Assembly (NCBI RefSeq): GCF_006540005.1
Contig: NZ_BJOC01000028.1
Span: forward strand, 1 to 64,000
DNA length: 64,000 nucleotides
Source: Halomonas halmophila
GTDB lineage: Bacteria > Pseudomonadota > Gammaproteobacteria > Pseudomonadales > Halomonadaceae
Direction of reading: 5' to 3'
Positions 1 to 64,000 of the stretch are shown in pieces. A program made the position numbers and the translations under genes. Numbering within the stretch: the stretch's first letter is position 1; every line of letters begins with the position of its first letter. Below the pieces are notes generated by a model, which had not been told where the DNA came from, ran no database searches, and saw only the letters and a program-made list of their open reading frames with translations.

Positions 1-6
1 GCCGAA

Positions 7-45
7 TAATCCACAGCCCTCATGCGCCGGACCTCCTGTGGATAA
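7..45. other. Inverted pair of DnaA-box-like 9-mers
   Basis: TAATCCACA at 7-15 on the plus strand differs by one base from the DnaA R1 box TTATCCACA. A perfect TTATCCACA lies on the minus strand at 37-45. They face each other 21 bases apart, beyond the 3' end of tyrS. Whether they bind DnaA or occur by chance cannot be told at a window edge. Confidence 0.35.
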
Positions 46-68
46 CCGGGGATCGGGAGCCAAGACAC

Positions 69-93
69 GAACGCCCGCACGAGGCGGGCGTTC
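69..93 (-). terminator. Hairpin downstream of tyrS
   Basis: A perfect 10-bp stem (GAACGCCCGC with its complement) and 5-base loop lie 27 bases beyond the tyrS stop codon. There is no T-run on either side, so it would be a weak intrinsic terminator or simply a 3' end-stabilising hairpin. Confidence 0.4.
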
Positions 94-119
94 TCAACAG
101 CATTGCCTGGCCACGCCGG

Positions 120-1319
120 TCAGGAAACCAGGACCCTGGCGTAGCGTTTTTTGCCGGCCTGGATCACATAACTCTTGCCGGTATCCAGCAGGTGATCACG
201 GGCGACTGCCTCTCCGTCGACTTTCACCCGGCCATTGCCCAGCATGTCCTTGGCCTGGGCGCTGTTCTTCACCAGGCCGGCCCGGTTGAGGACGGCACCG
301 ATCGGGGCCTGATCGCTACCCTCGAAATCGACTTCCACTTCCGGCAGGTCTTCCGGCAATTCGCCATCCGCCAGCTGGTTGCCGGCACTGCGGTGCGCAT
401 TGGCCGCCGCTTCTGCGCCGTGGTAACGCCCGATCAGCTCACGCGCCAGTTCCATCTTGATATCGCGGGGATTGTCACCGCGCTCGATACGCTGGCGGAG
501 ATCCTCGATCTCGTCATTGTTCTTCAACGACAACAACTCGAAGTAGCGCCACATCAGGCTGTCGGGCATGGAGACCAGCTTGTTGAACATGGCCCCGGGC
601 GATTCGTCGACACCGACATAGTTATCCAGCGACTTGGACATCTTCTGAACGCCGTCCAGGCCTTCCAGCAGCGGCATGGTGATGACGACCTGGGACTCCT
701 GGTCGAAGTGCTTCTGCACTTCACGGCCCATGAGCAGGTTGAACTTCTGGTCGGTACCGCCGAGCTCGATGTCGGCTTCCAGTGCCACCGAATCGTAGCC
801 CTGCACGAGCGGATAAAGGAACTCGTGAATGGAGATCGCCTGACCACCGCGATAGCGCTTCTCGAAATCATCGCGCTCGAGCATGCGAGCCACCGTGCTC
901 TGTGCGGCCAGCTCGATCATGTCGGCGGCACTCATGGAGGAGAACCACTCGGCATTGAAGCGCACCTCGGTCTTGGCCGGGTCGAGCACCTTGAACACCT
1001 GTTCCTTGTAGGTCTCGGCGTTGGCGCGCACCTCTGCTTCCGTGAGTGGCTTGCGGGTCACGCTCTTGCCGGTCGGGTCGCCAATGCGACCGGTAAAGTC
1101 ACCGATCAGGAAGATGACCTCATGGCCCAGATCCTGGAACTGACGCATCTTGGTCAGCAGGACGCTGTGCCCCAGGTGCAGGTCCGGTGCCGTGGGATCG
1201 AACCCGGCCTTGATGCGCAGGGTGCGACCGGACTCGAGCTTCTTGACCAGCTCGTCTTCCAGCAGGATTTCGTGAGTACCGCGCTTGAGCAACGCTAGCG
1301 CGTCGGCGACATCGGACAT
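120..1319 (-). CDS. tyrS: Tyrosine-tRNA ligase
   Basis: Class I aminoacyl-tRNA synthetase that charges tRNA-Tyr in the cytoplasm. The 399-residue product has the HLGHS (HIGH-type) signature at 48-52, the KMSKS loop at 226-230, and a C-terminal S4-like RNA-binding domain (about 335-395). The start at 1319 is chosen because GGAGAGGAGA stands directly before its ATG; an in-frame start seven codons upstream has no such site. The family is the TyrZ-like form found in Pseudomonas and many other bacteria rather than the E. coli type. It is divergent from anmK, with about 110 bases between the two starts. Confidence 0.97.
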
Positions 1320-1431
1320 TCTCTCCTCTCCACTCGGCAAGATGGCCCACCCGGGACCTTGATCGGCGATGATGATTCACCAATGCTACCATGTCGCTCG
1401 ATAACGGTTGAGCCTATTGGCAGGAGTTCCC

Positions 1432-2562
1432 ATGAGCTTGTTCATCGGCCTGATGTCAGGCACCAGTCTCGACGGCATCGATGCCGCCCTGGTCGACCTG
1501 AGTGCGGAGGCCCCGGCACGACTGCTGGCGACCCGCGCCGAGCCCATGCCCGCCGAGTTGCGCGACCGCTTATGGCAGCTCTGCCATGCCGAGAGTGCGC
1601 GCTTCGCCGACCTGGCCCGGGCCGAACATGACTTTAGCCACCTGCAGGCCCGGGCCGTGCGCCACCTCCTGGACGACCAGCAACTGGAAGCCTGCGCGAT
1701 CACCGCCATCGGCAGTCATGGCCAGACCGTGGAACACGCGCCGGCGGGGCATGACGGCGGCTCCGCCTATACCCTGCAGCTGGACAACCCGAGCCTGCTC
1801 GCGGAGCTCACCGGATGCCAGGTAGTTGCCGACATCCGGCGTCGCGACCTGGCCGCCGGCGGCCAGGCGGCCCCCCTGGCGCCGGCCTTCCATCAGGCCC
1901 TGTTCCGCGCTGCCGACGAGTGGCGCGTGGTTCTCAATCTGGGCGGCTTCGCCAATATCACGGTCCTGCCACCCGACCACGATCCTCGGGCCCCGCTGGG
2001 CTTCGATACCGGCCCCGCCAATGCCCTGATGGATGCCTGGCATGCACGGCACCGTGGCGGCCACTTCGATGCCGAGGGCGCCTGGGCCGGCTCGGGCCAA
2101 GTCGACAAGGCCCTGCTCGCCCGCCTTCTGGATGATCCCTTCTTTCGCCAGGCGCCGCCGCGCAGCACCGGCCGCGAGTATTTCCACCTCGACTGGCTGC
2201 ACGCCCGGCTCACCGGCGACGAGCACCCCGCCGACGTTCAGGCCACGCTCGCCGAGTTGACCTCCAGCAGTATCGCCCAGGGCATCGAGATGGCCCGGCT
2301 ACAGCTGGAAGCGCCCGCCATTGCTCGGCTCCTGCCCTGTGGCGGCGGGGCGCACAACCCCGACCTGATGGCCAGGCTGGCCCGCCAACTGCCCGATGCC
2401 CGCGTGACCGACAGCAGCGAGGCCGGCTGGCCACCCGACTGGCTGGAGGCCGGCGCCTTTGCCTGGCTGGCCTGGCGACGACTCGAAGGCCTGCCCGGTA
2501 ACCTGCCCTCGGTTACCGGCGCCCTCGGGCCACGCGTTCTGGGCGGCATCTACGCCGCCTGA
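1432..2562 (+). CDS. anmK: Anhydro-N-acetylmuramic acid kinase
   Basis: Cleaves and phosphorylates 1,6-anhydro-MurNAc to MurNAc-6-phosphate during peptidoglycan recycling, using ATP. The 376-residue protein begins with the family signature GLMSGTSLDG at residues 6-15, part of the actin-like ATPase fold, and keeps the DTGPAN phosphate motif in the middle. AGGAG five bases before the ATG at 1432 fixes the start. The length matches the family (about 370). It is divergent from tyrS; its stop lies two bases before the convergent pilT stop, leaving no room for a separate terminator. Confidence 0.95.
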   Translation: MSLFIGLMSGTSLDGIDAALVDLSAEAPARLLATRAEPMPAELRDRLWQLCHAESARFADLARAEHDFSHLQARAVRHLLDDQQLEACAITAIGSHGQTVEHAPAGHDGGSAYTLQLDNPSLLAELTGCQVVADIRRRDLAAGGQAAPLAPAFHQALFRAADEWRVVLNLGGFANITVLPPDHDPRAPLGFDTGPANALMDAWHARHRGGHFDAEGAWAGSGQVDKALLARLLDDPFFRQAPPRSTGREYFHLDWLHARLTGDEHPADVQATLAELTSSSIAQGIEMARLQLEAPAIARLLPCGGGAHNPDLMARLARQLPDARVTDSSEAGWPPDWLEAGAFAWLAWRRLEGLPGNLPSVTGALGPRVLGGIYAA

Positions 2563-2564
2563 GC

Positions 2565-3611
2565 TCAGGGCGCCGCGACGCCCGGCAGGTCAGCACGCGC
2601 CAGCGATTGCGCCTCGTCCGGGTCGACCACGCCCGCACTCACCAGGCGGCTCAATGCCGTATCGAGGGTCTGCATGCCCTGGGCCGTCCCGGTCTGCAAC
2701 ACCGAATAGAGCTGGGCCACCTTGTCCTCACGAATCAGGTTGCGCACTGCCGGTGTCGCCAGCATGCGCTCATGAGCGACCACGCGGCCGCCCGTCCGGC
2801 ACTTGATCAGCACCTGGGACACCACCGCCTGCAGGGATTCCGACAGCATGGCGCGCACCATCGGCTGTTCTGCCCCCGGGAAGGCATCGATGATACGATC
2901 AATGGTCTTGGTCGCGGAGAGAGTGTGCAGGGTTCCCAGTACCAGGTGGCCGGTCTCGGCCGCGGTCAGCGCCAGCCGCATGGTCTCCAGGTCGCGCATT
3001 TCACCGACCAGGATCACGTCAGGATCCTCGCGCAGTGCACCACGCAGGGCAGCCGAAAAGCTCTGCGTATCCCGCGCGACCTCGCGCTGACTGACCAGAC
3101 CGCACTGGCCCTGATGCACGAATTCCACCGGATCCTCGATGGTCAGGATGTGCTCGGGGCGCGTCGCATTGATGGCATCGATGATCGCCGCCAGGGTGGT
3201 GCTCTTGCCCGAGCCGGTCGGCCCGGTCACCAGCACCAGACCCTGCCTCAGCCGGGCCAGCTGGCCGAGCTCCGCGGCCAGCCCGAGGGCCTCGAGGCTC
3301 GGCACCGCTACCGGGATGGCGCGCAGCACGGCCCCGATGCCGCGACCATGCTCGAAGACATTGCCGCGGAAACGGGACCCGTCCGGCATGGCCAGCGCCA
3401 GATCGACCTGCCCCTCGGTCTCCAGCGTCGCCCAGTGCGACTCGCCGAGCAGGCCGCGCAGCTCCCGGCGCAAATCCGCATCGTCGAGGGGCTCACTCCC
3501 CAGAGGTTGCAGAGCCCCGTCAACACGCACCATCGGCACCGTTTGCGCCGAAAGATGCAGATCCGAGGCGCCGTGCTTTGCCGAGGATGCCAGCAATTCG
3601 GTAATATCCAT
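2565..3611 (-). CDS. pilT: Type IV pilus retraction ATPase PilT
   Basis: Hexameric secretion-superfamily ATPase that powers pilus retraction at the inner membrane. The 348-residue product has Walker A GPTGSGKST at 130-138, an Asp box (LTIEDPVEF) near 157-165, a Walker B with VGEMRDLET near 202-210, and the conserved AVRNLIRED segment in the C-terminal domain, which favours PilT over PilU. The start at 3611 follows a GAGGGA-type site. It is divergent from yggS, as in many gammaproteobacteria. No other pilus genes lie in the window, so a role outside twitching cannot be excluded. Confidence 0.92.
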   Translation of the reverse strand: MDITELLASSAKHGASDLHLSAQTVPMVRVDGALQPLGSEPLDDADLRRELRGLLGESHWATLETEGQVDLALAMPDGSRFRGNVFEHGRGIGAVLRAIPVAVPSLEALGLAAELGQLARLRQGLVLVTGPTGSGKSTTLAAIIDAINATRPEHILTIEDPVEFVHQGQCGLVSQREVARDTQSFSAALRGALREDPDVILVGEMRDLETMRLALTAAETGHLVLGTLHTLSATKTIDRIIDAFPGAEQPMVRAMLSESLQAVVSQVLIKCRTGGRVVAHERMLATPAVRNLIREDKVAQLYSVLQTGTAQGMQTLDTALSRLVSAGVVDPDEAQSLARADLPGVAAP

Positions 3612-3665
3612 GCGATTCCCTCGCTCCCTCGCCAGAGGTTCCTGTTGCATGACGGGCCACACGAC

Positions 3666-4370
3666 ATGACAGACCCAGCACTTTCCGAGTCATTGGACGC
3701 CGCCCGCGCCCGCCTCGCTGCCGCCCTGCAGGCCGCTCGGCGCCCCGAGGGCGAGGCGCGGCTGCTGGCCGTCAGCAAGACCAAGCCCGCCGCCATGATT
3801 CGCGAGGCCTGGGGCCTGGGGCTGCGCGAGTTCGGCGAAAGCTATGTCCAGGAAGCCCTGGACAAGCAGGCCGAACTCGACGACCTGAGCGATATCGTCT
3901 GGCACTTCATCGGCCCGCTGCAGACCAACAAGAGCCGCAGCGTCGCCGAACACTTTTCCTGGGTACACAGCATAGACCGTGAACGCCTGGCCCGACGCCT
4001 GGATGCACAGCGGCCCGCGACGCTGCCGCCACTGAACGTCTGCCTCCAGGTCAACATCAGCAACGAGGCCAGCAAGTCCGGCGTGACGCTCGACGAGCTG
4101 CCTGCCCTGGCGGCCTGCGTACAGTCACTGCCGAACCTGCAACTGCGGGGGTTGATGGCCATTCCGGCCCAGTACGACGACCCGGACGCACAGCGCCGTC
4201 CTTTCCGGCAGCTGCGCGAGGCGCTCGATGCCTTGCGCGAACACCTGCCCGAGGCACCACTGGATACGCTCTCCATGGGCATGAGCAACGACATGGAAGC
4301 CGCCGTGATGGAAGGCGCTACCCTGGTAAGACTGGGTACCGCCATCTTCGGCACACGCCATTACAGCTGA
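3666..4370 (+). CDS. yggS: YggS family PLP homeostasis protein
   Basis: Single-domain pyridoxal-phosphate-binding protein (PLPBP/COG0325) with an alanine-racemase-like barrel and no known enzymatic reaction; it buffers free PLP and affects amino-acid pools. The 234-residue product has the PLP lysine K38 in AVSKTKP and the C-terminal SMGMSNDMEAAV phosphate-binding motif. An open frame continues upstream for over 1 kb, but that part is antisense to pilT; the ATG at 3666 fits the family N-terminus. It heads yggS-proC-yggT, a conserved trio. Confidence 0.95.
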   Translation: MTDPALSESLDAARARLAAALQAARRPEGEARLLAVSKTKPAAMIREAWGLGLREFGESYVQEALDKQAELDDLSDIVWHFIGPLQTNKSRSVAEHFSWVHSIDRERLARRLDAQRPATLPPLNVCLQVNISNEASKSGVTLDELPALAACVQSLPNLQLRGLMAIPAQYDDPDAQRRPFRQLREALDALREHLPEAPLDTLSMGMSNDMEAAVMEGATLVRLGTAIFGTRHYS

Positions 4371-4425
4371 CATTGCCGCGCCGACCCGGCGCCGAGCGAC
4401 TCACCGACAGACACAGGACACCAGC

Positions 4426-5250
4426 ATGACAACTCGAGTGACTTTCATCGGGGCCGGCAACATGGCCGGCGCCATCATCGGCGGCATGATCGACAGCGGC
4501 TTTGCGCGTCAGGCGATTACCGCCACCTCGCCGGATGACAGCGTGCTGGCCCCGCTGCGCGAACGCCTGGGCATCCATACCGCCACCGACAACGCCGCCG
4601 CCGTGGCCGAGGCCGACGTGGTCGTGCTGGCCGTCAAGCCGCAGATCATGCAGGACGTCTGCGCCGGCATGCAGGCAGCCATCCAGGCCCGCAAGCCGCT
4701 GATTCTCTCCGTGGCCGCAGGCCTGCCGGCCGACACCCTCGAGCATTGGCTCGGCGGGGAACTGCCGGTGGTCCGCTGCATGCCCAACACCCCTTCGCTG
4801 GTGGGCGCCGGCGCGGCCGGCCTGTACGCCAATGCCCGTGTCAGCGACGACCAGAAGCGCAGTGCCACCGAGCTGCTCGAGGCCGTGGGGCTGGTCGAGT
4901 GGGTCGACGACGAATCACTGCTGGATGCCGTAACCGCCGTGTCCGGCAGCGCACCGGCCTACTTCTTCCTGATGTTCGAGGCCATGGAGCAGGCCGGCGT
5001 CGAACTCGGCCTGCCCGCCGACACGGCGCGTCGTCTGGCGATGCAGACCGCCTATGGCGCCGCCAGCATGGCCATGGACAGCGACAAGACGCCCGGCGAA
5101 CTCAAGCGCAACGTGATGTCACCGGGCGGCACCACCGAACGTGCCATCCAGCACATGGAAAACGCCGGCCTGCGTGACATCATGCAAGGGGCCATGCGCG
5201 CCTGCGCCGACCGCGCGAGTGAAATGGCCGACGAACTCGGCAAGCGCTGA
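4426..5250 (+). CDS. proC: Pyrroline-5-carboxylate reductase
   Basis: Final step of proline synthesis: NAD(P)H-dependent reduction of pyrroline-5-carboxylate. The 274-residue protein has a Rossmann GAGNMAGA at 9-16, the SGSAPAY substrate loop, and the C-terminal family signature (GELKRNVMSPGGTT) in the dimerisation domain. It lies 55 bases after yggS and 26 before yggT, so the three are probably co-transcribed. The ATG at 4426 follows ACAGGACACC. Confidence 0.97.
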   Translation: MTTRVTFIGAGNMAGAIIGGMIDSGFARQAITATSPDDSVLAPLRERLGIHTATDNAAAVAEADVVVLAVKPQIMQDVCAGMQAAIQARKPLILSVAAGLPADTLEHWLGGELPVVRCMPNTPSLVGAGAAGLYANARVSDDQKRSATELLEAVGLVEWVDDESLLDAVTAVSGSAPAYFFLMFEAMEQAGVELGLPADTARRLAMQTAYGAASMAMDSDKTPGELKRNVMSPGGTTERAIQHMENAGLRDIMQGAMRACADRASEMADELGKR

Positions 5251-5276
5251 AACCCGCTCTACCACGGAGGAGCCCA

Positions 5277-5870
5277 ATGGGCAGTCAACTGGGAAACGCC
5301 GGCCTCTTGCTGGTCAACACCATCGTCAACATCTACCTGTTCCTGCTGATGCTGCGCTTTCTGCTGCAGGCATCACAGGCCGACTACTACAACCCCATCA
5401 GCCAGTCGGTGGTCAAGATCACCCAGCCGGCCGTGCGCCCTTTCCAGAGTTTTCTGGGACCGATCATGGGGCGTTTCGACCTGGCCACCCTGGCCAGTGG
5501 TCTGGTCATCAAGCTGATCGCCATCATCGTCGTGCTGCAGATCGCCGGCTACGGCATGGCGCCCATCGACAGCCTGGCCATCGGCGCCGTGGCGGCACTG
5601 GCCAATGCCATCCTGAAGATCTATTTCTTCGCGCTGATCGCCATGATCATCCTCAGCTGGGTCGCGCCCCAGGCCAGCCACCCCGGCGCCCTGCTGATCA
5701 TGCAGCTGGTGGAACCGATCATGGCGCCGGTGCGGCGCATCATTCCGCCGCTGGGCATGATCGATCTGTCACCCATCGTGGTGTTCATCGCCATCAACCT
5801 GATCGATGGTATCGTGGTGGGTTCACTGATCCGCGCCGCCGGCGTCGTCGGTGTGCTGGTCGGCCTTTGA
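5277..5870 (+). CDS. yggT: YggT family integral membrane protein
   Basis: A 197-residue membrane protein with two tandem YGGT domains. Similar blocks (hydrophobic helix, aromatic/Pro turn, then a VxPF/VxPV segment) start near residues 10 and 112. Roughly four to six membrane helices are expected. The family is linked to osmotic stress in E. coli and to membrane and division-site organisation in other bacteria, but its molecular job is unresolved. The ribosome site GGAGGA is well spaced. Linkage to yggS-proC is conserved across gammaproteobacteria. Confidence 0.93.
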   Translation: MGSQLGNAGLLLVNTIVNIYLFLLMLRFLLQASQADYYNPISQSVVKITQPAVRPFQSFLGPIMGRFDLATLASGLVIKLIAIIVVLQIAGYGMAPIDSLAIGAVAALANAILKIYFFALIAMIILSWVAPQASHPGALLIMQLVEPIMAPVRRIIPPLGMIDLSPIVVFIAINLIDGIVVGSLIRAAGVVGVLVGL

Positions 5871-5918
5871 CGATCGGCACGCTGCCAACAAACGCGAACA
5901 AGGGAAACGACACACCCG

Positions 5919-7076
5919 ATGACCGAGATGCCTCGTGAGTCGGTCGGCCTGGTGACGCCTATCACGGCGCACTTCGACGACCCCCTGGAGCTGGCCTGCG
6001 GCAAGACGCTGCCGGCCTATGACCTGGTCTACGAGACCTACGGCACGCTCAACGCCGAGCGCAGCAACGCCGTGCTGATCTGTCACGCCCTGTCCGGGCA
6101 CCACCACGCCGCCGGCTATCACAGCAGCGAGGACCGCAAGCCCGGCTGGTGGGATGCGCATATCGGCCCCGGCAAGTCCATCGACACCGAACGCTTCTTC
6201 GTGGTGTCGCTGAACAACCTGGGCGGCTGCCACGGCAGCACCGGCCCCACCAGCCTCGACCCCGCAACCGGGGAAGCCTGGGGGCCGGACTTCCCGATGG
6301 TGACGGTGATCGACTGGGTGCACAGCCAGGCACGGCTGGCCGATCGCCTGGGCATCGAGCGCTTCGCCGCCATCATCGGCGGCAGCCTCGGCGGCATGCA
6401 GGTACTGCAGTGGGCGCTCAGCTACCCGGAGCGCATCGCTCATGCCGGCGTCATCGCCGCGACTCCCAAGCTGTCGGCTCAGAACATCGCCTTCAACGAG
6501 GTCGCACGCCAGGCCATCCGCTCGGACCCGGACTTCTTCGACGGCCGCTATGCCGACCATGACACCCTGCCGCGTCGCGGGCTCAAGCTGGCGCGCATGA
6601 TCGGTCACATCACCTATCTGTCGGAAGACGCCATGGGCAACAAGTTCGGCCGCGACCTGCGCAGCCAGGACCTGAACTTCGGCTATGGCGAGGAATTCCA
6701 GGTAGAGTCCTATCTGCGCTATCAGGGCGACACCTTTTCCTCGTCCTTCGATGCGCATACCTACCTGCTGATGACCAAGGCGCTGGACTACTTCGACCCC
6801 GCCGCGAACCACGACGGCGACCTCGCCGCCGCCCTGGCCCCGGCGCGCTGCCCCTTCCTGGTGGTCAGCTTCACCAGCGACTGGCGCTTCACGCCCTCGC
6901 GCTCCAGGGAACTGGTCGACGCCCTGATTCGCGCCGGCAAGCCGGTCAGCTATGCCAATATCGAATCGTCCCATGGTCACGATGCCTTCCTGCTGCCCGA
7001 ACCCCGCTACCAGGCGGTATTCGCCGCCTTCATGGATCGCGTGGCCGATGACGAGGGACTGGAGGGCCGTTTGTGA
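5919..7076 (+). CDS. metX: Homoserine O-succinyl/acetyltransferase MetX
   Basis: Alpha/beta-hydrolase acyltransferase that activates homoserine for methionine synthesis. The 385-residue protein shows nucleophile S156 in GGSLGGMQ, D321 in FTSDWRF, and H354 in SSHGHDAF as the catalytic triad. Its CHGSTGP segment resembles the Pseudomonas proteins classed as succinyltransferases (MetXS), so succinyl-CoA is the more likely donor; sequence alone does not settle this. It overlaps metW by one base (TGATG), the usual metXW pair. Confidence 0.94.
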
Positions 7077-7690
7077 TGCGTACCGACCTGAAGCTGATCT
7101 ACGACTGGGTGCCCGAGAAAGCCCGCCTTCTCGACCTGGGGTGCGGCGATGGCGAACTGCTGGATGCCCTGGCCCGCGACAAGCACGTCACCGGCTATGG
7201 CCTGGAGATCGACCCCGAGGGCATCACCCGCTGCCTGGCCCGGGGCGTCAACGTCATTGAGCAGAACCTGGATGAAGGGCTGGCCAACTTCGAGGATGAT
7301 GCCTGCGACCTGGTCGTCATGACCCAGGCCCTGCAGGCCCTGCGACGGCCCGACCGGATGCTCGACGAGATGCTGCGCGTCGCCGAGGAATGCATCATCA
7401 CCTTTCCCAACTTCGCCTACTGGCGCCACCGGGTGCATCTCGGCATGCGCGGCTACATGCCGGTGTCCAAGTCGCTGCCGCACGCCTGGTACGACACCCC
7501 CAACATCCACCTCTCGACCTTCAACGACTTCGAGCACCTGTGCCGCCAGAAGGACCTGGTCATCGTCGATCGCGCCGTGGGCGCCGGGGATTATCGCGAC
7601 CACTGGGCATCGCGGCTGTGGCCCAACCTGCTGGGCGAAATCGCCATCTTTCGGGTCACCCGGCGGCGCCGCCAGGGGGCGACGGCCTGA
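7076..7690 (+). CDS. metW: Methionine biosynthesis protein MetW
   Basis: A 204-residue class I SAM-methyltransferase-fold protein with the motif LLDLGCGDGELL at 18-29. MetW is the partner of MetX and was reported to be needed for its function in some bacteria; its own methyltransferase reaction is unknown. The start is the ATG overlapping the metX stop (TGATG), so translation is coupled; the preceding GTG codon is an alternative. No terminator is obvious before the convergent sfsA gene, 21 bases away. Confidence 0.94.
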   Translation: MRTDLKLIYDWVPEKARLLDLGCGDGELLDALARDKHVTGYGLEIDPEGITRCLARGVNVIEQNLDEGLANFEDDACDLVVMTQALQALRRPDRMLDEMLRVAEECIITFPNFAYWRHRVHLGMRGYMPVSKSLPHAWYDTPNIHLSTFNDFEHLCRQKDLVIVDRAVGAGDYRDHWASRLWPNLLGEIAIFRVTRRRRQGATA

Positions 7691-7711
7691 GCCACCGCGG
7701 CGCGGCGGCGT

Positions 7712-8449
7712 TCAGGCGCCGTGCAGGCGTACCGGCAGTGCCGCCGCCAGGCTGATATCCTCGGGCACGGCATCGGCGCCACGCGCCACCCTGACCCCAT
7801 GCGCCAGCACCTCGACGCCCTGACCGGCGACCCGGCGCAGGGTCTCGGCGTAGGCCGGGTCCAGGTGGTCCGCCGGCGCGACATCGGCGATGCCCTCATG
7901 GGCCACGCAGAACAGCAGCACCGCCCGGTGCCCACGGGCCGCCAGCGACGCCAGGGCCTCCAGGTGCCGGCGGCCGCGCTCGCTTACCGCATCGGGAAAG
8001 TAGCCGTGGCCATCCGTCTCGCGCAGCGTGACCTGCTTGACCTCCACGAAGGTGTCGACACCCGCGGTGCCGGGGCGCCGGAAATCGAGGCGACTCCCCT
8101 CGACCCGGGCCTCGGCCTGCCAGCTCCCGGCGCCGGCCAGCGCCGCGATGCGTTGCGCCTGCAGGGCTTCCGCGACGATGCGGTTGGTGCGTCCGGTATG
8201 CACCGAGGCCAGTGCCACGCCACCCTCCGGCTCGGGCAGCTCGATCAGCTCCCAGGTCCAGGCCAGCTTGCGTTGCGGGTTGTCGCTGGGCGCCAGCCAG
8301 GCCCGACAGCCCGGCACATTGACCGCACGCATCGAGCCGGTATTGGGGCAGTGCGCCACCACCTCGCGGCCATCGTCCAGCCGTACATCGGCCAGAAAGC
8401 GCTTGTAGCGGCGCCGCAGGGTACCCCCCACCAGACTCGGATAGCGCAT
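7712..8449 (-). CDS. sfsA: Sugar fermentation stimulation protein SfsA
   Basis: A 245-residue SfsA family protein with an OB-like N-terminal segment and a nuclease-like C-terminal fold. It was first described as stimulating mal genes in E. coli; its actual activity is uncertain. Conserved stretches include VAHCPNTGSM near 33-42 and the VDTFVEVKQVTL block. Its ATG overlaps the stop of the upstream aminotransferase by one base (TGATG), so the two are co-translated. The sfsA-dksA neighbourhood is also seen in E. coli. Confidence 0.93.
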   Translation of the reverse strand: MRYPSLVGGTLRRRYKRFLADVRLDDGREVVAHCPNTGSMRAVNVPGCRAWLAPSDNPQRKLAWTWELIELPEPEGGVALASVHTGRTNRIVAEALQAQRIAALAGAGSWQAEARVEGSRLDFRRPGTAGVDTFVEVKQVTLRETDGHGYFPDAVSERGRRHLEALASLAARGHRAVLLFCVAHEGIADVAPADHLDPAYAETLRRVAGQGVEVLAHGVRVARGADAVPEDISLAAALPVRLHGA

Positions 8450-9621
8450 CACGCCATCCCTTGGCGGCGTTGTAGAAAGCGCCCGAGGCGCGCCACGGCC
8501 TCTTCCAGCCGCGCCACGTCAGTGGTGAAGGCGATCCGCACATGGCGCTCGCCGCCCTGCACGGCAAAATCCGTCCCCGGCGTGATGGCCACGTTCTCTT
8601 CCTCGAGCAAGCTCAGGCAGAAGGCTTCGCTGTCCTGGCTGTAGCGCGAGATGTCCAGCCACAGATAGAACGCCCCCTGGGGCGGCAGCGACGGCGCCAG
8701 CCCCAGGGCGGCCAGCCCCTTCAGCAGGGCATCACGGCGCGTCTCGAGCTCGCGACGGCGACCCTCGAGAATCTCCCGGCAGTCGGGCCGGAAGGCCGCC
8801 AGGGCGGCATACTGGGCCGGTGTCGAGGCCGCCAGGAAGATGTTCTGCGCCAGCCGCGACAGAGGCTCGACGGCATCCTCGGGCGCCACCAGCCAGCCCA
8901 GCCGCCAGCCGGTCATGCCGAAGTACTTGGAGAAGCTGTTGACCACAAAGGCGTCCGAACTCACCGCGGTGGCCGAGACCGGTGGCATATCGTAGGTCAG
9001 GCCCTGGTAGATCTCGTCCACCAGCAGGTGACCGCCGCGCTCGGCCACGCTGCCAGCCAGCTCGCGCAAGGCGTCGAGGCCCAGCATATGGCCGGTCGGA
9101 TTGGAGGGCGAGGCCAGCATGGCCAGCCGCGTCCGGGGCTGCCAGTGGCGGGCAACGAGCGATGCATCCAGCTGCCAGCCACTGTGCTCGTCCACCGGCA
9201 CGGCATCCACCTCCGCCCCGGCCAGCGACATGAAGTGCCGGTTGCAGGGATAGGTCGGGTCGGCCATCAGTACCCGGTCGCCGGACTCCACCAGCAACTG
9301 GCTGGCCAGCAGCAAGGCCCCCGAGGCCCCGGGCGTGACCAGGATGCGTTCCGGCGCCACCGACGCGCCGAAGTGCTCGGCATAGTGAGTCGCAATCGCC
9401 TCGCGCAGTGCCGGCAGTCCGCCGGCCGGCGTATAGCGCGTTCGCCCATGGGCGAGCGCCGCCTGACCCGCTTCCAGCACCGGCGGCGGGGTCGGAAAAT
9501 CCGGCTCGCCGATTTCCAGATGAATCACGTCATGGCCGGCCGCTTCCCGGGCCTGCGCCGTTTCCAGCAGATTCATCACCCGGAAGGGCGCAATGCCCTT
9601 CAGCCGCGAGCTCCAGCTCAT
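8449..9621 (-). CDS. PLP-dependent aminotransferase, fold type I (AspC-like)
   Basis: A 390-residue class I/II aminotransferase. The cofactor lysine is K232 in NSFSKYFGMTGWR, with D202 and Y205 in VDEIYQ and N174 in SNPTG. Substrates of this sub-group (aromatic, aspartate or alanine-type amino acids) cannot be told from sequence. The ATG at 9621 follows AGGAG at good spacing; an upstream in-frame start lacks one. It is first in an operon with sfsA and is divergent from dksA. Confidence 0.9.
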   Translation of the reverse strand: MSWSSRLKGIAPFRVMNLLETAQAREAAGHDVIHLEIGEPDFPTPPPVLEAGQAALAHGRTRYTPAGGLPALREAIATHYAEHFGASVAPERILVTPGASGALLLASQLLVESGDRVLMADPTYPCNRHFMSLAGAEVDAVPVDEHSGWQLDASLVARHWQPRTRLAMLASPSNPTGHMLGLDALRELAGSVAERGGHLLVDEIYQGLTYDMPPVSATAVSSDAFVVNSFSKYFGMTGWRLGWLVAPEDAVEPLSRLAQNIFLAASTPAQYAALAAFRPDCREILEGRRRELETRRDALLKGLAALGLAPSLPPQGAFYLWLDISRYSQDSEAFCLSLLEEENVAITPGTDFAVQGGERHVRIAFTTDVARLEEAVARLGRFLQRRQGMA

Positions 9622-9759
9622 CCTGTTCTCCTCTTGTCGGTCTCGCAAACCACCCTGTGGGACTCGTCAGGATACTGCTCGGCATGTTACGACGTTTGGC
9701 TCGAGGACGCAGTCGCCGGATCGGCCGGCCTTCTGACAACAGTCCTTTACACAATGGCC

Positions 9760-9788
9760 TTGCAAAACCGCCAATTTTTCGCTAAACA
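9760..9788 (+). promoter_or_regulatory. Possible sigma-70 promoter of dksA
   Basis: TTGCAA at 9760-9765 and TAAACA at 9783-9788 are 17 bases apart, inside the only AT-rich patch upstream of dksA. The -35 is good, the -10 is poor. The implied leader is about 205 nt. Confidence 0.35.
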
Positions 9789-9877
9789 AGCATCCCTTTG
9801 GCGTGAGATACCTTAGGGAGCGCTGGAAGAGCCGCCTGACGGATCAGGCGTGGCGCACGATACCGGGAGAGCACGAC

Positions 9878-9988
9878 ATGGCGGCGCTCTCTGAAACGCC
9901 GGCACAGGCCGGCAGCGCGCCGCGCACGGCTTCGACGCAGTGTTCCCGCATCAGCATGGCAGGTATTGATCAGCAGTCACTCAAGTAG
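9878..9988 (+). CDS. Possible leader ORF upstream of dksA
   Basis: A 36-codon frame with ATG at 9878 preceded by GGGAGAG, ending 12 bases before dksA. The product has no hydrophobic stretch or recognisable domain. It may be a leader peptide coupled to dksA translation or a chance frame in GC-rich DNA. Only conservation in related genomes would decide. Confidence 0.25.
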   Translation: MAALSETPAQAGSAPRTASTQCSRISMAGIDQQSLK

Positions 9989-10000
9989 CGAGGCAGTCCC

Positions 10001-10438
10001 ATGCCAGTAGCCGAACAGAAAATGGAAGCGCCCCGGAAATTCACCCCGTACGAGCCTGCGGCGGATGAAGAGTACATGAACGACAAGCAGCTCGCGCATT
10101 TCCGCCAGATCCTTCAGGGCTGGAAGCAGGAGCTGATGGAGGAAGTCGACCGCACGGTGCGCCACCTGCAGGAAGAGGCCAACAACTACGCGGACCCGGC
10201 CGACCGGGCGACGCAGGAGGAAGGCTTCAGCCTGGAGCTGCGCACCCGTGACCGCGAGCGCAAGCTGCTGAAGAAGATCAACGAGACCATCGACAAGATC
10301 GACGAGGACGACTACGGCTTCTGCGAGGCCTGTGGTGTCGAGATCGGCATCCGTCGTCTCGAGGCACGACCCACCGCTACCCTGTGCGTCGACTGCAAGA
10401 CGCTGGCCGAGCTCAAGGAAAAGCAGCTCGGCGGCTGA
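10001..10438 (+). CDS. dksA: RNA polymerase-binding transcription factor DksA
   Basis: Enters the RNA polymerase secondary channel and, with ppGpp, re-sets rRNA and amino-acid promoters in the stringent response. The 145-residue protein has the coiled coil with the acidic tip DPADRA at 65-70 (equivalent to E. coli D71/D74) and an intact four-cysteine zinc finger: C108, C111, C129, C132. GAGG seven bases before the ATG supports the start. It is followed by gluQ, a pairing shared by E. coli and Pseudomonas. Confidence 0.97.
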   Translation: MPVAEQKMEAPRKFTPYEPAADEEYMNDKQLAHFRQILQGWKQELMEEVDRTVRHLQEEANNYADPADRATQEEGFSLELRTRDRERKLLKKINETIDKIDEDDYGFCEACGVEIGIRRLEARPTATLCVDCKTLAELKEKQLGG

Positions 10439-10455
10439 GCCGCCCCGATGCGTCG

Positions 10456-10476
10456 CGCCGGGCACGCTGCCCGGCG
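10456..10476 (+). terminator. GC-rich hairpin between dksA and gluQ
   Basis: A 9-bp perfect stem (CGCCGGGCA and complement) with a 3-base loop, 17 bases after the dksA stop. The following bases (TCCCGGTTTCC) are not a real T-tract, so it probably attenuates or stabilises rather than terminates fully. Confidence 0.4.
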
Positions 10477-10547
10477 TCCCGGTTTCCTGCAAGCCTTGTC
10501 GCCGGTGACACGCGCACAAGGCTCGCCGCCACGTCCCGGAGTCGTGC

Positions 10548-11444
10548 ATGCGCGCCTACCGCGGCCGCTTCGCCCCCACCCCTTCTGGCCCCTTGCATTT
10601 CGGCTCGCTGATCGCGGCCCTGGCCAGCTATCTGGATGCCCGGCATCAACAGGGACAGTGGCTGCTGCGTATCGAGGATATCGACCCGCCGCGTTGCCCG
10701 GCCGGTGCCGCGGCGACCATTCAGCGCCAGCTCGAGGCCTTCGGCCTGCACTGGGACGGCCCGGTGCTCTGGCAGCATGATCGCAATGCGGCCTACCAGC
10801 AGGCGCTCGAGCGTCTCGCGGCACTGGGGCTGGCCTACCCCTGCAGTTGTTCGCGCAAGCAGTGGCGGGACCACTCGATCTATCCGGGCTGGTGCCGTGA
10901 CGGCCCACGGGAACCCGACAGCCCCCTCGCCTGGCGGCTGCGTACCGACCTCGGCCCGACCCCGGTCAGCTGGCAGGACCGCCTGTTCGGTCATCAGCAG
11001 TTTACGCCGACCGCCATGGGCGATGTGGTGCTCAAGCGCAAGGACGGCCTCTGGGCCTACCAGCTGGCGGTCGTGGTGGATGATGCCGACCAGGGCATCA
11101 GCGACATCGTGCGCGGCGCCGACCTCCTCGACAACACCCCCTGGCAGCGTCAACTGCAGCATGCTCTGGACCTGCCGACGCCTCGCTACCTGCATCTGCC
11201 ATTGATTCTCGCCGACAACGGGCAGAAGCTGTCGAAGCAGAACCTGGCCCCGGCCCTGCCCGAAACACCCGACGCGGCCCGCCCCCTGCTGCATCGCGCG
11301 CTGGTCGCGCTGGACCAGGCGCCCCCGGCATCCCTGGCCAGCGAGCCGGTGCACACCCAGCTCGACTGGGCCATCGCGCACTGGTCGCCGCGCTCCCTGC
11401 AGGCCACGGCGGAGCGGCGTGAACCCAGGCACAACGGCTTTTAG
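10548..11444 (+). CDS. gluQ: Glutamyl-Q tRNA(Asp) synthetase
   Basis: A truncated GluRS paralogue that attaches glutamate to the queuosine base of tRNA-Asp rather than to the 3' end. The 298-residue product lacks an anticodon-binding domain. HFGS at 17-20 is the HIGH-type motif, KLSKQN is the degenerate KMSKS, and C99, C101, Y112 and C116 form the family's zinc site. GGAG before the ATG at 10548 supports the start. It lies in the dksA-gluQ-cbrX-cbrA order seen in Pseudomonas. Confidence 0.95.
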
Positions 11445-11452
11445 GGAGTGAC

Positions 11453-11632
11453 ATGTACGTCTACCGCATCATGCTATTCCTGGTCTTTGGTGGCTACCTG
11501 CTGTCCCCCCTGTTGATGAGCGGCTGGGCGTCGCCCGAGGCGTCCTGGTACCGCCCCTTCCTGATCTGGGCCGGGCTGATCGCCCTGACGCTGTGGCTGG
11601 AGCAGAAACGCAAGCTGGACGAGCGGCGCTAG
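11453..11632 (+). CDS. cbrX: Small membrane protein CbrX-like, upstream of cbrA
   Basis: A 59-residue protein with two hydrophobic helices (about 5-23 and 35-50) and a charged C-terminal tail (EQKRKLDERR). It begins eight bases after the gluQ stop and ends 15 bases before the preferred cbrA start. Pseudomonas has a small gene, cbrX, in exactly this place that is co-expressed with cbrA. The assignment rests on position, size and topology; similarity was not tested. A role in CbrA membrane insertion or coupled translation is inference. Confidence 0.75.
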   Translation: MYVYRIMLFLVFGGYLLSPLLMSGWASPEASWYRPFLIWAGLIALTLWLEQKRKLDERR

Positions 11633-11647
11633 GGGGTAATGACTGCC

Positions 11648-14608
11648 ATGAGCCTGAACCTCCCCGGCCTGCTGATGCTCGGCATCGGTTACCTGTCACT
11701 GCTCTTCCTCAGCGCCACGGCCGTCGATCGCGGCTGGCTGCCCAGGCGGCTGGTCCGCCATCCGGCGGTCTATATCCTGGCCCTGGGCGTCTACGCCAGC
11801 GCCTGGGCCGTCTACGGCAGCCTCGAGTTCGCCAGCCGCTATGGCTTCGGCTATCTGGCCTATTACCTCGGCGTTGCCGGCGCCTTCCTGCTGGCCCCAG
11901 TGCTGCTGGTCCCCATCCAGCGCATGACACGCACGCACCAGCTGGCCTCGCTGGCCGATCTGTTCGCCTTTCGCTTCCGTTCGCGCTGGGTCGGCACCCT
12001 GATGACAGTGGTCAGCCTGCTGGCCGTACTGCCCTTGCTGGCGTTGCAGATACAGACCATGGGCCAGGCCATCCACCGCCTCAGCGGCAGCGCCTCCCCG
12101 GCACTGCTGGCGCTGGGCTTCAGCCTGTTGATCGCCTTGTTCGCCATGCTGTTCGGCGCGCGTCACACGCACCAGCATGCCCGCCATGACGGCCTGCTCG
12201 CGGCCATTGCCCTGGAATCGCTGGTCAAGCTGGCCGCCATGCTGGCGCTCGGCGGGGTGGCCCTGTTCGGTGTCTTCAACGGTCCCGCGGACCTGCAGAG
12301 CTGGCTCGATGGCGCCGGCCACGTCAGCCAGACACGCATCGCCCAGCTCGACCCCGGACAGTGGCGCACCCTGCTGCTGCTGTTCTTCGCAGCGGCCTTT
12401 TTGATGCCGCACATGTTCCACATCGCCTTCGCCGAGACGCTGGACCGGCGCACGCTCCTGCAGTCCAGCTGGGCATTGCCGCTGTTTCTGCTGCTGATGG
12501 CCCTGCCGATTCCCTTGATCCTGTGGGCCAGCCAGCGCCTGGGCGTCGACGAAGTGGGCGCCGGGGCGGCTTACCTGGCCTTCGGCCTGTCCACGTCCTG
12601 GTGGGTCGACGGCCTGGCCTTCATCGCCGGCCTGGCCGCCGCCAGCGGGACCATGATCATCATCTCGCTGGCGCTGTCGGGCATGATGCTGAACCATATG
12701 GTGCTGGTGGCCCACCCGCCGATCGCTCAGCCCGACCTCTATCGCTGGCTGCGCTGGCTGCGGCGCGGCTTGATCGCCGCGGTCATCCTGGCCGGCTGGC
12801 TGTTCTATCGACTGGTCGGCGTGCATCACGACCTCTCCGCCCTGGGCCTGGCTTCCTTCGTCGGCGTGGCCCAGTGCCTGCCGGGTATGCTGGCGCTGCT
12901 CTACTGGCCGGGTGCCAACCGCAAGGGCATGGTCAGCGGGCTCAGCGTGGGCGTGGTGATCTGGCTGGCGGGCCTGTGGGTGCCATTGCTGACGCCCTAT
13001 CCCGGCCTGGTCCTGCTGCCGCCAGGCCTCGATGTGCTGGCCGGCGAACCCGACTGGTACAGCGTCACCCTGGTCGCGCTGGCGGCCAATATCCTGACCT
13101 TCATCCTGGTCTCCCTGGCCACGCAGACCTCGACCGGCGAACGTGCCGCCGCCGAGGCCTGCTCCGTGGACGCCGTGGTGCGTCCCATGCGCCTGCCGCT
13201 GGCCGCCGCCAACGGTGCCGAGTTCAAGCAGCAGCTGGCCGGGGTACTGGGCGCCGATGTCGCCGGCCGGGAAGTCGAGAGGGCCCTGACGGCTCTCGAG
13301 ATGTCGCCCCTGGACGCCCGGCCCTACGCCCTGCGCCGCCTGCGTGACCGTATTCAGGCCAATCTTTCCGGCCTGATGGGCCCTTCGGTGGCCCAGGACA
13401 TCGTCGACCGCTGCCTGCCCTATCAGCACGACGGCCCGGTCGCCAGCGAGGACATCCACTTCGTCGAGAACCGGCTCGAAGCCTATCGCTCGCGCCTCAC
13501 CGGCCTGGCACGCGAACTCGACAGCCTGCGGCGCTACCATCGGCGGACGCTCACCCGCCTGCCCATCGGCCTGTGCGCCTTCGGCGAGGACGGTGAACTG
13601 CTGATGTGGAATGATGCCCTGGCCGAACTGTCGGGCATCGCCGGCGAGGCCGTGCTCGGCGCGCACCGCGAGACTCTGCCGGCCCCCTGGAACACCCTGC
13701 TGGGGCAGATTCTCGCGGCACCCCAGGAGCGGCTCTACAAGCAGCCGGTCAGCCTGGCACACGGCGAACGCTTCCTGACCCTGCACCGCGCCGGCCTGCA
13801 GGGCGAACAGGGCGAGGATGGCGGTCATGTCATCCTGGTCGAGGATCACAGCGAAATGAAATGGCTCGAGGACGAGCTGATTCATGCCGCGCGCCTGGCC
13901 TCCATCGGCCAGTTGGCCACCGGCGTGGCCCACGAGATCGGCAATCCGATCACCGGCATTTCCTCGCTGGCCCAGAACCTGCGCTACGACACCGAGGACC
14001 CGGCACTGCGCGAAACCGCCGACCAGATTCAGGGCCTCACCGATCGTGTCTCGCAGATCGTCGGTTCGCTGGTGGGCTTCGCCCATGGCGGCCGGCATGT
14101 CACCGGGGCCGGCTTTACTGCCACCCGCATGCAGGAGGTGACCGAGGAGGCCCTGCACTTGATTCGACTCGCCCGCTCGGGGGACGATATACACTACATC
14201 AATCGCTGTGCGGCCGATCAGGTCGTGATGGGCGACGCACAGCGCCTGCAGCAGGTGATGCTCAACCTGCTGGGCAATGCCCGGGACGCCAGCGAGGCCG
14301 GTGCCCAGGTCATCATCGAGGCCGTGCCCCAGGCAGCCTACCTGCACCTGAGCATCACCGACGAAGGCCGCGGCATCGACCCGGAGGTGCGCGACCACCT
14401 CTTCGAGCCCTTCACGACCACCAAACCCGCAGGCGAAGGAACCGGGCTCGGCCTGCCGCTGGTCTACAGCATCATCGCCGAGCATGATGGGCATATTGAC
14501 ATCGAGTCGCCGCCCGCGGGACATGCCGGCGGCACTCGCATCCACCTGTGGCTGCCCCTGTACCGAGAAGGTGACGAAGGCCCCCATGAGCCGGATTCTG
14601 ATCGTTGA
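11648..14608 (+). CDS. cbrA: Sensor histidine kinase CbrA with SLC5-like transporter domain
   Basis: Membrane sensor of the CbrAB system, which governs carbon/nitrogen balance and use of amino acids as carbon sources. The 986-residue product has about 13 transmembrane helices of the sodium/solute symporter (SLC5) type in the first half, then a linker, a PAS-like domain (about 630-730), HisKA with H762 in VAHEIGNP, and an HATPase domain ending in [13 protein letters not shown] 11648 aligns with the Pseudomonas N-terminus (MSL); an ATG at 11639 is only two bases from the AGGGGG site. It overlaps cbrB by 23 bases. Confidence 0.95.
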
Positions 14609-15986
14609 AGACGAAGCCATCATTCGCAGCGCCCTGAGGCGGCTGTTGGAGCGGCATGACCATCATGTCAGCGAGGCGGCCTCCATCGACGAGGCCCGTG
14701 CGCTCGAGCCCCAGGGCCAGGATCTGGTCATCGCCGACCTGCGCCTGCCCGGCGAGCCGGGGACCGACCTCATTCGGCTGGCGGACCCGGTGCCGGTGCT
14801 GATCATGACCAGCTATGCCAGCATGCGATCAGCCGTCGAGGCGCTCAAGCTCGGCGCCGTCGACTATGTGGCCAAGCCCTTCGATCATGACGAGCTGCTC
14901 GAGACGGTCTCGCGCATCCTGCACCAGCAGGCCAGCCGCCGCACCGAGCCGCCCGACGTCACCGACCCGGTCGGCCAGGCGCAACCCATGATAGGGCGCT
15001 GCCCGGCCATGCAGGCCGTCTACACACGCATCCGCAAGACCGCGCCCGCGGATGTCACCGTGCTCATCCAGGGCGAGTCGGGCACCGGCAAGGAACTGGT
15101 CGCCCGCGCCCTGCACCAGCAGAGCCGGCGCGCCGCCGCCCCGCTGATCTGCGTCAACTGCGCCGCCATCCCCGAGACGCTGATCGAGTCCGAGCTCTTC
15201 GGTCACGAGAAGGGCGCCTTCACCGGGGCCAACAGTGCCCGCACCGGCCTGGTCGAAGCCGCCGACAACGGCACCCTGTTTCTCGACGAGATCGGCGAGC
15301 TGCCGACGGATGCCCAGGCGCGTCTGTTGCGCGTGCTGCAGGAAGGCGAGATCCGCAAGATCGGCTCGGTGGAGACGCGTCACGTCGATGTGCGCCTGAT
15401 CGCCGCCACGCACCGCGACCTGCATGCGCTGTCGCGGACCGGAGAATTCCGTCTCGACCTGTATTACCGGCTCAACGTCATGCAGATCGATCTGCCGCCC
15501 CTGCGGGACCGCGAGGACGATATCCTCGAGATCGCCGACACTCTCCTCGACAAGGCGTGCCGACGCCACCAGCGCGAGGGCCTGCGCCTCTCCCGGGCTG
15601 CCCGGCGCGTGATACGCGACGCCCCCTGGCCGGGCAATGTCCGCGAGCTGGAAAATGCCCTGGAGCGCGGCGTCATCCTCGCCGAGAGCCACCTCATTCA
15701 CCCGGATGACCTGGGCCTCGGCGGACCGCTTCCGCCGGCCACCACGCGTGCCGAGGCCCACAATGTCACCCCGCTCGACGAGGGCCCGGACCCCGCGCCG
15801 ACCAGCGACGACGCCGAGGACCTCTCCCTCGAGGATTACTTCCAGCACTTCGTGCTCGAGCATCAGGACCAGATGAGCGAAACCGAGCTGGCCCACAAGC
15901 TGGGCATCAGCCGCAAGTGCCTGTGGGAGCGGCGCCAGAAACTGGGCATTCCCCGCAAGAAGGGGCCACGCCGCCACACCGGCTGA
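14586..15986 (+). CDS. cbrB: Sigma-54-dependent response regulator CbrB
   Basis: NtrC-family activator paired with CbrA. The 466-residue protein has a receiver domain with phospho-acceptor D51, acidic D8/E9, T75 and K97. The AAA+ domain has Walker A GESGTGKE at 163-170, the sigma-54 contact loop GAFTGA at 210-215, and Walker B FLDEIGE. A Fis-type helix-turn-helix ([20 protein letters not shown]) closes it. Its start lies inside the cbrA end, so translation is coupled. An intact GAFTGA fits the sigma-54 promoter found 220 bases downstream. Confidence 0.96.
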
Positions 15987-16082
15987 CCCGCATGCCCCAC
16001 CGGCGCGGCCGGCCTGCAACCAAAGTGTGAGAGAAGCCCTGCCTCCCGTTCTCTGTCCGGCACCCCGTAGCGCGCACCAGAT

Positions 16083-16133
16083 TGTTACCTTCCCACACAG
16101 CGCATGCGCCACCACGGGGCAGAGCGGGTAACA
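16083..16133 (+). promoter_or_regulatory. TGTTACC / GGTAACA inverted half-sites upstream of the CrcZ-like RNA
   Basis: TGTTACC at 16083-16089 and its exact complement GGTAACA at 16127-16133 flank a 37-base spacer and lie roughly 75-125 bases before the sigma-54 promoter, a normal place for an NtrC-type upstream activating sequence. As I recall, CbrB sites in Pseudomonas are TGTTAC/GTAACA dyads with a shorter spacer (N14), so the half-sites agree but the spacing does not. Confidence 0.55.
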
Positions 16134-16208
16134 CAGCCCTTACCGGAGCCCCATGACAAATCGATGAAAAACCATAAGACACTGTCTAAAAACAGCTTTC
16201 ATCATTCT

Positions 16209-16224
16209 GGCACGAGCTCTGCAA
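16209..16224 (+). promoter_or_regulatory. Sigma-54 promoter of the CrcZ-like RNA
   Basis: TGGCACGAGCTCTGCA matches the sigma-54 consensus TGGCACRNNNNTTGCW at every defined position but one (C for T at position 12). The invariant GG (16210-16211) and GC (16222-16223) are correctly spaced. Transcription should start near 16235. In Pseudomonas, crcZ is driven from a CbrB-dependent sigma-54 promoter at the same place. Confidence 0.85.
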
Positions 16225-16234
16225 TTAAATAGGC

Positions 16235-16720
16235 AAGAAAAACAATCCGGATGTCACCACGGCCGCCAACAATAACAACGGCTCGCAAGGTGACAGGATC
16301 CGACCCGACAACAACAAGTCCCCGGGTCGAGACACTGGAGCCCCATGCCGACCAACAACAACAGCACGGCATGCATGAGCTCTGTTCGAGGCCAACAACG
16401 ACAATATCCTCGAGAACCGGAAAATGACGCGACGCACCCATCACCGACCGCCAACAACAACAAGGGTCGCCGAGGTGCACTCCCGGTAACAACAACAAGC
16501 CATCGGGAGGAGGTATGCCAGGCATGCCGTCGTGGTTGGATTATTGTTTTGAATACGAGGCGGTCGCTGCCAGGAGCAGCACAAGGACAACAACATGCTT
16601 GCCTGAGACTCCTTGGTGACTGTGGTGCGTATTCAAGGCGATGTGCCATCACGAAGAAAAACAGCAGCTCGCGAGCTGCCATCTGCAACATTCCGGGGAG
16701 GCCACTGGCCTCCCCTTTCT
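16235..16720 (+). ncRNA. crcZ: CrcZ-like Hfq/Crc-titrating small RNA
   Basis: About 486 nt between cbrB and pcnB, the locus of Pseudomonas crcZ. It runs from the sigma-54 start to a strong intrinsic terminator. It carries A-rich AANAANAA motifs (the CA motif bound by Hfq with Crc) at 16236-16246, 16268-16278, 16310-16317, 16354-16361, 16394-16404, 16453-16463, 16488-16498, 16589-16595 and 16654-16661; the middle seven are AACAACAA-type. The expected role is to sequester Hfq/Crc and relieve carbon catabolite repression when CbrB is active. No credible ORF spans it. The repeats differ from the AAUAAUAA type I recall for Pseudomonas, so a family model may miss it. Confidence 0.85.
16695..16720 (+). 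terminator. Intrinsic terminator of the CrcZ-like RNA
   Basis: A perfect 9-bp stem GGGGAGGCC/GGCCTCCCC with a 3-base loop, directly followed by TTTCT. It would also insulate pcnB from crcZ transcription. Confidence 0.85.
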
Positions 16721-16926
16721 ATTGGCCGCCTGCCCAGACGTTCCCTGCCCGCCATCGTCGCGCTCCGACCGCCTCGCGCCACGCACCTGGGACTCCTCAT
16801 GCAGGGCGACGTCCTCGCTCCCTGATGCACCATGCTTTGCAAGGCCGCGGGTGTCCGCTACACTCGACGACTTTCATGGTTTCATTTCGACCCTCTTTTC
16901 GAACTCCCGCGAGTCGACAACACCGC

Positions 16927-18327
16927 ATGATCAAAGGTTTTACCCGCTTTCTGCAGAGCCCGGGCGAGCACCTCAAGTCGCTGTTCGGCACTCAGGATGC
17001 GCCGGCCGGAGGCCCAGTGCTGCGCATCATTCCCCGCGAAGATCACCCTGTCTCGCGCCAGCTTTTCAGTGACTCGGCGCTCAAGGTGCTGTATCGCCTG
17101 CACAATGCCGGGTTCGAGGCCTTCCTGGTCGGCGGCTGCATTCGCGATGCCCTGCTCGGGCGCCAGCCCAAGGACTTCGACGTGGCAACCGACGCCACGC
17201 CGGAAGAGGTGCGCGACCTGTTCCGCAACTCGCGCCTCATCGGCCGGCGCTTCCGCATCGTTCACGTCCGCTTCGGCCGTGAAGTCATCGAGGTCACCAC
17301 CTTTCGCGGCAAACCGAGTGAAGATGACGGCCAGAACGTGGCGCACCAGTCCGATGACGGCATGCTGCTGCGCGACAACGTCTGGGGCAATATCGAAGAG
17401 GACGCCCTGCGTCGCGACTTTTCGATCAATGCCCTCTACTACAACATCGCCGACTTCTCGATCCATGACTTCGCCGATGGCGTGCGTGATATCGAATCGC
17501 GCACCCTACGGCTGATCGGCGATCCGGCGACCCGTTACCGCGAGGACCCGGTGCGCATGCTGCGCGCCATTCGCTTCGCCGCCAAGCTGGACTTCCAGCT
17601 CGACGTCGAGACCGAGGCGCCGCTCGAGGAACTGGCGCCCCTGTTGTTGCAGGTGCCACCGGCACGCCTGTTCGACGAAGTCCTCAAGCTGTTCATGAAC
17701 GGCTACGGCGTCGAGACCTATCACCTGCTGCGTGACTACGGCCTCTTCCCCATGCTGTTCCCGGAAACCGACGAGGCCTTCGACGAGCTGCCCTGGGCCG
17801 ACGCCGTGATCGAAAGAGCGCTGGCCAGCACCGATGAGCGCGTGCAACAGGACCGGCCGGTCACCCCGGCCTTCCTGTTCGCCGCCCTGCTCTGGGGCCC
17901 GGTCCAGCTTCGCCAGCGTGCCCACGAGCAGGAAGGCATGGCGCCGATCCCGGCCCTGCAGGCCGCCTCGCAGCGCGTGGTCTCGCGGCAGCTGCAGCAT
18001 GTCGCCATCCCCAAGCGCTTCAGCCTGCCCATGCGGGACATCTGGGATCTCCAGCAACGCCTGCCCAAGCGGCGCGGCAAGCGCGCCTTCCAGACACGCG
18101 AGCACCCGCGCTTCCGTGCCGCCTTCGACTTCCTGCTGCTGCGCGAGGCCGCCGGCGAGCTCGAACCGGGTCTCGGCGACTGGTGGAGCGCCTTCCAGAA
18201 GGCCGATGAGCACGAACAGCGCCGCCTGCTCGGCAAGGTCGATGCCGATCCGGCCGGCTCTCCCGCGCCACGCAAGCGTCGCCGGCGTCGTCGGCGCAAG
18301 CCCCAGAACACGCCGTCGGACTCATGA
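16927..18327 (+). CDS. pcnB: Poly(A) polymerase I
   Basis: Adds 3' poly(A) tails that promote RNA decay. The 466-residue length equals E. coli PcnB (465). The nucleotidyltransferase head has LVGGCIRD at 67-74 and the metal-binding DFD at 83-85. The tail is very basic (RKRRRRRRRK). The frame is open from 16345, but that part lies in the CrcZ-like RNA and encodes low-complexity Asn/Thr repeats, so ATG 16927 is preferred; ATG 16876 is possible. Neither has a strong ribosome site. It overlaps folK by four bases. Confidence 0.95.
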   Translation: MIKGFTRFLQSPGEHLKSLFGTQDAPAGGPVLRIIPREDHPVSRQLFSDSALKVLYRLHNAGFEAFLVGGCIRDALLGRQPKDFDVATDATPEEVRDLFRNSRLIGRRFRIVHVRFGREVIEVTTFRGKPSEDDGQNVAHQSDDGMLLRDNVWGNIEEDALRRDFSINALYYNIADFSIHDFADGVRDIESRTLRLIGDPATRYREDPVRMLRAIRFAAKLDFQLDVETEAPLEELAPLLLQVPPARLFDEVLKLFMNGYGVETYHLLRDYGLFPMLFPETDEAFDELPWADAVIERALASTDERVQQDRPVTPAFLFAALLWGPVQLRQRAHEQEGMAPIPALQAASQRVVSRQLQHVAIPKRFSLPMRDIWDLQQRLPKRRGKRAFQTREHPRFRAAFDFLLLREAAGELEPGLGDWWSAFQKADEHEQRRLLGKVDADPAGSPAPRKRRRRRRRKPQNTPSDS

Positions 18328-18830
18328 GCCTCGCCTGGATCGGACTCGGCAGTAACCTGGATGACCCGGCAGGACATGTCGCCCGGGCCCTGCACGAACT
18401 CGACGGACTGCCCCTGACCCGTCGTCGCACGGCCTCTTCACTGTATGCCACGTGCCCGGTGGGCCCGGCGGATCAGCCGGACTTCATCAATGCCGTTGCC
18501 CAGCTGGAGACCCGGCTCTCGCCGCTGGCCCTGCTCGATCAACTGCAGGCCCTCGAACAACGCCATGGCCGAGTGCGCGAGCGCCGCTGGGGCCCCCGCA
18601 CCCTGGACCTCGACCTGCTGCTCTTCGATACGCGACAGCTTGAAGCCCCACGCCTTACGCTCCCCCATGCGGAGATGACGCGGCGGGCCTTCGTACTGGT
18701 GCCACTGCTGGAAGCGGCCCCCACGCTGTCGCTGCCCGACGGTCAGACCATTGCCGCCCTGGTGGCGCAGTTACCCGAGGCGACGCCGCCGCGCCGCATG
18801 TCCGCTGCAGTGTTACCCGAATCCCGCTGA
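18324..18830 (+). CDS. folK: HPPK, 2-amino-4-hydroxy-6-hydroxymethyldihydropteridine pyrophosphokinase
   Basis: Transfers pyrophosphate from ATP to the pterin in folate synthesis, upstream of FolP (a folP gene is present near 36 kb). The 168-residue protein has the signature RWGPRTLDLDLLLF at 88-101 with catalytic D95 and D97. ATGA overlap with pcnB shows coupled translation. Its last 60 bases contain AGTTACC and TGTTACC elements that belong to the half-site cluster continuing towards panB. Confidence 0.96.
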   Translation: MSLAWIGLGSNLDDPAGHVARALHELDGLPLTRRRTASSLYATCPVGPADQPDFINAVAQLETRLSPLALLDQLQALEQRHGRVRERRWGPRTLDLDLLLFDTRQLEAPRLTLPHAEMTRRAFVLVPLLEAAPTLSLPDGQTIAALVAQLPEATPPRRMSAAVLPESR

Positions 18831-18890
18831 CGCCTCACCAATGTTACCTATCGACACCCTGGACGAATTCGAGTAACAATCTCATGTTAC
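18769..18890 (+). promoter_or_regulatory. Cluster of TGTTAC/GTAACA half-sites between folK and panB
   Basis: AGTTAC at 18769, TGTTAC at 18811, 18842 and 18885, and the inverse GTAACA at 18873 fall within 122 bases. Offsets of 42, 31 and 31 bases approximate whole helical turns, and 18873-18890 is a GTAACA-N6-TGTTAC dyad. The half-site is the same as that upstream of the CrcZ-like RNA. No sigma-54 promoter is seen here. CbrB or another dimeric regulator acting on panBC is the likely reading. Confidence 0.5.
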
Positions 18891-18942
18891 CCGAGGGCCG
18901 CGGCCCATCGCCGACCGGTCGACGACATAACGAGAGCACGCC

Positions 18943-19734
18943 ATGAAACCCATCACCCTGAGCACGCTGCAGGCCAACAAGCGCGCCGGTGAAGCCTTCA
19001 GCTGCCTGACCGCCTATGACGCCACCTTCGCGCACGCTGCCGATGCCGCCGGCATCGAAGTGCTGCTGGTGGGCGACTCCCTGGGCATGGTGCTGCAGGG
19101 CCATGCCAGCACCCTGCCGGTCACCCTGGCGGACATTGCCTACCACACCGGCTGTGTGGCGCGACACAAGGGCAGAAGCCTGCTGATGGCCGACCTGCCC
19201 TTCATGAGCAATGCCTCCACCCAGCGCCTGCTCGAGGATGCCGGCGAACTGATGCGCGCCGGCGCCGAGATGATCAAGGTCGAAGGCGAAGCCTGGATGG
19301 CCGAGGGCGTGCGTGAGCTGGTGCGCCGCGGTGTGCCGGTCTGCGCCCACCTGGGCCTGACGCCCCAGGCCGTTCACCAGCTGGGCGGCTACAAGGTGCA
19401 GGGCCGGGACAGCGAGGAGGCCTCGCGCATCCTCGAGGAGGCCCGCGCCCTGGTCGCGGCCGGCGCCTCGGTGATCCTCCTCGAATGCGTGCCGGCCAGC
19501 CTGGGGCGTGCCGTCAGCGAGGCGCTCGAGGTGCCGGTGATCGGTATCGGCGCCGGCCCGGACACCGATGGCCAGATCCTCGTCATGCACGATGTGCTGG
19601 GCGTGACAGCGGGGCGCGGCCCACGCTTCGTCAAGAACTTCATGGCCGAGGCCGACGACATCCAGGACGCCTTCAAGCGCTACCATGACGCCGTCAAGAC
19701 ACGTCAATTTCCCGCCGAGGAGCACTGCTTCTGA
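18943..19734 (+). CDS. panB: 3-methyl-2-oxobutanoate hydroxymethyltransferase
   Basis: First committed step to pantothenate: transfers a hydroxymethyl group from methylene-tetrahydrofolate to ketoisovalerate, with a bound divalent metal. The 263-residue TIM-barrel protein has metal/substrate ligands in VGDSLGMV (D45) and the catalytic glutamate in ILLECVP. It lies about 110 bases after folK, across the half-site cluster, and overlaps panC by one base (TGATG). Confidence 0.97.
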   Translation: MKPITLSTLQANKRAGEAFSCLTAYDATFAHAADAAGIEVLLVGDSLGMVLQGHASTLPVTLADIAYHTGCVARHKGRSLLMADLPFMSNASTQRLLEDAGELMRAGAEMIKVEGEAWMAEGVRELVRRGVPVCAHLGLTPQAVHQLGGYKVQGRDSEEASRILEEARALVAAGASVILLECVPASLGRAVSEALEVPVIGIGAGPDTDGQILVMHDVLGVTAGRGPRFVKNFMAEADDIQDAFKRYHDAVKTRQFPAEEHCF

Positions 19735-20597
19735 TGCAATGCCTGCAGCAGATCCGCGCCTTGCGAGACACGCTCGACGCGCACCGTCGTGCCGGCCGCA
19801 GCATCGGCCTGGTGCCCACCATGGGTAATCTGCATGACGGCCATCTGGCCCTGGTCGCCGAGGCGCGGCGGCGCGCCGACATCGTGGTGGCCAGCATCTT
19901 CGTCAACCCGACCCAGTTCGGACCGGGCGAGGATCTGGATGCCTACCCGCGAACCTTCGAGGCCGACCGCCGCCAGCTCGCCGAGGCCGGCTGCGACCTG
20001 GTGTTCGCGCCCGACGAGGCCACCCTCTATCCGCGCGGCGGGGCAGCCCAGACCCGGGTCAGCGTGCCCGATGTCTCGCAGGGCTTGTGCGGCGGCTCGC
20101 GTCCCGGCCATTTCGATGGTGTGGCCACCGTGGTCACCATGCTGTTCCATCTGGTGCAGCCCGATCTGGCCTGCTTCGGCGAGAAGGACTATCAGCAGCT
20201 GGCGGTGATTCGCCGCCTGGTCGACGACCTGCACCTGCCCATCGAGATCATCGGCGTGCCCATCGTGCGCGACGCGGATGGCCTGGCGCTGTCGTCACGC
20301 AACGGCTACCTGAATGCCGACCAGCGCCGCACGGCGGCCCGGCTGCAACAGACGCTGGGCGAGCTGCGCGATGCCCTGGAAAACGGCGCCGCCATCGCGC
20401 CGACCCTCGACCAGGGCCGGCAGCGCCTGCGCGCGGCCGGCTTCGAGCCCGACTACCTGGAGCTGCGCGCCGCCGACCTGAGCGAGCCCGATGCCTCGAC
20501 AGGCGACGCCGTGCTGCTCGCCGCGGCCTGGCTCGGCAGCACCCGACTGATCGACAACCTGACCCTGAGGCTGCCCTCGGCCGCTTCACCGCCCTGA
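19734..20597 (+). CDS. panC: Pantothenate synthetase
   Basis: ATP-dependent condensation of pantoate with beta-alanine. The 287-residue protein has the adenylate-forming motif PTMGNLHDGH at 28-37, FVNPTQF after it, and the KMSKS-like ALSSRNGYL segment near residue 180. The start overlaps the panB stop. Substrates come from PanB (after ketopantoate reductase, absent here) and from PanD, the next gene. Confidence 0.97.
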   Translation: MQCLQQIRALRDTLDAHRRAGRSIGLVPTMGNLHDGHLALVAEARRRADIVVASIFVNPTQFGPGEDLDAYPRTFEADRRQLAEAGCDLVFAPDEATLYPRGGAAQTRVSVPDVSQGLCGGSRPGHFDGVATVVTMLFHLVQPDLACFGEKDYQQLAVIRRLVDDLHLPIEIIGVPIVRDADGLALSSRNGYLNADQRRTAARLQQTLGELRDALENGAAIAPTLDQGRQRLRAAGFEPDYLELRAADLSEPDASTGDAVLLAAAWLGSTRLIDNLTLRLPSAASPP

Positions 20598-20638
20598 CCA
20601 CCCTCATGCCCTGACTCACCCCTAAAAAGGAGCCCGCG

Positions 20639-21019
20639 ATGCTCACCCATATGCTCAAGGCCAAGCTGCACATGGCCCGCGTGACCCACGCCGTTCTCAA
20701 CTATGAAGGTTCCTGCGCCATCGATGGCGAGCTGCTCGACATGGCAGGCATCCGCGACAACGAACAGATCCAGATCTACAACGTCGAGAACGGCCAGCGC
20801 TTCACCACCTATGCCATCCGCGCCGAGGAAGGCTCCGGCATCATCTCGGTCAACGGCGCCGCCGCCCATCTGGCCAGTGCCGACCAGCGGGTCATCATCT
20901 GCAGCTACGCCATGTACACCGATGCCGAGCTGGACGCCCATCAGCCGGCCCTGGTCTACCTGCAGGATGGCAACGCGGTCAGCCACACCAGCAACGCGAT
21001 TCCCGTCCAGCTGGCCTGA
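20639..21019 (+). CDS. panD: Aspartate 1-decarboxylase proenzyme
   Basis: Makes beta-alanine from aspartate for PanC. A 126-residue pyruvoyl enzyme: the self-cleavage site is G24-S25 in YEGSCAID, where S25 becomes the pyruvoyl group. Y58-type and R54-type active-site residues lie in the adjoining strand region. Cleavage in this group is normally helped by an acetyltransferase-like maturation factor (PanZ), not seen in the window. AAAAAGGAG precedes the ATG. It ends the panBCD operon, 41 bases after panC. Confidence 0.96.
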
Positions 21020-21091
21020 GTCGGGCACGGCATGATGCCGCCGTCAGCCGCCATGCGACATAAGTTCAGGGGGCTTTCGGCGCACCGGGCA

Positions 21092-21121
21092 TTGTCGCAG
21101 CGCACAATGGTCGCCTATGCT
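21092..21121 (+). promoter_or_regulatory. Probable sigma-70 promoter of the thiolase gene
   Basis: TTGTCG at 21092-21097 and TATGCT at 21116-21121, 18 bases apart, upstream of the thiolase ribosome site. The implied 5' leader is about 30 nt. Confidence 0.5.
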
Positions 21122-21159
21122 GGAAAGGCGTACGTCCGCTCATTTCAGGAGTCTTGACC

Positions 21160-22335
21160 ATGTCAGAAGTGGTGATCGTTGCTGCACGCCGTACCGCTGT
21201 CGGCGCCTTCGGCGGCTCTCTTGCCGGCATTCCCGCCAGTGAACTCGGTGCCCATGTCATCAAGGATATCCTTGGTGGCACCGGTGTTGCCGGCGACCAG
21301 GTCGACGAGGTGCTGCTCGGCCAGGTGCTGACCGCCGGGACCGGCCAGAACCCGGCTCGTCAGGCGGCCATTCAGGCCGGCCTGCCCGAGGCGGTGCCCG
21401 CCATGACCATCAACAAGGTCTGCGGCTCCGGGCTCAAGGCCCTGCACCTGGCCACCCAGGCCATCCGCTGCGGCGATGCCGAGCTGATCCTGGCCGGCGG
21501 CCAGGAGAACATGTCGCTCTCCCCCCATGTGCTGCCCAACTCGCGCACCGGCCAGCGCATGGGGGACTGGAAGGCCATCGATTCCATGGTTCACGACGGC
21601 CTGTGGGACGCCTTCAACAACTACCACATGGGCATCACCGCCGAGAATCTGGCGGAAAAGTACAGCATCACCCGCGAGGCCATGGACGAGTTCGCCGCCG
21701 CCTCCCAGCAGAAGGCCGCCGCCGCCATCCGCGAAGGCCGCTTCAAGGGCCAGATCGCTGGCATCGACATCCCGCAGCGCAAGGGTGACCCGGTCCACTT
21801 CGACACCGACGAGAATCCTCGCGAGGTGACCGCCGAAAAGCTGGGCAGCATGCGCCCGGCCTTCAAGAAGGATGGCAGCGTCACGGCCGGCAATGCCTCG
21901 GCGCTCAATGACGGCGCCGCCGTGGTCATGCTGTGCTCCGCGGAAAAGGCCGAGGCCCTGGGCCTGGAGCCACTGGCCCGCATCAAGGCCTACTCCAATG
22001 CCGGCGTCGACCCGTCCATCATGGGCATCGGCCCGGCCCCGGCCACCCGCCGCTGCCTGGACAAGGCCGGCTGGAGCCTCGCTGAGCTTGATCTGATCGA
22101 GGCCAATGAAGCCTTCGCCGCCCAGGCGCTCTCGGTCAACAAGGAGCTCGGCTGGGACACCGACAAGGTCAACGTCAACGGCGGCGCCATTGCCCTGGGC
22201 CACCCGATCGGCGCCTCCGGCTGCCGGATTCTGGTCACTCTGGTGCACGAGATGATCGCCCGCGACGCGCACAAGGGACTGGCGACGCTGTGCATCGGCG
22301 GGGGGCAGGGCGTGGCACTGGCCATCGAGCGCTGA
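21160..22335 (+). CDS. phaA: Acetyl-CoA C-acetyltransferase (thiolase)
   Basis: Condenses two acetyl-CoA to acetoacetyl-CoA, or the reverse. The 391-residue protein has nucleophile C88 in NKVCGSG, H348 in GHPIGASG, and acid/base C378 in LCIGGGQG, numbering almost identical to Zoogloea PhaA (C89, H348, C378). A role in polyhydroxybutyrate synthesis is plausible in Halomonas, but atoB-type degradation is equally possible because no pha genes adjoin. AGGAG eight bases before the ATG sets the start. It is monocistronic, bounded by its own promoter and terminator. Confidence 0.9.
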
Positions 22336-22377
22336 TGGCTCGCTGACCGCCCTATCCAACCCATCGTCACCCTCGAC

Positions 22378-22401
22378 AGGCCCCCGTTTGACGGGGGCCT
22401 T
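22378..22401. terminator. Bidirectional terminator between thiolase and MFS genes
   Basis: An 11-bp stem around GGCCCCCGT/ACGGGGGCC with a 3-base loop lies between convergent stops at 22335 and 22417. The downstream T content is modest (TTGTCGTTG). Confidence 0.7.
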
Positions 22402-22416
22402 GTCGTTGCATTGCCG

Positions 22417-23619
22417 TCAATCGCGGCTGGGCCCGACCACCCGCGATGGCGTGCCTGCCACCAGTACCGCCGCCACGACGAACAATGCGCCCGAGCACAA
22501 CAGCACACCGCTCAGGCCGGTGGCATCGACCACCTGCCCCCCGGCCATGGCGCCGATGCCGATCGACAGGTTGAACACGAAGGCCATCAGGGCGGTGGCG
22601 GCCTCGGAGTTCCGGGCGCTCTTGAGAATCCAGGTCTGCAGGCTGACCGAGATGCTGCCGAACACCGCGCCCCACAGCATCAGCAAACCGATCGCCAGCG
22701 GCGGCTGATGCCCCAGCAGGGGAAACGCCAGCGTCGCCGTGGCCAGCAACAGCGGAATGGCCAGCACCGTGGCATAGGGCCGACGCCCGGCGGCACTGCC
22801 GGCAAAGAAGTTGCCCAGCAACCCCGCCGCGCCGTAACACAGCAGCAGGGCACTGATGCTGGCTAGCGGAATACCGGCGATGTCCTGCAGAATCGGGCTG
22901 ATGAAGGTGTAGGCGGAGAAATGACCGATCACGATCAGCGTCGTGACCGCGACGCCGACCCGCACGCCGCGACTGGCAAACTGATCGGCCAGATTCGACA
23001 GACGCACCGGCTCGCGTGCCGGCAGGCTGGGCAGCAACTGCCACAACGCCAGAGTCACCAGCAGGCTCAGCCCCGCCAGTGAGCCGAAGGCAATGCGCCA
23101 GTCGGTATGCTCGCCCAGCCAGGTCCCCGCCGGTACACCCAGCACCGCGGCCCCGGCCACCCCACTGAAGATCATCGACATGGCACGCGGCACCTGCGGC
23201 AGGGCAACCAGGCGCGAGGCCAGCCCCCCGGCAATCGCCCAGAAGCCGCCGATGCAGATGCCGACCAGCACTCGGGTCGCCAGCAGGGTGATGAAATCAT
23301 CCGCCAGTGCCCCCAGCAGACTGGCCAGCGTCATCAGCGCCATCAAACCGGTGAGCAGCCAGCGCCGATTCAGGCGCCCGACCGCAACCGGCAACAAGGG
23401 GGCCGAGAAGGCCGCCACGACGCCGGGCACCGTGATCAGCAGGCCGGCGATGCCCGGCGTGACTGCCAGCGAATCGGCGACCTGGGACAGCAGCCCGATG
23501 GGCAGCTGCTCGGCCGTCACCAGCAGGAAGATGCCCACCATCACGGCGCCCACGCCCAGCCAGTCACGTTTCTCGGTGGTGGCCCTGGCCGCCGTCTGAC
23601 TTGCAGTATCCTGTGTCAT
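22417..23619 (-). CDS. MFS transporter, DHA1 / sugar-efflux-like
   Basis: A 400-residue major facilitator with 12 predicted helices in two halves of six. It resembles AraJ/NepI-type exporters: GVVAAFSAPLLPVAVGRLNRR is the loop 2-3 signature region, and LGVPAGTWLGE is the motif C-like antiporter segment after helix 5. Efflux of a sugar, nucleoside or drug by proton antiport is the family expectation; the substrate is unknown. GAGGAA precedes the ATG at 23619. It sits alone between convergent phaA and upstream pnp. Confidence 0.85.
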   Translation of the reverse strand: MTQDTASQTAARATTEKRDWLGVGAVMVGIFLLVTAEQLPIGLLSQVADSLAVTPGIAGLLITVPGVVAAFSAPLLPVAVGRLNRRWLLTGLMALMTLASLLGALADDFITLLATRVLVGICIGGFWAIAGGLASRLVALPQVPRAMSMIFSGVAGAAVLGVPAGTWLGEHTDWRIAFGSLAGLSLLVTLALWQLLPSLPAREPVRLSNLADQFASRGVRVGVAVTTLIVIGHFSAYTFISPILQDIAGIPLASISALLLCYGAAGLLGNFFAGSAAGRRPYATVLAIPLLLATATLAFPLLGHQPPLAIGLLMLWGAVFGSISVSLQTWILKSARNSEAATALMAFVFNLSIGIGAMAGGQVVDATGLSGVLLCSGALFVVAAVLVAGTPSRVVGPSRD

Positions 23620-23645
23620 GAATTCCTCGGGTTCCACACAAAGAC

Positions 23646-23670
23646 GCCCCCGCAGCTCGGCTGCAGGGGC
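23646..23670 (-). terminator. Terminator downstream of pnp
   Basis: Imperfect stem GCCCC..CAGC / GCTG..GGGGC followed on the minus strand by GTCTTTGTG, about 30 bases beyond the pnp stop. Confidence 0.6.
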
Positions 23671-23699
23671 GGCTCGTCCTCAAGCGTGCGGCTTGAAGC

Positions 23700-25838
23700 T
23701 TACAGCTGCGATTCTTCCTCGGCTGCCTCGGCTTCGAAGGCCGCCTTCTCTTCCGGAGTGATTTCCTTGATGGTCAGCTTCACCCGGTTGCGGTTGTCGA
23801 TGTCGAGCACCTTGACGATGGGCTCGTCGCCCTCGTTCAGGAAATCGCGCACATCATTGACCCGCTCTGGCACGATCTGGGAAATGTGCACCAGGCCATC
23901 GGTCCCCGGAATGATGTTGACGAAGGCGCCGAAGTCGGCGATACGCACGACCTTGCCACGATACAGCTTGCCGATTTCGGGCACGGCGGTAATCGACAGC
24001 ACGGTATCGATCGCCGCCTTGGCCGCCGACTTCTCCTCGGCATAGATGCGTACCGTACCGTCGTCGTCGAGATCGATGGAGGCGCCGGTGTCATCGCAGA
24101 TCTTGCGGATCATGGCGCCGCCCTTGCCGATGACGTCGCGGATCTTCTCCGGATCGATCTTGATGGTCGCCATGGAGGGGGCGTTCTCGGAGACTTCCTC
24201 ACGGCTCGTGCCGATCACGTCGTTCATCTGGCCGAGGATATGCTGACGCGCTTCATGGGCCTGCTGCAGCGCCTGCTCCATGATCTCCTCGTTGATGCCC
24301 TCGATCTTGATGTCCATCTGCAGGGCCGTGACGCCGGAGGCCGAGCCGGCCACCTTGAAGTCCATGTCGCCGAGGTGGTCCTCGTCCCCCAGGATATCGG
24401 TCAGCACGGCGAAGTCATCCCCGTCCTTGACCAGGCCCATGGCGATGCCGGCCACCGGAGCCTTCATGGGCACGCCGGCATCCATCAGGGCCAGCGAGGA
24501 GCCGCACACCGAGGCCATGGAGCTCGAGCCGTTGGATTCGGTGATTTCCGAGACCACTCGGATGGTGTAGGGGAAGTCGTCCTCGGACGGCAGCATGGCT
24601 TCCACACCGCGGCGGGCCAGACGGCCATGGCCGATCTCGCGACGCTTGGGCCCGCCCATGAAGCCGGCTTCGCCGACACAGTAGGGCGGGAAGTTATAGT
24701 GCAGCAGGAAGCGATCCTTGCGTTCACCTTCCAGGGATTCGATCAGCTGGGCATCACGCAGCGTGCCCAGGGTAGCCACGACCACCGCCTGCGTCTCGCC
24801 GCGGGTGAAGACGGCCGAGCCATGCGTCTTGGGCAGGCCGCCGACCTCGATGTCCAGCGGGCGTACGGTCCTCAGGTCGCGGCCATCGATACGCGGCTCG
24901 CCCTTGACCACCCGGCTGCGCACGACACGCTTCTCGAGGCTGGCGAAGGCGCCCTTGACCTCGTCGGCCTCGAACTGGCCGTCCTGGTCGCCGGCGAGCT
25001 GCTCGATGGCCTCGGCCTTGAGTGCCGCCAGAGCGTCCTGACGCTGCATCTTGTCGGTGACGCGGTAGGCCTCGCCGACGCGTGTCTCGAAGCCACGGCT
25101 CAGGGCCTCCTCGAGGGACACGTTGGCTTGCGGTGCCTGCCACTCCCAGCGCGGCTTGCCGGCCTCGGCGGCCAGCTCATTGACGGCCTTGACCACCGCC
25201 TGCATTTCCTGGTGGGCGAACAGCACGGCGCCCAGCATCTCGTCCTCGAGCAGCTCCTTGGCCTCGGACTCGACCATCAGCACGGCCTTCTCGGTCCCGG
25301 CCACCACCATGTTCAGCTCGGAGCTGGTCAGCTCCTCGACGGTCGGGTTGAGGAAGTAGCCCTGCTCTTCGCTGAAGCCGACCCGCGCCGCGCCGATCGG
25401 CCCATTGAAGGGCACGCCGGAAATGGCCAGGGCCGCCGAGGTACCGATCATGGCGGCGATATCCGGGTCATGGTTGCGATCGGTGGAAAGCACCGTGCAC
25501 ACGACCTGGACCTCGTTCATGAAGCCATCCGGGAACAGCGGACGAATCGGCCGATCGATCAGCCGCGAAGTCAGCGTCTCCTTCTCGGTGGGACGCCCCT
25601 CGCGCTTGAAGAAGCCTCCGGGAATCTTGCCGACCGCGTAGGTCTTTTCCTGATAATGGACGGAGAGCGGGAAGAACGGCTGGGAAGGATTGACGTCCTT
25701 CTTGGCCACGACGGTGCACAGCACCACGGTGTCGTCCATGGTGACCATCACGGCACCATTGGCCTGGCGGGCGATACGCCCGGTTTCCAGGGTGACGGTG
25801 CTGCGACCGTATTCGAATGTTTTCTTGACCGGATTCAC
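23700..25838 (-). CDS. pnp: Polyribonucleotide nucleotidyltransferase
   Basis: Phosphorolytic 3'-5' exoribonuclease of the RNA degradosome. The 712-residue protein has two RNase PH domains, the metal/phosphate site with DMDFKVAG, a KH domain with [10 protein letters not shown], and a C-terminal S1 domain ([18 protein letters not shown]). The start is taken as GTG 25838, giving [11 protein letters not shown], which matches other Pnp N-termini and has AAGGA eight bases upstream; a TTG five codons earlier is less likely. The 336-base leader contains the rpsO terminator. Confidence 0.96.
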
Positions 25839-25984
25839 GGCGGCTTCCTTCAACTTGTCGATTCATGTTCGGGTCGTTTTGACTCGCCGACCATTTTAGG
25901 GATTGACGGCCGAGAGGGCCACCGATTCTGTCACCCGCCCCGCCTCGCCAGCCCGACTACCCCGGACGCCACCCCCTGACAGAC

Positions 25985-26016
25985 GAAACGGGCGGCCCCG
26001 AAGGACCGCCCGTTTC
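25985..26016 (-). terminator. Intrinsic terminator between rpsO and pnp
   Basis: A strong stem GAAACGGGCGG / CCGCCCGTTTC with a GAAG-type loop on the plus strand (CTTC in the minus-strand transcript), about 160 bases beyond rpsO. It resembles the t1 terminator that separates rpsO from pnp in E. coli. Little T-tract follows (GTCTGTC), so partial read-through is likely. Confidence 0.75.
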
Positions 26017-26060
26017 AACTGGCCTGAGTGAAGAAAAGGAGGAATTCGCGTGACGAGCGA

Positions 26061-26149
26061 CGAGAGGCTGGTCGCCGCCGGCGCGCAGGACCCGCAGTGT
26101 AGGTGAAACTACATGAGGAGTCCGAGCACCGCCGGCGGCCAGGATCTCG
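26061..26149 (-). other. Large imperfect hairpin in the rpsO-pnp spacer
   Basis: The arms at 26061-26083 and 26129-26149 pair over roughly 18-20 bp (CGAGA, CTGG and the GCCGCCGGCG block) with small internal loops; the apical part contains TGTAG/CTACA as a smaller hairpin. The E. coli rpsO-pnp spacer carries RNase III-cleaved stem-loops that control Pnp autoregulation. Here the structure lies before, not after, the terminator. An RNase III role is inferred. Confidence 0.55.
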
Positions 26150-26174
26150 AGCGCAGTAGCGAATGCCCCTTTTC

Positions 26175-26444
26175 TTAGCGGCGCAGGCCGAGACGCTTGA
26201 TAATCGCCTGATACCGGTCGAAATCCTTGCGCTTCAGATAGTCCAGCAGCTTGCGACGCTGGTTGACCATGCGGATCAGGCCACGACGCGAGTGGTGATC
26301 CTGCTTGTTGGTCTTGAAGTGCCCCTGCAGACCGTCGATGTTGGCGGTCAGCAGTGCCACCTGAACCTCGGGGGAACCAGTGTCGTTTTCACCACGGCCG
26401 TGTTCGTTGACGATCGCGGCTTTCTGTTCTGCGGTCAGTGCCAT
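26175..26444 (-). CDS. rpsO: 30S ribosomal protein S15
   Basis: Primary 16S rRNA-binding protein of the 30S platform, 89 residues as in E. coli. The family block [25 protein letters not shown] binds the 16S three-way junction. It sits between truB and pnp, the universal proteobacterial order, with its own leader of paired hairpins where S15 autoregulation would act. Confidence 0.98.
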
Positions 26445-26483
26445 CTGTCTCTCCAGTAAGCAATATGCCTAATGATGAATGTC

Positions 26484-26532
26484 GGGGACCACGCATATTT
26501 GCAGTCCCCACGCCCAGTCCGTGTCGGACTGG
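26484..26532 (-). promoter_or_regulatory. rpsO mRNA leader with two hairpins
   Basis: CCAGTCCG/CGGACTGG (26514-26532) directly follows the truB stop and GGGGAC/GTCCCC (26484-26509) follows it, within 90 bases of the rpsO start. E. coli S15 represses its own mRNA through a structured leader; an analogous element here is plausible, but the fold differs and was not modelled. Confidence 0.4.
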
Positions 26533-26533
26533 C

Positions 26534-27460
26534 TCACGCCGAGCCCGCGACCGCGGAGCTCAGCAGACGCCGGGGCGCTATATCCCCGGCCGCCGTCACC
26601 ACGCCGAGCCCCCGGAAGGCCTCGTCATGGTAAAGCCTGATCAAGCTGTCGACGGGCAGCTCACCCGCCTCGCTTCTTGCCGCCTGGCCATAGCTCAGGT
26701 GGCGGGCGCCGGCATCACTCAGATCATGACGCGGCAGATGGGCCACCAGCACATCGACGGGCAGCAGCGCCGCATCCTGTGAGGCCGCCTCGACCCGCTG
26801 TTCCAGGCTTGCCAGGTCCAGCATGTCGTCCGCCACGAAGGGCCCTGTCTTGAGCCGCCGCAGCGCACTGATGTAGCCCCCGCATCCCAGCGCCTGACCG
26901 ATGTCCTCGGCCAGGGTGCGGATGTAGGTGCCCTTGCTGACCCGTGCCTCCATCTCGAAGGCCGTGCCATCGACAGACAGGAGGCGCGCATCATACACGC
27001 TCACGCGACGCGCTGCACGCTCGATTGTCTTGCCCTCGCGAGCCAGCTCGTACAGCTTGCGCCCCTGATGCTTGAGTGCCGAATGCATCGGCGGCACCTG
27101 ATCGAGCTCGCCGATGAAGTCGGTCAAGACCGCGCTGATGGCGGTCTCGTCCAGTGTCGGCGGGTCACGTCGTTCCAGCACCTCGCCGTCGGCATCGCCG
27201 GTATCGGTGATCACACCGAGCTCGACGCGGGTCCGGTAGACCTTGTCGGCCTCCAGCAGGTGCGACGAGAACTTGGTGGCCTCACCGAAGCAGACGGGCA
27301 GCAGACCGGTCGCCATGGGATCCAGAGTGCCGGTATGGCCGGCCTTCTGCGCATCGAACAAGCGCCTGGCACGCTGCAGGGCATGATTGCTGGACACCCC
27401 CTCGGGCTTGTCCAGCAACAGCACGCCGTCCACCGGACGGCCGCGACGGCGGCGCGCCAT
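26534..27460 (-). CDS. truB: tRNA pseudouridine(55) synthase
   Basis: Makes the universal pseudouridine 55 in the T-loop of tRNAs. The 308-residue protein has catalytic D47 in GHTGTLDPMATG and the later LRRLKTGPF block. The ATG overlaps the rbfA stop by one base. It belongs to the conserved rimP-nusA-infB-rbfA-truB operon. Confidence 0.97.
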   Translation of the reverse strand: MARRRRGRPVDGVLLLDKPEGVSSNHALQRARRLFDAQKAGHTGTLDPMATGLLPVCFGEATKFSSHLLEADKVYRTRVELGVITDTGDADGEVLERRDPPTLDETAISAVLTDFIGELDQVPPMHSALKHQGRKLYELAREGKTIERAARRVSVYDARLLSVDGTAFEMEARVSKGTYIRTLAEDIGQALGCGGYISALRRLKTGPFVADDMLDLASLEQRVEAASQDAALLPVDVLVAHLPRHDLSDAGARHLSYGQAARSEAGELPVDSLIRLYHDEAFRGLGVVTAAGDIAPRRLLSSAVAGSA

Positions 27461-27849
27461 CAGCGTTCGCCTTCCTCGTCATCATGACGCGAGCGATCGT
27501 CGGCGACGGCCTCGTCAATCAGCGAGGAAAGGCGCTGGCCACGCTCCAGGCTGGCATCATAATGAAAGCGCAGCTCGGGCACATGGCGCAGCTTGATGCG
27601 GCGCGCGATCTGACCACGCAGGAAGCCGGCAGCGCGCTTGAGAATCTTCAGATTCTCGGCCACGCGCTCGTCGTCGTTCTCGCCCAGCAGGGTCACGTGA
27701 ACGTCGGCGTAGCCCAGGTCGCGACTGACCTCGACACCACTGACGGTCACCATGCCCAGGCGCGGGTCCTTGACCTCGCGCTGGATCAGGACCGCCAGCT
27801 CCTTCTGGAGCTGGTCGGCCACACGGTCGGTACGCTTGAACTCACGCAT
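27460..27849 (-). CDS. rbfA: 30S ribosome-binding factor A
   Basis: Cold-shock 30S maturation factor with a single KH-like domain, 129 residues. The family start MREFKRTDRVADQLQKEL and the VKDPRLGMVTVSGVEVS block are both present. The C-terminal tail is acidic and polar (DDRSRHDDEEGE). GAGGAG precedes the ATG; it starts 18 bases after infB ends. Confidence 0.96.
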   Translation of the reverse strand: MREFKRTDRVADQLQKELAVLIQREVKDPRLGMVTVSGVEVSRDLGYADVHVTLLGENDDERVAENLKILKRAAGFLRGQIARRIKLRHVPELRFHYDASLERGQRLSSLIDEAVADDRSRHDDEEGER

Positions 27850-27867
27850 GATCGACTCCTCGAGCGG

Positions 27868-30420
27868 TCACAGTGTCCGCTCGACCTTGACCTGATCGAA
27901 GACCTCGATCTTGTCGCCGACCTGGACATCGTTGTAGTTCTTCACGCCGATGCCGCACTCGACCCCGCTGCGCACCTCGTTGACATCGTCCTTGTAGCGA
28001 CGCAGGGATTCCAGCTCGCCCTCGTAGATGACCACGTTCTCGCGCAGCACGCGGATCTTCTTCTGACGATGGACGTTGCCTTCGAGCACCATGCACCCGG
28101 CCACCTGGCCGATCTTGGGCGCACGGAAGACATCACGAACCTCGGCCACACCGACGATCTGCTCTTTCCAGTCCGGCTCGAGCATGCCGCTCATGGCCTG
28201 CTTGACCTCGTCGATCAGGTGGTAGATGACGCTGTAGTAGCGCAGCTCCAGGCCTTCACGTTCGATGATCTCGCGGGCGGCCGCATCGGCACGCACATTG
28301 AAGCCGACCACGATGGCCTCGGAGGCCAGCGCCAGGTTGGCATCGGTACCGGTGATACCGCCAACCCCGGACGACACCACGGCAACCTTCACCTCGTCGG
28401 TGGAGAGTTCCTCGAGGGCGCCCTTGATGGCTTCCAGCGAGCCCTGCACATCGGCCTTGAGGACGATGTTGACCTTGGCCGCCTCTTCCTGACCCATCTG
28501 GCTGAACATGTTCTCCAGCTTGGCCTTCTGCTGCCGGGCCAGACGCACCTCGCGGTACTTGCCCTGGCGGAAGTTGGCCACTTCACGGGCCTTCTTCTCG
28601 TCGTCGAGGACCATGAAGTCATCACCGGCTTCCGGCGTGCCATCCAGACCCTGGATCTCCACCGGCATGGCGGGCCCCACTTCCTCGACCTGCTTGCCGA
28701 GTTCGTTGGTCAGGGCGCGCACGCGGCCATAGTGCAGGCCGGCGAGCACGATATCGCCACGCTTCAGGGTACCGTTCTGGACCAGTACGGTGGCCACCGG
28801 ACCACGACCCTTGTCGAGACGCGATTCGACCACCACACCCTTGCCGGGCGCTTCGGGCACGGCCTTGAGCTCGAGCACTTCGGATACCAGCTGAATCGAC
28901 TCCAGCAGGTTCTCGATGCCTTCCCCGCTCTGTGCGGAGACATGCACGAACTGCGTATCACCGCCCCACTCTTCGGAGATCACGCCGTGCTGCGACAGCT
29001 CACTCTTGACGCGGTCCGGATCGGCATTTTCCTTGTCGATCTTGTTGACGGCCACGACCATCGGGACTTCGGCCGCCTTGGAGTGCTCGACGGCTTCGAT
29101 GGTCTGCGGCATGACACCGTCATCGGCCGCCACGACCAGCACCACCACGTCGGTGGCCTTGGCGCCGCGTGCCCGCATGGCGGTAAAGGCCGCGTGGCCC
29201 GGCGTATCCAGGAAGGTCACGCCGCCGTGATCGTCTTCGACGTGGTAGGCACCAATGTGCTGGGTGATGCCGCCGGCTTCGCCGGTGGCCACCTTGGCAC
29301 GGCGGATGTAGTCGAGCAGCGAGGTCTTGCCGTGGTCGACGTGGCCCATGACCGTGACGACCGGCGAACGCATGATTTCCTCGCCCTCGTAGGAAATGCC
29401 TTCGAGGACTTCCGTCTCCAGCGCATCATCCTTGACCAGCTTGGGCTTGTGGCCCATTTCCTCGACCACGATGGCCGCGGTGTCCTGGTCGATGGTCTGG
29501 TTGATGGTCACCGCCGCGCCCATGGTGAACATGGCCTTGATGACCTCGTTGGCCTTGATCGACATCTTGTCGGCCAGGTCGGCAACGCTGATGGACTCGG
29601 GGATCGAGACTTCGCGGACGATCGGCTGCGTCGGCTTCTGGAAGCCGTGCTTGCCACCGCCCTGGCCACCACGGCGGCTGCCACGACGCTCGGCGCGCTT
29701 GGCCTTGCGACCACCACGCCGCCGCTCTTCGCGGTCGTTGCGGTCATCCTCGCGCTCGTTGCCGCTGTGCCCCTTCTTGCCGGGCTTGCCACTGGCCTTC
29801 TTGACGGCCGCGCGGCGACCCTCGGTGCGGCCTTCCTTGGGCGGTGCCGGGGCTTCCTCGGGGGCCGGGGTCTCCAGCTCGGGCACCGGAATCTCGGGCT
29901 CGGGCTCGGCCTTGGCCGGCGCGGCCTCTTCGGCGGCGGATTGCTCGGCGGCCGCCTTCTCGGCTTCGGCCTGCTCGGCTGCCTGGCGCGCCTCTTCTTC
30001 CTCGGCACGACGCTTGGCTTCCTCGGCCGCCTCGGCTTCACGCTTGGCCTCGGCCGAGGCCATGTCCCCCACCAGCTGACGAGGACCGCTTTCCTCCTGC
30101 TGGGGCTCTTCGGCCGGCTCTTCGTCGCGCTTCACGTAGGTACGCTTCTTGCGGACCTGCACCTCGATGCTCTTGCCACGCTCACCGGTATTGATACGGC
30201 TGCGGGTCTTGCGGGTGAGGGTGACGCGGTTTTTCTCTCCCGCCGAGCCACTGCCCCCGTGGCTCTTGGTGAGGTAATCGAGCAGCTGTCGCTTGTCCTC
30301 CTCGGACACAACGTCGCCCTCGGACTTGTGCTCGAGTCCGGCTTCTTTCATCTGCTCCAGCAGGCGGGACACATCGCGCCCCACCTTTGCTGCAAAATCC
30401 TTAACGGTCATTTCTGACAT
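27868..30420 (-). CDS. infB: Translation initiation factor IF-2
   Basis: GTPase that brings initiator tRNA to the 30S subunit and promotes subunit joining. The 850-residue protein starts with the IF2_N domain ([20 protein letters not shown]), followed by a long charged, Ala/Glu/Lys-rich linker (about 95-265). The G domain has GHVDHGKT near 357, DTPGHAAF and NKIDK, then domains II-IV. GAGGAGGG precedes the ATG. Internal alternative starts (IF2-beta/gamma) are known in E. coli; none was resolved here. Confidence 0.97.
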
Positions 30421-30448
30421 TACGACCCTCCTCAGCCCGTGACCCGTA

Positions 30449-31942
30449 TTACTGTTCGCTCTCGAACCATGGCGCGCGGGCGGTCATGATCAGTGATGCA
30501 GCGCGCTCGTCGTCCAGTTCCTCGATATCGGTCAGATCATCGACAGACTGCTCGGCGAGATCCTCCATGGTGACGATACCCCGACTGGCCAGGATGAAGG
30601 CCAGGTGGCGCTCCATGCCGTCCATCGCCAGCAGGTCGTCGGCCGGCTGGGCGCCATCGAGTTCTTCCTCGGAAGCGATGGCCAGGTTCAACAATTCGTC
30701 CTTGGCACGCGCGCGCAGCTCCTCGATGAGCTCTTCGTCCAGCTCTTCGATTTCCAGCATTTCTTCCACCGGGACGTAGGCGACTTCTTCCAGTGACGTG
30801 AAGCCTTCCTCGACCAGTAGACGCGCCACGTCATCGTCGACGTTCAGGTGTTGAATGAAGTACTCGACCAGGCTATCGACCTCCTGATCACGTTTGCTCT
30901 CGGCTTCCGCCTCGGTCATGACGTTGATGCGCCAGCCGGTAAGCTCGGTTGCCAGGCGGACGTTCTGGCCGCTGCGACCGATGGCCTGGGCCAGATTGTC
31001 CTCGCCGACCGCGACGTCCATGGCATGGGCGTCCTCGTCGACCAGAATGGACGCCACATCCGCCGGCGCCATGGCATTGATAACCAGCTGTGCCGGGTTG
31101 TCGTCCCACAGTACGATGTCCACGCGCTCGTTCTGCAGCTCGGTGGAGACCGCCTGAACGCGCGAGCCGCGCATGCCGACACAGGCACCCACCGGATCGA
31201 TGCGGCGATCATTGGTCTTGACCGCGATTTTGGCGCGCGAACCCGGATCGCGGGCCGCGCCCTTGATCTCGATCAGCTGCTCGGCGATCTCGGGAACCTC
31301 GATCTTGAACAGCTCGATGATCAGTTGCGGTGCGATGCGCGACAGGATCAATTGAGCGCCACGCGCCTCGGGATCGACCTTGGTCAGCAGGGCCCGCACA
31401 CGTTCGTTCATGCGATAGCGCTCGCCGGCGATCATCTCGCTACGCGGCAGGAACGCCTCGGCATTGTCGCCCAGGTCAATGATCAGGCCGTCGCGTGTCG
31501 TCTTCTTGACAATGCCCGCGACCAGCTCGCCCTCGCGTTCGGCGTAGAGGCTGACGACCTCGGCACGCTCGGCTTCACGGACCTTCTGCACGATGACCTG
31601 CTTGGCGGTCTGAGCGGCGATCCGGCCGAAGGTGGCGTTCTCGATCCGCTCCTCGACTACATCACCCAGACCCAGCGGCGGATCGCGCCGTTCGGCATAG
31701 GTGAGCTTGATCTGGGCATCCGGCCCGTCGAAGTCGTCGTCCTCGACCACCTCCCAACGACGGAAGGTTTCATAGTCCCCGGTACGACGATCGATGTGCA
31801 CGCGCACGCTAGCTTCTTCATCCTCGAAGCGCTTGCGCGAGGCACTGGCCAAGGCGGACTCGACCGCCTCGAAGATCACGTCGCGGGGGACCCCCTTCTC
31901 ATTGGAGATCGCGTCGACGACCGCCAGAATCTCTTTACTCAT
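30449..31942 (-). CDS. nusA: Transcription termination/antitermination factor NusA
   Basis: RNA polymerase-binding factor that modulates pausing, termination and antitermination. The 497-residue protein has an N-terminal polymerase-binding domain, an S1 domain (about 135-200), KH1 ([15 protein letters not shown]), KH2 ([12 protein letters not shown]), and two acidic C-terminal repeats typical of gammaproteobacteria. It lies 28 bases before infB in the rimP-nusA-infB operon. Confidence 0.97.
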
Positions 31943-31982
31943 GACTTAGCCTCGCCAGAAAACCCGTCCTTGTGCACCACCA

Positions 31983-32444
31983 TCACGACTCGAACTGCGG
32001 TTCGATGCGTGCCTGGTCAATGCTCTCGATGGGAAAGCAATATTCCTCGCCGTCGAGCTGCAACAGCACCTCGTCACCTTCAATGCCGGCCAGCACTCCC
32101 TTGAACTTGCGACGCCCATCGAAGGCCGTGCGCAGTTTCACGGTCACGCTGTGACCCGCATAGCGCTCGAATTGCTCGAGGGTAAACAGCGGCCGATCCA
32201 CCCCAGGGGATGACACCTCGAGTCGATACTCGCCGGCGATCGGATCCTCGACATCCAGCACCGCACTGACCTGGCGACTGATATCGGCACAATCATCCAC
32301 CCCGACCCCGTTCTCATGGTCGATGTAGACCACCAGCCGGGAGTGCTTGCCCTGGGACAGATAATCGATGCCCCACAGCTCAAAGCCCATGGCCGTGACG
32401 ATCGGCTCGATCAGCGCCTTCAGCGCAGTATCCTTGGTTGCCAT
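31983..32444 (-). CDS. rimP: Ribosome maturation factor RimP
   Basis: Assists 30S subunit maturation. The 153-residue protein has the N-terminal domain with GFELWGIDY and DHENGVGVDDCADISRQ and a C-terminal SH3-like domain. It is first protein-coding gene of the operon downstream of initiator tRNA, as in E. coli metY-rimP. AGGAG stands 11 bases before the ATG. Confidence 0.96.
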   Translation of the reverse strand: MATKDTALKALIEPIVTAMGFELWGIDYLSQGKHSRLVVYIDHENGVGVDDCADISRQVSAVLDVEDPIAGEYRLEVSSPGVDRPLFTLEQFERYAGHSVTVKLRTAFDGRRKFKGVLAGIEGDEVLLQLDGEEYCFPIESIDQARIEPQFES

Positions 32445-32568
32445 GGAAGAAAGCTCCTACAGCCGTTGCATCAGGCACCTGGCCAGGAGTCAACAGGAAA
32501 GTCAGGTGGCTGATTGGCGTTATCCCGGGTCAGCCGATCGCGCTGTGTCGTCGAGCTGGCCGCTAACA

Positions 32569-32596
32569 AAAAGCCCCTTCACAGGAAGGGGCTTTT
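32569..32596 (-). terminator. Terminator between the tRNA-fMet gene and rimP
   Basis: A perfect 12-bp stem (AAAAGCCCCTTC and its complement) with an ACAG loop on the plus strand. On the minus strand it ends in TTTTTG. It would end tRNA transcription or attenuate read-through into rimP-nusA-infB. Confidence 0.85.
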
Positions 32597-32666
32597 ACAA
32601 GAAACCTGTATACCACTTCGGCATCATCGGCATGCCCCTCAAGGAACTGCATGCCTGCCAGGAAGA

Positions 32667-32743
<77 letters not shown>

Positions 32744-32868
32744 TCAATCTAGGTCGGTGATTGTATGCCCGATGCCTGCCGGCGTCAAGCTACAACGCTA
32801 CCGTTCTGCCAATCCTGCTACTGAGGCCGACACTCGCATGCTCACTGCCCTGCGGAGTCGGTTTCAGA

Positions 32869-32955
32869 TGGTGCCGAAGGCGGGACTTGAACCCGCACGA
32901 CCGTAAGGCCACTACCCCCTCAAGATAGCGTGTCTACCAATTCCACCACTTCGGC
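32869..32955 (-). tRNA. tRNA-Leu (GAG)
   Basis: An 87-nt class II tRNA with encoded CCA. The acceptor stem GCCGAAG/CTTCGGC is perfect. The anticodon stem-loop CTATC-TTGAGGG-GGTAG gives GAG, and the long variable arm follows. It lies between secG and the initiator tRNA, as in E. coli and Pseudomonas. Confidence 0.97.
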
Positions 32956-32981
32956 ATCAGGGGACGACCGGAAGGCACGGA

Positions 32982-33344
32982 TCAGCTTCCGCCCTCCTCC
33001 AGTACTGGCGCTGCATTATCCTCGCCACTGCCCTCTTCGTCAAGGGTCGGGGAGGTTTTTTGCTGCTCGATCACTTCGGCATCGGGAATACCTGTCTCGA
33101 CCGGCGCCTCGCCGGCCTGGGACGCAAAATACGCCAGGGCCAGGGAGGTCGCGAAGAACGCGGCCGCCAGCAGGGCGGTCGCGCGTGACAGGAAGTTGCC
33201 GCTGCCGCTCGAACCGAACACGGTCTGGGAAGAACCGCCACCGAAGGAGGCGCCGGCATCGGCACCCTTACCCTGCTGCAGCAGGATCAGGGCAACCAGG
33301 GCGATGGCAATCGCCACGTGGATCATGAGAAGAGCAACTTGCAT
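32982..33344 (-). CDS. secG: Preprotein translocase subunit SecG
   Basis: Small inner-membrane subunit of the SecYEG channel. The 120-residue protein has two hydrophobic helices (about 4-22 and 55-74) joined by the conserved GADAGASFGGGSSQTVFGSSG loop, and a Glu-rich tail. Its start lies four bases after the tpiA stop, so it is translated with tpiA. The tRNA-Leu follows 27 bases downstream. Confidence 0.96.
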   Translation of the reverse strand: MQVALLMIHVAIAIALVALILLQQGKGADAGASFGGGSSQTVFGSSGSGNFLSRATALLAAAFFATSLALAYFASQAGEAPVETGIPDAEVIEQQKTSPTLDEEGSGEDNAAPVLEEGGS

Positions 33345-33348
33345 GGAT

Positions 33349-34098
33349 TCAACCTGCTGACTGACAAATGGCTAGGAAATCGTCGATCTTGAGAGAAGCG
33401 CCACCGATCAGGCCACCATCGATATCCGGCTGAGCCAGGAGTTCGGCGGCGTTGTCGGCCTTCATGCTGCCGCCGTACAGCAGCGGCGTGGCAGCGGCGA
33501 GCGCTTCGGCATGACTCGCCAGGCGACGGCGGATCGCGGCGTGCATCGCCTGCGCCTGTTCCGGAGAAGCAGTACGCCCGGTGCCGATGGCCCATACCGG
33601 CTCATAGGCGATCACCAGCTGCTGACGCTGGTCCGGCTCCAGGCCGTTCAATACCGCATCCAGCTGACCGAGCACCACTGCCTCGCTACGCTCGGCATCA
33701 CGCTCGGCGAGGGTCTCACCGAGGCACAGGATCGGCCGCAGGCCGACGTCCAGGGCGCGTTGTACGCGTACCAGCACGGCGGCGTCGTCCTCGTTGAACA
33801 GGGTACGCCGCTCGGAGTGGCCGACGAGCACCAGGCTCGCCCCCAGCTCGCGCAGCATCTCGCCGCTGACTTCACCGGTGTAGGCCCCCGAGGCCTGGTC
33901 ACTGAGGGTCTGCGCGCCCAGTGTCGCGCGGCTGCCCGATAGGGCACGGGCCGCGGCGTCCAGATAAGGGAATGGCACCATCAGGGCGACATCCAGCTGC
34001 GACGGCAATGCAGCATCACCGAGTGCCTGACCGAATGACTCGACCAGGCTACGGGAACCGTTCATCTTCCAGTTGCCGGCAATCAGCGGCGTAGGCAT
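33349..34098 (-). CDS. tpiA: Triose-phosphate isomerase
   Basis: Interconverts glyceraldehyde-3-phosphate and dihydroxyacetone phosphate. The 249-residue barrel protein has K11 in GNWKMNG, H94 in VGHSERR, and catalytic E166 in AYEPVWAIGTG. GAGGAAG precedes the ATG. Placement between glmM and secG is the Pseudomonas-type arrangement and differs from E. coli. Confidence 0.98.
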   Translation of the reverse strand: MPTPLIAGNWKMNGSRSLVESFGQALGDAALPSQLDVALMVPFPYLDAAARALSGSRATLGAQTLSDQASGAYTGEVSGEMLRELGASLVLVGHSERRTLFNEDDAAVLVRVQRALDVGLRPILCLGETLAERDAERSEAVVLGQLDAVLNGLEPDQRQQLVIAYEPVWAIGTGRTASPEQAQAMHAAIRRRLASHAEALAAATPLLYGGSMKADNAAELLAQPDIDGGLIGGASLKIDDFLAICQSAG

Positions 34099-34145
34099 GA
34101 GACTTCCTCTTCAAGGTGGGCCGAAATGGTATAGGAGCGGCTTTG

Positions 34146-35495
34146 TCAAGACAACATGTGCTCGACATCATCGGCAAGACGGCGCGCCAGGCCCTGGACA
34201 TCCAGGTGCGGGCGGCCCTCCACCATGACGCGGATCAACGGCTCGGTGCCCGACGGCCGCAGCAGGACACGCCCCTGGTCGCCGAGCTCGGCTTCCAGGG
34301 CCGCGACGGCGTCCTTCAAGGCCGGCTCATCCATCAGCGCCTTGGCATCGGCACCGGCCGGCAAGCGCACGTTGACCAGCGCCTGTGGCGCTTTCTCCAG
34401 CCCGGACAGCAGTTGCCCCAGAGGCTTGCCCTCGCGCGCCATGATCGACAGTACCTGGAGGGCCGAGACGATGCCGTCGCCGGTGGTCTGCACATGACCA
34501 CAGACGATATGGCCCGAGGATTCGCCGCCCAGCTGCCAGTCATTGGCGGCCATGCGCTCGATCACATAGCGATCGCCGACCTTGGCGCGCTCGAAGGGCA
34601 CGCCCATCTGTTCCAGGGCGGCCGCCAGGCCGAAGTTGCTCATCAGGGTGCCGACCACGCCACCGACCAGTTCGCCCCTGGCGTGGCGATCACGGGCAAT
34701 CATGTAGAGGATGTCGTCGCCATCGACCTCGCGGCCATCGGCATCCACCAGCAGCACCCGATCACCGTCGCCGTCGAAGGCCACGCCCAGGTCCGCGCCC
34801 TCGCGGATGACCGCGGCACGCAGCGCCGCCGGCTGGGTGGAGCCCACGTCATGGTTGATGTTCAGGCCATCCGGATTGGCGCCGATCAGGCTGACCTCGG
34901 CGCCCAGCTCGCGGAACACATTGGGCGCGATGTGGTAGGTGGCCCCATGGGCGCAATCGACCACCATGTGCAGGCCGTGCAGATGAACACGGTTGGGCAC
35001 GGTGGACTTGCAGAACTCGATGTAGCGACCGGCCGCATCATCCACGCGACGCGCCTTGCCCAGGGCATCCGGCGCCACCGTGGTCAGCGGCTGGTCGAGC
35101 ATCGCCTCGATGCGCTCCTCGACGGCATCGTCCAGCTTGACCCCCTCGGCGGAAAAGAACTTGATGCCGTTGTCGGCAAAGGCATTATGCGACGCCGAAA
35201 TGACGATCCCGGCATCGGCGCGGAAGGTGCGCGTCAGGTAGGCGATGCCCGGCGTCGGCATCGGGCCGAGCAGGGCCACATCGACGCCCGCCGCCGACAG
35301 CCCGGCCTCCAGCGCCGACTCGAACATGTAGCCCGAGATACGGGTGTCCTTGCCGATCAGCACCCTGGCCTGGCCGAGTTCACGCCTCAGCACCTGGCCG
35401 GTCGCCCAACCCAGCTTGAGCATGAAGTCAGCAGTGATGGGAGGTTCCCCGACCGTCCCGCGAATGCCATCCGTGCCAAAGTAACGTCTAGTCAT
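34146..35495 (-). CDS. glmM: Phosphoglucosamine mutase
   Basis: Converts glucosamine-6-phosphate to glucosamine-1-phosphate for UDP-GlcNAc, hence peptidoglycan and LPS. The 449-residue protein has phospho-acceptor S102 in [12 protein letters not shown], metal-binding DGDGDR, and the sugar-binding GGESSGH loop. Its start overlaps the folP stop by eight bases. Confidence 0.97.
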
Positions 35496-36351
35496 TGTCG
35501 CAACCTTCCTTGAGTACGGCCCAGGCCATGTTCACCGCGTCCACGTGGGGCCCCACATCATGAACGCGCAGGATGCGCGCCCCACGCTCGACAGCCATGG
35601 CGGACAGGACCAGGCCACCCGCAAGACGCTCTTCCACCGGCCGCTCCAGCACTTTGCCGATCATGCTCTTGCGCGACATGCCGACCAGGATCGGCAACTC
35701 GAGTGCGGTCAGGCGCTCCATGTACTTCAACAGACGTAGATTATGCTCCACCGTCTTGGCGAACCCAAAGCCGGGATCGATCAGCAACCGCTCACGCCGC
35801 AGCCCCGCTGCCTCACAGGCGGCCACCCTCGCCTCGAGGAACTCGGCCACGGCTTCCTCGACGGGCCGGTCATAGTGCGGATCCTTCTGCATGTCCCCCG
35901 GCTCGCCCAGCATGTGCATCAGGCATACCGGCAGCCCGGTAGTGGCAGCGGCCCGCATGGCGCCCTCGCGCCGCAGGTTGCGCACGTCGTTGAGCATGCC
36001 GGCCCCGGCATTGGCCACTTCATGCATGACCTCCGGTGTGCTGGTATCCACCGAGACCAGCGCATCCAGGTCGCGCACCAGGGCCTCGACCACCGGCATG
36101 ACCCGATCCAGTTCCTGCTGCACGGGCACGGCGGCCGCGCCGGGACGTGTCGATTCGCCGCCCACGTCGATGATCGAGGCCCCCTCGCCGAGCATCTTCT
36201 CGGCCCGCTGACGGGCATCATCCAGGGCCACATGATGCCCCCCATCCGAGAAGGAGTCCGGCGTCACATTGAGCACCCCCATGACATGGGGAAAGGAGAG
36301 ATCCAGGCGGTGGCGACCGCATTGCAGGGTGGAGGCAGGTCTGGTGTACAT
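35488..36351 (-). CDS. folP: Dihydropteroate synthase
   Basis: Condenses the HPPK product with p-aminobenzoate, the sulfonamide target. The 287-residue barrel protein has [14 protein letters not shown] at 25-38 and GGESTRPGA for the pterin pyrophosphate. ATG 36351 is favoured by GGGA five bases upstream; ATG 36354 is the alternative. The ftsH-folP-glmM order is conserved. A terminator stands between ftsH and this gene, so folP-glmM may be partly independent. Confidence 0.96.
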
Positions 36352-36411
36352 CATCTTCCCGGAAAAGCAGCGAACGACCGAGCCCGGCATCATGCTGGCC
36401 GGGCGCTACAC

Positions 36412-36434
36412 AAAAGGCGCCCCGCAGGGCGCCT
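36412..36434 (-). terminator. Terminator downstream of ftsH
   Basis: A perfect 8-bp stem AGGCGCCC/GGGCGCCT with a 4-base loop, then TTTTG on the minus strand, 27 bases after the ftsH stop. Confidence 0.75.
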
Positions 36435-36460
36435 GACGATCCTGGTGACTGGGCAGCGGA

Positions 36461-38437
<1,977 letters not shown>

Positions 38438-38552
38438 GGGACTACCCTCATTGCAAGAATCCGTCGGCCGAATACGCCTAGTGCTTCGACACTACATTCG
38501 GGACACATGTTCAACCAGGACGTGGCCGCGCGTCCATCACATGATGACCCAC

Positions 38553-38570
38553 TGTGGCATATTTGCCACA
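38553..38570. promoter_or_regulatory. 18-bp perfect dyad between rlmE and ftsH
   Basis: TGTGGCATATTTGCCACA is a 7-bp inverted repeat with an AT spacer, 116 bases upstream of the ftsH start. It has the form of an operator for a dimeric regulator; I do not recognise the regulator. A hairpin role is less likely because no T-run follows. Confidence 0.45.
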
Positions 38571-38653
38571 CATTGTCCGGCCATTGAACCGTTAGTACCA
38601 GCCTATCGACGAGGCTGTCTTGTCACGGGTCCGGGCCCGACAGGTCGCCAGGC

Positions 38654-39349
38654 TCAGCCGCGAAATCCTTCCGCCAGCAGGTACACCTCGCGCGAACGGG
38701 CTCGCGAGGCTTCCGGCTTGCGCGTCACCACCCGCTTGAAGTCGCCGCGCAGCTCCTTCAGGAAGGCATCGAAGCCTTCCCCCTGAAACACCTTGGCGAG
38801 GAAGCTGCCGCCCGGCGACAGTGTCTGGCGGGCCAAGTCCAGGGCCAGCTCGACCAGGTACATGGCCTGCGGCTGATCGATCGCCGCCATACCACTCATG
38901 TTGGGGGCCATGTCCGACATCACAAGGTCAACCGGTCGCTTTTCGAGGCGCGCCAGTATTTCGTCGAGCACGCTCTCTTCGGTGAAGTCGCCCTGCACGA
39001 AATCGACACCGGGCAGGGCATCGATGTCGAGAATGTCGGAGGCGATCACGCGGCCCTTGTCGCCCACCTTCTCGGCCGCCACCTGGCTCCAGCCACCCGG
39101 CGCCGCCCCGAGATCGATGATCGTCATGCCGGGACGCAGCAGCTTGTCCTTGTCGTTGATCGCCAGCAGCTTGTAGCTGGCACGACTGCGATAACCGTCC
39201 TGCCAGCTCTGCTGCACATAGGGATCATCGAAATGCTCTTTCATCCAGCCGGAACGCGCTTTTGACGAACCGCCCGACGAGCCGCGCTTCCCGGCTCCCT
39301 TGGCACGCGAGGCTTTATCCCCGGCGCGCGAATCATGCGAAGATGCCAC
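38654..39349 (-). CDS. rlmE: 23S rRNA 2'-O-ribose methyltransferase RlmE (RrmJ/FtsJ)
   Basis: Heat-shock methyltransferase that modifies U2552 of 23S rRNA. The 231-residue protein has SAM motif [11 protein letters not shown] at 79-89 and K60 as the first residue of the K-D-K-E active site. The start is taken as GTG 39349 preceded by AGGTGA. The first 35 residues are a basic Ser/Gly/Lys extension absent from E. coli RlmE (209 residues); a later ATG at codon 36 is possible. It is divergent from yhbY, as usual. Confidence 0.94.
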
Positions 39350-39523
39350 GGCATCACCTGTAAAATGATCTGGATGACGGGCGGTCGAGCGAAGTCCGGG
39401 ATGACCTGAAGGCAAGTGCGCTCCCGGCCGCTCGGCACAATAACCCGAGAATGCGGTTTCGCCACGACGCGATACGCCGTAACATGGGCGCGCAGCGCGC
39501 CAACCGGGAAGAATCAAGATACC

Positions 39524-39850
39524 ATGAGCTTGTCACAGGCACAAAAGAAAGCATTTCGCAGCATCGGCCACCACCTCGACCCCGTGGTCATGGTGTCGGA
39601 GAACGGCATTTCAGAAGGCGTGATCGCCGAACTGGACCGCGCGCTCACCGACCATGAACTGATCAAGGTCAAGCTGGCACTGCCCGAACGCGAGGACCGC
39701 ACCGCGATGATCGAGGAACTGCTCGACGCCAGCGGCGCGGAACTGATCCAGAAGATCGGCAAGGTCGCCCTCCTCTACCGCCACAACCCGAAGGTCAACC
39801 CGAAGCTGTCCAACATCAAACGCTTCGAGAATCATCACGGGCGACGCTGA
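39524..39850 (+). CDS. yhbY: Ribosome assembly RNA-binding protein YhbY
   Basis: A 108-residue CRM (CRS1-YhbY) domain protein that associates with pre-50S particles. Family features seen: [22 protein letters not shown] at the start and the [12 protein letters not shown] segment with the GxxG-like loop. ATG 39524 is used; an open frame upstream is antisense to rlmE's leader. It is divergent from rlmE and convergent with greA. Confidence 0.95.
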
Positions 39851-39911
39851 CGCGCCGCAGAGAGGGAAGAAGGAAGAGACAAGAGGGAAGAAAACCCTCT
39901 ACCCAACGACA

Positions 39912-39940
39912 AGGCCGCCCGTCCGGGCGGCCTTTCTTAC
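39912..39940. terminator. Terminator between yhbY and greA
   Basis: A stem GGCCGCCCG/CGGGCGGCC with a tight loop, flanked by AA and TTTCTTAC, between convergent genes. It probably serves yhbY, and greA in the other direction less well. Confidence 0.75.
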
Positions 39941-39962
39941 TTCTTCACTCTTCCGACTTATC

Positions 39963-40435
39963 TTACAGATGCTCCACACTGGAGATCTCGTACTCGACGT
40001 CGCCGCCGGGGGTGCGCACCAGCACCGTCTCGCCTTCTTCCTTGCCGATCAGGGCGCGGGCGATCGGCGAGGTCACGGAGATCAGCCCCGATTTGATATC
40101 GGCCTCGTCCTCGCCGACGATGCGATAGGTCACTTCCTCGTCATCCTCGAGGTTGATCAACTCCACCGTCACCCCGAAGATCACCTTGCCCGTCCTGGGC
40201 AGCTTGGTGACGTCGATGACCTGAGCGTTCGAGAGCTTGCCCTCGATTTCCTGAATACGCCCCTCGATGAAGCCCTGCTGCTCACGCGCCGCATGATACT
40301 CGGCGTTCTCCTTGAGATCGCCGTGCTCACGCGCCTCGGCGATCGCGGCAATGACATTGGGTCGTGCTTCGCCCTTGAGGTGTTCGAGTTCTTCGCGCAG
40401 ACGCTGTTCACCGACGGAGGTCATCGGGACCTTGT

Positions 40436-40439
<4 letters not shown>
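39963..40439 (-). CDS. greA: Transcription elongation factor GreA
   Basis: Rescues backtracked RNA polymerase by stimulating transcript cleavage through the secondary channel. The 158-residue protein has the N-terminal coiled coil with acidic tip in [15 protein letters not shown] and a C-terminal FKBP-like domain ending PGGDVEYEI. The ATG overlaps the carB stop (ATGA), so greA is translated with carB. An open frame extends 24 codons upstream inside carB. Confidence 0.97.
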
Positions 40440-43666
<3,227 letters not shown>

Positions 43667-43872
43667 GACGGTTCCCGCGTCTAATTCAGTGTAAAAACAG
43701 ACTCGATGATGGCTTGGAGAGAACTTTTCCGGCGCCAAGCCCCGGAGTGCCGGACCATCGCGAGGGCGCTGTAAACCCTTCCCTGAGCGCTACTTTTGCC
43801 ATTCATGGACAAAAGACACTCGCTTCGGCTTGTCCCCGGCGCTCATCACGCCGCAAGTTTGCACAGGAGTCC

Positions 43873-45018
43873 TTAGCGGCGCTCCTTCATCATTGAGACA
43901 AAGCGGTCGAACAACGGCGACACATCCCGGGGGCCGGGGCTAGCTTCGGGGTGGCCCTGAAAGCTGAACGCCGGTCGGTCGGTGCGCTCGATGCCCTGCA
44001 GGGTGCCATCGAACAGCGAGCGATGCGTCGCGCGCAGGGTGGCCGGCAGCGTGGCTTCATCGGCGGCAAAGCCGTGGTTCTGGCTGGTGATCATCACCTG
44101 GCCGCTGTCCAGATCCTGCACCGGATGGTTGGCGCCGTGGTGGCCGTGCCCCATCTTGACCGTGCGCGCGCCGCTGGCCAGCGCCAGCAACTGATGGCCC
44201 AGGCAGATGCCGAACACCGGGATGTCGGTCTCGAGGAACTCCTGGATGGCGCGAATGGCGTAGTCGCAGGGCTCGGGGTCGCCCGGGCCATTGGACAGGA
44301 AGATGCCGTCCGGCTGCATGCCCAGCACCTCGCGCGCCGATGTCTCGGCCGGCACCACGGTCAGGCGGCAGCCGCGCGAGGCCAGCATGCGCAGGATGTT
44401 GTGCTTGGCGCCGAAGTCATAGGCCACCACATGATAGGGGCGCTCGTCCCGAGCGGTATCGGCATAGCCCTTGCCCAGCGCCCACTCGCCCTGGGACCAG
44501 TCGTGGGCCGCGCTGCACGATACCACCCTGGCCAGGTCCATGCCCTTGAGGCCGGGAAAGGCTCGGGCCGCTTCCAGGGCGCGCGCCGTGGCATCCTCGC
44601 CCGCGGCCGTCTCCCCGGCGAAGATGGCGCCGTTCAGCGCGCCCTTGTCGCGCAGCAGGCGGGTCAGGCGACGCGTGTCGATATCGGCGATTCCCAGGAC
44701 GTTGTTGTCGGCGAGGTACTCGGACAGGGTCTGTTCGCAGCGGAAGCTGCTGGCCAGCAGCGGCAGGTCGCGAATCACCAGCCCGGCGGCGGCAATGCTG
44801 GCGGACTCCACGTCCTCGTGATTGACGCCGGTATTGCCGATGTGTGGATAGGTCAGGGTCACGATCTGACGGCTGTAGGACGGGTCGGTGAGGATCTCCT
44901 GGTAGCCCGTCATGGCCGTATTGAACACCACCTCACCGCTGGTTTGCCCATCGGCGCCAATGGCGGTGCCGTAAAACACACTGCCATCTTCCAAGGCCAG
45001 TATCGCGGGTTTGTTCAA
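43873..45018 (-). CDS. carA: Carbamoyl-phosphate synthase small subunit
   Basis: Glutaminase subunit that supplies ammonia to CarB. The 381-residue protein has a CPSase N-terminal domain and a class I amidotransferase domain with nucleophile C272 in GICLGHQ and the His-Glu pair in [11 protein letters not shown]. The start is TTG 45018, with GGAGG eight bases upstream. The leader (45019-45144) follows the dapB terminator; no arginine or pyrimidine operator was recognised. Confidence 0.96.
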
Positions 45019-45144
45019 TGCAACGTCCTCCCAGGTGTAAAGAGACAGCTCGTCAAGAAATACGCTTCGAACGGCGCTGGCCGCATGGCGCTCGCTGTGC
45101 CGTCAGGGGCCGGCCGGCGGCACGACAGACCCACCATCGGCCCG

Positions 45145-45194
45145 TAAAAAAGCGGGACGAAACCCGACATGGAAGACCGGTTTCATCCCGCTTG
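45145..45194 (-). terminator. Intrinsic terminator downstream of dapB
   Basis: Stem AAGCGGGA-GAAACC paired with GGTTTC-TCCCGCTT (one mismatch, about 15 bp) and six T residues on the minus strand. It separates dapB from carA. Confidence 0.9.
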
Positions 45195-45307
45195 TTGTCA
45201 TTCGCTCGGAATGCTGGGCCGACGCAACAAGCGTTCGCGCGGCATGAGCCGGCTGCCCGGCCAAAATTTGGGAGATTTTAAAGCATCCGCGGCCGTTCGA
45301 CCACCCT

Positions 45308-46204
<897 letters not shown>

Positions 46205-46271
46205 TCACCCGATCGATACGCCAGTGTGGCAGACTGACGCCAACGTCACCCGAACAAGCCGAGATACCGCC

Positions 46272-47249
46272 ATGCCCAGCCCCCGAATACCGCGCCCGAG
46301 CCTTCGCCTGCTGATGGTCGCCAGCCTGCTGACGGCCCTGGTCACCCCGCTGGCCGGCTGCGCCGATCGCGTGCGCGCCATCCCGCTGGCCGGCGACGAG
46401 GTCCTGGCGCGCGCCCCTGTCGAGCTCTGCGGCAGCCTGGCACTACCCGACCAGTGGCTTGAGGGCACCCCGGTCAACGGGCTCTCCGACCTGGCTCTGG
46501 AAGCGGATACCGGCCTCCTCTACCTGCTCTCGGATCGCGGGCGCCTGCATCGCGCACGTCCCCTCTTCGACAACGGACAGCTGAGCGGACTGACGCCCAT
46601 CGACAGTCAGCGGCTGCGCGACGCCCGGGGCCAACCGCTCGCCGGCGCGGACGCCGATGCCGAGTCGCTGACCCTGCTGCATGCTGACAATGCCACGCCG
46701 GGTGACACTGAGTTCTGGGTCAGCTTCGAGCGCGACCACCGCCTGCAACGCTTCGCCCCGGACGGCACTCCCCTGGCGGCGCCCATTCGCCCACCGCAGA
46801 CCAGCACGGCGCGCCGCAACCAGGGCATGGAGGCCATGACCCGGCACCCGACCCACGGACTCATCCTGGGCCTGGAAGCAGCGCCGGCCGGCGTCCCGGA
46901 CAAGCAGACCCGGCTGTTCAGCCTGGACGGCAAGGAGTGGCATTACCCCCTGGCGGCGGCCAGCGGCAGCGCCCTGACCGAGCTCACGACCGATGGCGAC
47001 GAGCTGCTGGCACTCGAGCGCGCTTTTGCTCCGCCCGCCCCGCTGGTCATCAGCCTGCGACGCGTCCGACTCGGCGAGCCACCGCGACTGAATGTCGAAA
47101 CCCTGGCCAGCTTTTCCAGTGCCGACGGCTGGTGGCTGGACAACATGGAAGGCATGACACGGCTCGACGACGGCCGCGTGCTGATCCTCAGCGATGACAA
47201 CGCCAGGGCGCTGCAGCGTAGCCTGCTGGTCTGCCTACGCCCGCGTTGA
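46272..47249 (+). CDS. Phytase-like / esterase-like lipoprotein
   Basis: A 325-residue predicted lipoprotein: hydrophobic signal segment (about 13-30) and lipobox LAGC, after which the mature protein starts with Cys. The body shows the pattern of the phytase-like beta-propeller family (PF13449 type): GLSDLALEADTGLLYLLSDRG, GMEAMTRHP, and DNMEGMTRLDDGRVLILSDDN. Substrate and reaction are unknown for this family. The start ATG 46272 gives a normal signal peptide. Its last 15 bases overlap the convergent permease gene. Confidence 0.7.
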   Translation: MPSPRIPRPSLRLLMVASLLTALVTPLAGCADRVRAIPLAGDEVLARAPVELCGSLALPDQWLEGTPVNGLSDLALEADTGLLYLLSDRGRLHRARPLFDNGQLSGLTPIDSQRLRDARGQPLAGADADAESLTLLHADNATPGDTEFWVSFERDHRLQRFAPDGTPLAAPIRPPQTSTARRNQGMEAMTRHPTHGLILGLEAAPAGVPDKQTRLFSLDGKEWHYPLAAASGSALTELTTDGDELLALERAFAPPAPLVISLRRVRLGEPPRLNVETLASFSSADGWWLDNMEGMTRLDDGRVLILSDDNARALQRSLLVCLRPR

Positions 47250-48140
47250 GCCGCCGCCGGCGTCATGGCGCAATAACAGCGCAATAGCCGCCAGTACCAT
47301 CAGACTGCCCGGCAGCCAGATCCAGCCCAGGCTCTGCGGCACCCGCAGGAACAACACCAGCATGGAAACGAAGGGCACCAGGTAGCCATAGGCGGTGATA
47401 GCACCCGGCGTCAGCACCTGGGTGGCACGCTGCATCAGCCAGAAGGTCAGGGCGCTGGAGCACAGCCCCAGATAGACCAGCAGCAGGCCATCGCTCCAGC
47501 GCATCGACCCCAGCCGGACCGCAGGTTCCACCAGCAGCCCCAGCAGGCCGATCAGCGCGCCGCCCAGCGCCAGACTCCAGAAGGTACGCACCGCGGCCGA
47601 CGCCGACAGCAGTCCGGTATTGAGCCCCCATTTGGAAATCACCGGGTACAGCGCCGAGCAGACACAGCCGGCGAAGAAGACCGCTTCGCCTCGGCCCAGC
47701 TGCATCGCGCCACCCCGCACCCGTGCCTCGGCCAGTGCCAGCGCCAGGGCACCCGCCGCTCCCAGGGCCAGGATCGCCGGCAGCCGCCAGGCCGGCTGCT
47801 CCACGCGCAGCAGCCGACCGAGGCCATAGGCCAGCAAGGGCACACTGACATACAGGGTCGCCATGGACAGCGCCGTGGCATGATGCGCCGCCCAGAACAT
47901 GGCGCCGAAGAACCCCGCCAGACACAGACCCATCAGGGCATAGAGCGGCCACGCTGCAGGCGCGGGCCTGAAACCATCGGCCCAATACGCCAGCGGCCAC
48001 AGGCCGCCACAGGCAATGGCGAAACGTAGCGCCGTCAGCAGCATCGGCGGCAGCTCACTCAGCAGGCCCACGGCGGGAAACGACAGCCCCACCAGTGCCG
48101 CCCAGAGCCACATCCCCAGGTGCGCGGCACGCGATGTCAC
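47235..48140 (-). CDS. EamA family (DMT) transporter
   Basis: A 301-residue drug/metabolite transporter with ten hydrophobic helices in two EamA repeats (about 5-130 and 145-285). Typical substrates are amino acids or metabolites exported from the cell; here unknown. It starts with GTG three bases after the DUF2218 stop, with GGAAAA as a weak ribosome site, so the two are probably translated together. Confidence 0.8.
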   Translation of the reverse strand: MTSRAAHLGMWLWAALVGLSFPAVGLLSELPPMLLTALRFAIACGGLWPLAYWADGFRPAPAAWPLYALMGLCLAGFFGAMFWAAHHATALSMATLYVSVPLLAYGLGRLLRVEQPAWRLPAILALGAAGALALALAEARVRGGAMQLGRGEAVFFAGCVCSALYPVISKWGLNTGLLSASAAVRTFWSLALGGALIGLLGLLVEPAVRLGSMRWSDGLLLVYLGLCSSALTFWLMQRATQVLTPGAITAYGYLVPFVSMLVLFLRVPQSLGWIWLPGSLMVLAAIALLLRHDAGGGSTRA

Positions 48141-48143
48141 GGA

Positions 48144-48425
48144 TCAGTTTTCCCAGATGATATCCAGGGATTCCTTGCCCGCCATGCGCTCCAGGTGATT
48201 GGCCACGACACCTTCCAGCTGGTCCAGCCCTTCCTCGTCGAGTGCTTCCACCGCCACATGCAGCTTGTCTTCCTCGGCCTGCAGCAGGCAACTGCCATTC
48301 TCGAACTGGATTCGGCCCTGTGCCTCCGATTGCTCGACCTCCAGCTTGTGCGCCCAGTGCTTGCACAGCCGGTTGATCAATTGGTCACCGGATTCGGTGA
48401 GTACTACCGCTCGCGATATCGGCAT
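48144..48425 (-). CDS. DUF2218 family protein
   Basis: A 93-residue acidic cytoplasmic protein without membrane segments. The family pattern is clear: SGDQLINRLCKHWAHKLEVE near the start and LERMAGKESLDIIWEN at the end. The function is unknown; DUF2218 genes are often seen near iron or siderophore transporters, and here one is divergent from an FecB/FecCD-type ABC operon across a 350-base region. A single Cys (in RLCKHW) and several His/Glu residues could bind metal, which is speculative. Confidence 0.8.
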   Translation of the reverse strand: MPISRAVVLTESGDQLINRLCKHWAHKLEVEQSEAQGRIQFENGSCLLQAEEDKLHVAVEALDEEGLDQLEGVVANHLERMAGKESLDIIWEN

Positions 48426-48775
48426 GACGACGCTTCCATCATTTTCAGAGAATTGAAGACCACAGATTATGACGGCACATCATCGAGCGCCACCCTACCT
48501 TGGCCGACCCGCACGACCGAAGCGATCATCGCCCGACGAAGCCTCGACAACCCGACGGCATCCCGGCAAAATATTATCATTTGTAAACCCGAATCATACG
48601 CAACAAGGGAATCACGACTTGAATCGCCAAGCCGAGTGAGGCGCACGCAGCACAGCCAGCGCAACAGCGAGTCAGGCGAGCCTGTGAGCAGCGTGCCACG
48701 CAGTGATTGGCATGCACAGGCACTCAAGCAGCGTTTCCCGGAGTCAGCCCTCTTTCAACCCGCGAGCCCCGCCCC
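48426..48775. other. Divergent intergenic region, DUF2218 / ABC transporter
   Basis: 350 bases between opposite starts. It contains the only AT-rich patch of the neighbourhood (48566-48600) with a weak Fur-like site, and no convincing promoter pair. The last 80 bases are GC-rich and hold an in-frame extension of the binding-protein gene that lacks signal-peptide character. Confidence 0.6.
48566..48584. promoter_or_regulatory. Weak Fur-box-like sequence
   Basis: Read on the minus strand, ACAAAT-GATAAT-A-TTTTGC matches the GATAAT-GATAAT-N-ATTATC model at 12 of 18 defined positions, with one perfect GATAAT hexamer. It lies in an AT-rich island between DUF2218 and the iron-type ABC operon. A fur gene is in this window. 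Confidence 0.35.
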
Positions 48776-49903
48776 ATGACAGCACCTCTACTCAAGACCC
48801 TCGGCAGCCTCGGCCTGCTGATGAGCGCCAGCCTGGCCCAGGCCGACGAGATCACCGTCACCGATGTCGCCGGCCGCGACGTCAGCGTGGAGGCGCCCGT
48901 GGACCGCGTGATCCTCGGCGAAGGCCGTCAGATCTACCTGCTCGGCGCCCTGCAGCCGCAGGATCCGTTCGAACACGTGGTGGGCTGGCGCAACGACTTT
49001 TCCCAGGCCGACCCGGACAATTACGCCAGCTATGCCGACAAGTTTCCGGAGTTAAAGGACATCCCCACCTTCGGCGGCTTCAAGGATGGCACCTTCGATG
49101 TCGAGCAGGCGGCCTCGCTGCAGCCGGACGTGGTGCTGATGAACCTCGAGGCCAGGACGGCCACCGAGGACGCCGGCTATGACGACAAGCTGGCCGAGCT
49201 GGGCATCCCCATCGTCTACGTCGATTTCCGCGCCGATCCCATCGCGCATACCACCCCCTCGATGCGCCTGATGGGCAAACTGCTCGGCGAGCAAAAGACC
49301 GCCGAGGCCTTCATCGACTTCGCCGAACAGCAGATGGCGCGCGTCACCGACACCATCGAAGCCGCTGACCCCGAGAGGCCGCGGGTCTTCATCGACCGCG
49401 CCGGTGGCTACTCGGAAGACTGCTGCATGAGCTTCGGCCCGGGCAATTTCGGCGAATACGTCGAGCTCGCCGGCGGCACCAATATTGCCGACGGCATCAT
49501 CCCCAACACCTTCGGCACCTTGAACCCGGAGCAGATCATCGCCGCCGACCCGCAGCATGTCGTGGTCACCGGCGGCAACTGGGACGCCTATGTGCCCGGC
49601 GGCGACTGGGTGGGCGTCGGCCCGGGCGCCGACATGGACAAGGCCCGGGCCAAACTCGAGGGCCTGACCGAGCGCACCGCCATGACCGGTATCGAGGCCG
49701 TCGAAAACGACAACTTTCATGCCATCTGGCACCAGTTCTACAACAGTCCCTACTACTTCGTGGCGGTACAGAAGATGGCCAAGTGGTTCCACCCTGACCT
49801 CTTCACCGACCTCGACCCCGAAGCCACCATGCAGACACTGCACGAGCGCTTCCTGCCAGTCGACTATGAGCCGGGCTACTGGCTCTCGCTGAAGGATCGC
49901 TGA
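48776..49903 (+). CDS. ABC transporter substrate-binding protein, FecB/TroA-like
   Basis: Periplasmic binding protein for uptake of an iron chelate, haem, cobalamin or similar. The 375-residue protein has a signal peptide ending ASLAQA-DE near residue 23, then the two-lobed helical-backbone fold (VTDVAGRDVSVEAPVDRVI is the typical first strand). Unusually it has an adjacent Cys pair (SEDCCMSFGPG near residue 220). ATG 48776 gives a clean signal peptide; the ribosome site is poor. The permease starts two bases after its stop. Confidence 0.85.
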   Translation: MTAPLLKTLGSLGLLMSASLAQADEITVTDVAGRDVSVEAPVDRVILGEGRQIYLLGALQPQDPFEHVVGWRNDFSQADPDNYASYADKFPELKDIPTFGGFKDGTFDVEQAASLQPDVVLMNLEARTATEDAGYDDKLAELGIPIVYVDFRADPIAHTTPSMRLMGKLLGEQKTAEAFIDFAEQQMARVTDTIEAADPERPRVFIDRAGGYSEDCCMSFGPGNFGEYVELAGGTNIADGIIPNTFGTLNPEQIIAADPQHVVVTGGNWDAYVPGGDWVGVGPGADMDKARAKLEGLTERTAMTGIEAVENDNFHAIWHQFYNSPYYFVAVQKMAKWFHPDLFTDLDPEATMQTLHERFLPVDYEPGYWLSLKDR

Positions 49904-49904
49904 G

Positions 49905-50993
49905 ATGCCGGCCAGCGCCAGTGACAGTATCGAGCAGCAGGGTGCTCGCCCCGTCTCCGCAGGCCGCGACCATTACCGCCGCCTGGTGCTGCGCCGCCAG
50001 CTGATTCTGGCCGGCCTGGCACTCGCCCTGCTCTGCACCCTGTGCGTCGACCTGGCCATGGGGCCGGCACGCTTCAGCCTGGCGGAGGTGGTCGCCGCAC
50101 TGTTTGACCCGGATGCTGCCAGCCAGCAGGTGCGCGTCATCCTCTGGGAAATCCGCATGCCGGTGGCGCTGATGGCCCTGGTGGTCGGCGCCAGCCTGTC
50201 GGTGGCCGGCGCCCAGATGCAGACCATCCTCAGCAACCCGCTGGCCAGCCCCTTCACGCTGGGGATTTCGGCGGGTGCCAGCTTCGGCGCCGCCCTCGCC
50301 CTGGCCTTCGGCGTGGCGATCATTCCCACCGCCATCGACTACGTCATCCCGATCAATGCCTTCGTGATGGCCATGCTCACCGCCTTCGCCATCCATGCGC
50401 TGAGCCTCAAACGCGGCGTGACCATCGAGACCATCGTGCTGCTCGGCATCGCCATGGTCTTCATCTTCAACTCGCTGATGGCACTGATTCAGTTCTTCGC
50501 CAGCCAGCAGGCCGTGTCCGCCGTGGTGTTCTGGACCATGGGCAGCCTGACCAAGGCCACCTGGCCCAAGTTGTGGATCGCGTTGGCAGTGCTGGCCGTG
50601 GTCATGCCACTGCTGGCCCGCCATGGCTGGGCGCTGACCGCCATGCGCCTGGGCGACGCCAAGGCCGAAAGCCTGGGCGTGAAGCCCCGCGGCCTGCGCC
50701 TGGAGGTGCTGATACTGGTCTCGTTGCTGGCCGCCATTGCCGTGGCCTTCGTCGGCACCATCGGCTTCATCGGCCTGGTCGGACCACATATCGCCCGCCT
50801 GCTGCTGGGCGAGGATCAGCGCTTCTTCCTACCGGGAGCCGCCCTGTGCGGCGCCCTGATCCTCTCAGTCGGCTCGGTGCTGTCGAAGGTCATCATTCCG
50901 GGCACCATCATCCCGATCGGCATCATCACCTCGCTGGTCGGCATCCCCTTCTTCCTGTTCCTCGTTCTCAACCACAAGAAGGCCTCATGGTAA
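49905..50993 (+). CDS. FecCD family ABC transporter permease
   Basis: A 362-residue membrane permease of the BtuC/FecCD/FhuB type, with nine to ten hydrophobic helices. Family landmarks: LPVALMALVVGASLSVAGAQMQ-like helix, NPLASPFTLGISAGASFG, and the EAA-like coupling region near AKAESLGVK, ending in PHIARLLLGEDQRFFLPGAAL. It overlaps the ATPase gene by seven bases. One permease gene implies a homodimer. Confidence 0.92.
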   Translation: MPASASDSIEQQGARPVSAGRDHYRRLVLRRQLILAGLALALLCTLCVDLAMGPARFSLAEVVAALFDPDAASQQVRVILWEIRMPVALMALVVGASLSVAGAQMQTILSNPLASPFTLGISAGASFGAALALAFGVAIIPTAIDYVIPINAFVMAMLTAFAIHALSLKRGVTIETIVLLGIAMVFIFNSLMALIQFFASQQAVSAVVFWTMGSLTKATWPKLWIALAVLAVVMPLLARHGWALTAMRLGDAKAESLGVKPRGLRLEVLILVSLLAAIAVAFVGTIGFIGLVGPHIARLLLGEDQRFFLPGAALCGALILSVGSVLSKVIIPGTIIPIGIITSLVGIPFFLFLVLNHKKASW

Positions 50994-51736
50994 CGCTCAC
51001 CCTCGACCGGCTGACGGCGAGCTATGGTCGTCGGCCCATCCTCGCCGAGATCACCACGCCACCCCTCGAGGGCGGACAGGTGGTCGCCGTGCTCGGCCCC
51101 AATGCCGCCGGGAAGTCGACCCTGTTCCGACGCCTCTTCGGCCTGCTCACCGGCGGCGGCCAGGTGCATCTCGAAGGCGTCAGCCGCCAGCAGCCCATCG
51201 CCTACATGCCTCAGGAAACCGCCGTCAGCGCCGCCCTCACGGTGTATGAGGCCGTTTTGCTGTCCCGCATGCAGGGACGGCACCTGAAGGTGGATGACGA
51301 TGACCTCGCCGCCGTGGATCAGGCCCTGGGCGAGCTGGGCATCGCCGCGCTCGGCGAGCGGGATATCGGCGACCTGAGTGGCGGCCAGCGGCAGATGGTC
51401 AGCGCCGCCCAGGCCCTGGTACAGAACCCGGACATCCTGCTGCTCGACGAGCCGACCTCGGCGCTGGACCTGCACCGGCAGATCCAGCTACTGACGATCC
51501 TACGCCGCCTGGCCAGGGAACGCGGCATACTGGTGATCGCGGCGCTTCACGATATCGGTCATGCCCTGCGCTTCAGCGATCACGCCATGGTGCTGCAGGA
51601 CGGCACCTTGATCAGCTGTGGCCCGACCACCGAAGTCGTCACGCCCGAGCTGCTGCACCGGGTCTACCAGGTGAATGCCCGAATCGAGCCCTGCTCGAAG
51701 GGACAGCCCCAGCTCATCGTCGAAGAAGCCGTCTGA
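50987..51736 (+). CDS. ABC transporter ATP-binding protein (FecE/FepC-type)
   Basis: A 249-residue nucleotide-binding subunit energising the uptake system. Walker A GPNAAGKST at 37-45, signature LSGGQ at 130-134, Walker B ILLLDEP at 150-156, and the switch histidine in ALHDIGHA. It completes a three-gene binding protein-permease-ATPase operon. Its 3' end overlaps the convergent permease gene by 23 bases. The outer-membrane receptor is not in the window. Confidence 0.93.
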   Translation: MVTLTLDRLTASYGRRPILAEITTPPLEGGQVVAVLGPNAAGKSTLFRRLFGLLTGGGQVHLEGVSRQQPIAYMPQETAVSAALTVYEAVLLSRMQGRHLKVDDDDLAAVDQALGELGIAALGERDIGDLSGGQRQMVSAAQALVQNPDILLLDEPTSALDLHRQIQLLTILRRLARERGILVIAALHDIGHALRFSDHAMVLQDGTLISCGPTTEVVTPELLHRVYQVNARIEPCSKGQPQLIVEEAV

Positions 51737-52613
51737 CACGGTGGCCTTCGAGGGCCGCCAGGGCGGCCCCGCCCAGCACCAGTGGCAGCGCGACAAGAAA
51801 ACCACTGGACAGCGGCAGGCCGAAGATCAGCAGGTCGGCCAGCACCGGCCAGACCAGCGCCACATACTCGAAGGGTGCCAACCGCGAGACCTCGGTGAAG
51901 CGCAGGGCCAGTGTCATGCAGATGTGCGCCGCGCCGCCGAACAACCCGGCCAGGATCAGCAACGCCAGGGTCGTCCCGGACACCGCCACCCAGCCCAGCG
52001 GCAGGGTGGCCAGGCCAGCCAGGGTGGTGACCAGCACGAAGTAGAAGGCAATCGAGGCCGCCGACTCGGTACGCGAGATGCGCCTGACCGTGACCAGGGC
52101 CCCGGCCGTCAGCAAGGCGGCGAGTATGCCCAGCCCATAGCCGAGCACCCGCCCCGCCGGCTGCCCCGCACCCAGATCCGGGACGACCAGTGCCGCGACG
52201 CCGCACAGCACCAGGGCAAAAGCCAGGGCGCGATGCAGCGTGAAACGCTCGCTTAGCAACAGCACACCGCCGATGGCCGTGAAGACCGGCGCCAGTTGCG
52301 CCAACAGCGTCGCCTCGGCCACCGGCAAGCGCGCCACCGCCGCGAAGGACGCGAACATCGCCGCTGCCCCCAGCCCCGAGCGCAGCAGATGCCCCAGCGG
52401 CCGCCGCGTGACCAGGACCCGCGGGAACTCCCGTCGCCACAGCATGAACACCAGGATCGGCAACAGCGCGAAGGCCGAACGGAAGAAGATCGTCTGCCCC
52501 AGCGGCACCTGAGTGCTCACCAGCTTGACGCAGACCATCATGCCGGTGAACAGAATGCCCGACATCAGCCGCAGCAGGATGCCGGCCAGCGGCCGATCCA
52601 CAACGTCATTCAT
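51714..52613 (-). CDS. EamA family (DMT) transporter
   Basis: A 299-residue ten-helix drug/metabolite transporter with two EamA repeats; PVAEATLLAQLAPVFTAIGGVLLLSERF is the typical end of the first repeat. It resembles S-adenosylmethionine/riboflavin-type or RarD-like exporters only generally. It is read convergently into the ABC operon. With the other EamA gene at 47.2-48.1 kb it brackets the uptake system, but the two are not close copies. Confidence 0.85.
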   Translation of the reverse strand: MNDVVDRPLAGILLRLMSGILFTGMMVCVKLVSTQVPLGQTIFFRSAFALLPILVFMLWRREFPRVLVTRRPLGHLLRSGLGAAAMFASFAAVARLPVAEATLLAQLAPVFTAIGGVLLLSERFTLHRALAFALVLCGVAALVVPDLGAGQPAGRVLGYGLGILAALLTAGALVTVRRISRTESAASIAFYFVLVTTLAGLATLPLGWVAVSGTTLALLILAGLFGGAAHICMTLALRFTEVSRLAPFEYVALVWPVLADLLIFGLPLSSGFLVALPLVLGGAALAALEGHRVRRLLRR

Positions 52614-52686
52614 GGGGTCTATCGTCTCCTGATCGGGCCCTGCCGGTCGTCAGCATTGTCGGGAGAGGCAGGCGAGCGTACACAAT

Positions 52687-52719
52687 GAGGCCCCGCCTCC
52701 TCGGGGAGTGCGGGGCCTC
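52687..52719 (-). terminator. Hairpin downstream of dnaJ
   Basis: A 9-bp GC stem AGGCCCCGC/GCGGGGCCT with a 13-base loop, 27 bases past the dnaJ stop. The minus-strand tail is CATTGTGT, so intrinsic termination would be weak. Confidence 0.6.
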
Positions 52720-52745
52720 TGGGTGAAGCGACGGACCGGCGCCCG

Positions 52746-53882
52746 TTACGGTTTCATGTCCTCGAAGAACTTCTTCACGCCGTCGAAGAAGTTGCTCTTC
52801 TTCGGCGAGTGATGGCTGTTGCTGCCGTCCAGGCTGTCCTGGAACTGGCGCAGCAGGTCCTTCTGTTCCTCGCTGAGCTTGACCGGCGTCTCGACCTCGA
52901 CGCGGCACAGCAGGTCGCCGGCGGGGCCGCCGCGCACCGGCTTCACGCCCTTGCCCTTGAGGCGGAACATCTTGCCGGTCTGGGTCTCGGGCGGAATCTT
53001 CAGCTTGACCCGGCCATCCAGGGTCGGCACCTCGAGCTCGCCACCCAGGGTGGCATCGACGAAGTTGATCGGCACCTCGCACTGCAGATGACGGCCTTCG
53101 CGCTCGAAGATATGGTGCGGCTTGATGGCCACCTGGACGTAGAGATCACCGGGCGGGCCACCGTTCATGCCGGCTTCGCCTTCGGCATTGAGGCGAATGC
53201 GATCGCCGGTGTCCACGCCGGCCGGAATCTTCACCGACAGGGTGCGGGTCTCGCGCTCGCGGCCTTCACCGTTGCACTTGTGACACGGCACCTTGACGTG
53301 CTGACCGCTGCCATGACAGGTCGGGCAGGTCTGCTGCACGGCGAAGAAGCCCTGCTGCATGCGCACCTGACCCATGCCGTGACAGGTCGGGCAGGTCTCC
53401 TTGCTGGAGCCCGGCTCGGCACCGTCCCCGTCGCAGCGCTCGCACTCGATATGGCGCGGCACGCGAATATCCACGCTGGTACCGGCGACGGCATCCTCGA
53501 GGTCGACCTCGAGGTTGTAGCGCAGATCACTGCCACGCTGCGGGGCATTGGGATTGCGGCGCGCTCCGCCACCTCCGAAGATATCGCCGAAGACATCGCC
53601 GAAGATGTCACTGAAGCCGCCGGCCCCGGCACCGCCGAAGCCGCCACCGGCCTGGCCGTCGACGCCGTCATGACCGAACTGGTCATAGGCCGCGCGCTTC
53701 TCGCTGTCCGTCAGGACCTCATAGGCCTCGGAAACCTCGCGGAACTTCTCCGCCGCGGTATCATCGTCCGGATTACGGTCCGGATGGTATTTCTGTGCCA
53801 GGCGCCGGTAGGCCTTCTTGATCTCTTTCTGATCGGCCCCGCGCTCGATTCCCAGCACTTCGTAATAGTCACGCTTGGACAT
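52746..53882 (-). CDS. dnaJ: Chaperone protein DnaJ (Hsp40)
   Basis: Delivers substrates to DnaK and stimulates its ATPase. The 378-residue protein has a J domain with HPD at 33-35, a Gly/Phe-rich linker (about 75-115), four CxxCxGxG zinc modules (all eight cysteines present), and two C-terminal beta domains. ATG 53882 gives the standard [11 protein letters not shown] start. It follows dnaK by 92 bases with a hairpin between. Confidence 0.98.
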
Positions 53883-53916
53883 CTGTCTGTCCGCCTCCGT
53901 AGCGACGCTGCGCAAA

Positions 53917-53949
53917 CACCAACGCGGGAGTCGAGCTCCCGCGCTGGTG
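53917..53949 (-). terminator. dnaK-dnaJ intercistronic hairpin
   Basis: A 14-bp stem with one mismatch (CACCA-CGCGGGAG and complement) and a 5-base loop; the minus-strand transcript continues with TTTGCG. It probably lowers dnaJ expression relative to dnaK by partial termination or marks a processing site. Confidence 0.6.
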
Positions 53950-53974
53950 TCAGCCGTGATTCAGGCGTCGTGGT

Positions 53975-55909
53975 TTACTGCTTTTTCTGGTCGTCGTTGA
54001 CTTCCTCGTACTCGGCGTCGACCACGTCTTCTTCCTGCTTGCCTTCGGCCTGCTCACCGCTGTCGGCCTGCTGCTGAGCGGCGTCGTCACCCTGCTCGGC
54101 GTACATCTTCTGCGCCAGGTTGCCGGAGGCTTCGGTCAGCGTATCCAGCTTGGCCTGGATGTCGTCCTTGTCGTCGCCCTTGATGGCTTCCTCGAGTTCG
54201 CTGGCCGCATTCTCGATGGACTGCTTCTCTTCGTCGGTCGCCTTGTCGCCGGCTTCCTCGAGCGTCTTGCGGGCGGCGTGGACCATGCCGTCGGCCTGGT
54301 TGCGCAGCTGGACGAGTTCCTCGAACTTCTTGTCCTCTTCGGCATTGGCCTCGGCGTCCTGCACCATCTGCTCGACTTCTTCCTCGGACAGACCGCTGGA
54401 GGCCTTGATGACGATCGACTGTTCTTTGCCGGTCGCCTTGTCCTTGGCGGAGACGTTGAGAATGCCGTTGGCGTCCAGGTCGAAGGCGACCTCGATCTGC
54501 GGCACACCGCGCGGCGCCGGCGGAATGTCGGAGAGGTCGAAGCGACCCAGCGACTTGTTGCCACTGGACTGCTTGCGCTCGCCCTGCTGCACGTGAATGG
54601 TCACGGCCGTCTGATTGTCATCCGCGGTCGAGAAGGTCTGCGTCTTCTTGGTCGGGATAGTGGTGTTCTTTTCGATCAGCGGCGTCATCACGCCACCCAG
54701 GGTCTCGATACCCAGAGTCAGCGGGGTAACGTCGAGCAGCAGCACGTCCTTGACGTCGCCGCCGAGCACACCGCCCTGGATGGCAGCACCCACGGCCACG
54801 GCTTCGTCCGGGTTGACGTCCTTGCGGGCGTCCTTGCCGAAGAATTCGGTGACCTTGGACTGCACCAGCGGCATGCGCGTCTGACCACCGACCAAGATGA
54901 CATCATCGATGTCGGAAGCGGACAGATCGGCATCCGCCAGCGCGGTCTTGCACGGCTTCAGCGAACGCGCCACCAGGTCCTCGACCAGCGACTCGAGCTT
55001 GGCCCGCGTGACCTTGACGTTGAGGTGCTTGGGCCCGGTGTTGTCGGCCGTGATGTACGGCAGATTGACCTCGGTCTGCTGGGCACTGGACAGCTCGATC
55101 TTGGCCTTCTCGGCGGCTTCCTTGAGGCGCTGCATGGCCAGGTTGTCGCCGGACAGGTCCATGCCGCTGTCATGCTTGAACTGATCGACCAGATAGTTGA
55201 TCAACGCCAGGTCGAAGTCTTCACCACCCAGGAAGGTATCGCCATTGGTGGCCAGCACTTCGAACTGGGTCTCGCCGTCGACATCGGCCACTTCGATGAT
55301 GGAGATATCGAAGGTACCGCCACCCAGGTCATAGACCGCGATGGTCTTGTCGCCGCGCGACTTGTCCATACCGTAGGCCAGTGCAGCGGCCGTCGGCTCG
55401 TTGATGATGCGCTTGACCTCGAGACCGGCGATACGACCCGCGTCCTTGGTGGCCTGACGCTGGCTGTCGTTGAAGTAGGCCGGCACGGTGATGACCGCTT
55501 CGGTGACCGTCTCGCCCAGGTAGTCCTCGGCGGTCTTCTTCATCTTCTGCAGCACTTCGGCACTGACCTGGGGCGGCGCCAGCTTGTTGCCCTTGACCTC
55601 GACCCAGGCATCGCCGTTGTCGGCTTCCGTGATGGTGTAAGGCACCATCTTGATGTCCTTCTGCACGACATCGTCTTCGAAACGACGGCCAATCAAGCGC
55701 TTGATGGCATACAGGGTGTTCTGCGGGTTGGTCACCGCCTGGCGCTTGGCCGCCTGACCGACGAGTGTCTCGCCGTCGTCGGTGTAGCCAATGATGGACG
55801 GGGTAGTACGAGCGCCTTCGGCGTTCTCGATCACCTTGGCCTGGTCGCCGTCGAGCACGGCAACGCAGGAATTGGTGGTCCCCAGGTCAATACCGATGAT
55901 GCGTCCCAT
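53975..55909 (-). CDS. dnaK: Chaperone protein DnaK (Hsp70)
   Basis: ATP-driven folding chaperone and, in E. coli, negative regulator of sigma-32. The 644-residue protein starts with [12 protein letters not shown], has the [21 protein letters not shown] block and the [11 protein letters not shown] phosphate motif, and ends in the GrpE/DnaJ-contact tail [11 protein letters not shown]. It is transcribed from the heat-shock promoter upstream of grpE, and is 123 bases downstream of it. Confidence 0.98.
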
Positions 55910-56032
55910 AGGAAATCCTCGAAATATCGCTGTTACAAATTCGTTCGTGTGAGGCGGTTACCGCCTTGATGCCATGTATCTGGGGGCCCTCAGCACCTTT
56001 TCAAGGGCCCGAAGCGCTTTTTCAGCGCAAAA

Positions 56033-56674
56033 TCATTCGGCGGCCTGACTGACCACGACCATCGCCGGGCGTACCAGGCGACCGTTGAGCAGATAGCCCT
56101 TCTGGATCACTTCCATGACGCTGTTGGGATCCATTTCCGCGTTGGGCACCATGGTCACGGCCTCGTGGTACTGCGGATCGAAGGGTTCACCGGCCGGGTC
56201 GACCACCTCGACGCCAAACTTGTTGAGCACATCCAGCTGCAGCTTGAGGGTCATGGAAACCCCCTCGCGATGCACTTCGGTGGCATCCTCGCCCATGGCG
56301 TCCAGCGCCTTTTCCAGGCTGTCGACTACCGGCAGCAGTTCCTTGACGAACTTCTCGAGCGCAAACTTGCGTGCCTTCTCGGTCTCCTGCTCGGCACGAC
56401 GGCGAATGTTCTGCGCCTCGGCCGCCTCGCGCATGGCCTTGTCGTTGGCCTCGGCCAGGCTCTTCTCGAGCTCCTCTACCTTGGCCGCCAGCATCTCGGC
56501 TTCGGGGTTGTCGCTGGACTCACCCTCGACCTTCTCCTGTTCAGCGTTCTCGATTGCATCCTCGATGGTATCCTCGAGCTCGCCGTCGACGATTTCCGGC
56601 TCCACCTGGGCGTCGGTTTCCGCCTGCTGGCGGGAAAGCTCATCGTCCTGAGGTGTCTGCGGATCTTTGGCCAT
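56033..56674 (-). CDS. grpE: Nucleotide exchange factor GrpE
   Basis: Releases ADP from DnaK. The 213-residue protein has a strongly acidic N-terminal segment, a long coiled-coil helix (about 65-120), and the C-terminal beta domain with [20 protein letters not shown] and [24 protein letters not shown] precedes the ATG. It is first in the grpE-dnaK-dnaJ operon and divergent from recN. Confidence 0.97.
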
Positions 56675-56750
56675 GTGTGCCTCCTGAATGACAGCTGGCG
56701 GGCGGTGCCGCCTGAAGACATGTTGTCGGGTTGAAACGTCGTTGCCAGGT

Positions 56751-56778
56751 ATATGGGGCTGACAGCGCAGAACTCAAG
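56751..56778 (-). promoter_or_regulatory. Sigma-32 heat-shock promoter of grpE-dnaK-dnaJ
   Basis: CTTGAGT (56772-56778) and CCCCATAT (56751-56758), 13 bases apart, closely match the sigma-32 consensus CTTGAAA-N11-15-CCCCATNT. The start would fall near 56744, leaving a 70-nt leader before grpE. Confidence 0.9.
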
Positions 56779-56826
56779 GCACCCCTGCCAACCGATTCGC
56801 GGTGCGCGTTGTTCGCCGACATGAAC

Positions 56827-56846
56827 TACTGTATAAACACACAAGG
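56827..56846. promoter_or_regulatory. LexA-box-like operator of recN
   Basis: TACTGTATAAACACACAAGG matches the SOS consensus TACTGTATATATATACAGTA well on the left arm; the right arm is ACAA rather than ACAG. It lies 47 bases before recN, a classic SOS gene. Confidence 0.6.
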
Positions 56847-56892
56847 CAATGGATGAATAACCAGTGAATTCCAGCGGCACCGGGGAGGCATC

Positions 56893-58566
56893 ATGCTGAC
56901 AGAGCTTGCCATCAGCGACTTCGCTATCGTCGACCAACTGTCACTCGAATGGGACAGCGGCATGACCGCCATTACCGGCGAGACAGGGGCCGGCAAGTCC
57001 ATCCTGCTGGGGGCGCTCGGCCTGTGCCTCGGTGAACGGGCGGATACCGGCAGTGTGCGCCATGGCTGCGAACGCGCCGACCTCAGCGCGCGCTTCGATG
57101 TCTCGGCACTGCCCGGCGCCCGCGCCTGGCTCGAAGCCCGCGAACTGCCCAGTGAGGACTGCCTGCTGCGGCGCGTGGTGACCCGTTCGGGGCGCTCCAA
57201 GGCGTGGATCAACGGCCTGCCGGCCACGGTCAGCGACCTCAAGGCGCTGGGCAGCCACCTCATCGAGATTCACGGCCAGCATGCCCACCAGGGCCTGATG
57301 CGCGAAGACACCCACCTGCAACTGCTCGACGACTTCGCCGGTCACCATGCCGCCATCGAGGCACTGGCCGAGACCTATCGCGACTGGCGTGACGCCCAGC
57401 AACGACTCAAGCGCCTCTCGGAGGATGACGACGAGATTCGCGCCCGGCTGCAGCTGCTGCGTTACCAGGTCGAGGAGCTCGACCAGCTGAGCCTGGCCGA
57501 GGGCGAGCTGGACGAGCTGGAAACCGAGCAGGAAAACCTGGCCCATGCCGAGGAGCGCCTGCAGGAAGCCCAGTTCGCCGCCCAGTGCTGTGATGGCGAC
57601 GAGGGCGGTGCCCTGCCGTTGCTGCATCAGGCGGTCAACCGACTCTCCGCCCTGCCCGGCAGCGAACGAGGCGCCCTGGCCGATGCCCTGAGCATGCTGG
57701 GCGACGCCTGCATCCAGGTGGAGGAAGCCGGCCGCGAACTCAACCACTTCGCCTCCAGCGTGGAGCTGGACCCGGAACGCCTGGCCCAGGTCGAACAACG
57801 CCTCAGCGAAGTGCACCGCATCGCCCGCAAGCACCAGGTGCCCCCGGAAGAGCTGGTCGCCCTGCACCAGCGCCTGTCCGACGAGCTGGCCGAACTCGAC
57901 GGCGGCGACAACGACCTGGATAGCCTGAGCGCCGAGGTCGAGCGACTCAAGCAAACCTGGCGGGAACAGGCAGAAGCCGTCAGCAAGACCCGTCGGAAAG
58001 CGGCCAAGCGCTTCGGCAAGGAAGTGCAGGATCAGCTGGCGTTTCTGGCCATGGACAAGGCCAGCTTCGAAGTCGAGCTGACGCCACGTGACACCCCCTC
58101 CGCGGAAGGGCTGGAGCGGGCCCGGCTGTTGATCAGTGCCAACCCGGGCCAGCCCGCACGTCCGCTCACCAAGGTGGCCTCGGGCGGCGAGCTGTCACGC
58201 ATCAGCCTGGCCATTCAGGTCGTGGCCGCGCAGCACTCGACCATTCCCAGCCTGGTCTTCGACGAGGTCGACGTCGGCGTTTCCGGCGCCACCGCGGAAG
58301 TCGTCGGCCAGCTGCTGCGGCGGCTGGGCAGCAACGGCCAGGTGATGACCGTCACCCACCTGCCACAGGTCGCCGCCCAGGCTCACCAGCACCTGCATAT
58401 CGCCAAGCAGGCCGAAGACGACACCACGCTGACGCAGATGGCGGTACTCGATGAAGCCGGCCGCGTAGGCGAACTGGCCCGGATGCTGGGCGGCATGAAG
58501 CTCACCGACCAGACCCTGGCCCACGCCCGCGAGATGCTCGACGCCAGCCAGCGCGCGCACCACTGA
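56893..58566 (+). CDS. recN: DNA repair protein RecN
   Basis: SMC-like ATPase in recombinational repair of double-strand breaks. The 557-residue protein has Walker A GETGAGKS at 29-36, a long coiled coil (about 160-370), the ABC-type signature in KVASGGELSRISL, and Walker B VFDEVDVGVSG. GGGGAGG precedes the ATG. It is convergent with fur, separated by a perfect palindrome. Confidence 0.96.
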   Translation: MLTELAISDFAIVDQLSLEWDSGMTAITGETGAGKSILLGALGLCLGERADTGSVRHGCERADLSARFDVSALPGARAWLEARELPSEDCLLRRVVTRSGRSKAWINGLPATVSDLKALGSHLIEIHGQHAHQGLMREDTHLQLLDDFAGHHAAIEALAETYRDWRDAQQRLKRLSEDDDEIRARLQLLRYQVEELDQLSLAEGELDELETEQENLAHAEERLQEAQFAAQCCDGDEGGALPLLHQAVNRLSALPGSERGALADALSMLGDACIQVEEAGRELNHFASSVELDPERLAQVEQRLSEVHRIARKHQVPPEELVALHQRLSDELAELDGGDNDLDSLSAEVERLKQTWREQAEAVSKTRRKAAKRFGKEVQDQLAFLAMDKASFEVELTPRDTPSAEGLERARLLISANPGQPARPLTKVASGGELSRISLAIQVVAAQHSTIPSLVFDEVDVGVSGATAEVVGQLLRRLGSNGQVMTVTHLPQVAAQAHQHLHIAKQAEDDTTLTQMAVLDEAGRVGELARMLGGMKLTDQTLAHAREMLDASQRAHH

Positions 58567-58618
58567 TCCGCCACGGCCTGCACTCAGGACCGACTCGACG
58601 GCGCTGCCACCAACACGC

Positions 58619-58652
58619 AGACGCTCCTCATCCCCGGGGATGAGGAGCGTCT
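58619..58652. repeat. Perfect 34-bp palindrome between recN and fur
   Basis: 17-base arms from AGACGCTCCTCATCCCC match exactly with no spacer. It lies between the convergent stops of recN and fur. No T-run follows on either strand, unlike a normal terminator, although a hairpin in RNA would still form. Confidence 0.7.
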
Positions 58653-58703
58653 CGAGATGACCTGGTGGTTGACGTCGCCGACGCGGCTGGCTGTGTCAGC
58701 CGT

Positions 58704-59123
58704 TCAGCTCTTCGCGTTCTTCGGACGCACGTAAAGCACCAGGGCATGGTCCACCAGCTCGTAGCCATGCTCTTCGGCAATTTCCTGCTGGCGGCGCTCG
58801 ATGGTGTCATCGAAGAACTCGATGATCTCGCCACTGTCCAGGCACACCATATGATCGTGGTGCTCCTCCTGGGTCAGCTCGAAGACGGCATGCCCGCCAT
58901 CGAAGTTGTGGCGCGTCACCAGCCCGGCTGTCTCGAACTGCGTCAGCACACGATAGACGGTGGCAAGGCCCACGTCTTCGCCCGCTTCCAGCAGTGTCTT
59001 GTAGACATCCTCGGCGCTCAGGTGGTGTTGTCCCGTGGCGTTCTCGAGAATATGTAGTATCTTGACGCGCGGCAGGGTCACTTTCAGACCGGCCTTGCGT
59101 AATTCATGGTTTTGGTCGGCCAT
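58704..59123 (-). CDS. fur: Ferric uptake regulator Fur
   Basis: Fe(II)-dependent repressor of iron-uptake genes. The 139-residue protein has an N-terminal winged helix with recognition region EDVGLATVYRVLTQF and the metal-binding HHDHMVCLDSG at 88-98. Only one cysteine (C94) is present, like Pseudomonas and unlike E. coli, which keeps a second. The start ATG 59123 gives the standard N-terminus; a longer frame is antisense to bamE. It is divergent from bamE with a 72-base gap. Confidence 0.96.
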   Translation of the reverse strand: MADQNHELRKAGLKVTLPRVKILHILENATGQHHLSAEDVYKTLLEAGEDVGLATVYRVLTQFETAGLVTRHNFDGGHAVFELTQEEHHDHMVCLDSGEIIEFFDDTIERRQQEIAEEHGYELVDHALVLYVRPKNAKS

Positions 59124-59131
59124 GTTTGCTC

Positions 59132-59161
59132 TTCGCAGTATCAGGTAGGGTCGGGTATGAT
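59132..59161 (+). promoter_or_regulatory. Possible bamE promoter
   Basis: TTCGCA at 59132-59137 and TATGAT at 59156-59161, 18 bases apart, before bamE. Its start near 59168 would leave a 28-nt leader and excludes an in-frame ATG at 59157 as the bamE start. Confidence 0.4.
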
Positions 59162-59195
59162 CGACCAAAACCACGATAGTGAAGAACAGGCGCAA

Positions 59196-59630
59196 ATGCA
59201 AAAGCTGACCCGAACCGTCACCCTCACCGCCACCCTGACTGTCGCCCTGACATTGATCAGTGGCTGCAGCTACCTTGGCGTGTACAAAAGGGATCTCGCC
59301 CAGGGTAACCTGGTGACCTCCGACATGGCCGAGCAATTGCAGCCCGGCATGACACGCCAGCAGGTGCTCAACATCATGGGCAGCCCACTGCTCACGGCAC
59401 CCTTTGATGCTGGCGAGTGGGACTACATCTACTACCTGGACAAGGCCTACAGCGGCACCGAGCAACGCCGTCTGACGCTGACCTTCCAGGGCAACCGCGT
59501 CGCCGATATCGAACGGTATGGCGATTTCTCCGAGCCGCCCGCGGTGGCCGACGAACGCGGCATCGGACCCACCGAGTCATCCGGTGAGCAAACCGGCAAC
59601 CTGCTCAACGTGCGTCCCGAGGACAGCTGA
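59196..59630 (+). CDS. bamE: Outer membrane assembly lipoprotein BamE (SmpA/OmlA)
   Basis: Lipoprotein component of the BAM complex that folds outer-membrane beta-barrels. The 144-residue precursor has a signal segment (TVALTLISGC) with lipobox ISGC, then the conserved core (YKRDLAQGNLVTSDMAEQL, GMTRQQVLNIMGSPLL, WDYIYY). The extended C-terminus is disordered-looking. ATG 59196 gives a normal lipoprotein signal. The fur/bamE/rnfH/ratA/smpB order is as in Pseudomonas. Confidence 0.95.
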   Translation: MQKLTRTVTLTATLTVALTLISGCSYLGVYKRDLAQGNLVTSDMAEQLQPGMTRQQVLNIMGSPLLTAPFDAGEWDYIYYLDKAYSGTEQRRLTLTFQGNRVADIERYGDFSEPPAVADERGIGPTESSGEQTGNLLNVRPEDS

Positions 59631-59637
59631 GCCCGGC

Positions 59638-59931
59638 TCAGTCACGCTTGGCAGCGGCGCGGGCGATCCGTGCCGCCTTGGGGTCGAGCTGCAGGGGGCG
59701 ATAGACCTCCACGCGATCGCCGTCCCGCATCGCATGCTGCTGCGGGTCTCGCAGGGGCTTGCCAAAGATGCCGAGCGGTGCCTCGTCGAAGGTGGCCGGT
59801 GCCACCTCCGGAAAGTGGTGGGGCAGGTCGGCCTGCTGCACCGCTTCACGGGCCGTCGTGCCCTCCGGCAGGCTTAGCTGGATAATGCGTTGCCGGCTGG
59901 GCAGTGCAAAGGCGACTTCGACCTGCATCAT
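59638..59931 (-). CDS. rnfH: RnfH family ubiquitin-like protein
   Basis: A 97-residue beta-grasp protein (UPF0125, DUF-like) of unclear role, named from the rnf operon and found widely with ratA. MQVEVAFALP starts the first strand and DRVEVYRPLQLDPK is the family block at the end, followed by an Ala/Arg-rich tail. The start is one of adjacent ATGs at 59931 or 59928, ten bases after the ratA stop; longer starts overlap ratA. Confidence 0.9.
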   Translation of the reverse strand: MMQVEVAFALPSRQRIIQLSLPEGTTAREAVQQADLPHHFPEVAPATFDEAPLGIFGKPLRDPQQHAMRDGDRVEVYRPLQLDPKAARIARAAAKRD

Positions 59932-59941
59932 ACTCGGGGCC

Positions 59942-60376
59942 TCAGCGTCCATAGAGCTCATCGGCACGGCGAGTGAAGGCATCGACCAGCTGGCCGGCCA
60001 CCTGCTGGAACAGCTTGCCGAAGGCCATGCCCATCAAACGGTTGGCGAACTCGAATTCCATCTCCAGGCTGACCTTGCAGGTGTCCTCGCCCATCGGCGT
60101 GAACAGCCAGCGCCCTGTCAGGCGCTTGAAAGGGCCACTGACCAGCGACAGATCGATGCGCTCCGGCTCCTGAAGATCATTGCGCGTGGTGAAACTCTGT
60201 TCGATGCCGGCACGCCCCAGCGTCATTTCGCCAACCAGGTGTGCCTCATCATGCTCCAGCAGGCGGGCATCGCGACACCCCGGCAGAAACTCCGGGTAAC
60301 GCTCGAAATCGTTGACCAGGTCGAACATTTGCTTGGGGGTGTGCCGCACCAGGGCGGACCGATTGACCGTTGGCAT
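59942..60376 (-). CDS. ratA: Ribosome association toxin RatA family (coenzyme Q-binding, START-like)
   Basis: A 144-residue START/COQ10-type protein. RatA in E. coli was reported to hinder 70S formation, and related proteins bind ubiquinone. Family features: YPEFLPGCRDARLLE and LSLVSGPFKRLTGRWLFTP. The start ATG 60376 has GGAGAGG close upstream. It is divergent from smpB, the usual arrangement, and co-transcribed with rnfH. Confidence 0.93.
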   Translation of the reverse strand: MPTVNRSALVRHTPKQMFDLVNDFERYPEFLPGCRDARLLEHDEAHLVGEMTLGRAGIEQSFTTRNDLQEPERIDLSLVSGPFKRLTGRWLFTPMGEDTCKVSLEMEFEFANRLMGMAFGKLFQQVAGQLVDAFTRRADELYGR

Positions 60377-60505
60377 TGACCTCTCCGCTGACTTCAAAGG
60401 GCCCAAGGCGTATCATGAGCAGTGATTTCAAGCCTTGAATGGTATCATGCTTCCCCCCATATCGAAGGGGCAGGCCATTTTCGGCAAGACAGAATATGAG
60501 GTTCC

Positions 60506-60997
60506 ATGGCCAACAAGAAAGGCAAGAGCAAGGGTCCAGGCGGTAACACCATCGCCCTGAACAAGAAGGCACGCTTCGAGTATCACATCAACGAAACCTT
60601 CGAGGCCGGTCTGTCGCTGGCAGGGTGGGAAGTGAAGAGTCTGCGTGCCGGGAAGGGACAGCTGACCGACACCTACATCCTGATCAAGAACGGCGAAGCC
60701 TGGCTGCTGGGCAGCAACATCACGCCGCTCAACACCGCCAGCACGCACGACGTGACCGACCCATCGCGCACGCGCAAGCTGTTGTTGCACCGCAAGGAGA
60801 TCGCCCGCATCTTCTCGCGCACCCAGGACAAGGGGCATACCTGCGTCCCGCTCAAGCTGTACTGGAAAGGCAGCAAGGTGAAGTGCGAACTGGCCCTGGT
60901 GACAGGCAAGAAGATTCACGACAAGCGGGAGACCGAGAAGGACCGCGACTGGCAGCGGCAGAAGGGCCGGATCATGCGCGAGCAGAACAAGACATAA
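60506..60997 (+). CDS. smpB: SsrA-binding protein SmpB
   Basis: Binds tmRNA and brings it to stalled ribosomes in trans-translation. The 163-residue OB-fold protein has [20 protein letters not shown]-type strand 1-2, the [17 protein letters not shown] region, and the basic C-terminal tail ([24 protein letters not shown]) that enters the mRNA channel. Its RNA partner ssrA starts 44 bases downstream on the same strand. Confidence 0.97.
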
Positions 60998-60999
60998 CC

Positions 61000-61029
61000 C
61001 TGTCGCACTGACAGCGATGCTGTTAGAAT
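61000..61029 (+). promoter_or_regulatory. Possible ssrA promoter
   Basis: CTGTCG at 61000-61005 and TAGAAT at 61024-61029, 18 bases apart. The -10 is good and lies 12 bases before the mature 5' end of tmRNA, so a start near 61036 would need little 5' trimming. Confidence 0.45.
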
Positions 61030-61040
61030 GGGGACGCAAC

Positions 61041-61420
61041 GGGGGCGACATGGCTTCGACGCCGGCGACAACCCCTGAGGTGCATGCCGAGAGTGTGATG
61101 TATCTCGTAAATACAACATCACGACTAAATAGTCGCAAACGACGACAACTACGCTCAGGGCGCGCTGGCAGCGTAACAACTGCTAGCTTCTAGTCCGACC
61201 CGGAAGTGATGTGCCCATTCATCACGGAAGGGAACGAGCTCATAGATGATGGGATCGCGATTGGCCCTGTCCTCGTGTCAATCGTTAAAACTAAGAGGAA
61301 TCGCGCTTCTGGATCCTGATCGTCGGAGCCAGCGGTGTTAAACCAAAAGACGGAACTAAGCATGTAGAGCCGATGGGCGAGTGTCGGCGGACGCGGGTTC
61401 GATTCCCGCCGCCTCCACCA
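61041..61420 (+). ncRNA. ssrA: Transfer-messenger RNA (tmRNA)
   Basis: A 380-nt tRNA/mRNA hybrid that rescues stalled ribosomes and tags their products. The ends form an alanine-type acceptor: GGGGGCG pairs with CGCCTCC, including the G3.U70 pair that alanyl-tRNA synthetase recognises, followed by encoded ACCA. A T-arm (GCGGG-TTCGATT-CCCGC) and the tag frame are clear. The 3' end is a common integration site, and it is duplicated just downstream. Confidence 0.97.
61135..61176 (+). CDS. tmRNA tag reading frame
   Basis: The resume codon GCA at 61135 starts ANDDNYAQGALAA followed by TAA at 61174-61176. The ALAA end is the ClpXP/ClpAP degradation signal, as in E. coli (ANDENYALAA). Confidence 0.95.
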   Translation, partial: ANDDNYAQGALAA

Positions 61421-61620
61421 ACACCAGAAGAAAGCCACCTCCACGGGTGGCTTTTTCCGTTTGAGGCCTGCCCGCCGACAACGTGTCGGTACTCTCTCGA
61501 ACGACAGGGGCTCGATTCCCGTCACCCCACCAACACCAGAAGAAAGCCACCTCCACGGGTGGTTTCTTCGTTTGGGTGCCTGCCCGCCGACAGCGTGTTG
61601 GCACTCTCTCGAACGCACGG
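61395..61620 (+). repeat. Two-copy 113-bp tandem repeat of the ssrA 3' end
   Basis: Copy 1 (61395-61507) covers the ssrA T-arm, acceptor and CCA, its terminator and 55 bases beyond. Copy 2 (61508-61620) repeats this with about 88 percent identity by eye, including TCGATTCCCG, CACCAACACCAGAAGAAAGC and CTGCCCGCCGACA. Copy 2's T-arm and acceptor are degraded, so it is not a gene. It looks like an attachment-site duplication or scar of a past insertion at ssrA. Confidence 0.75.
61431..61456 (+). terminator. Terminator of ssrA
   Basis: Stem AAAGCCACC/GGTGGCTTT with a 6-base loop, ending in TTTTT, 11 bases after the encoded CCA. The duplicated copy (61544-61569) has TTTCTTC instead. Confidence 0.9.
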
Positions 61621-61638
61621 GGGCACATATGGGGGCAC
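61619..61638 (+). repeat. GGGGGCAC direct repeats next to the duplication
   Basis: GGGGGCAC at 61619-61626 and 61631-61638, a 12-base period, directly after the second copy. Short G-rich direct repeats near a tRNA-type attachment site recall integrase arm-binding sites, but no integrase gene is present. Confidence 0.3.
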
Positions 61639-61797
61639 CTCGTGGGGCCCGAAGCCCCAATGCCCCGAGCACCATAGAACCACACTTGATGGCGATAGAT
61701 TGTTGCCGTCCCTTGCTCGACCGACTACCCAGAACGGGTTGCGACGCTGGCGCAACTCCACCTTCCACGGAACCCGGGCAGGCAGGTACCTGAAGCC
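61639..61797. other. Noncoding remainder downstream of ssrA duplication
   Basis: No gene seen. It contains a GGGGC(CCGAA)GCCCC hairpin near 61646-61660 and sequence with no recognisable coding or mobile-element character. With the repeat it forms a 480-base gap after ssrA. Confidence 0.5.
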
Positions 61798-61829
61798 AAA
61801 AGAGCCGAGGCATCAACAGCCTCGGCTCT
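61798..61829 (-). terminator. Intrinsic terminator downstream of the small gene at 61.9 kb
   Basis: A perfect 11-bp stem AGAGCCGAGGC/GCCTCGGCTCT with a 7-base loop; the minus strand continues TTTTGG. It supports a real minus-strand transcription unit. Confidence 0.8.
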
Positions 61830-61902
61830 GCGGTTGTCCTGATCCGGTCGCACGCCGAGCCGCCGTTACTGGACCGAACGTCCCTGGCTCGGCTCGCGAC
61901 GC

Positions 61903-62124
61903 TCAATCATCCTGGACCATGGCCTGCTTCTCTCCTGCCAGAACCTCATCCCAGGCCCAGTCGAGGGTATAACCCTGGCAGGCATCAATGGTGTCGAGTA
62001 CCGCGACGGCGTGCTGCAGGGAGTTACCATTGGCGCGCAACGCTACCACTACCTTGGCCAGGTCCTGCTTGCTGAATGTACTGGCGATCTGATCGGCTTG
62101 CTCGGCTAACTGGATACCGTTCAT
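61903..62124 (-). CDS. Uncharacterised 73-residue protein
   Basis: Acidic helical protein of unknown function. GAGG eight bases before ATG 62124 and a strong terminator 70 bases downstream argue it is expressed. The sequence NGIQLAEQADQIASTFSK begins an amphipathic helix; KVVVALRANGNSLQHAVAVLDT suggests another. Two Cys-free halves, one Cys (DACQGY) and three Trp/Tyr near the end. An upstream in-frame start (62151) has a poorer site. No family was recognised. Confidence 0.55.
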   Translation of the reverse strand: MNGIQLAEQADQIASTFSKQDLAKVVVALRANGNSLQHAVAVLDTIDACQGYTLDWAWDEVLAGEKQAMVQDD

Positions 62125-62207
62125 GGTGTCATCCTCATGCAAAGTCATCATTATCCCGGGGCATCTTCACCCGGGCCGCCATCCGCGATGGCGTTCTGGT
62201 GCCTTAG

Positions 62208-62402
62208 CTACGCATGCCGGGCCTGGTAAGTACCCTGGGCGTACTGCGGGAGGTCGATAGTCTTGCAGAACCTCACTCCTGGCGCCTGGATCGGAAACAA
62301 CAGGGCACTCAGGTGGTAGCCTTGCGTCAGCGCGATGAATCCAGGTAGCGATTTACCGTCTGACGCCGTGATTTCAATATGGGTCAGCTTGCGGCACCGC
62401 AC
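62208..62402 (-). CDS. Hypothetical 64-residue ORF
   Basis: A short minus-strand frame with a plausible protein composition (HIEITASDGKSLPGFIALTQG, LLFPIQAPG) but no good ribosome site and no recognised domain. It lies between the 73-residue gene and the dipeptidase in a region of lower GC than its neighbours. It could be a degraded gene. Confidence 0.3.
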   Translation of the reverse strand: MRCRKLTHIEITASDGKSLPGFIALTQGYHLSALLFPIQAPGVRFCKTIDLPQYAQGTYQARHA

Positions 62403-62558
62403 AAAGCATCATTAGGCGTATGCGGTGTTGTTTTTTGACGACTCTGAGCACCTGCAGCATGGATTTCGGTAACCTGACTACAAGATTCCATCGAACGATA
62501 TACACATGACGCGATTGCCTGAGCCAGCGACCGCTGCCCAAGACTCCTGGATAACCCC

Positions 62559-63323
62559 ATGACCCAACCGACCCCTGACACCGCTCACGACGAGATTCCC
62601 ATTCCACATCGCGCCAAGCCGGACTGGTCGTCGATCGGCCGGCTACCGATTCAGGGCAGTGACGAGCCGTTAGTGCCCATGAGCCTGGCACCAGCGCCGA
62701 TCAAGGTATTTCCGGCCTACGCCCGCCTGGGTATTCCGGGGGCCATCGATGAGTGCTATGTGCGCGAAGGCGTCTACCGTCGCCTGCTGGCGGTGGCCCG
62801 CGCCCTGCCCGAAGGGATGAGCCTGCTGGTGCTGGATGGCTGGCGTCCCTGGCGTGTTCAGCAGTACCTGTTCGAGACCCTGCAGTCCATCATCCAGGCC
62901 AGGCACCCGTCTCTCGGTGAACGGGAACTGCTGGAGCGCACGCGCGAATTCGTCGCCCAGCCGAGTAACGAGCCGACCTCGCCAAGCCCCCATCTGACCG
63001 GAGGCGCCGTGGACGTGACGCTGTGCGACGCCGATGGTCTGCCGCTGGACATGGGCACCCTGTTCGACGAGGCCGTGTCGGCATCACATGCTGCCGCGCT
63101 GGAAAGCGAGCTGGAGGAAGGCGGCAGCCGCTATCAGGCGAGACGCCATCGCCGCCTGCTCTACCACGCCATGCTGGCCCAGGGCTTCACCAACCTGCCC
63201 AGCGAATGGTGGCATTTCGACCTCGGCGACCAGCTCTGGGCTCACTACGGCGGTCATGACAGCGCCCATTACGGCCCGGCGGAACTGGACACCATCGAGA
63301 GCCGCTGGCGACGCCAACTATAA
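62559..63323 (+). CDS. D-alanyl-D-alanine dipeptidase (VanX/DdpX-type, peptidase M15D)
   Basis: Zinc dipeptidase that hydrolyses D-Ala-D-Ala. The 254-residue protein has the metal motif SxHxxGxAxD (SPHLTGGAVD), the catalytic ExxH (SEWWHFDLGDQLWAH), and the substrate-binding arginine in LDGWRPWR. It has no signal peptide, so a cytoplasmic role in peptidoglycan turnover or use of D-Ala-D-Ala as nutrient (as DdpX) is likely. No vancomycin-resistance genes neighbour it. The ribosome site is weak. Confidence 0.9.
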   Translation: MTQPTPDTAHDEIPIPHRAKPDWSSIGRLPIQGSDEPLVPMSLAPAPIKVFPAYARLGIPGAIDECYVREGVYRRLLAVARALPEGMSLLVLDGWRPWRVQQYLFETLQSIIQARHPSLGERELLERTREFVAQPSNEPTSPSPHLTGGAVDVTLCDADGLPLDMGTLFDEAVSASHAAALESELEEGGSRYQARRHRRLLYHAMLAQGFTNLPSEWWHFDLGDQLWAHYGGHDSAHYGPAELDTIESRWRRQL

Positions 63324-63345
63324 GCCGAACCACACGCCAGGCGGG

Positions 63346-64000
63346 TCAGGACAAGCCCTCGATCTCGCCGGCTGCGTCGAGCCCCATCCCGGCGCTCGCC
63401 GGTCGCTCAGGCATGCCCGGCATGCGCATGATGGTGCCGCACAAGGCCACCACGAAGCCCGCCCCGGCGGCCAGCTCGAGCTCCCGGATGGGCAGCACAT
63501 GCCCGGCGGCCAGGCCCCCCATCTCCGGGTCGGCGGCAAAGCTGTAAGGCGTCTTGGCGATGCAGACCGGCAGGTGACCGTACCCCAGCGCCTCGTACTC
63601 CTCCAGCTGGTGCTGTGCCCGCTCCTCCAGCTGGATATCCGCGGCGCCGTAGTGCTGCGTGGCGATGGCACGCAGCTTGTCCGCCAGGCCGGCATCATCG
63701 GCATAGCTCAATCGCGGCTCCGGGGTGGCGCCGTCCAGCAGCGCCATCACGCGCTCGGCCAGCTCCTCGCTGCCCGCCGAGCCCTCCTGCCAGTGGCGGC
63801 TCAGCACCACTTCCACCCCCATGGCGTCACAGGCCTCGCGCAGCACGGCATGCTCCTCGCTGGAATCCTGGTCGAACTGATTGATCGCCACCACCAGCGG
63901 GACGCCCGCGCCCTGCAGGTTCGCGACATGGCGAGCGAGGTTGGCGGCACCGCGGCGCACGGCCTCGGGATCGGGTTGCCCCAGTGCCTCGCGCGCGATG
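63346..64000 (-). CDS. fhs: Formate-tetrahydrofolate ligase, C-terminal part
   Basis: ATP-dependent formation of 10-formyl-tetrahydrofolate. Only the last 217 or so codons are in the window; the frame continues off the right edge. Family landmarks: HLPVCIAKTPYSFAADPE, RELELAAGAGFVVALCGTIMRMPGMP, and the final GLDAAGEIEGL. In this class the C-terminal part closes the folate site. It is convergent with the dipeptidase gene, 22 bases apart. Confidence 0.92.
   Translation of the reverse strand, partial: IAREALGQPDPEAVRRGAANLARHVANLQGAGVPLVVAINQFDQDSSEEHAVLREACDAMGVEVVLSRHWQEGSAGSEELAERVMALLDGATPEPRLSYADDAGLADKLRAIATQHYGAADIQLEERAQHQLEEYEALGYGHLPVCIAKTPYSFAADPEMGGLAAGHVLPIRELELAAGAGFVVALCGTIMRMPGMPERPASAGMGLDAAGEIEGLS

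Follow-up and report, generated by a model that had tools for sequence, protein, structure and literature searches.

Does the DNA between cbrB and pcnB in this genome encode a counterpart of CrcZ, the RNA with which Pseudomonas soaks up the proteins that hold back the use of second-choice foods? We examined the locus within a 64-kb window (the whole stretch of DNA analysed, 64,000 nucleotides), which lies on contig C28 of a genome of 3.25 Mb and in which the genes follow the order gluQ-like, cbrA, cbrB, RNA, pcnB, folK and panB (Table 1). All the sequence-level CrcZ features that were tested are present, the sole exception being recognition by the Rfam CrcZ model, and the region very probably encodes a CrcZ-type RNA that would titrate Hfq/Crc under the control of CbrB and sigma-54. 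The RNA is of a known kind; its divergent version in this family, outside Pseudomonadaceae, is new.

Table 1. Features of the cbrAB-pcnB locus, in positions of the window
Feature	Position	Strand	Support or remark
gluQ-like gene, class I Glu/Gln tRNA synthetase domain, left neighbour of cbrAB	10548..11444	+	Pfam PF00749, 2.4e-42
cbrA, sensor histidine kinase, 989 aa	11639..14608	+	HisKA + HATPase
cbrB, sigma-54-type response regulator	14484..15986	+	Response_reg + Sigma54_activat; conserved part from ~codon 30
GCACCA, half of an NtrC-type box	16074..16079	+	134 bp upstream of the -24 element
CbrB subsite (predicted), forward type TGTTAC	16083..16088	+	register -124; Pseudomonas-type loci mostly -123
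CbrB subsite (predicted), reverse type GTAACA	16128..16133	+	register -80; Pseudomonas-type loci -80 to -82
Sigma-54 promoter TGGCAC-N6-TGC, TGGCACGAGCTCTGCA	16208..16223	+	consensus score
CrcZ-type small RNA (proposed crcZ), ~486 nt	16235..16720	+	
Six hairpins, CA motifs in or near apical loops	16262..16510	+	motifs at 16268, 16310, 16354, 16394 (imperfect), 16453, 16488
Nearly invariant 3' domain	16521..16662	+	
Intrinsic terminator GGGGAGGCC-ACT-GGCCTCCCC-TTT	~16695-16720	+	terminator scan
pcnB, poly(A) polymerase, right neighbour	16927..18327	+	TIGR01942, 2.9e-159; start codon by eye

Neighbouring genes, promoter and CbrB subsites

The initial annotation had placed the RNA gene between cbrB and pcnB. 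This position was confirmed by family searches, and the gene-order comparison agrees with it, the cbrB-RNA-pcnB order being found also in the family loci whose stretch holds both genes. For the gene to the left we use the name gluQ, which we take to be the right one, and pcnB likely starts at the ATG at 16927. Over ~985 aa, CbrA shares 49-50% identity with the kinase encoded before cbrB in all three compared genomes of the Pseudomonas-type family (f21, assigned from Rfam CrcZ scores alone), and CbrB is 62-64% identical to its orthologs in those f21 genomes that carry an Rfam-positive crcZ. At the level of protein sequence, CbrAB is orthologous to the Pseudomonas-type pair. The genome belongs to genus g1, which corresponds to Halomonas in a broad sense, as a Halomonas lysinitropha record is letter-identical to a g1 locus (L012) over 600 nt around the RNA core. 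Elsewhere in the window, Rfam recognises an S15 leader (26388-26512, minus strand), a tmRNA (61041-61420, plus strand) and two tRNAs (32670-32955, minus strand), all of them ordinary.

The sigma-54 promoter proposed earlier is borne out by its consensus score and by shuffles: TGGCACGAGCTCTGCA is the sole site scoring at least 21 on either strand of the window, a score reached by 2 of 500 intergenic shuffles, and the predicted transcription start (~16234-16235) agrees with the one first annotated. All 54 family loci with cbrAB have a sigma-54 site scoring at least 18.9. In the accessible text of PMC6296734, P. putida CbrB is described as binding TGTTAC (forward) and GTAACA (reverse) subsites. 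Both types are present, in matching registers, in 54/54 cbrAB-bearing family loci and 12/12 Pseudomonas-type loci. Specifically, among the 19 family loci with positions printed, most subsites are found at -124 and -80 relative to the -24 element, with L068, L088, L089 and L090 deviating and L009 and L083 carrying an extra copy, and the 12 Pseudomonas-type loci have subsites at about -123 (-112 in L049), -103 and -81, some with one more. Compared with these promoters, which hold three or more subsites, the window holds two, keeping the outer two of the three in register and lacking the middle one. CbrB 5-mers average 2.2 per 200 bp in the family versus 0.35 in mononucleotide shuffles. Additionally, a match to Rfam RF01679 ('Pseudomonas sRNA P36') at L038:1345-1405 coincides with three CbrB subsites upstream of crcZ (1351, 1370 and 1392), and RF01679 may partly mirror conserved DNA sites, not an RNA.

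The RNA, its CA motifs and its 3' domain

The stretch 16235-16720 holds 11 overlapping AANAANAA motifs (CA motifs) in 7 separate clusters, with two near-matches by eye at 16394 and 16589. Shuffles of the same stretch hold 0.29 on average and 5 at most, and 0/2000 reach 11; on the whole plus strand of the window there are 14 AANAANAA in all, with no second cluster of such density. Of the nine A-rich motifs first annotated, the array thus stands, but the count does not. The accompanying claim that the RNA has AACAACAA instead of AAUAAUAA marks no difference in kind, as the 12 Pseudomonas-type loci themselves hold AACAACAA 25 times versus AATAATAA 5 times. The 54 cbrAB-bearing family loci retain the array (8-24 matches); L085, with cbrB present and the RNA absent, is not counted among them.

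The single-sequence fold of the window RNA is much more stable than that of shuffled sequences (z = -7.0, 0/100), and its CA motifs fall in hairpin loops. Over the 54 family RNAs, 211 of 409 CA clusters (52%) lie in hairpin loops, versus 12% when the flanks between motifs are shuffled, and 79% versus 63% are unpaired; in the 12 Pseudomonas-type RNAs, by contrast, the loops hold 17 of 69 clusters (25%, versus 9% shuffled). These loop counts used the uncorrected 3' ends of L013 and L031. Loop placement was dropped as a wholly new feature, since the accessible text of PMC5429807 already predicts it for the CrcZ of A. vinelandii. RNAalifold, run on an alignment of 38 of the 54 family RNAs (A1, without near-duplicates and the most divergent), predicts 73 pairs, 29 of which are changed on both sides. 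In particular, the two best-aligning CA hairpins show compensatory changes in 13 of 15 pairs, with 91.7% of cells pairing; 0/500 shuffles reach any of the five measures, a comparison inflated by the kinship of the sequences, and slides of 1-3 columns, which preserve kinship, give at most 49.3%.

At the end of the RNA, the terminator scan recovered the strong terminator annotated initially (~16695-16718). Terminators are found in most family loci, those of two of the 54 (L013 and L031) having been placed by hand. The family RNA, at 469-556 nt (median 503, 52 loci, these two excluded), is longer than the Pseudomonas-type RNA, which measures 364-381 nt in 9 of 12 loci.

The 3' domain contains an uninterrupted 15-pair helix with some G-U pairs, formed by AUUGUUUUGAAUACG (16543-16557) and CGUAUUCAAGGCGAU (16628-16642). 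In the core alignment (A2, 37 of 55 sequences), 30 columns are invariant, and all 15 pairs hold in the 37 aligned sequences, save one cell each at two pairs. Overlapped by the left arm is UUAUUGUU (16541-16548), which in the window is the exact reverse complement of the CA motif; divergent members keep this anti-CA stretch only from AUUG onward. By eye, the 5' end of the RNA could pair with the anti-CA stretch. A covariance model of the 3' domain (R1) has exactly one match in each of 148/151 family genomes and none in G035, G036 and G041. Applied to 62 loci, of which L085 alone belongs to the family, R1 matched none of the Pseudomonas-type loci and gave 4 weak matches in 3 loci, the best in L120 (E 2.5e-4). 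Homology of the 3' domain across families is not claimed, R1 matches there being few and weak. By eye, L120 has helix arms of both types. Among the matches listed (80 of 119), a 23-nt core pattern is present in Halomonas, Vreelandella, Billgrantia, Chromohalobacter, Salinicola, Cobetia, Onishia, Litchfieldella, Modicisalibacter, Halovibrio, Marinospirillum and Oceanospirillum, and two Oceanospirillum and two Marinospirillum loci have a sigma-54 site, 21-25 CA matches and CbrB subsites.

How does this RNA relate to known CrcZ? The covariance search with the Rfam CrcZ model (RF01675) gave the window RNA 10 bits (E 4.7, positions 281-306 only) against a gathering cut-off of 95 bits. The window RNA is therefore no member of RF01675 as drawn and is best described as a divergent variant, in line with the initial proposal of a divergent member. 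Likewise, no CrcZ match at E <= 0.05 was found in 10 family loci (including L007) or in 2 Oceanospirillum/Marinospirillum loci, the positive control L038 scoring 360.9, and the only bridge is a weak match of 22.3 bits in one family genome, G053. Shared with the CrcZ of Pseudomonas and Azotobacter are the place between cbrB and pcnB, the sigma-54 promoter, the registers of the CbrB subsites, the AANAANAA array, the terminator and the presence of crc and hfq; what sets the family RNA apart, besides its length and loop placement, is a 3' domain whose model matches nothing in Pseudomonas-type CrcZ loci. Because the Rfam score stays below the cut-off and R1 finds nothing in Pseudomonas-type loci, descent from a common ancestor with Pseudomonas CrcZ is argued from place, promoter and architecture. 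RsmY/RsmZ-type RNAs likewise titrate an RNA-binding regulator through many motifs in hairpin loops, but differ in the protein (RsmA/CsrA), the motif and the activator (GacA). CrcY and CrcX of Pseudomonas and Azotobacter, according to the accessible text of PMC8871633, share with the family RNA the character of a CA-motif RNA driven by CbrB and sigma-54; they are further genomic copies, whereas the family has one R1 match per genome (148 genomes).

Hfq, Crc and candidate targets

The absence of hfq and crc, named at the outset as evidence that would speak against a CrcZ-type RNA, is not found: both genes are present elsewhere in the genome. The hfq match (1.6e-28) has P. aeruginosa Hfq as its best PDB match. 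Of four EEP-family matches in the genome, one, the L005 protein, is closest among solved structures to a P. aeruginosa-type Crc, the catabolite repression control protein 4jg3 (PDB, 1.6e-75), and its gene, crc, is flanked by ORFs resembling rph and pyrE (names by eye); exonuclease III of this genome is a separate protein (L003, best match 1ako, 2.6e-108). Where exonuclease III reads QETK, GDFN and SDHAP, positions that we take to be the catalytic places, the L005 Crc reads QNLK, GTWN and SEYAP. A Crc without catalytic residues is described in the accessible text of Pei et al. 2019 (PMC6422490), which also names the Crc contact residues and the residues of the Hfq distal face. Among the Crc contacts named there (numbering via a 3-residue chain offset), R140, R141, E142, R229 and R230 are identical, and R137 is changed to A, F231 to H and W255 to L; the distal face of Hfq is unchanged at Q33, L26, I30, L32, Q52 and T61 and has F in place of Y25. 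All family genomes (151/151) encode a Crc-like protein at E <= 1e-60.

Candidate targets were sought as AACAANAA followed by ATG within 3-14 nt. The genome holds 46 such sites versus 16 for the backward pattern; for ACAAANAA, a control motif of equal composition, the counts are 30 versus 7, so the raw excess is not specific. Credible starts, defined as those of frames that span at least 100 codons or reach the end of the locus and are open only a short way upstream, do separate the two motifs. With 45 of the 46 sites followed (the one inside the RNA was left out), 10 of 47 distinct ATGs are credible for the CA motif versus 1 of 29 for the control. The Pfam families of these ten genes are LamB porin, DctP, TctC, SBP_bac_3, ABC permease, aldehyde dehydrogenase, AMP-binding enzyme, short-chain dehydrogenase, DUF2291 and TM2, 8 of the 10 being transport or catabolism families, and in several of them the CA motif overlaps the Shine-Dalgarno region by eye. 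As predicted from sequence, the ten gene starts have the look expected of an Hfq/Crc regulon.

By analogy with Pseudomonas, the system would work as follows. Once good carbon sources are exhausted, CbrA would activate CbrB, and CbrB, on the two upstream subsites, would prompt sigma-54 RNA polymerase to make the terminated RNA of ~486 nt. On this RNA, Hfq could bind through its distal face, jointly with Crc, at 6 or more A-rich CA motifs, many of which sit in the apical loops of GC-rich hairpins. Catabolic and transport mRNAs that carry the same motif would thereby have their ribosome-binding sites freed of Hfq/Crc and would be translated.

Distribution, loss of CbrAB and alternative readings

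CbrAB with crcZ is called unique to Pseudomonadaceae, with Pseudomonas and Azotobacter as sole hosts, in the accessible text of a 2022 review (PMC8871633), and the system is called 'exclusive of the Pseudomonads' in the abstract of PMC6296734. A literature search, with most subscription papers outside its scope, returned no description beyond Pseudomonadaceae, including in the accessible parts of PMC9049629; those of PMC5073097, PMC13086519 and PMC10748600 do not describe the system in Halomonas, and a seawater metatranscriptome reports cbrAB transcripts with no organism assignment in its accessible text (PMC5073097). In our searches, CbrB orthologs (E <= 1e-110) occur in 283 of 341 sampled genomes of the order, covering 112 of 131 genera, and in 114 of 151 family genomes; the Rfam CrcZ model matches at E <= 0.001 in 62 of the 341 and at its cut-off in 16. 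Among 31 regions behind cbrB from 23 other families, chosen in part for Rfam matches and thus not a random sample, a sigma-54 site with CbrB 5-mers is present in 27 and absent from 4, and three or more CA clusters are present in 21, the other 10 having fewer. Judging by these searches, the published view of a system confined to Pseudomonadaceae is too narrow, and the module appears to run through much of the order; most simply, it would therefore be ancestral, not a Pseudomonas invention. Used as a query against plasmids, the RNA gave no match. Some loci of other families have two or three CrcZ-like units in tandem: in L120, L114 and L091 (families f38 and f14), cbrB is followed by three sigma-54 sites per locus, most with CbrB subsites before them and all with CA motifs after them.

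The initial annotation extended CbrAB-CrcZ carbon repression to this lineage. Sequence features support this, but not for all relatives, as 35 of the 148 RNA-bearing genomes lack CbrAB. Specifically, CbrB falls below the cut-off in 37/151 family genomes, 35 of which still carry the RNA by R1, and a CbrA search in all 37 returned only kinases of 31-38% identity, most over the N-terminal half (E = 0 in each of two control genomes, 3.6e-299 in G041). In the 13 of these 35 that were inspected (L127-L137, L122 and L126), the sigma-54 site (19.2-21.4), 10-17 CA motifs and the core are all kept, and the RNA adjoins pcnB. The GRFAPTPSG motif of the gluQ-like gene lies ~1.1-1.2 kb before the promoter in 13/13, which puts that gene immediately ahead of the RNA gene and leaves no room for cbrAB. 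Similarly, in four 8-kb loci of Salinicola (genus g10, identified via two letter-identical loci), pcnB is present and cbrA and cbrB are absent. Of the CbrB 6-mers, TGTTAC occurs in 1/13 and GTAACA in 0/13 of the CbrAB-less loci, L133 having 5-mers of both kinds elsewhere. The joint loss of activator and subsites, with the promoter kept, speaks for genuine subsites and for a different driver of the RNA in these genomes. The converse case is seen in G041 (genus g30; L138 and L085), where cbrA and cbrB are present and neither a sigma-54/CA RNA in the 1.5 kb behind cbrB nor an R1 match was found.

The GCACCA element bears on what this driver may be. It is present in 13/13 inspected CbrAB-less loci (at -102 to -155, mostly ~-133), in 42/54 cbrAB-bearing family loci and in 0/12 Pseudomonas-type loci; being half of an NtrC box and common to the CbrAB-bearing relatives, it makes NtrC the first candidate. 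Perfect TGCACY-N5-RGTGCA boxes occur at only two sites in the genome, one of them beside ntrB- and glnA-like ORFs (names by eye). The crcZ promoters hold NtrC half-boxes, the best 17-mer mismatching at a mean of 4.35 of 14 positions in loci with cbrAB and 3.46 in loci without, compared with ~5.7 in shuffles and 6.17 in Pseudomonas-type loci. With half-boxes and mismatch means of this size, NtrC control is no more than a hypothesis. Tentatively, and with more doubt than confidence, we suggest that in Salinicola and at least four other genera another sigma-54 activator, perhaps NtrC, drives the RNA and that nitrogen status relieves carbon repression there; in the genera with CbrAB both inputs might meet, and the anti-CA stretch might set how many Hfq/Crc sites are open.

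The main job of the RNA might instead reside in the 3' domain, through anti-CA pairing with the CA motifs of mRNAs or through binding of a partner, with Hfq/Crc titration as a secondary role. The near-invariance of this domain exceeds what a sponge needs and counts against a view of pure titration: R1 recovers it in 148/151 family genomes, 30 columns are invariant in the 37 cores, and the 23-nt core pattern extends to Oceanospirillum and Marinospirillum. However, the CA array is kept throughout the 54 cbrAB loci and the 13 inspected without cbrAB, and since the invariant arms pair without a break over 15 pairs, some of them G-U, their invariance could reflect structure alone. We consider this reading improbable, though the most probable of the alternatives.

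Much less probable is a sigma-54-driven leader of pcnB that acts in cis and is no free RNA. Such a leader would account for the RNA staying beside pcnB in the 13 loci without cbrAB, and for family f8 (L063 and L111), in which the one-contig genome G337 has its Rfam CrcZ match and cbrB ~187 kb apart (C1:6775215 and C1:6962056) and G165 has its Rfam CrcZ match before pcnB, near a contig end (L063); the strong terminator ~200 bp before pcnB in the window, and those in most family loci, argue against it. That the stretch encodes a small protein is hardly credible at all, despite a pcnB frame open up to 16345, a 145-codon ORF on the minus strand and a core that, by eye, could translate into a short peptide. 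Among 110 loci scanned, the pcnB frame is open for more than 400 nt only in the window, L024 and L027, so the opening is not conserved; the two minus-strand ORFs have no NCBIfam or Pfam match and the pcnB-frame extension no Pfam match, in agreement with the earlier statement that no credible ORF is present. Moreover, by eye, the 38 aligned RNAs do not share a start codon and reading frame in the core, and the changes among them track base pairing.

Returning to the CrcZ-type RNA as the favoured reading, the divergent set of RNAs lets required features be told from incidental ones, and the genera that retain the RNA without its known activator are a natural experiment on RNA control. Halomonas strains are used to make bioplastics, and a carbon-hierarchy switch in Halomonas would be a direct engineering handle.
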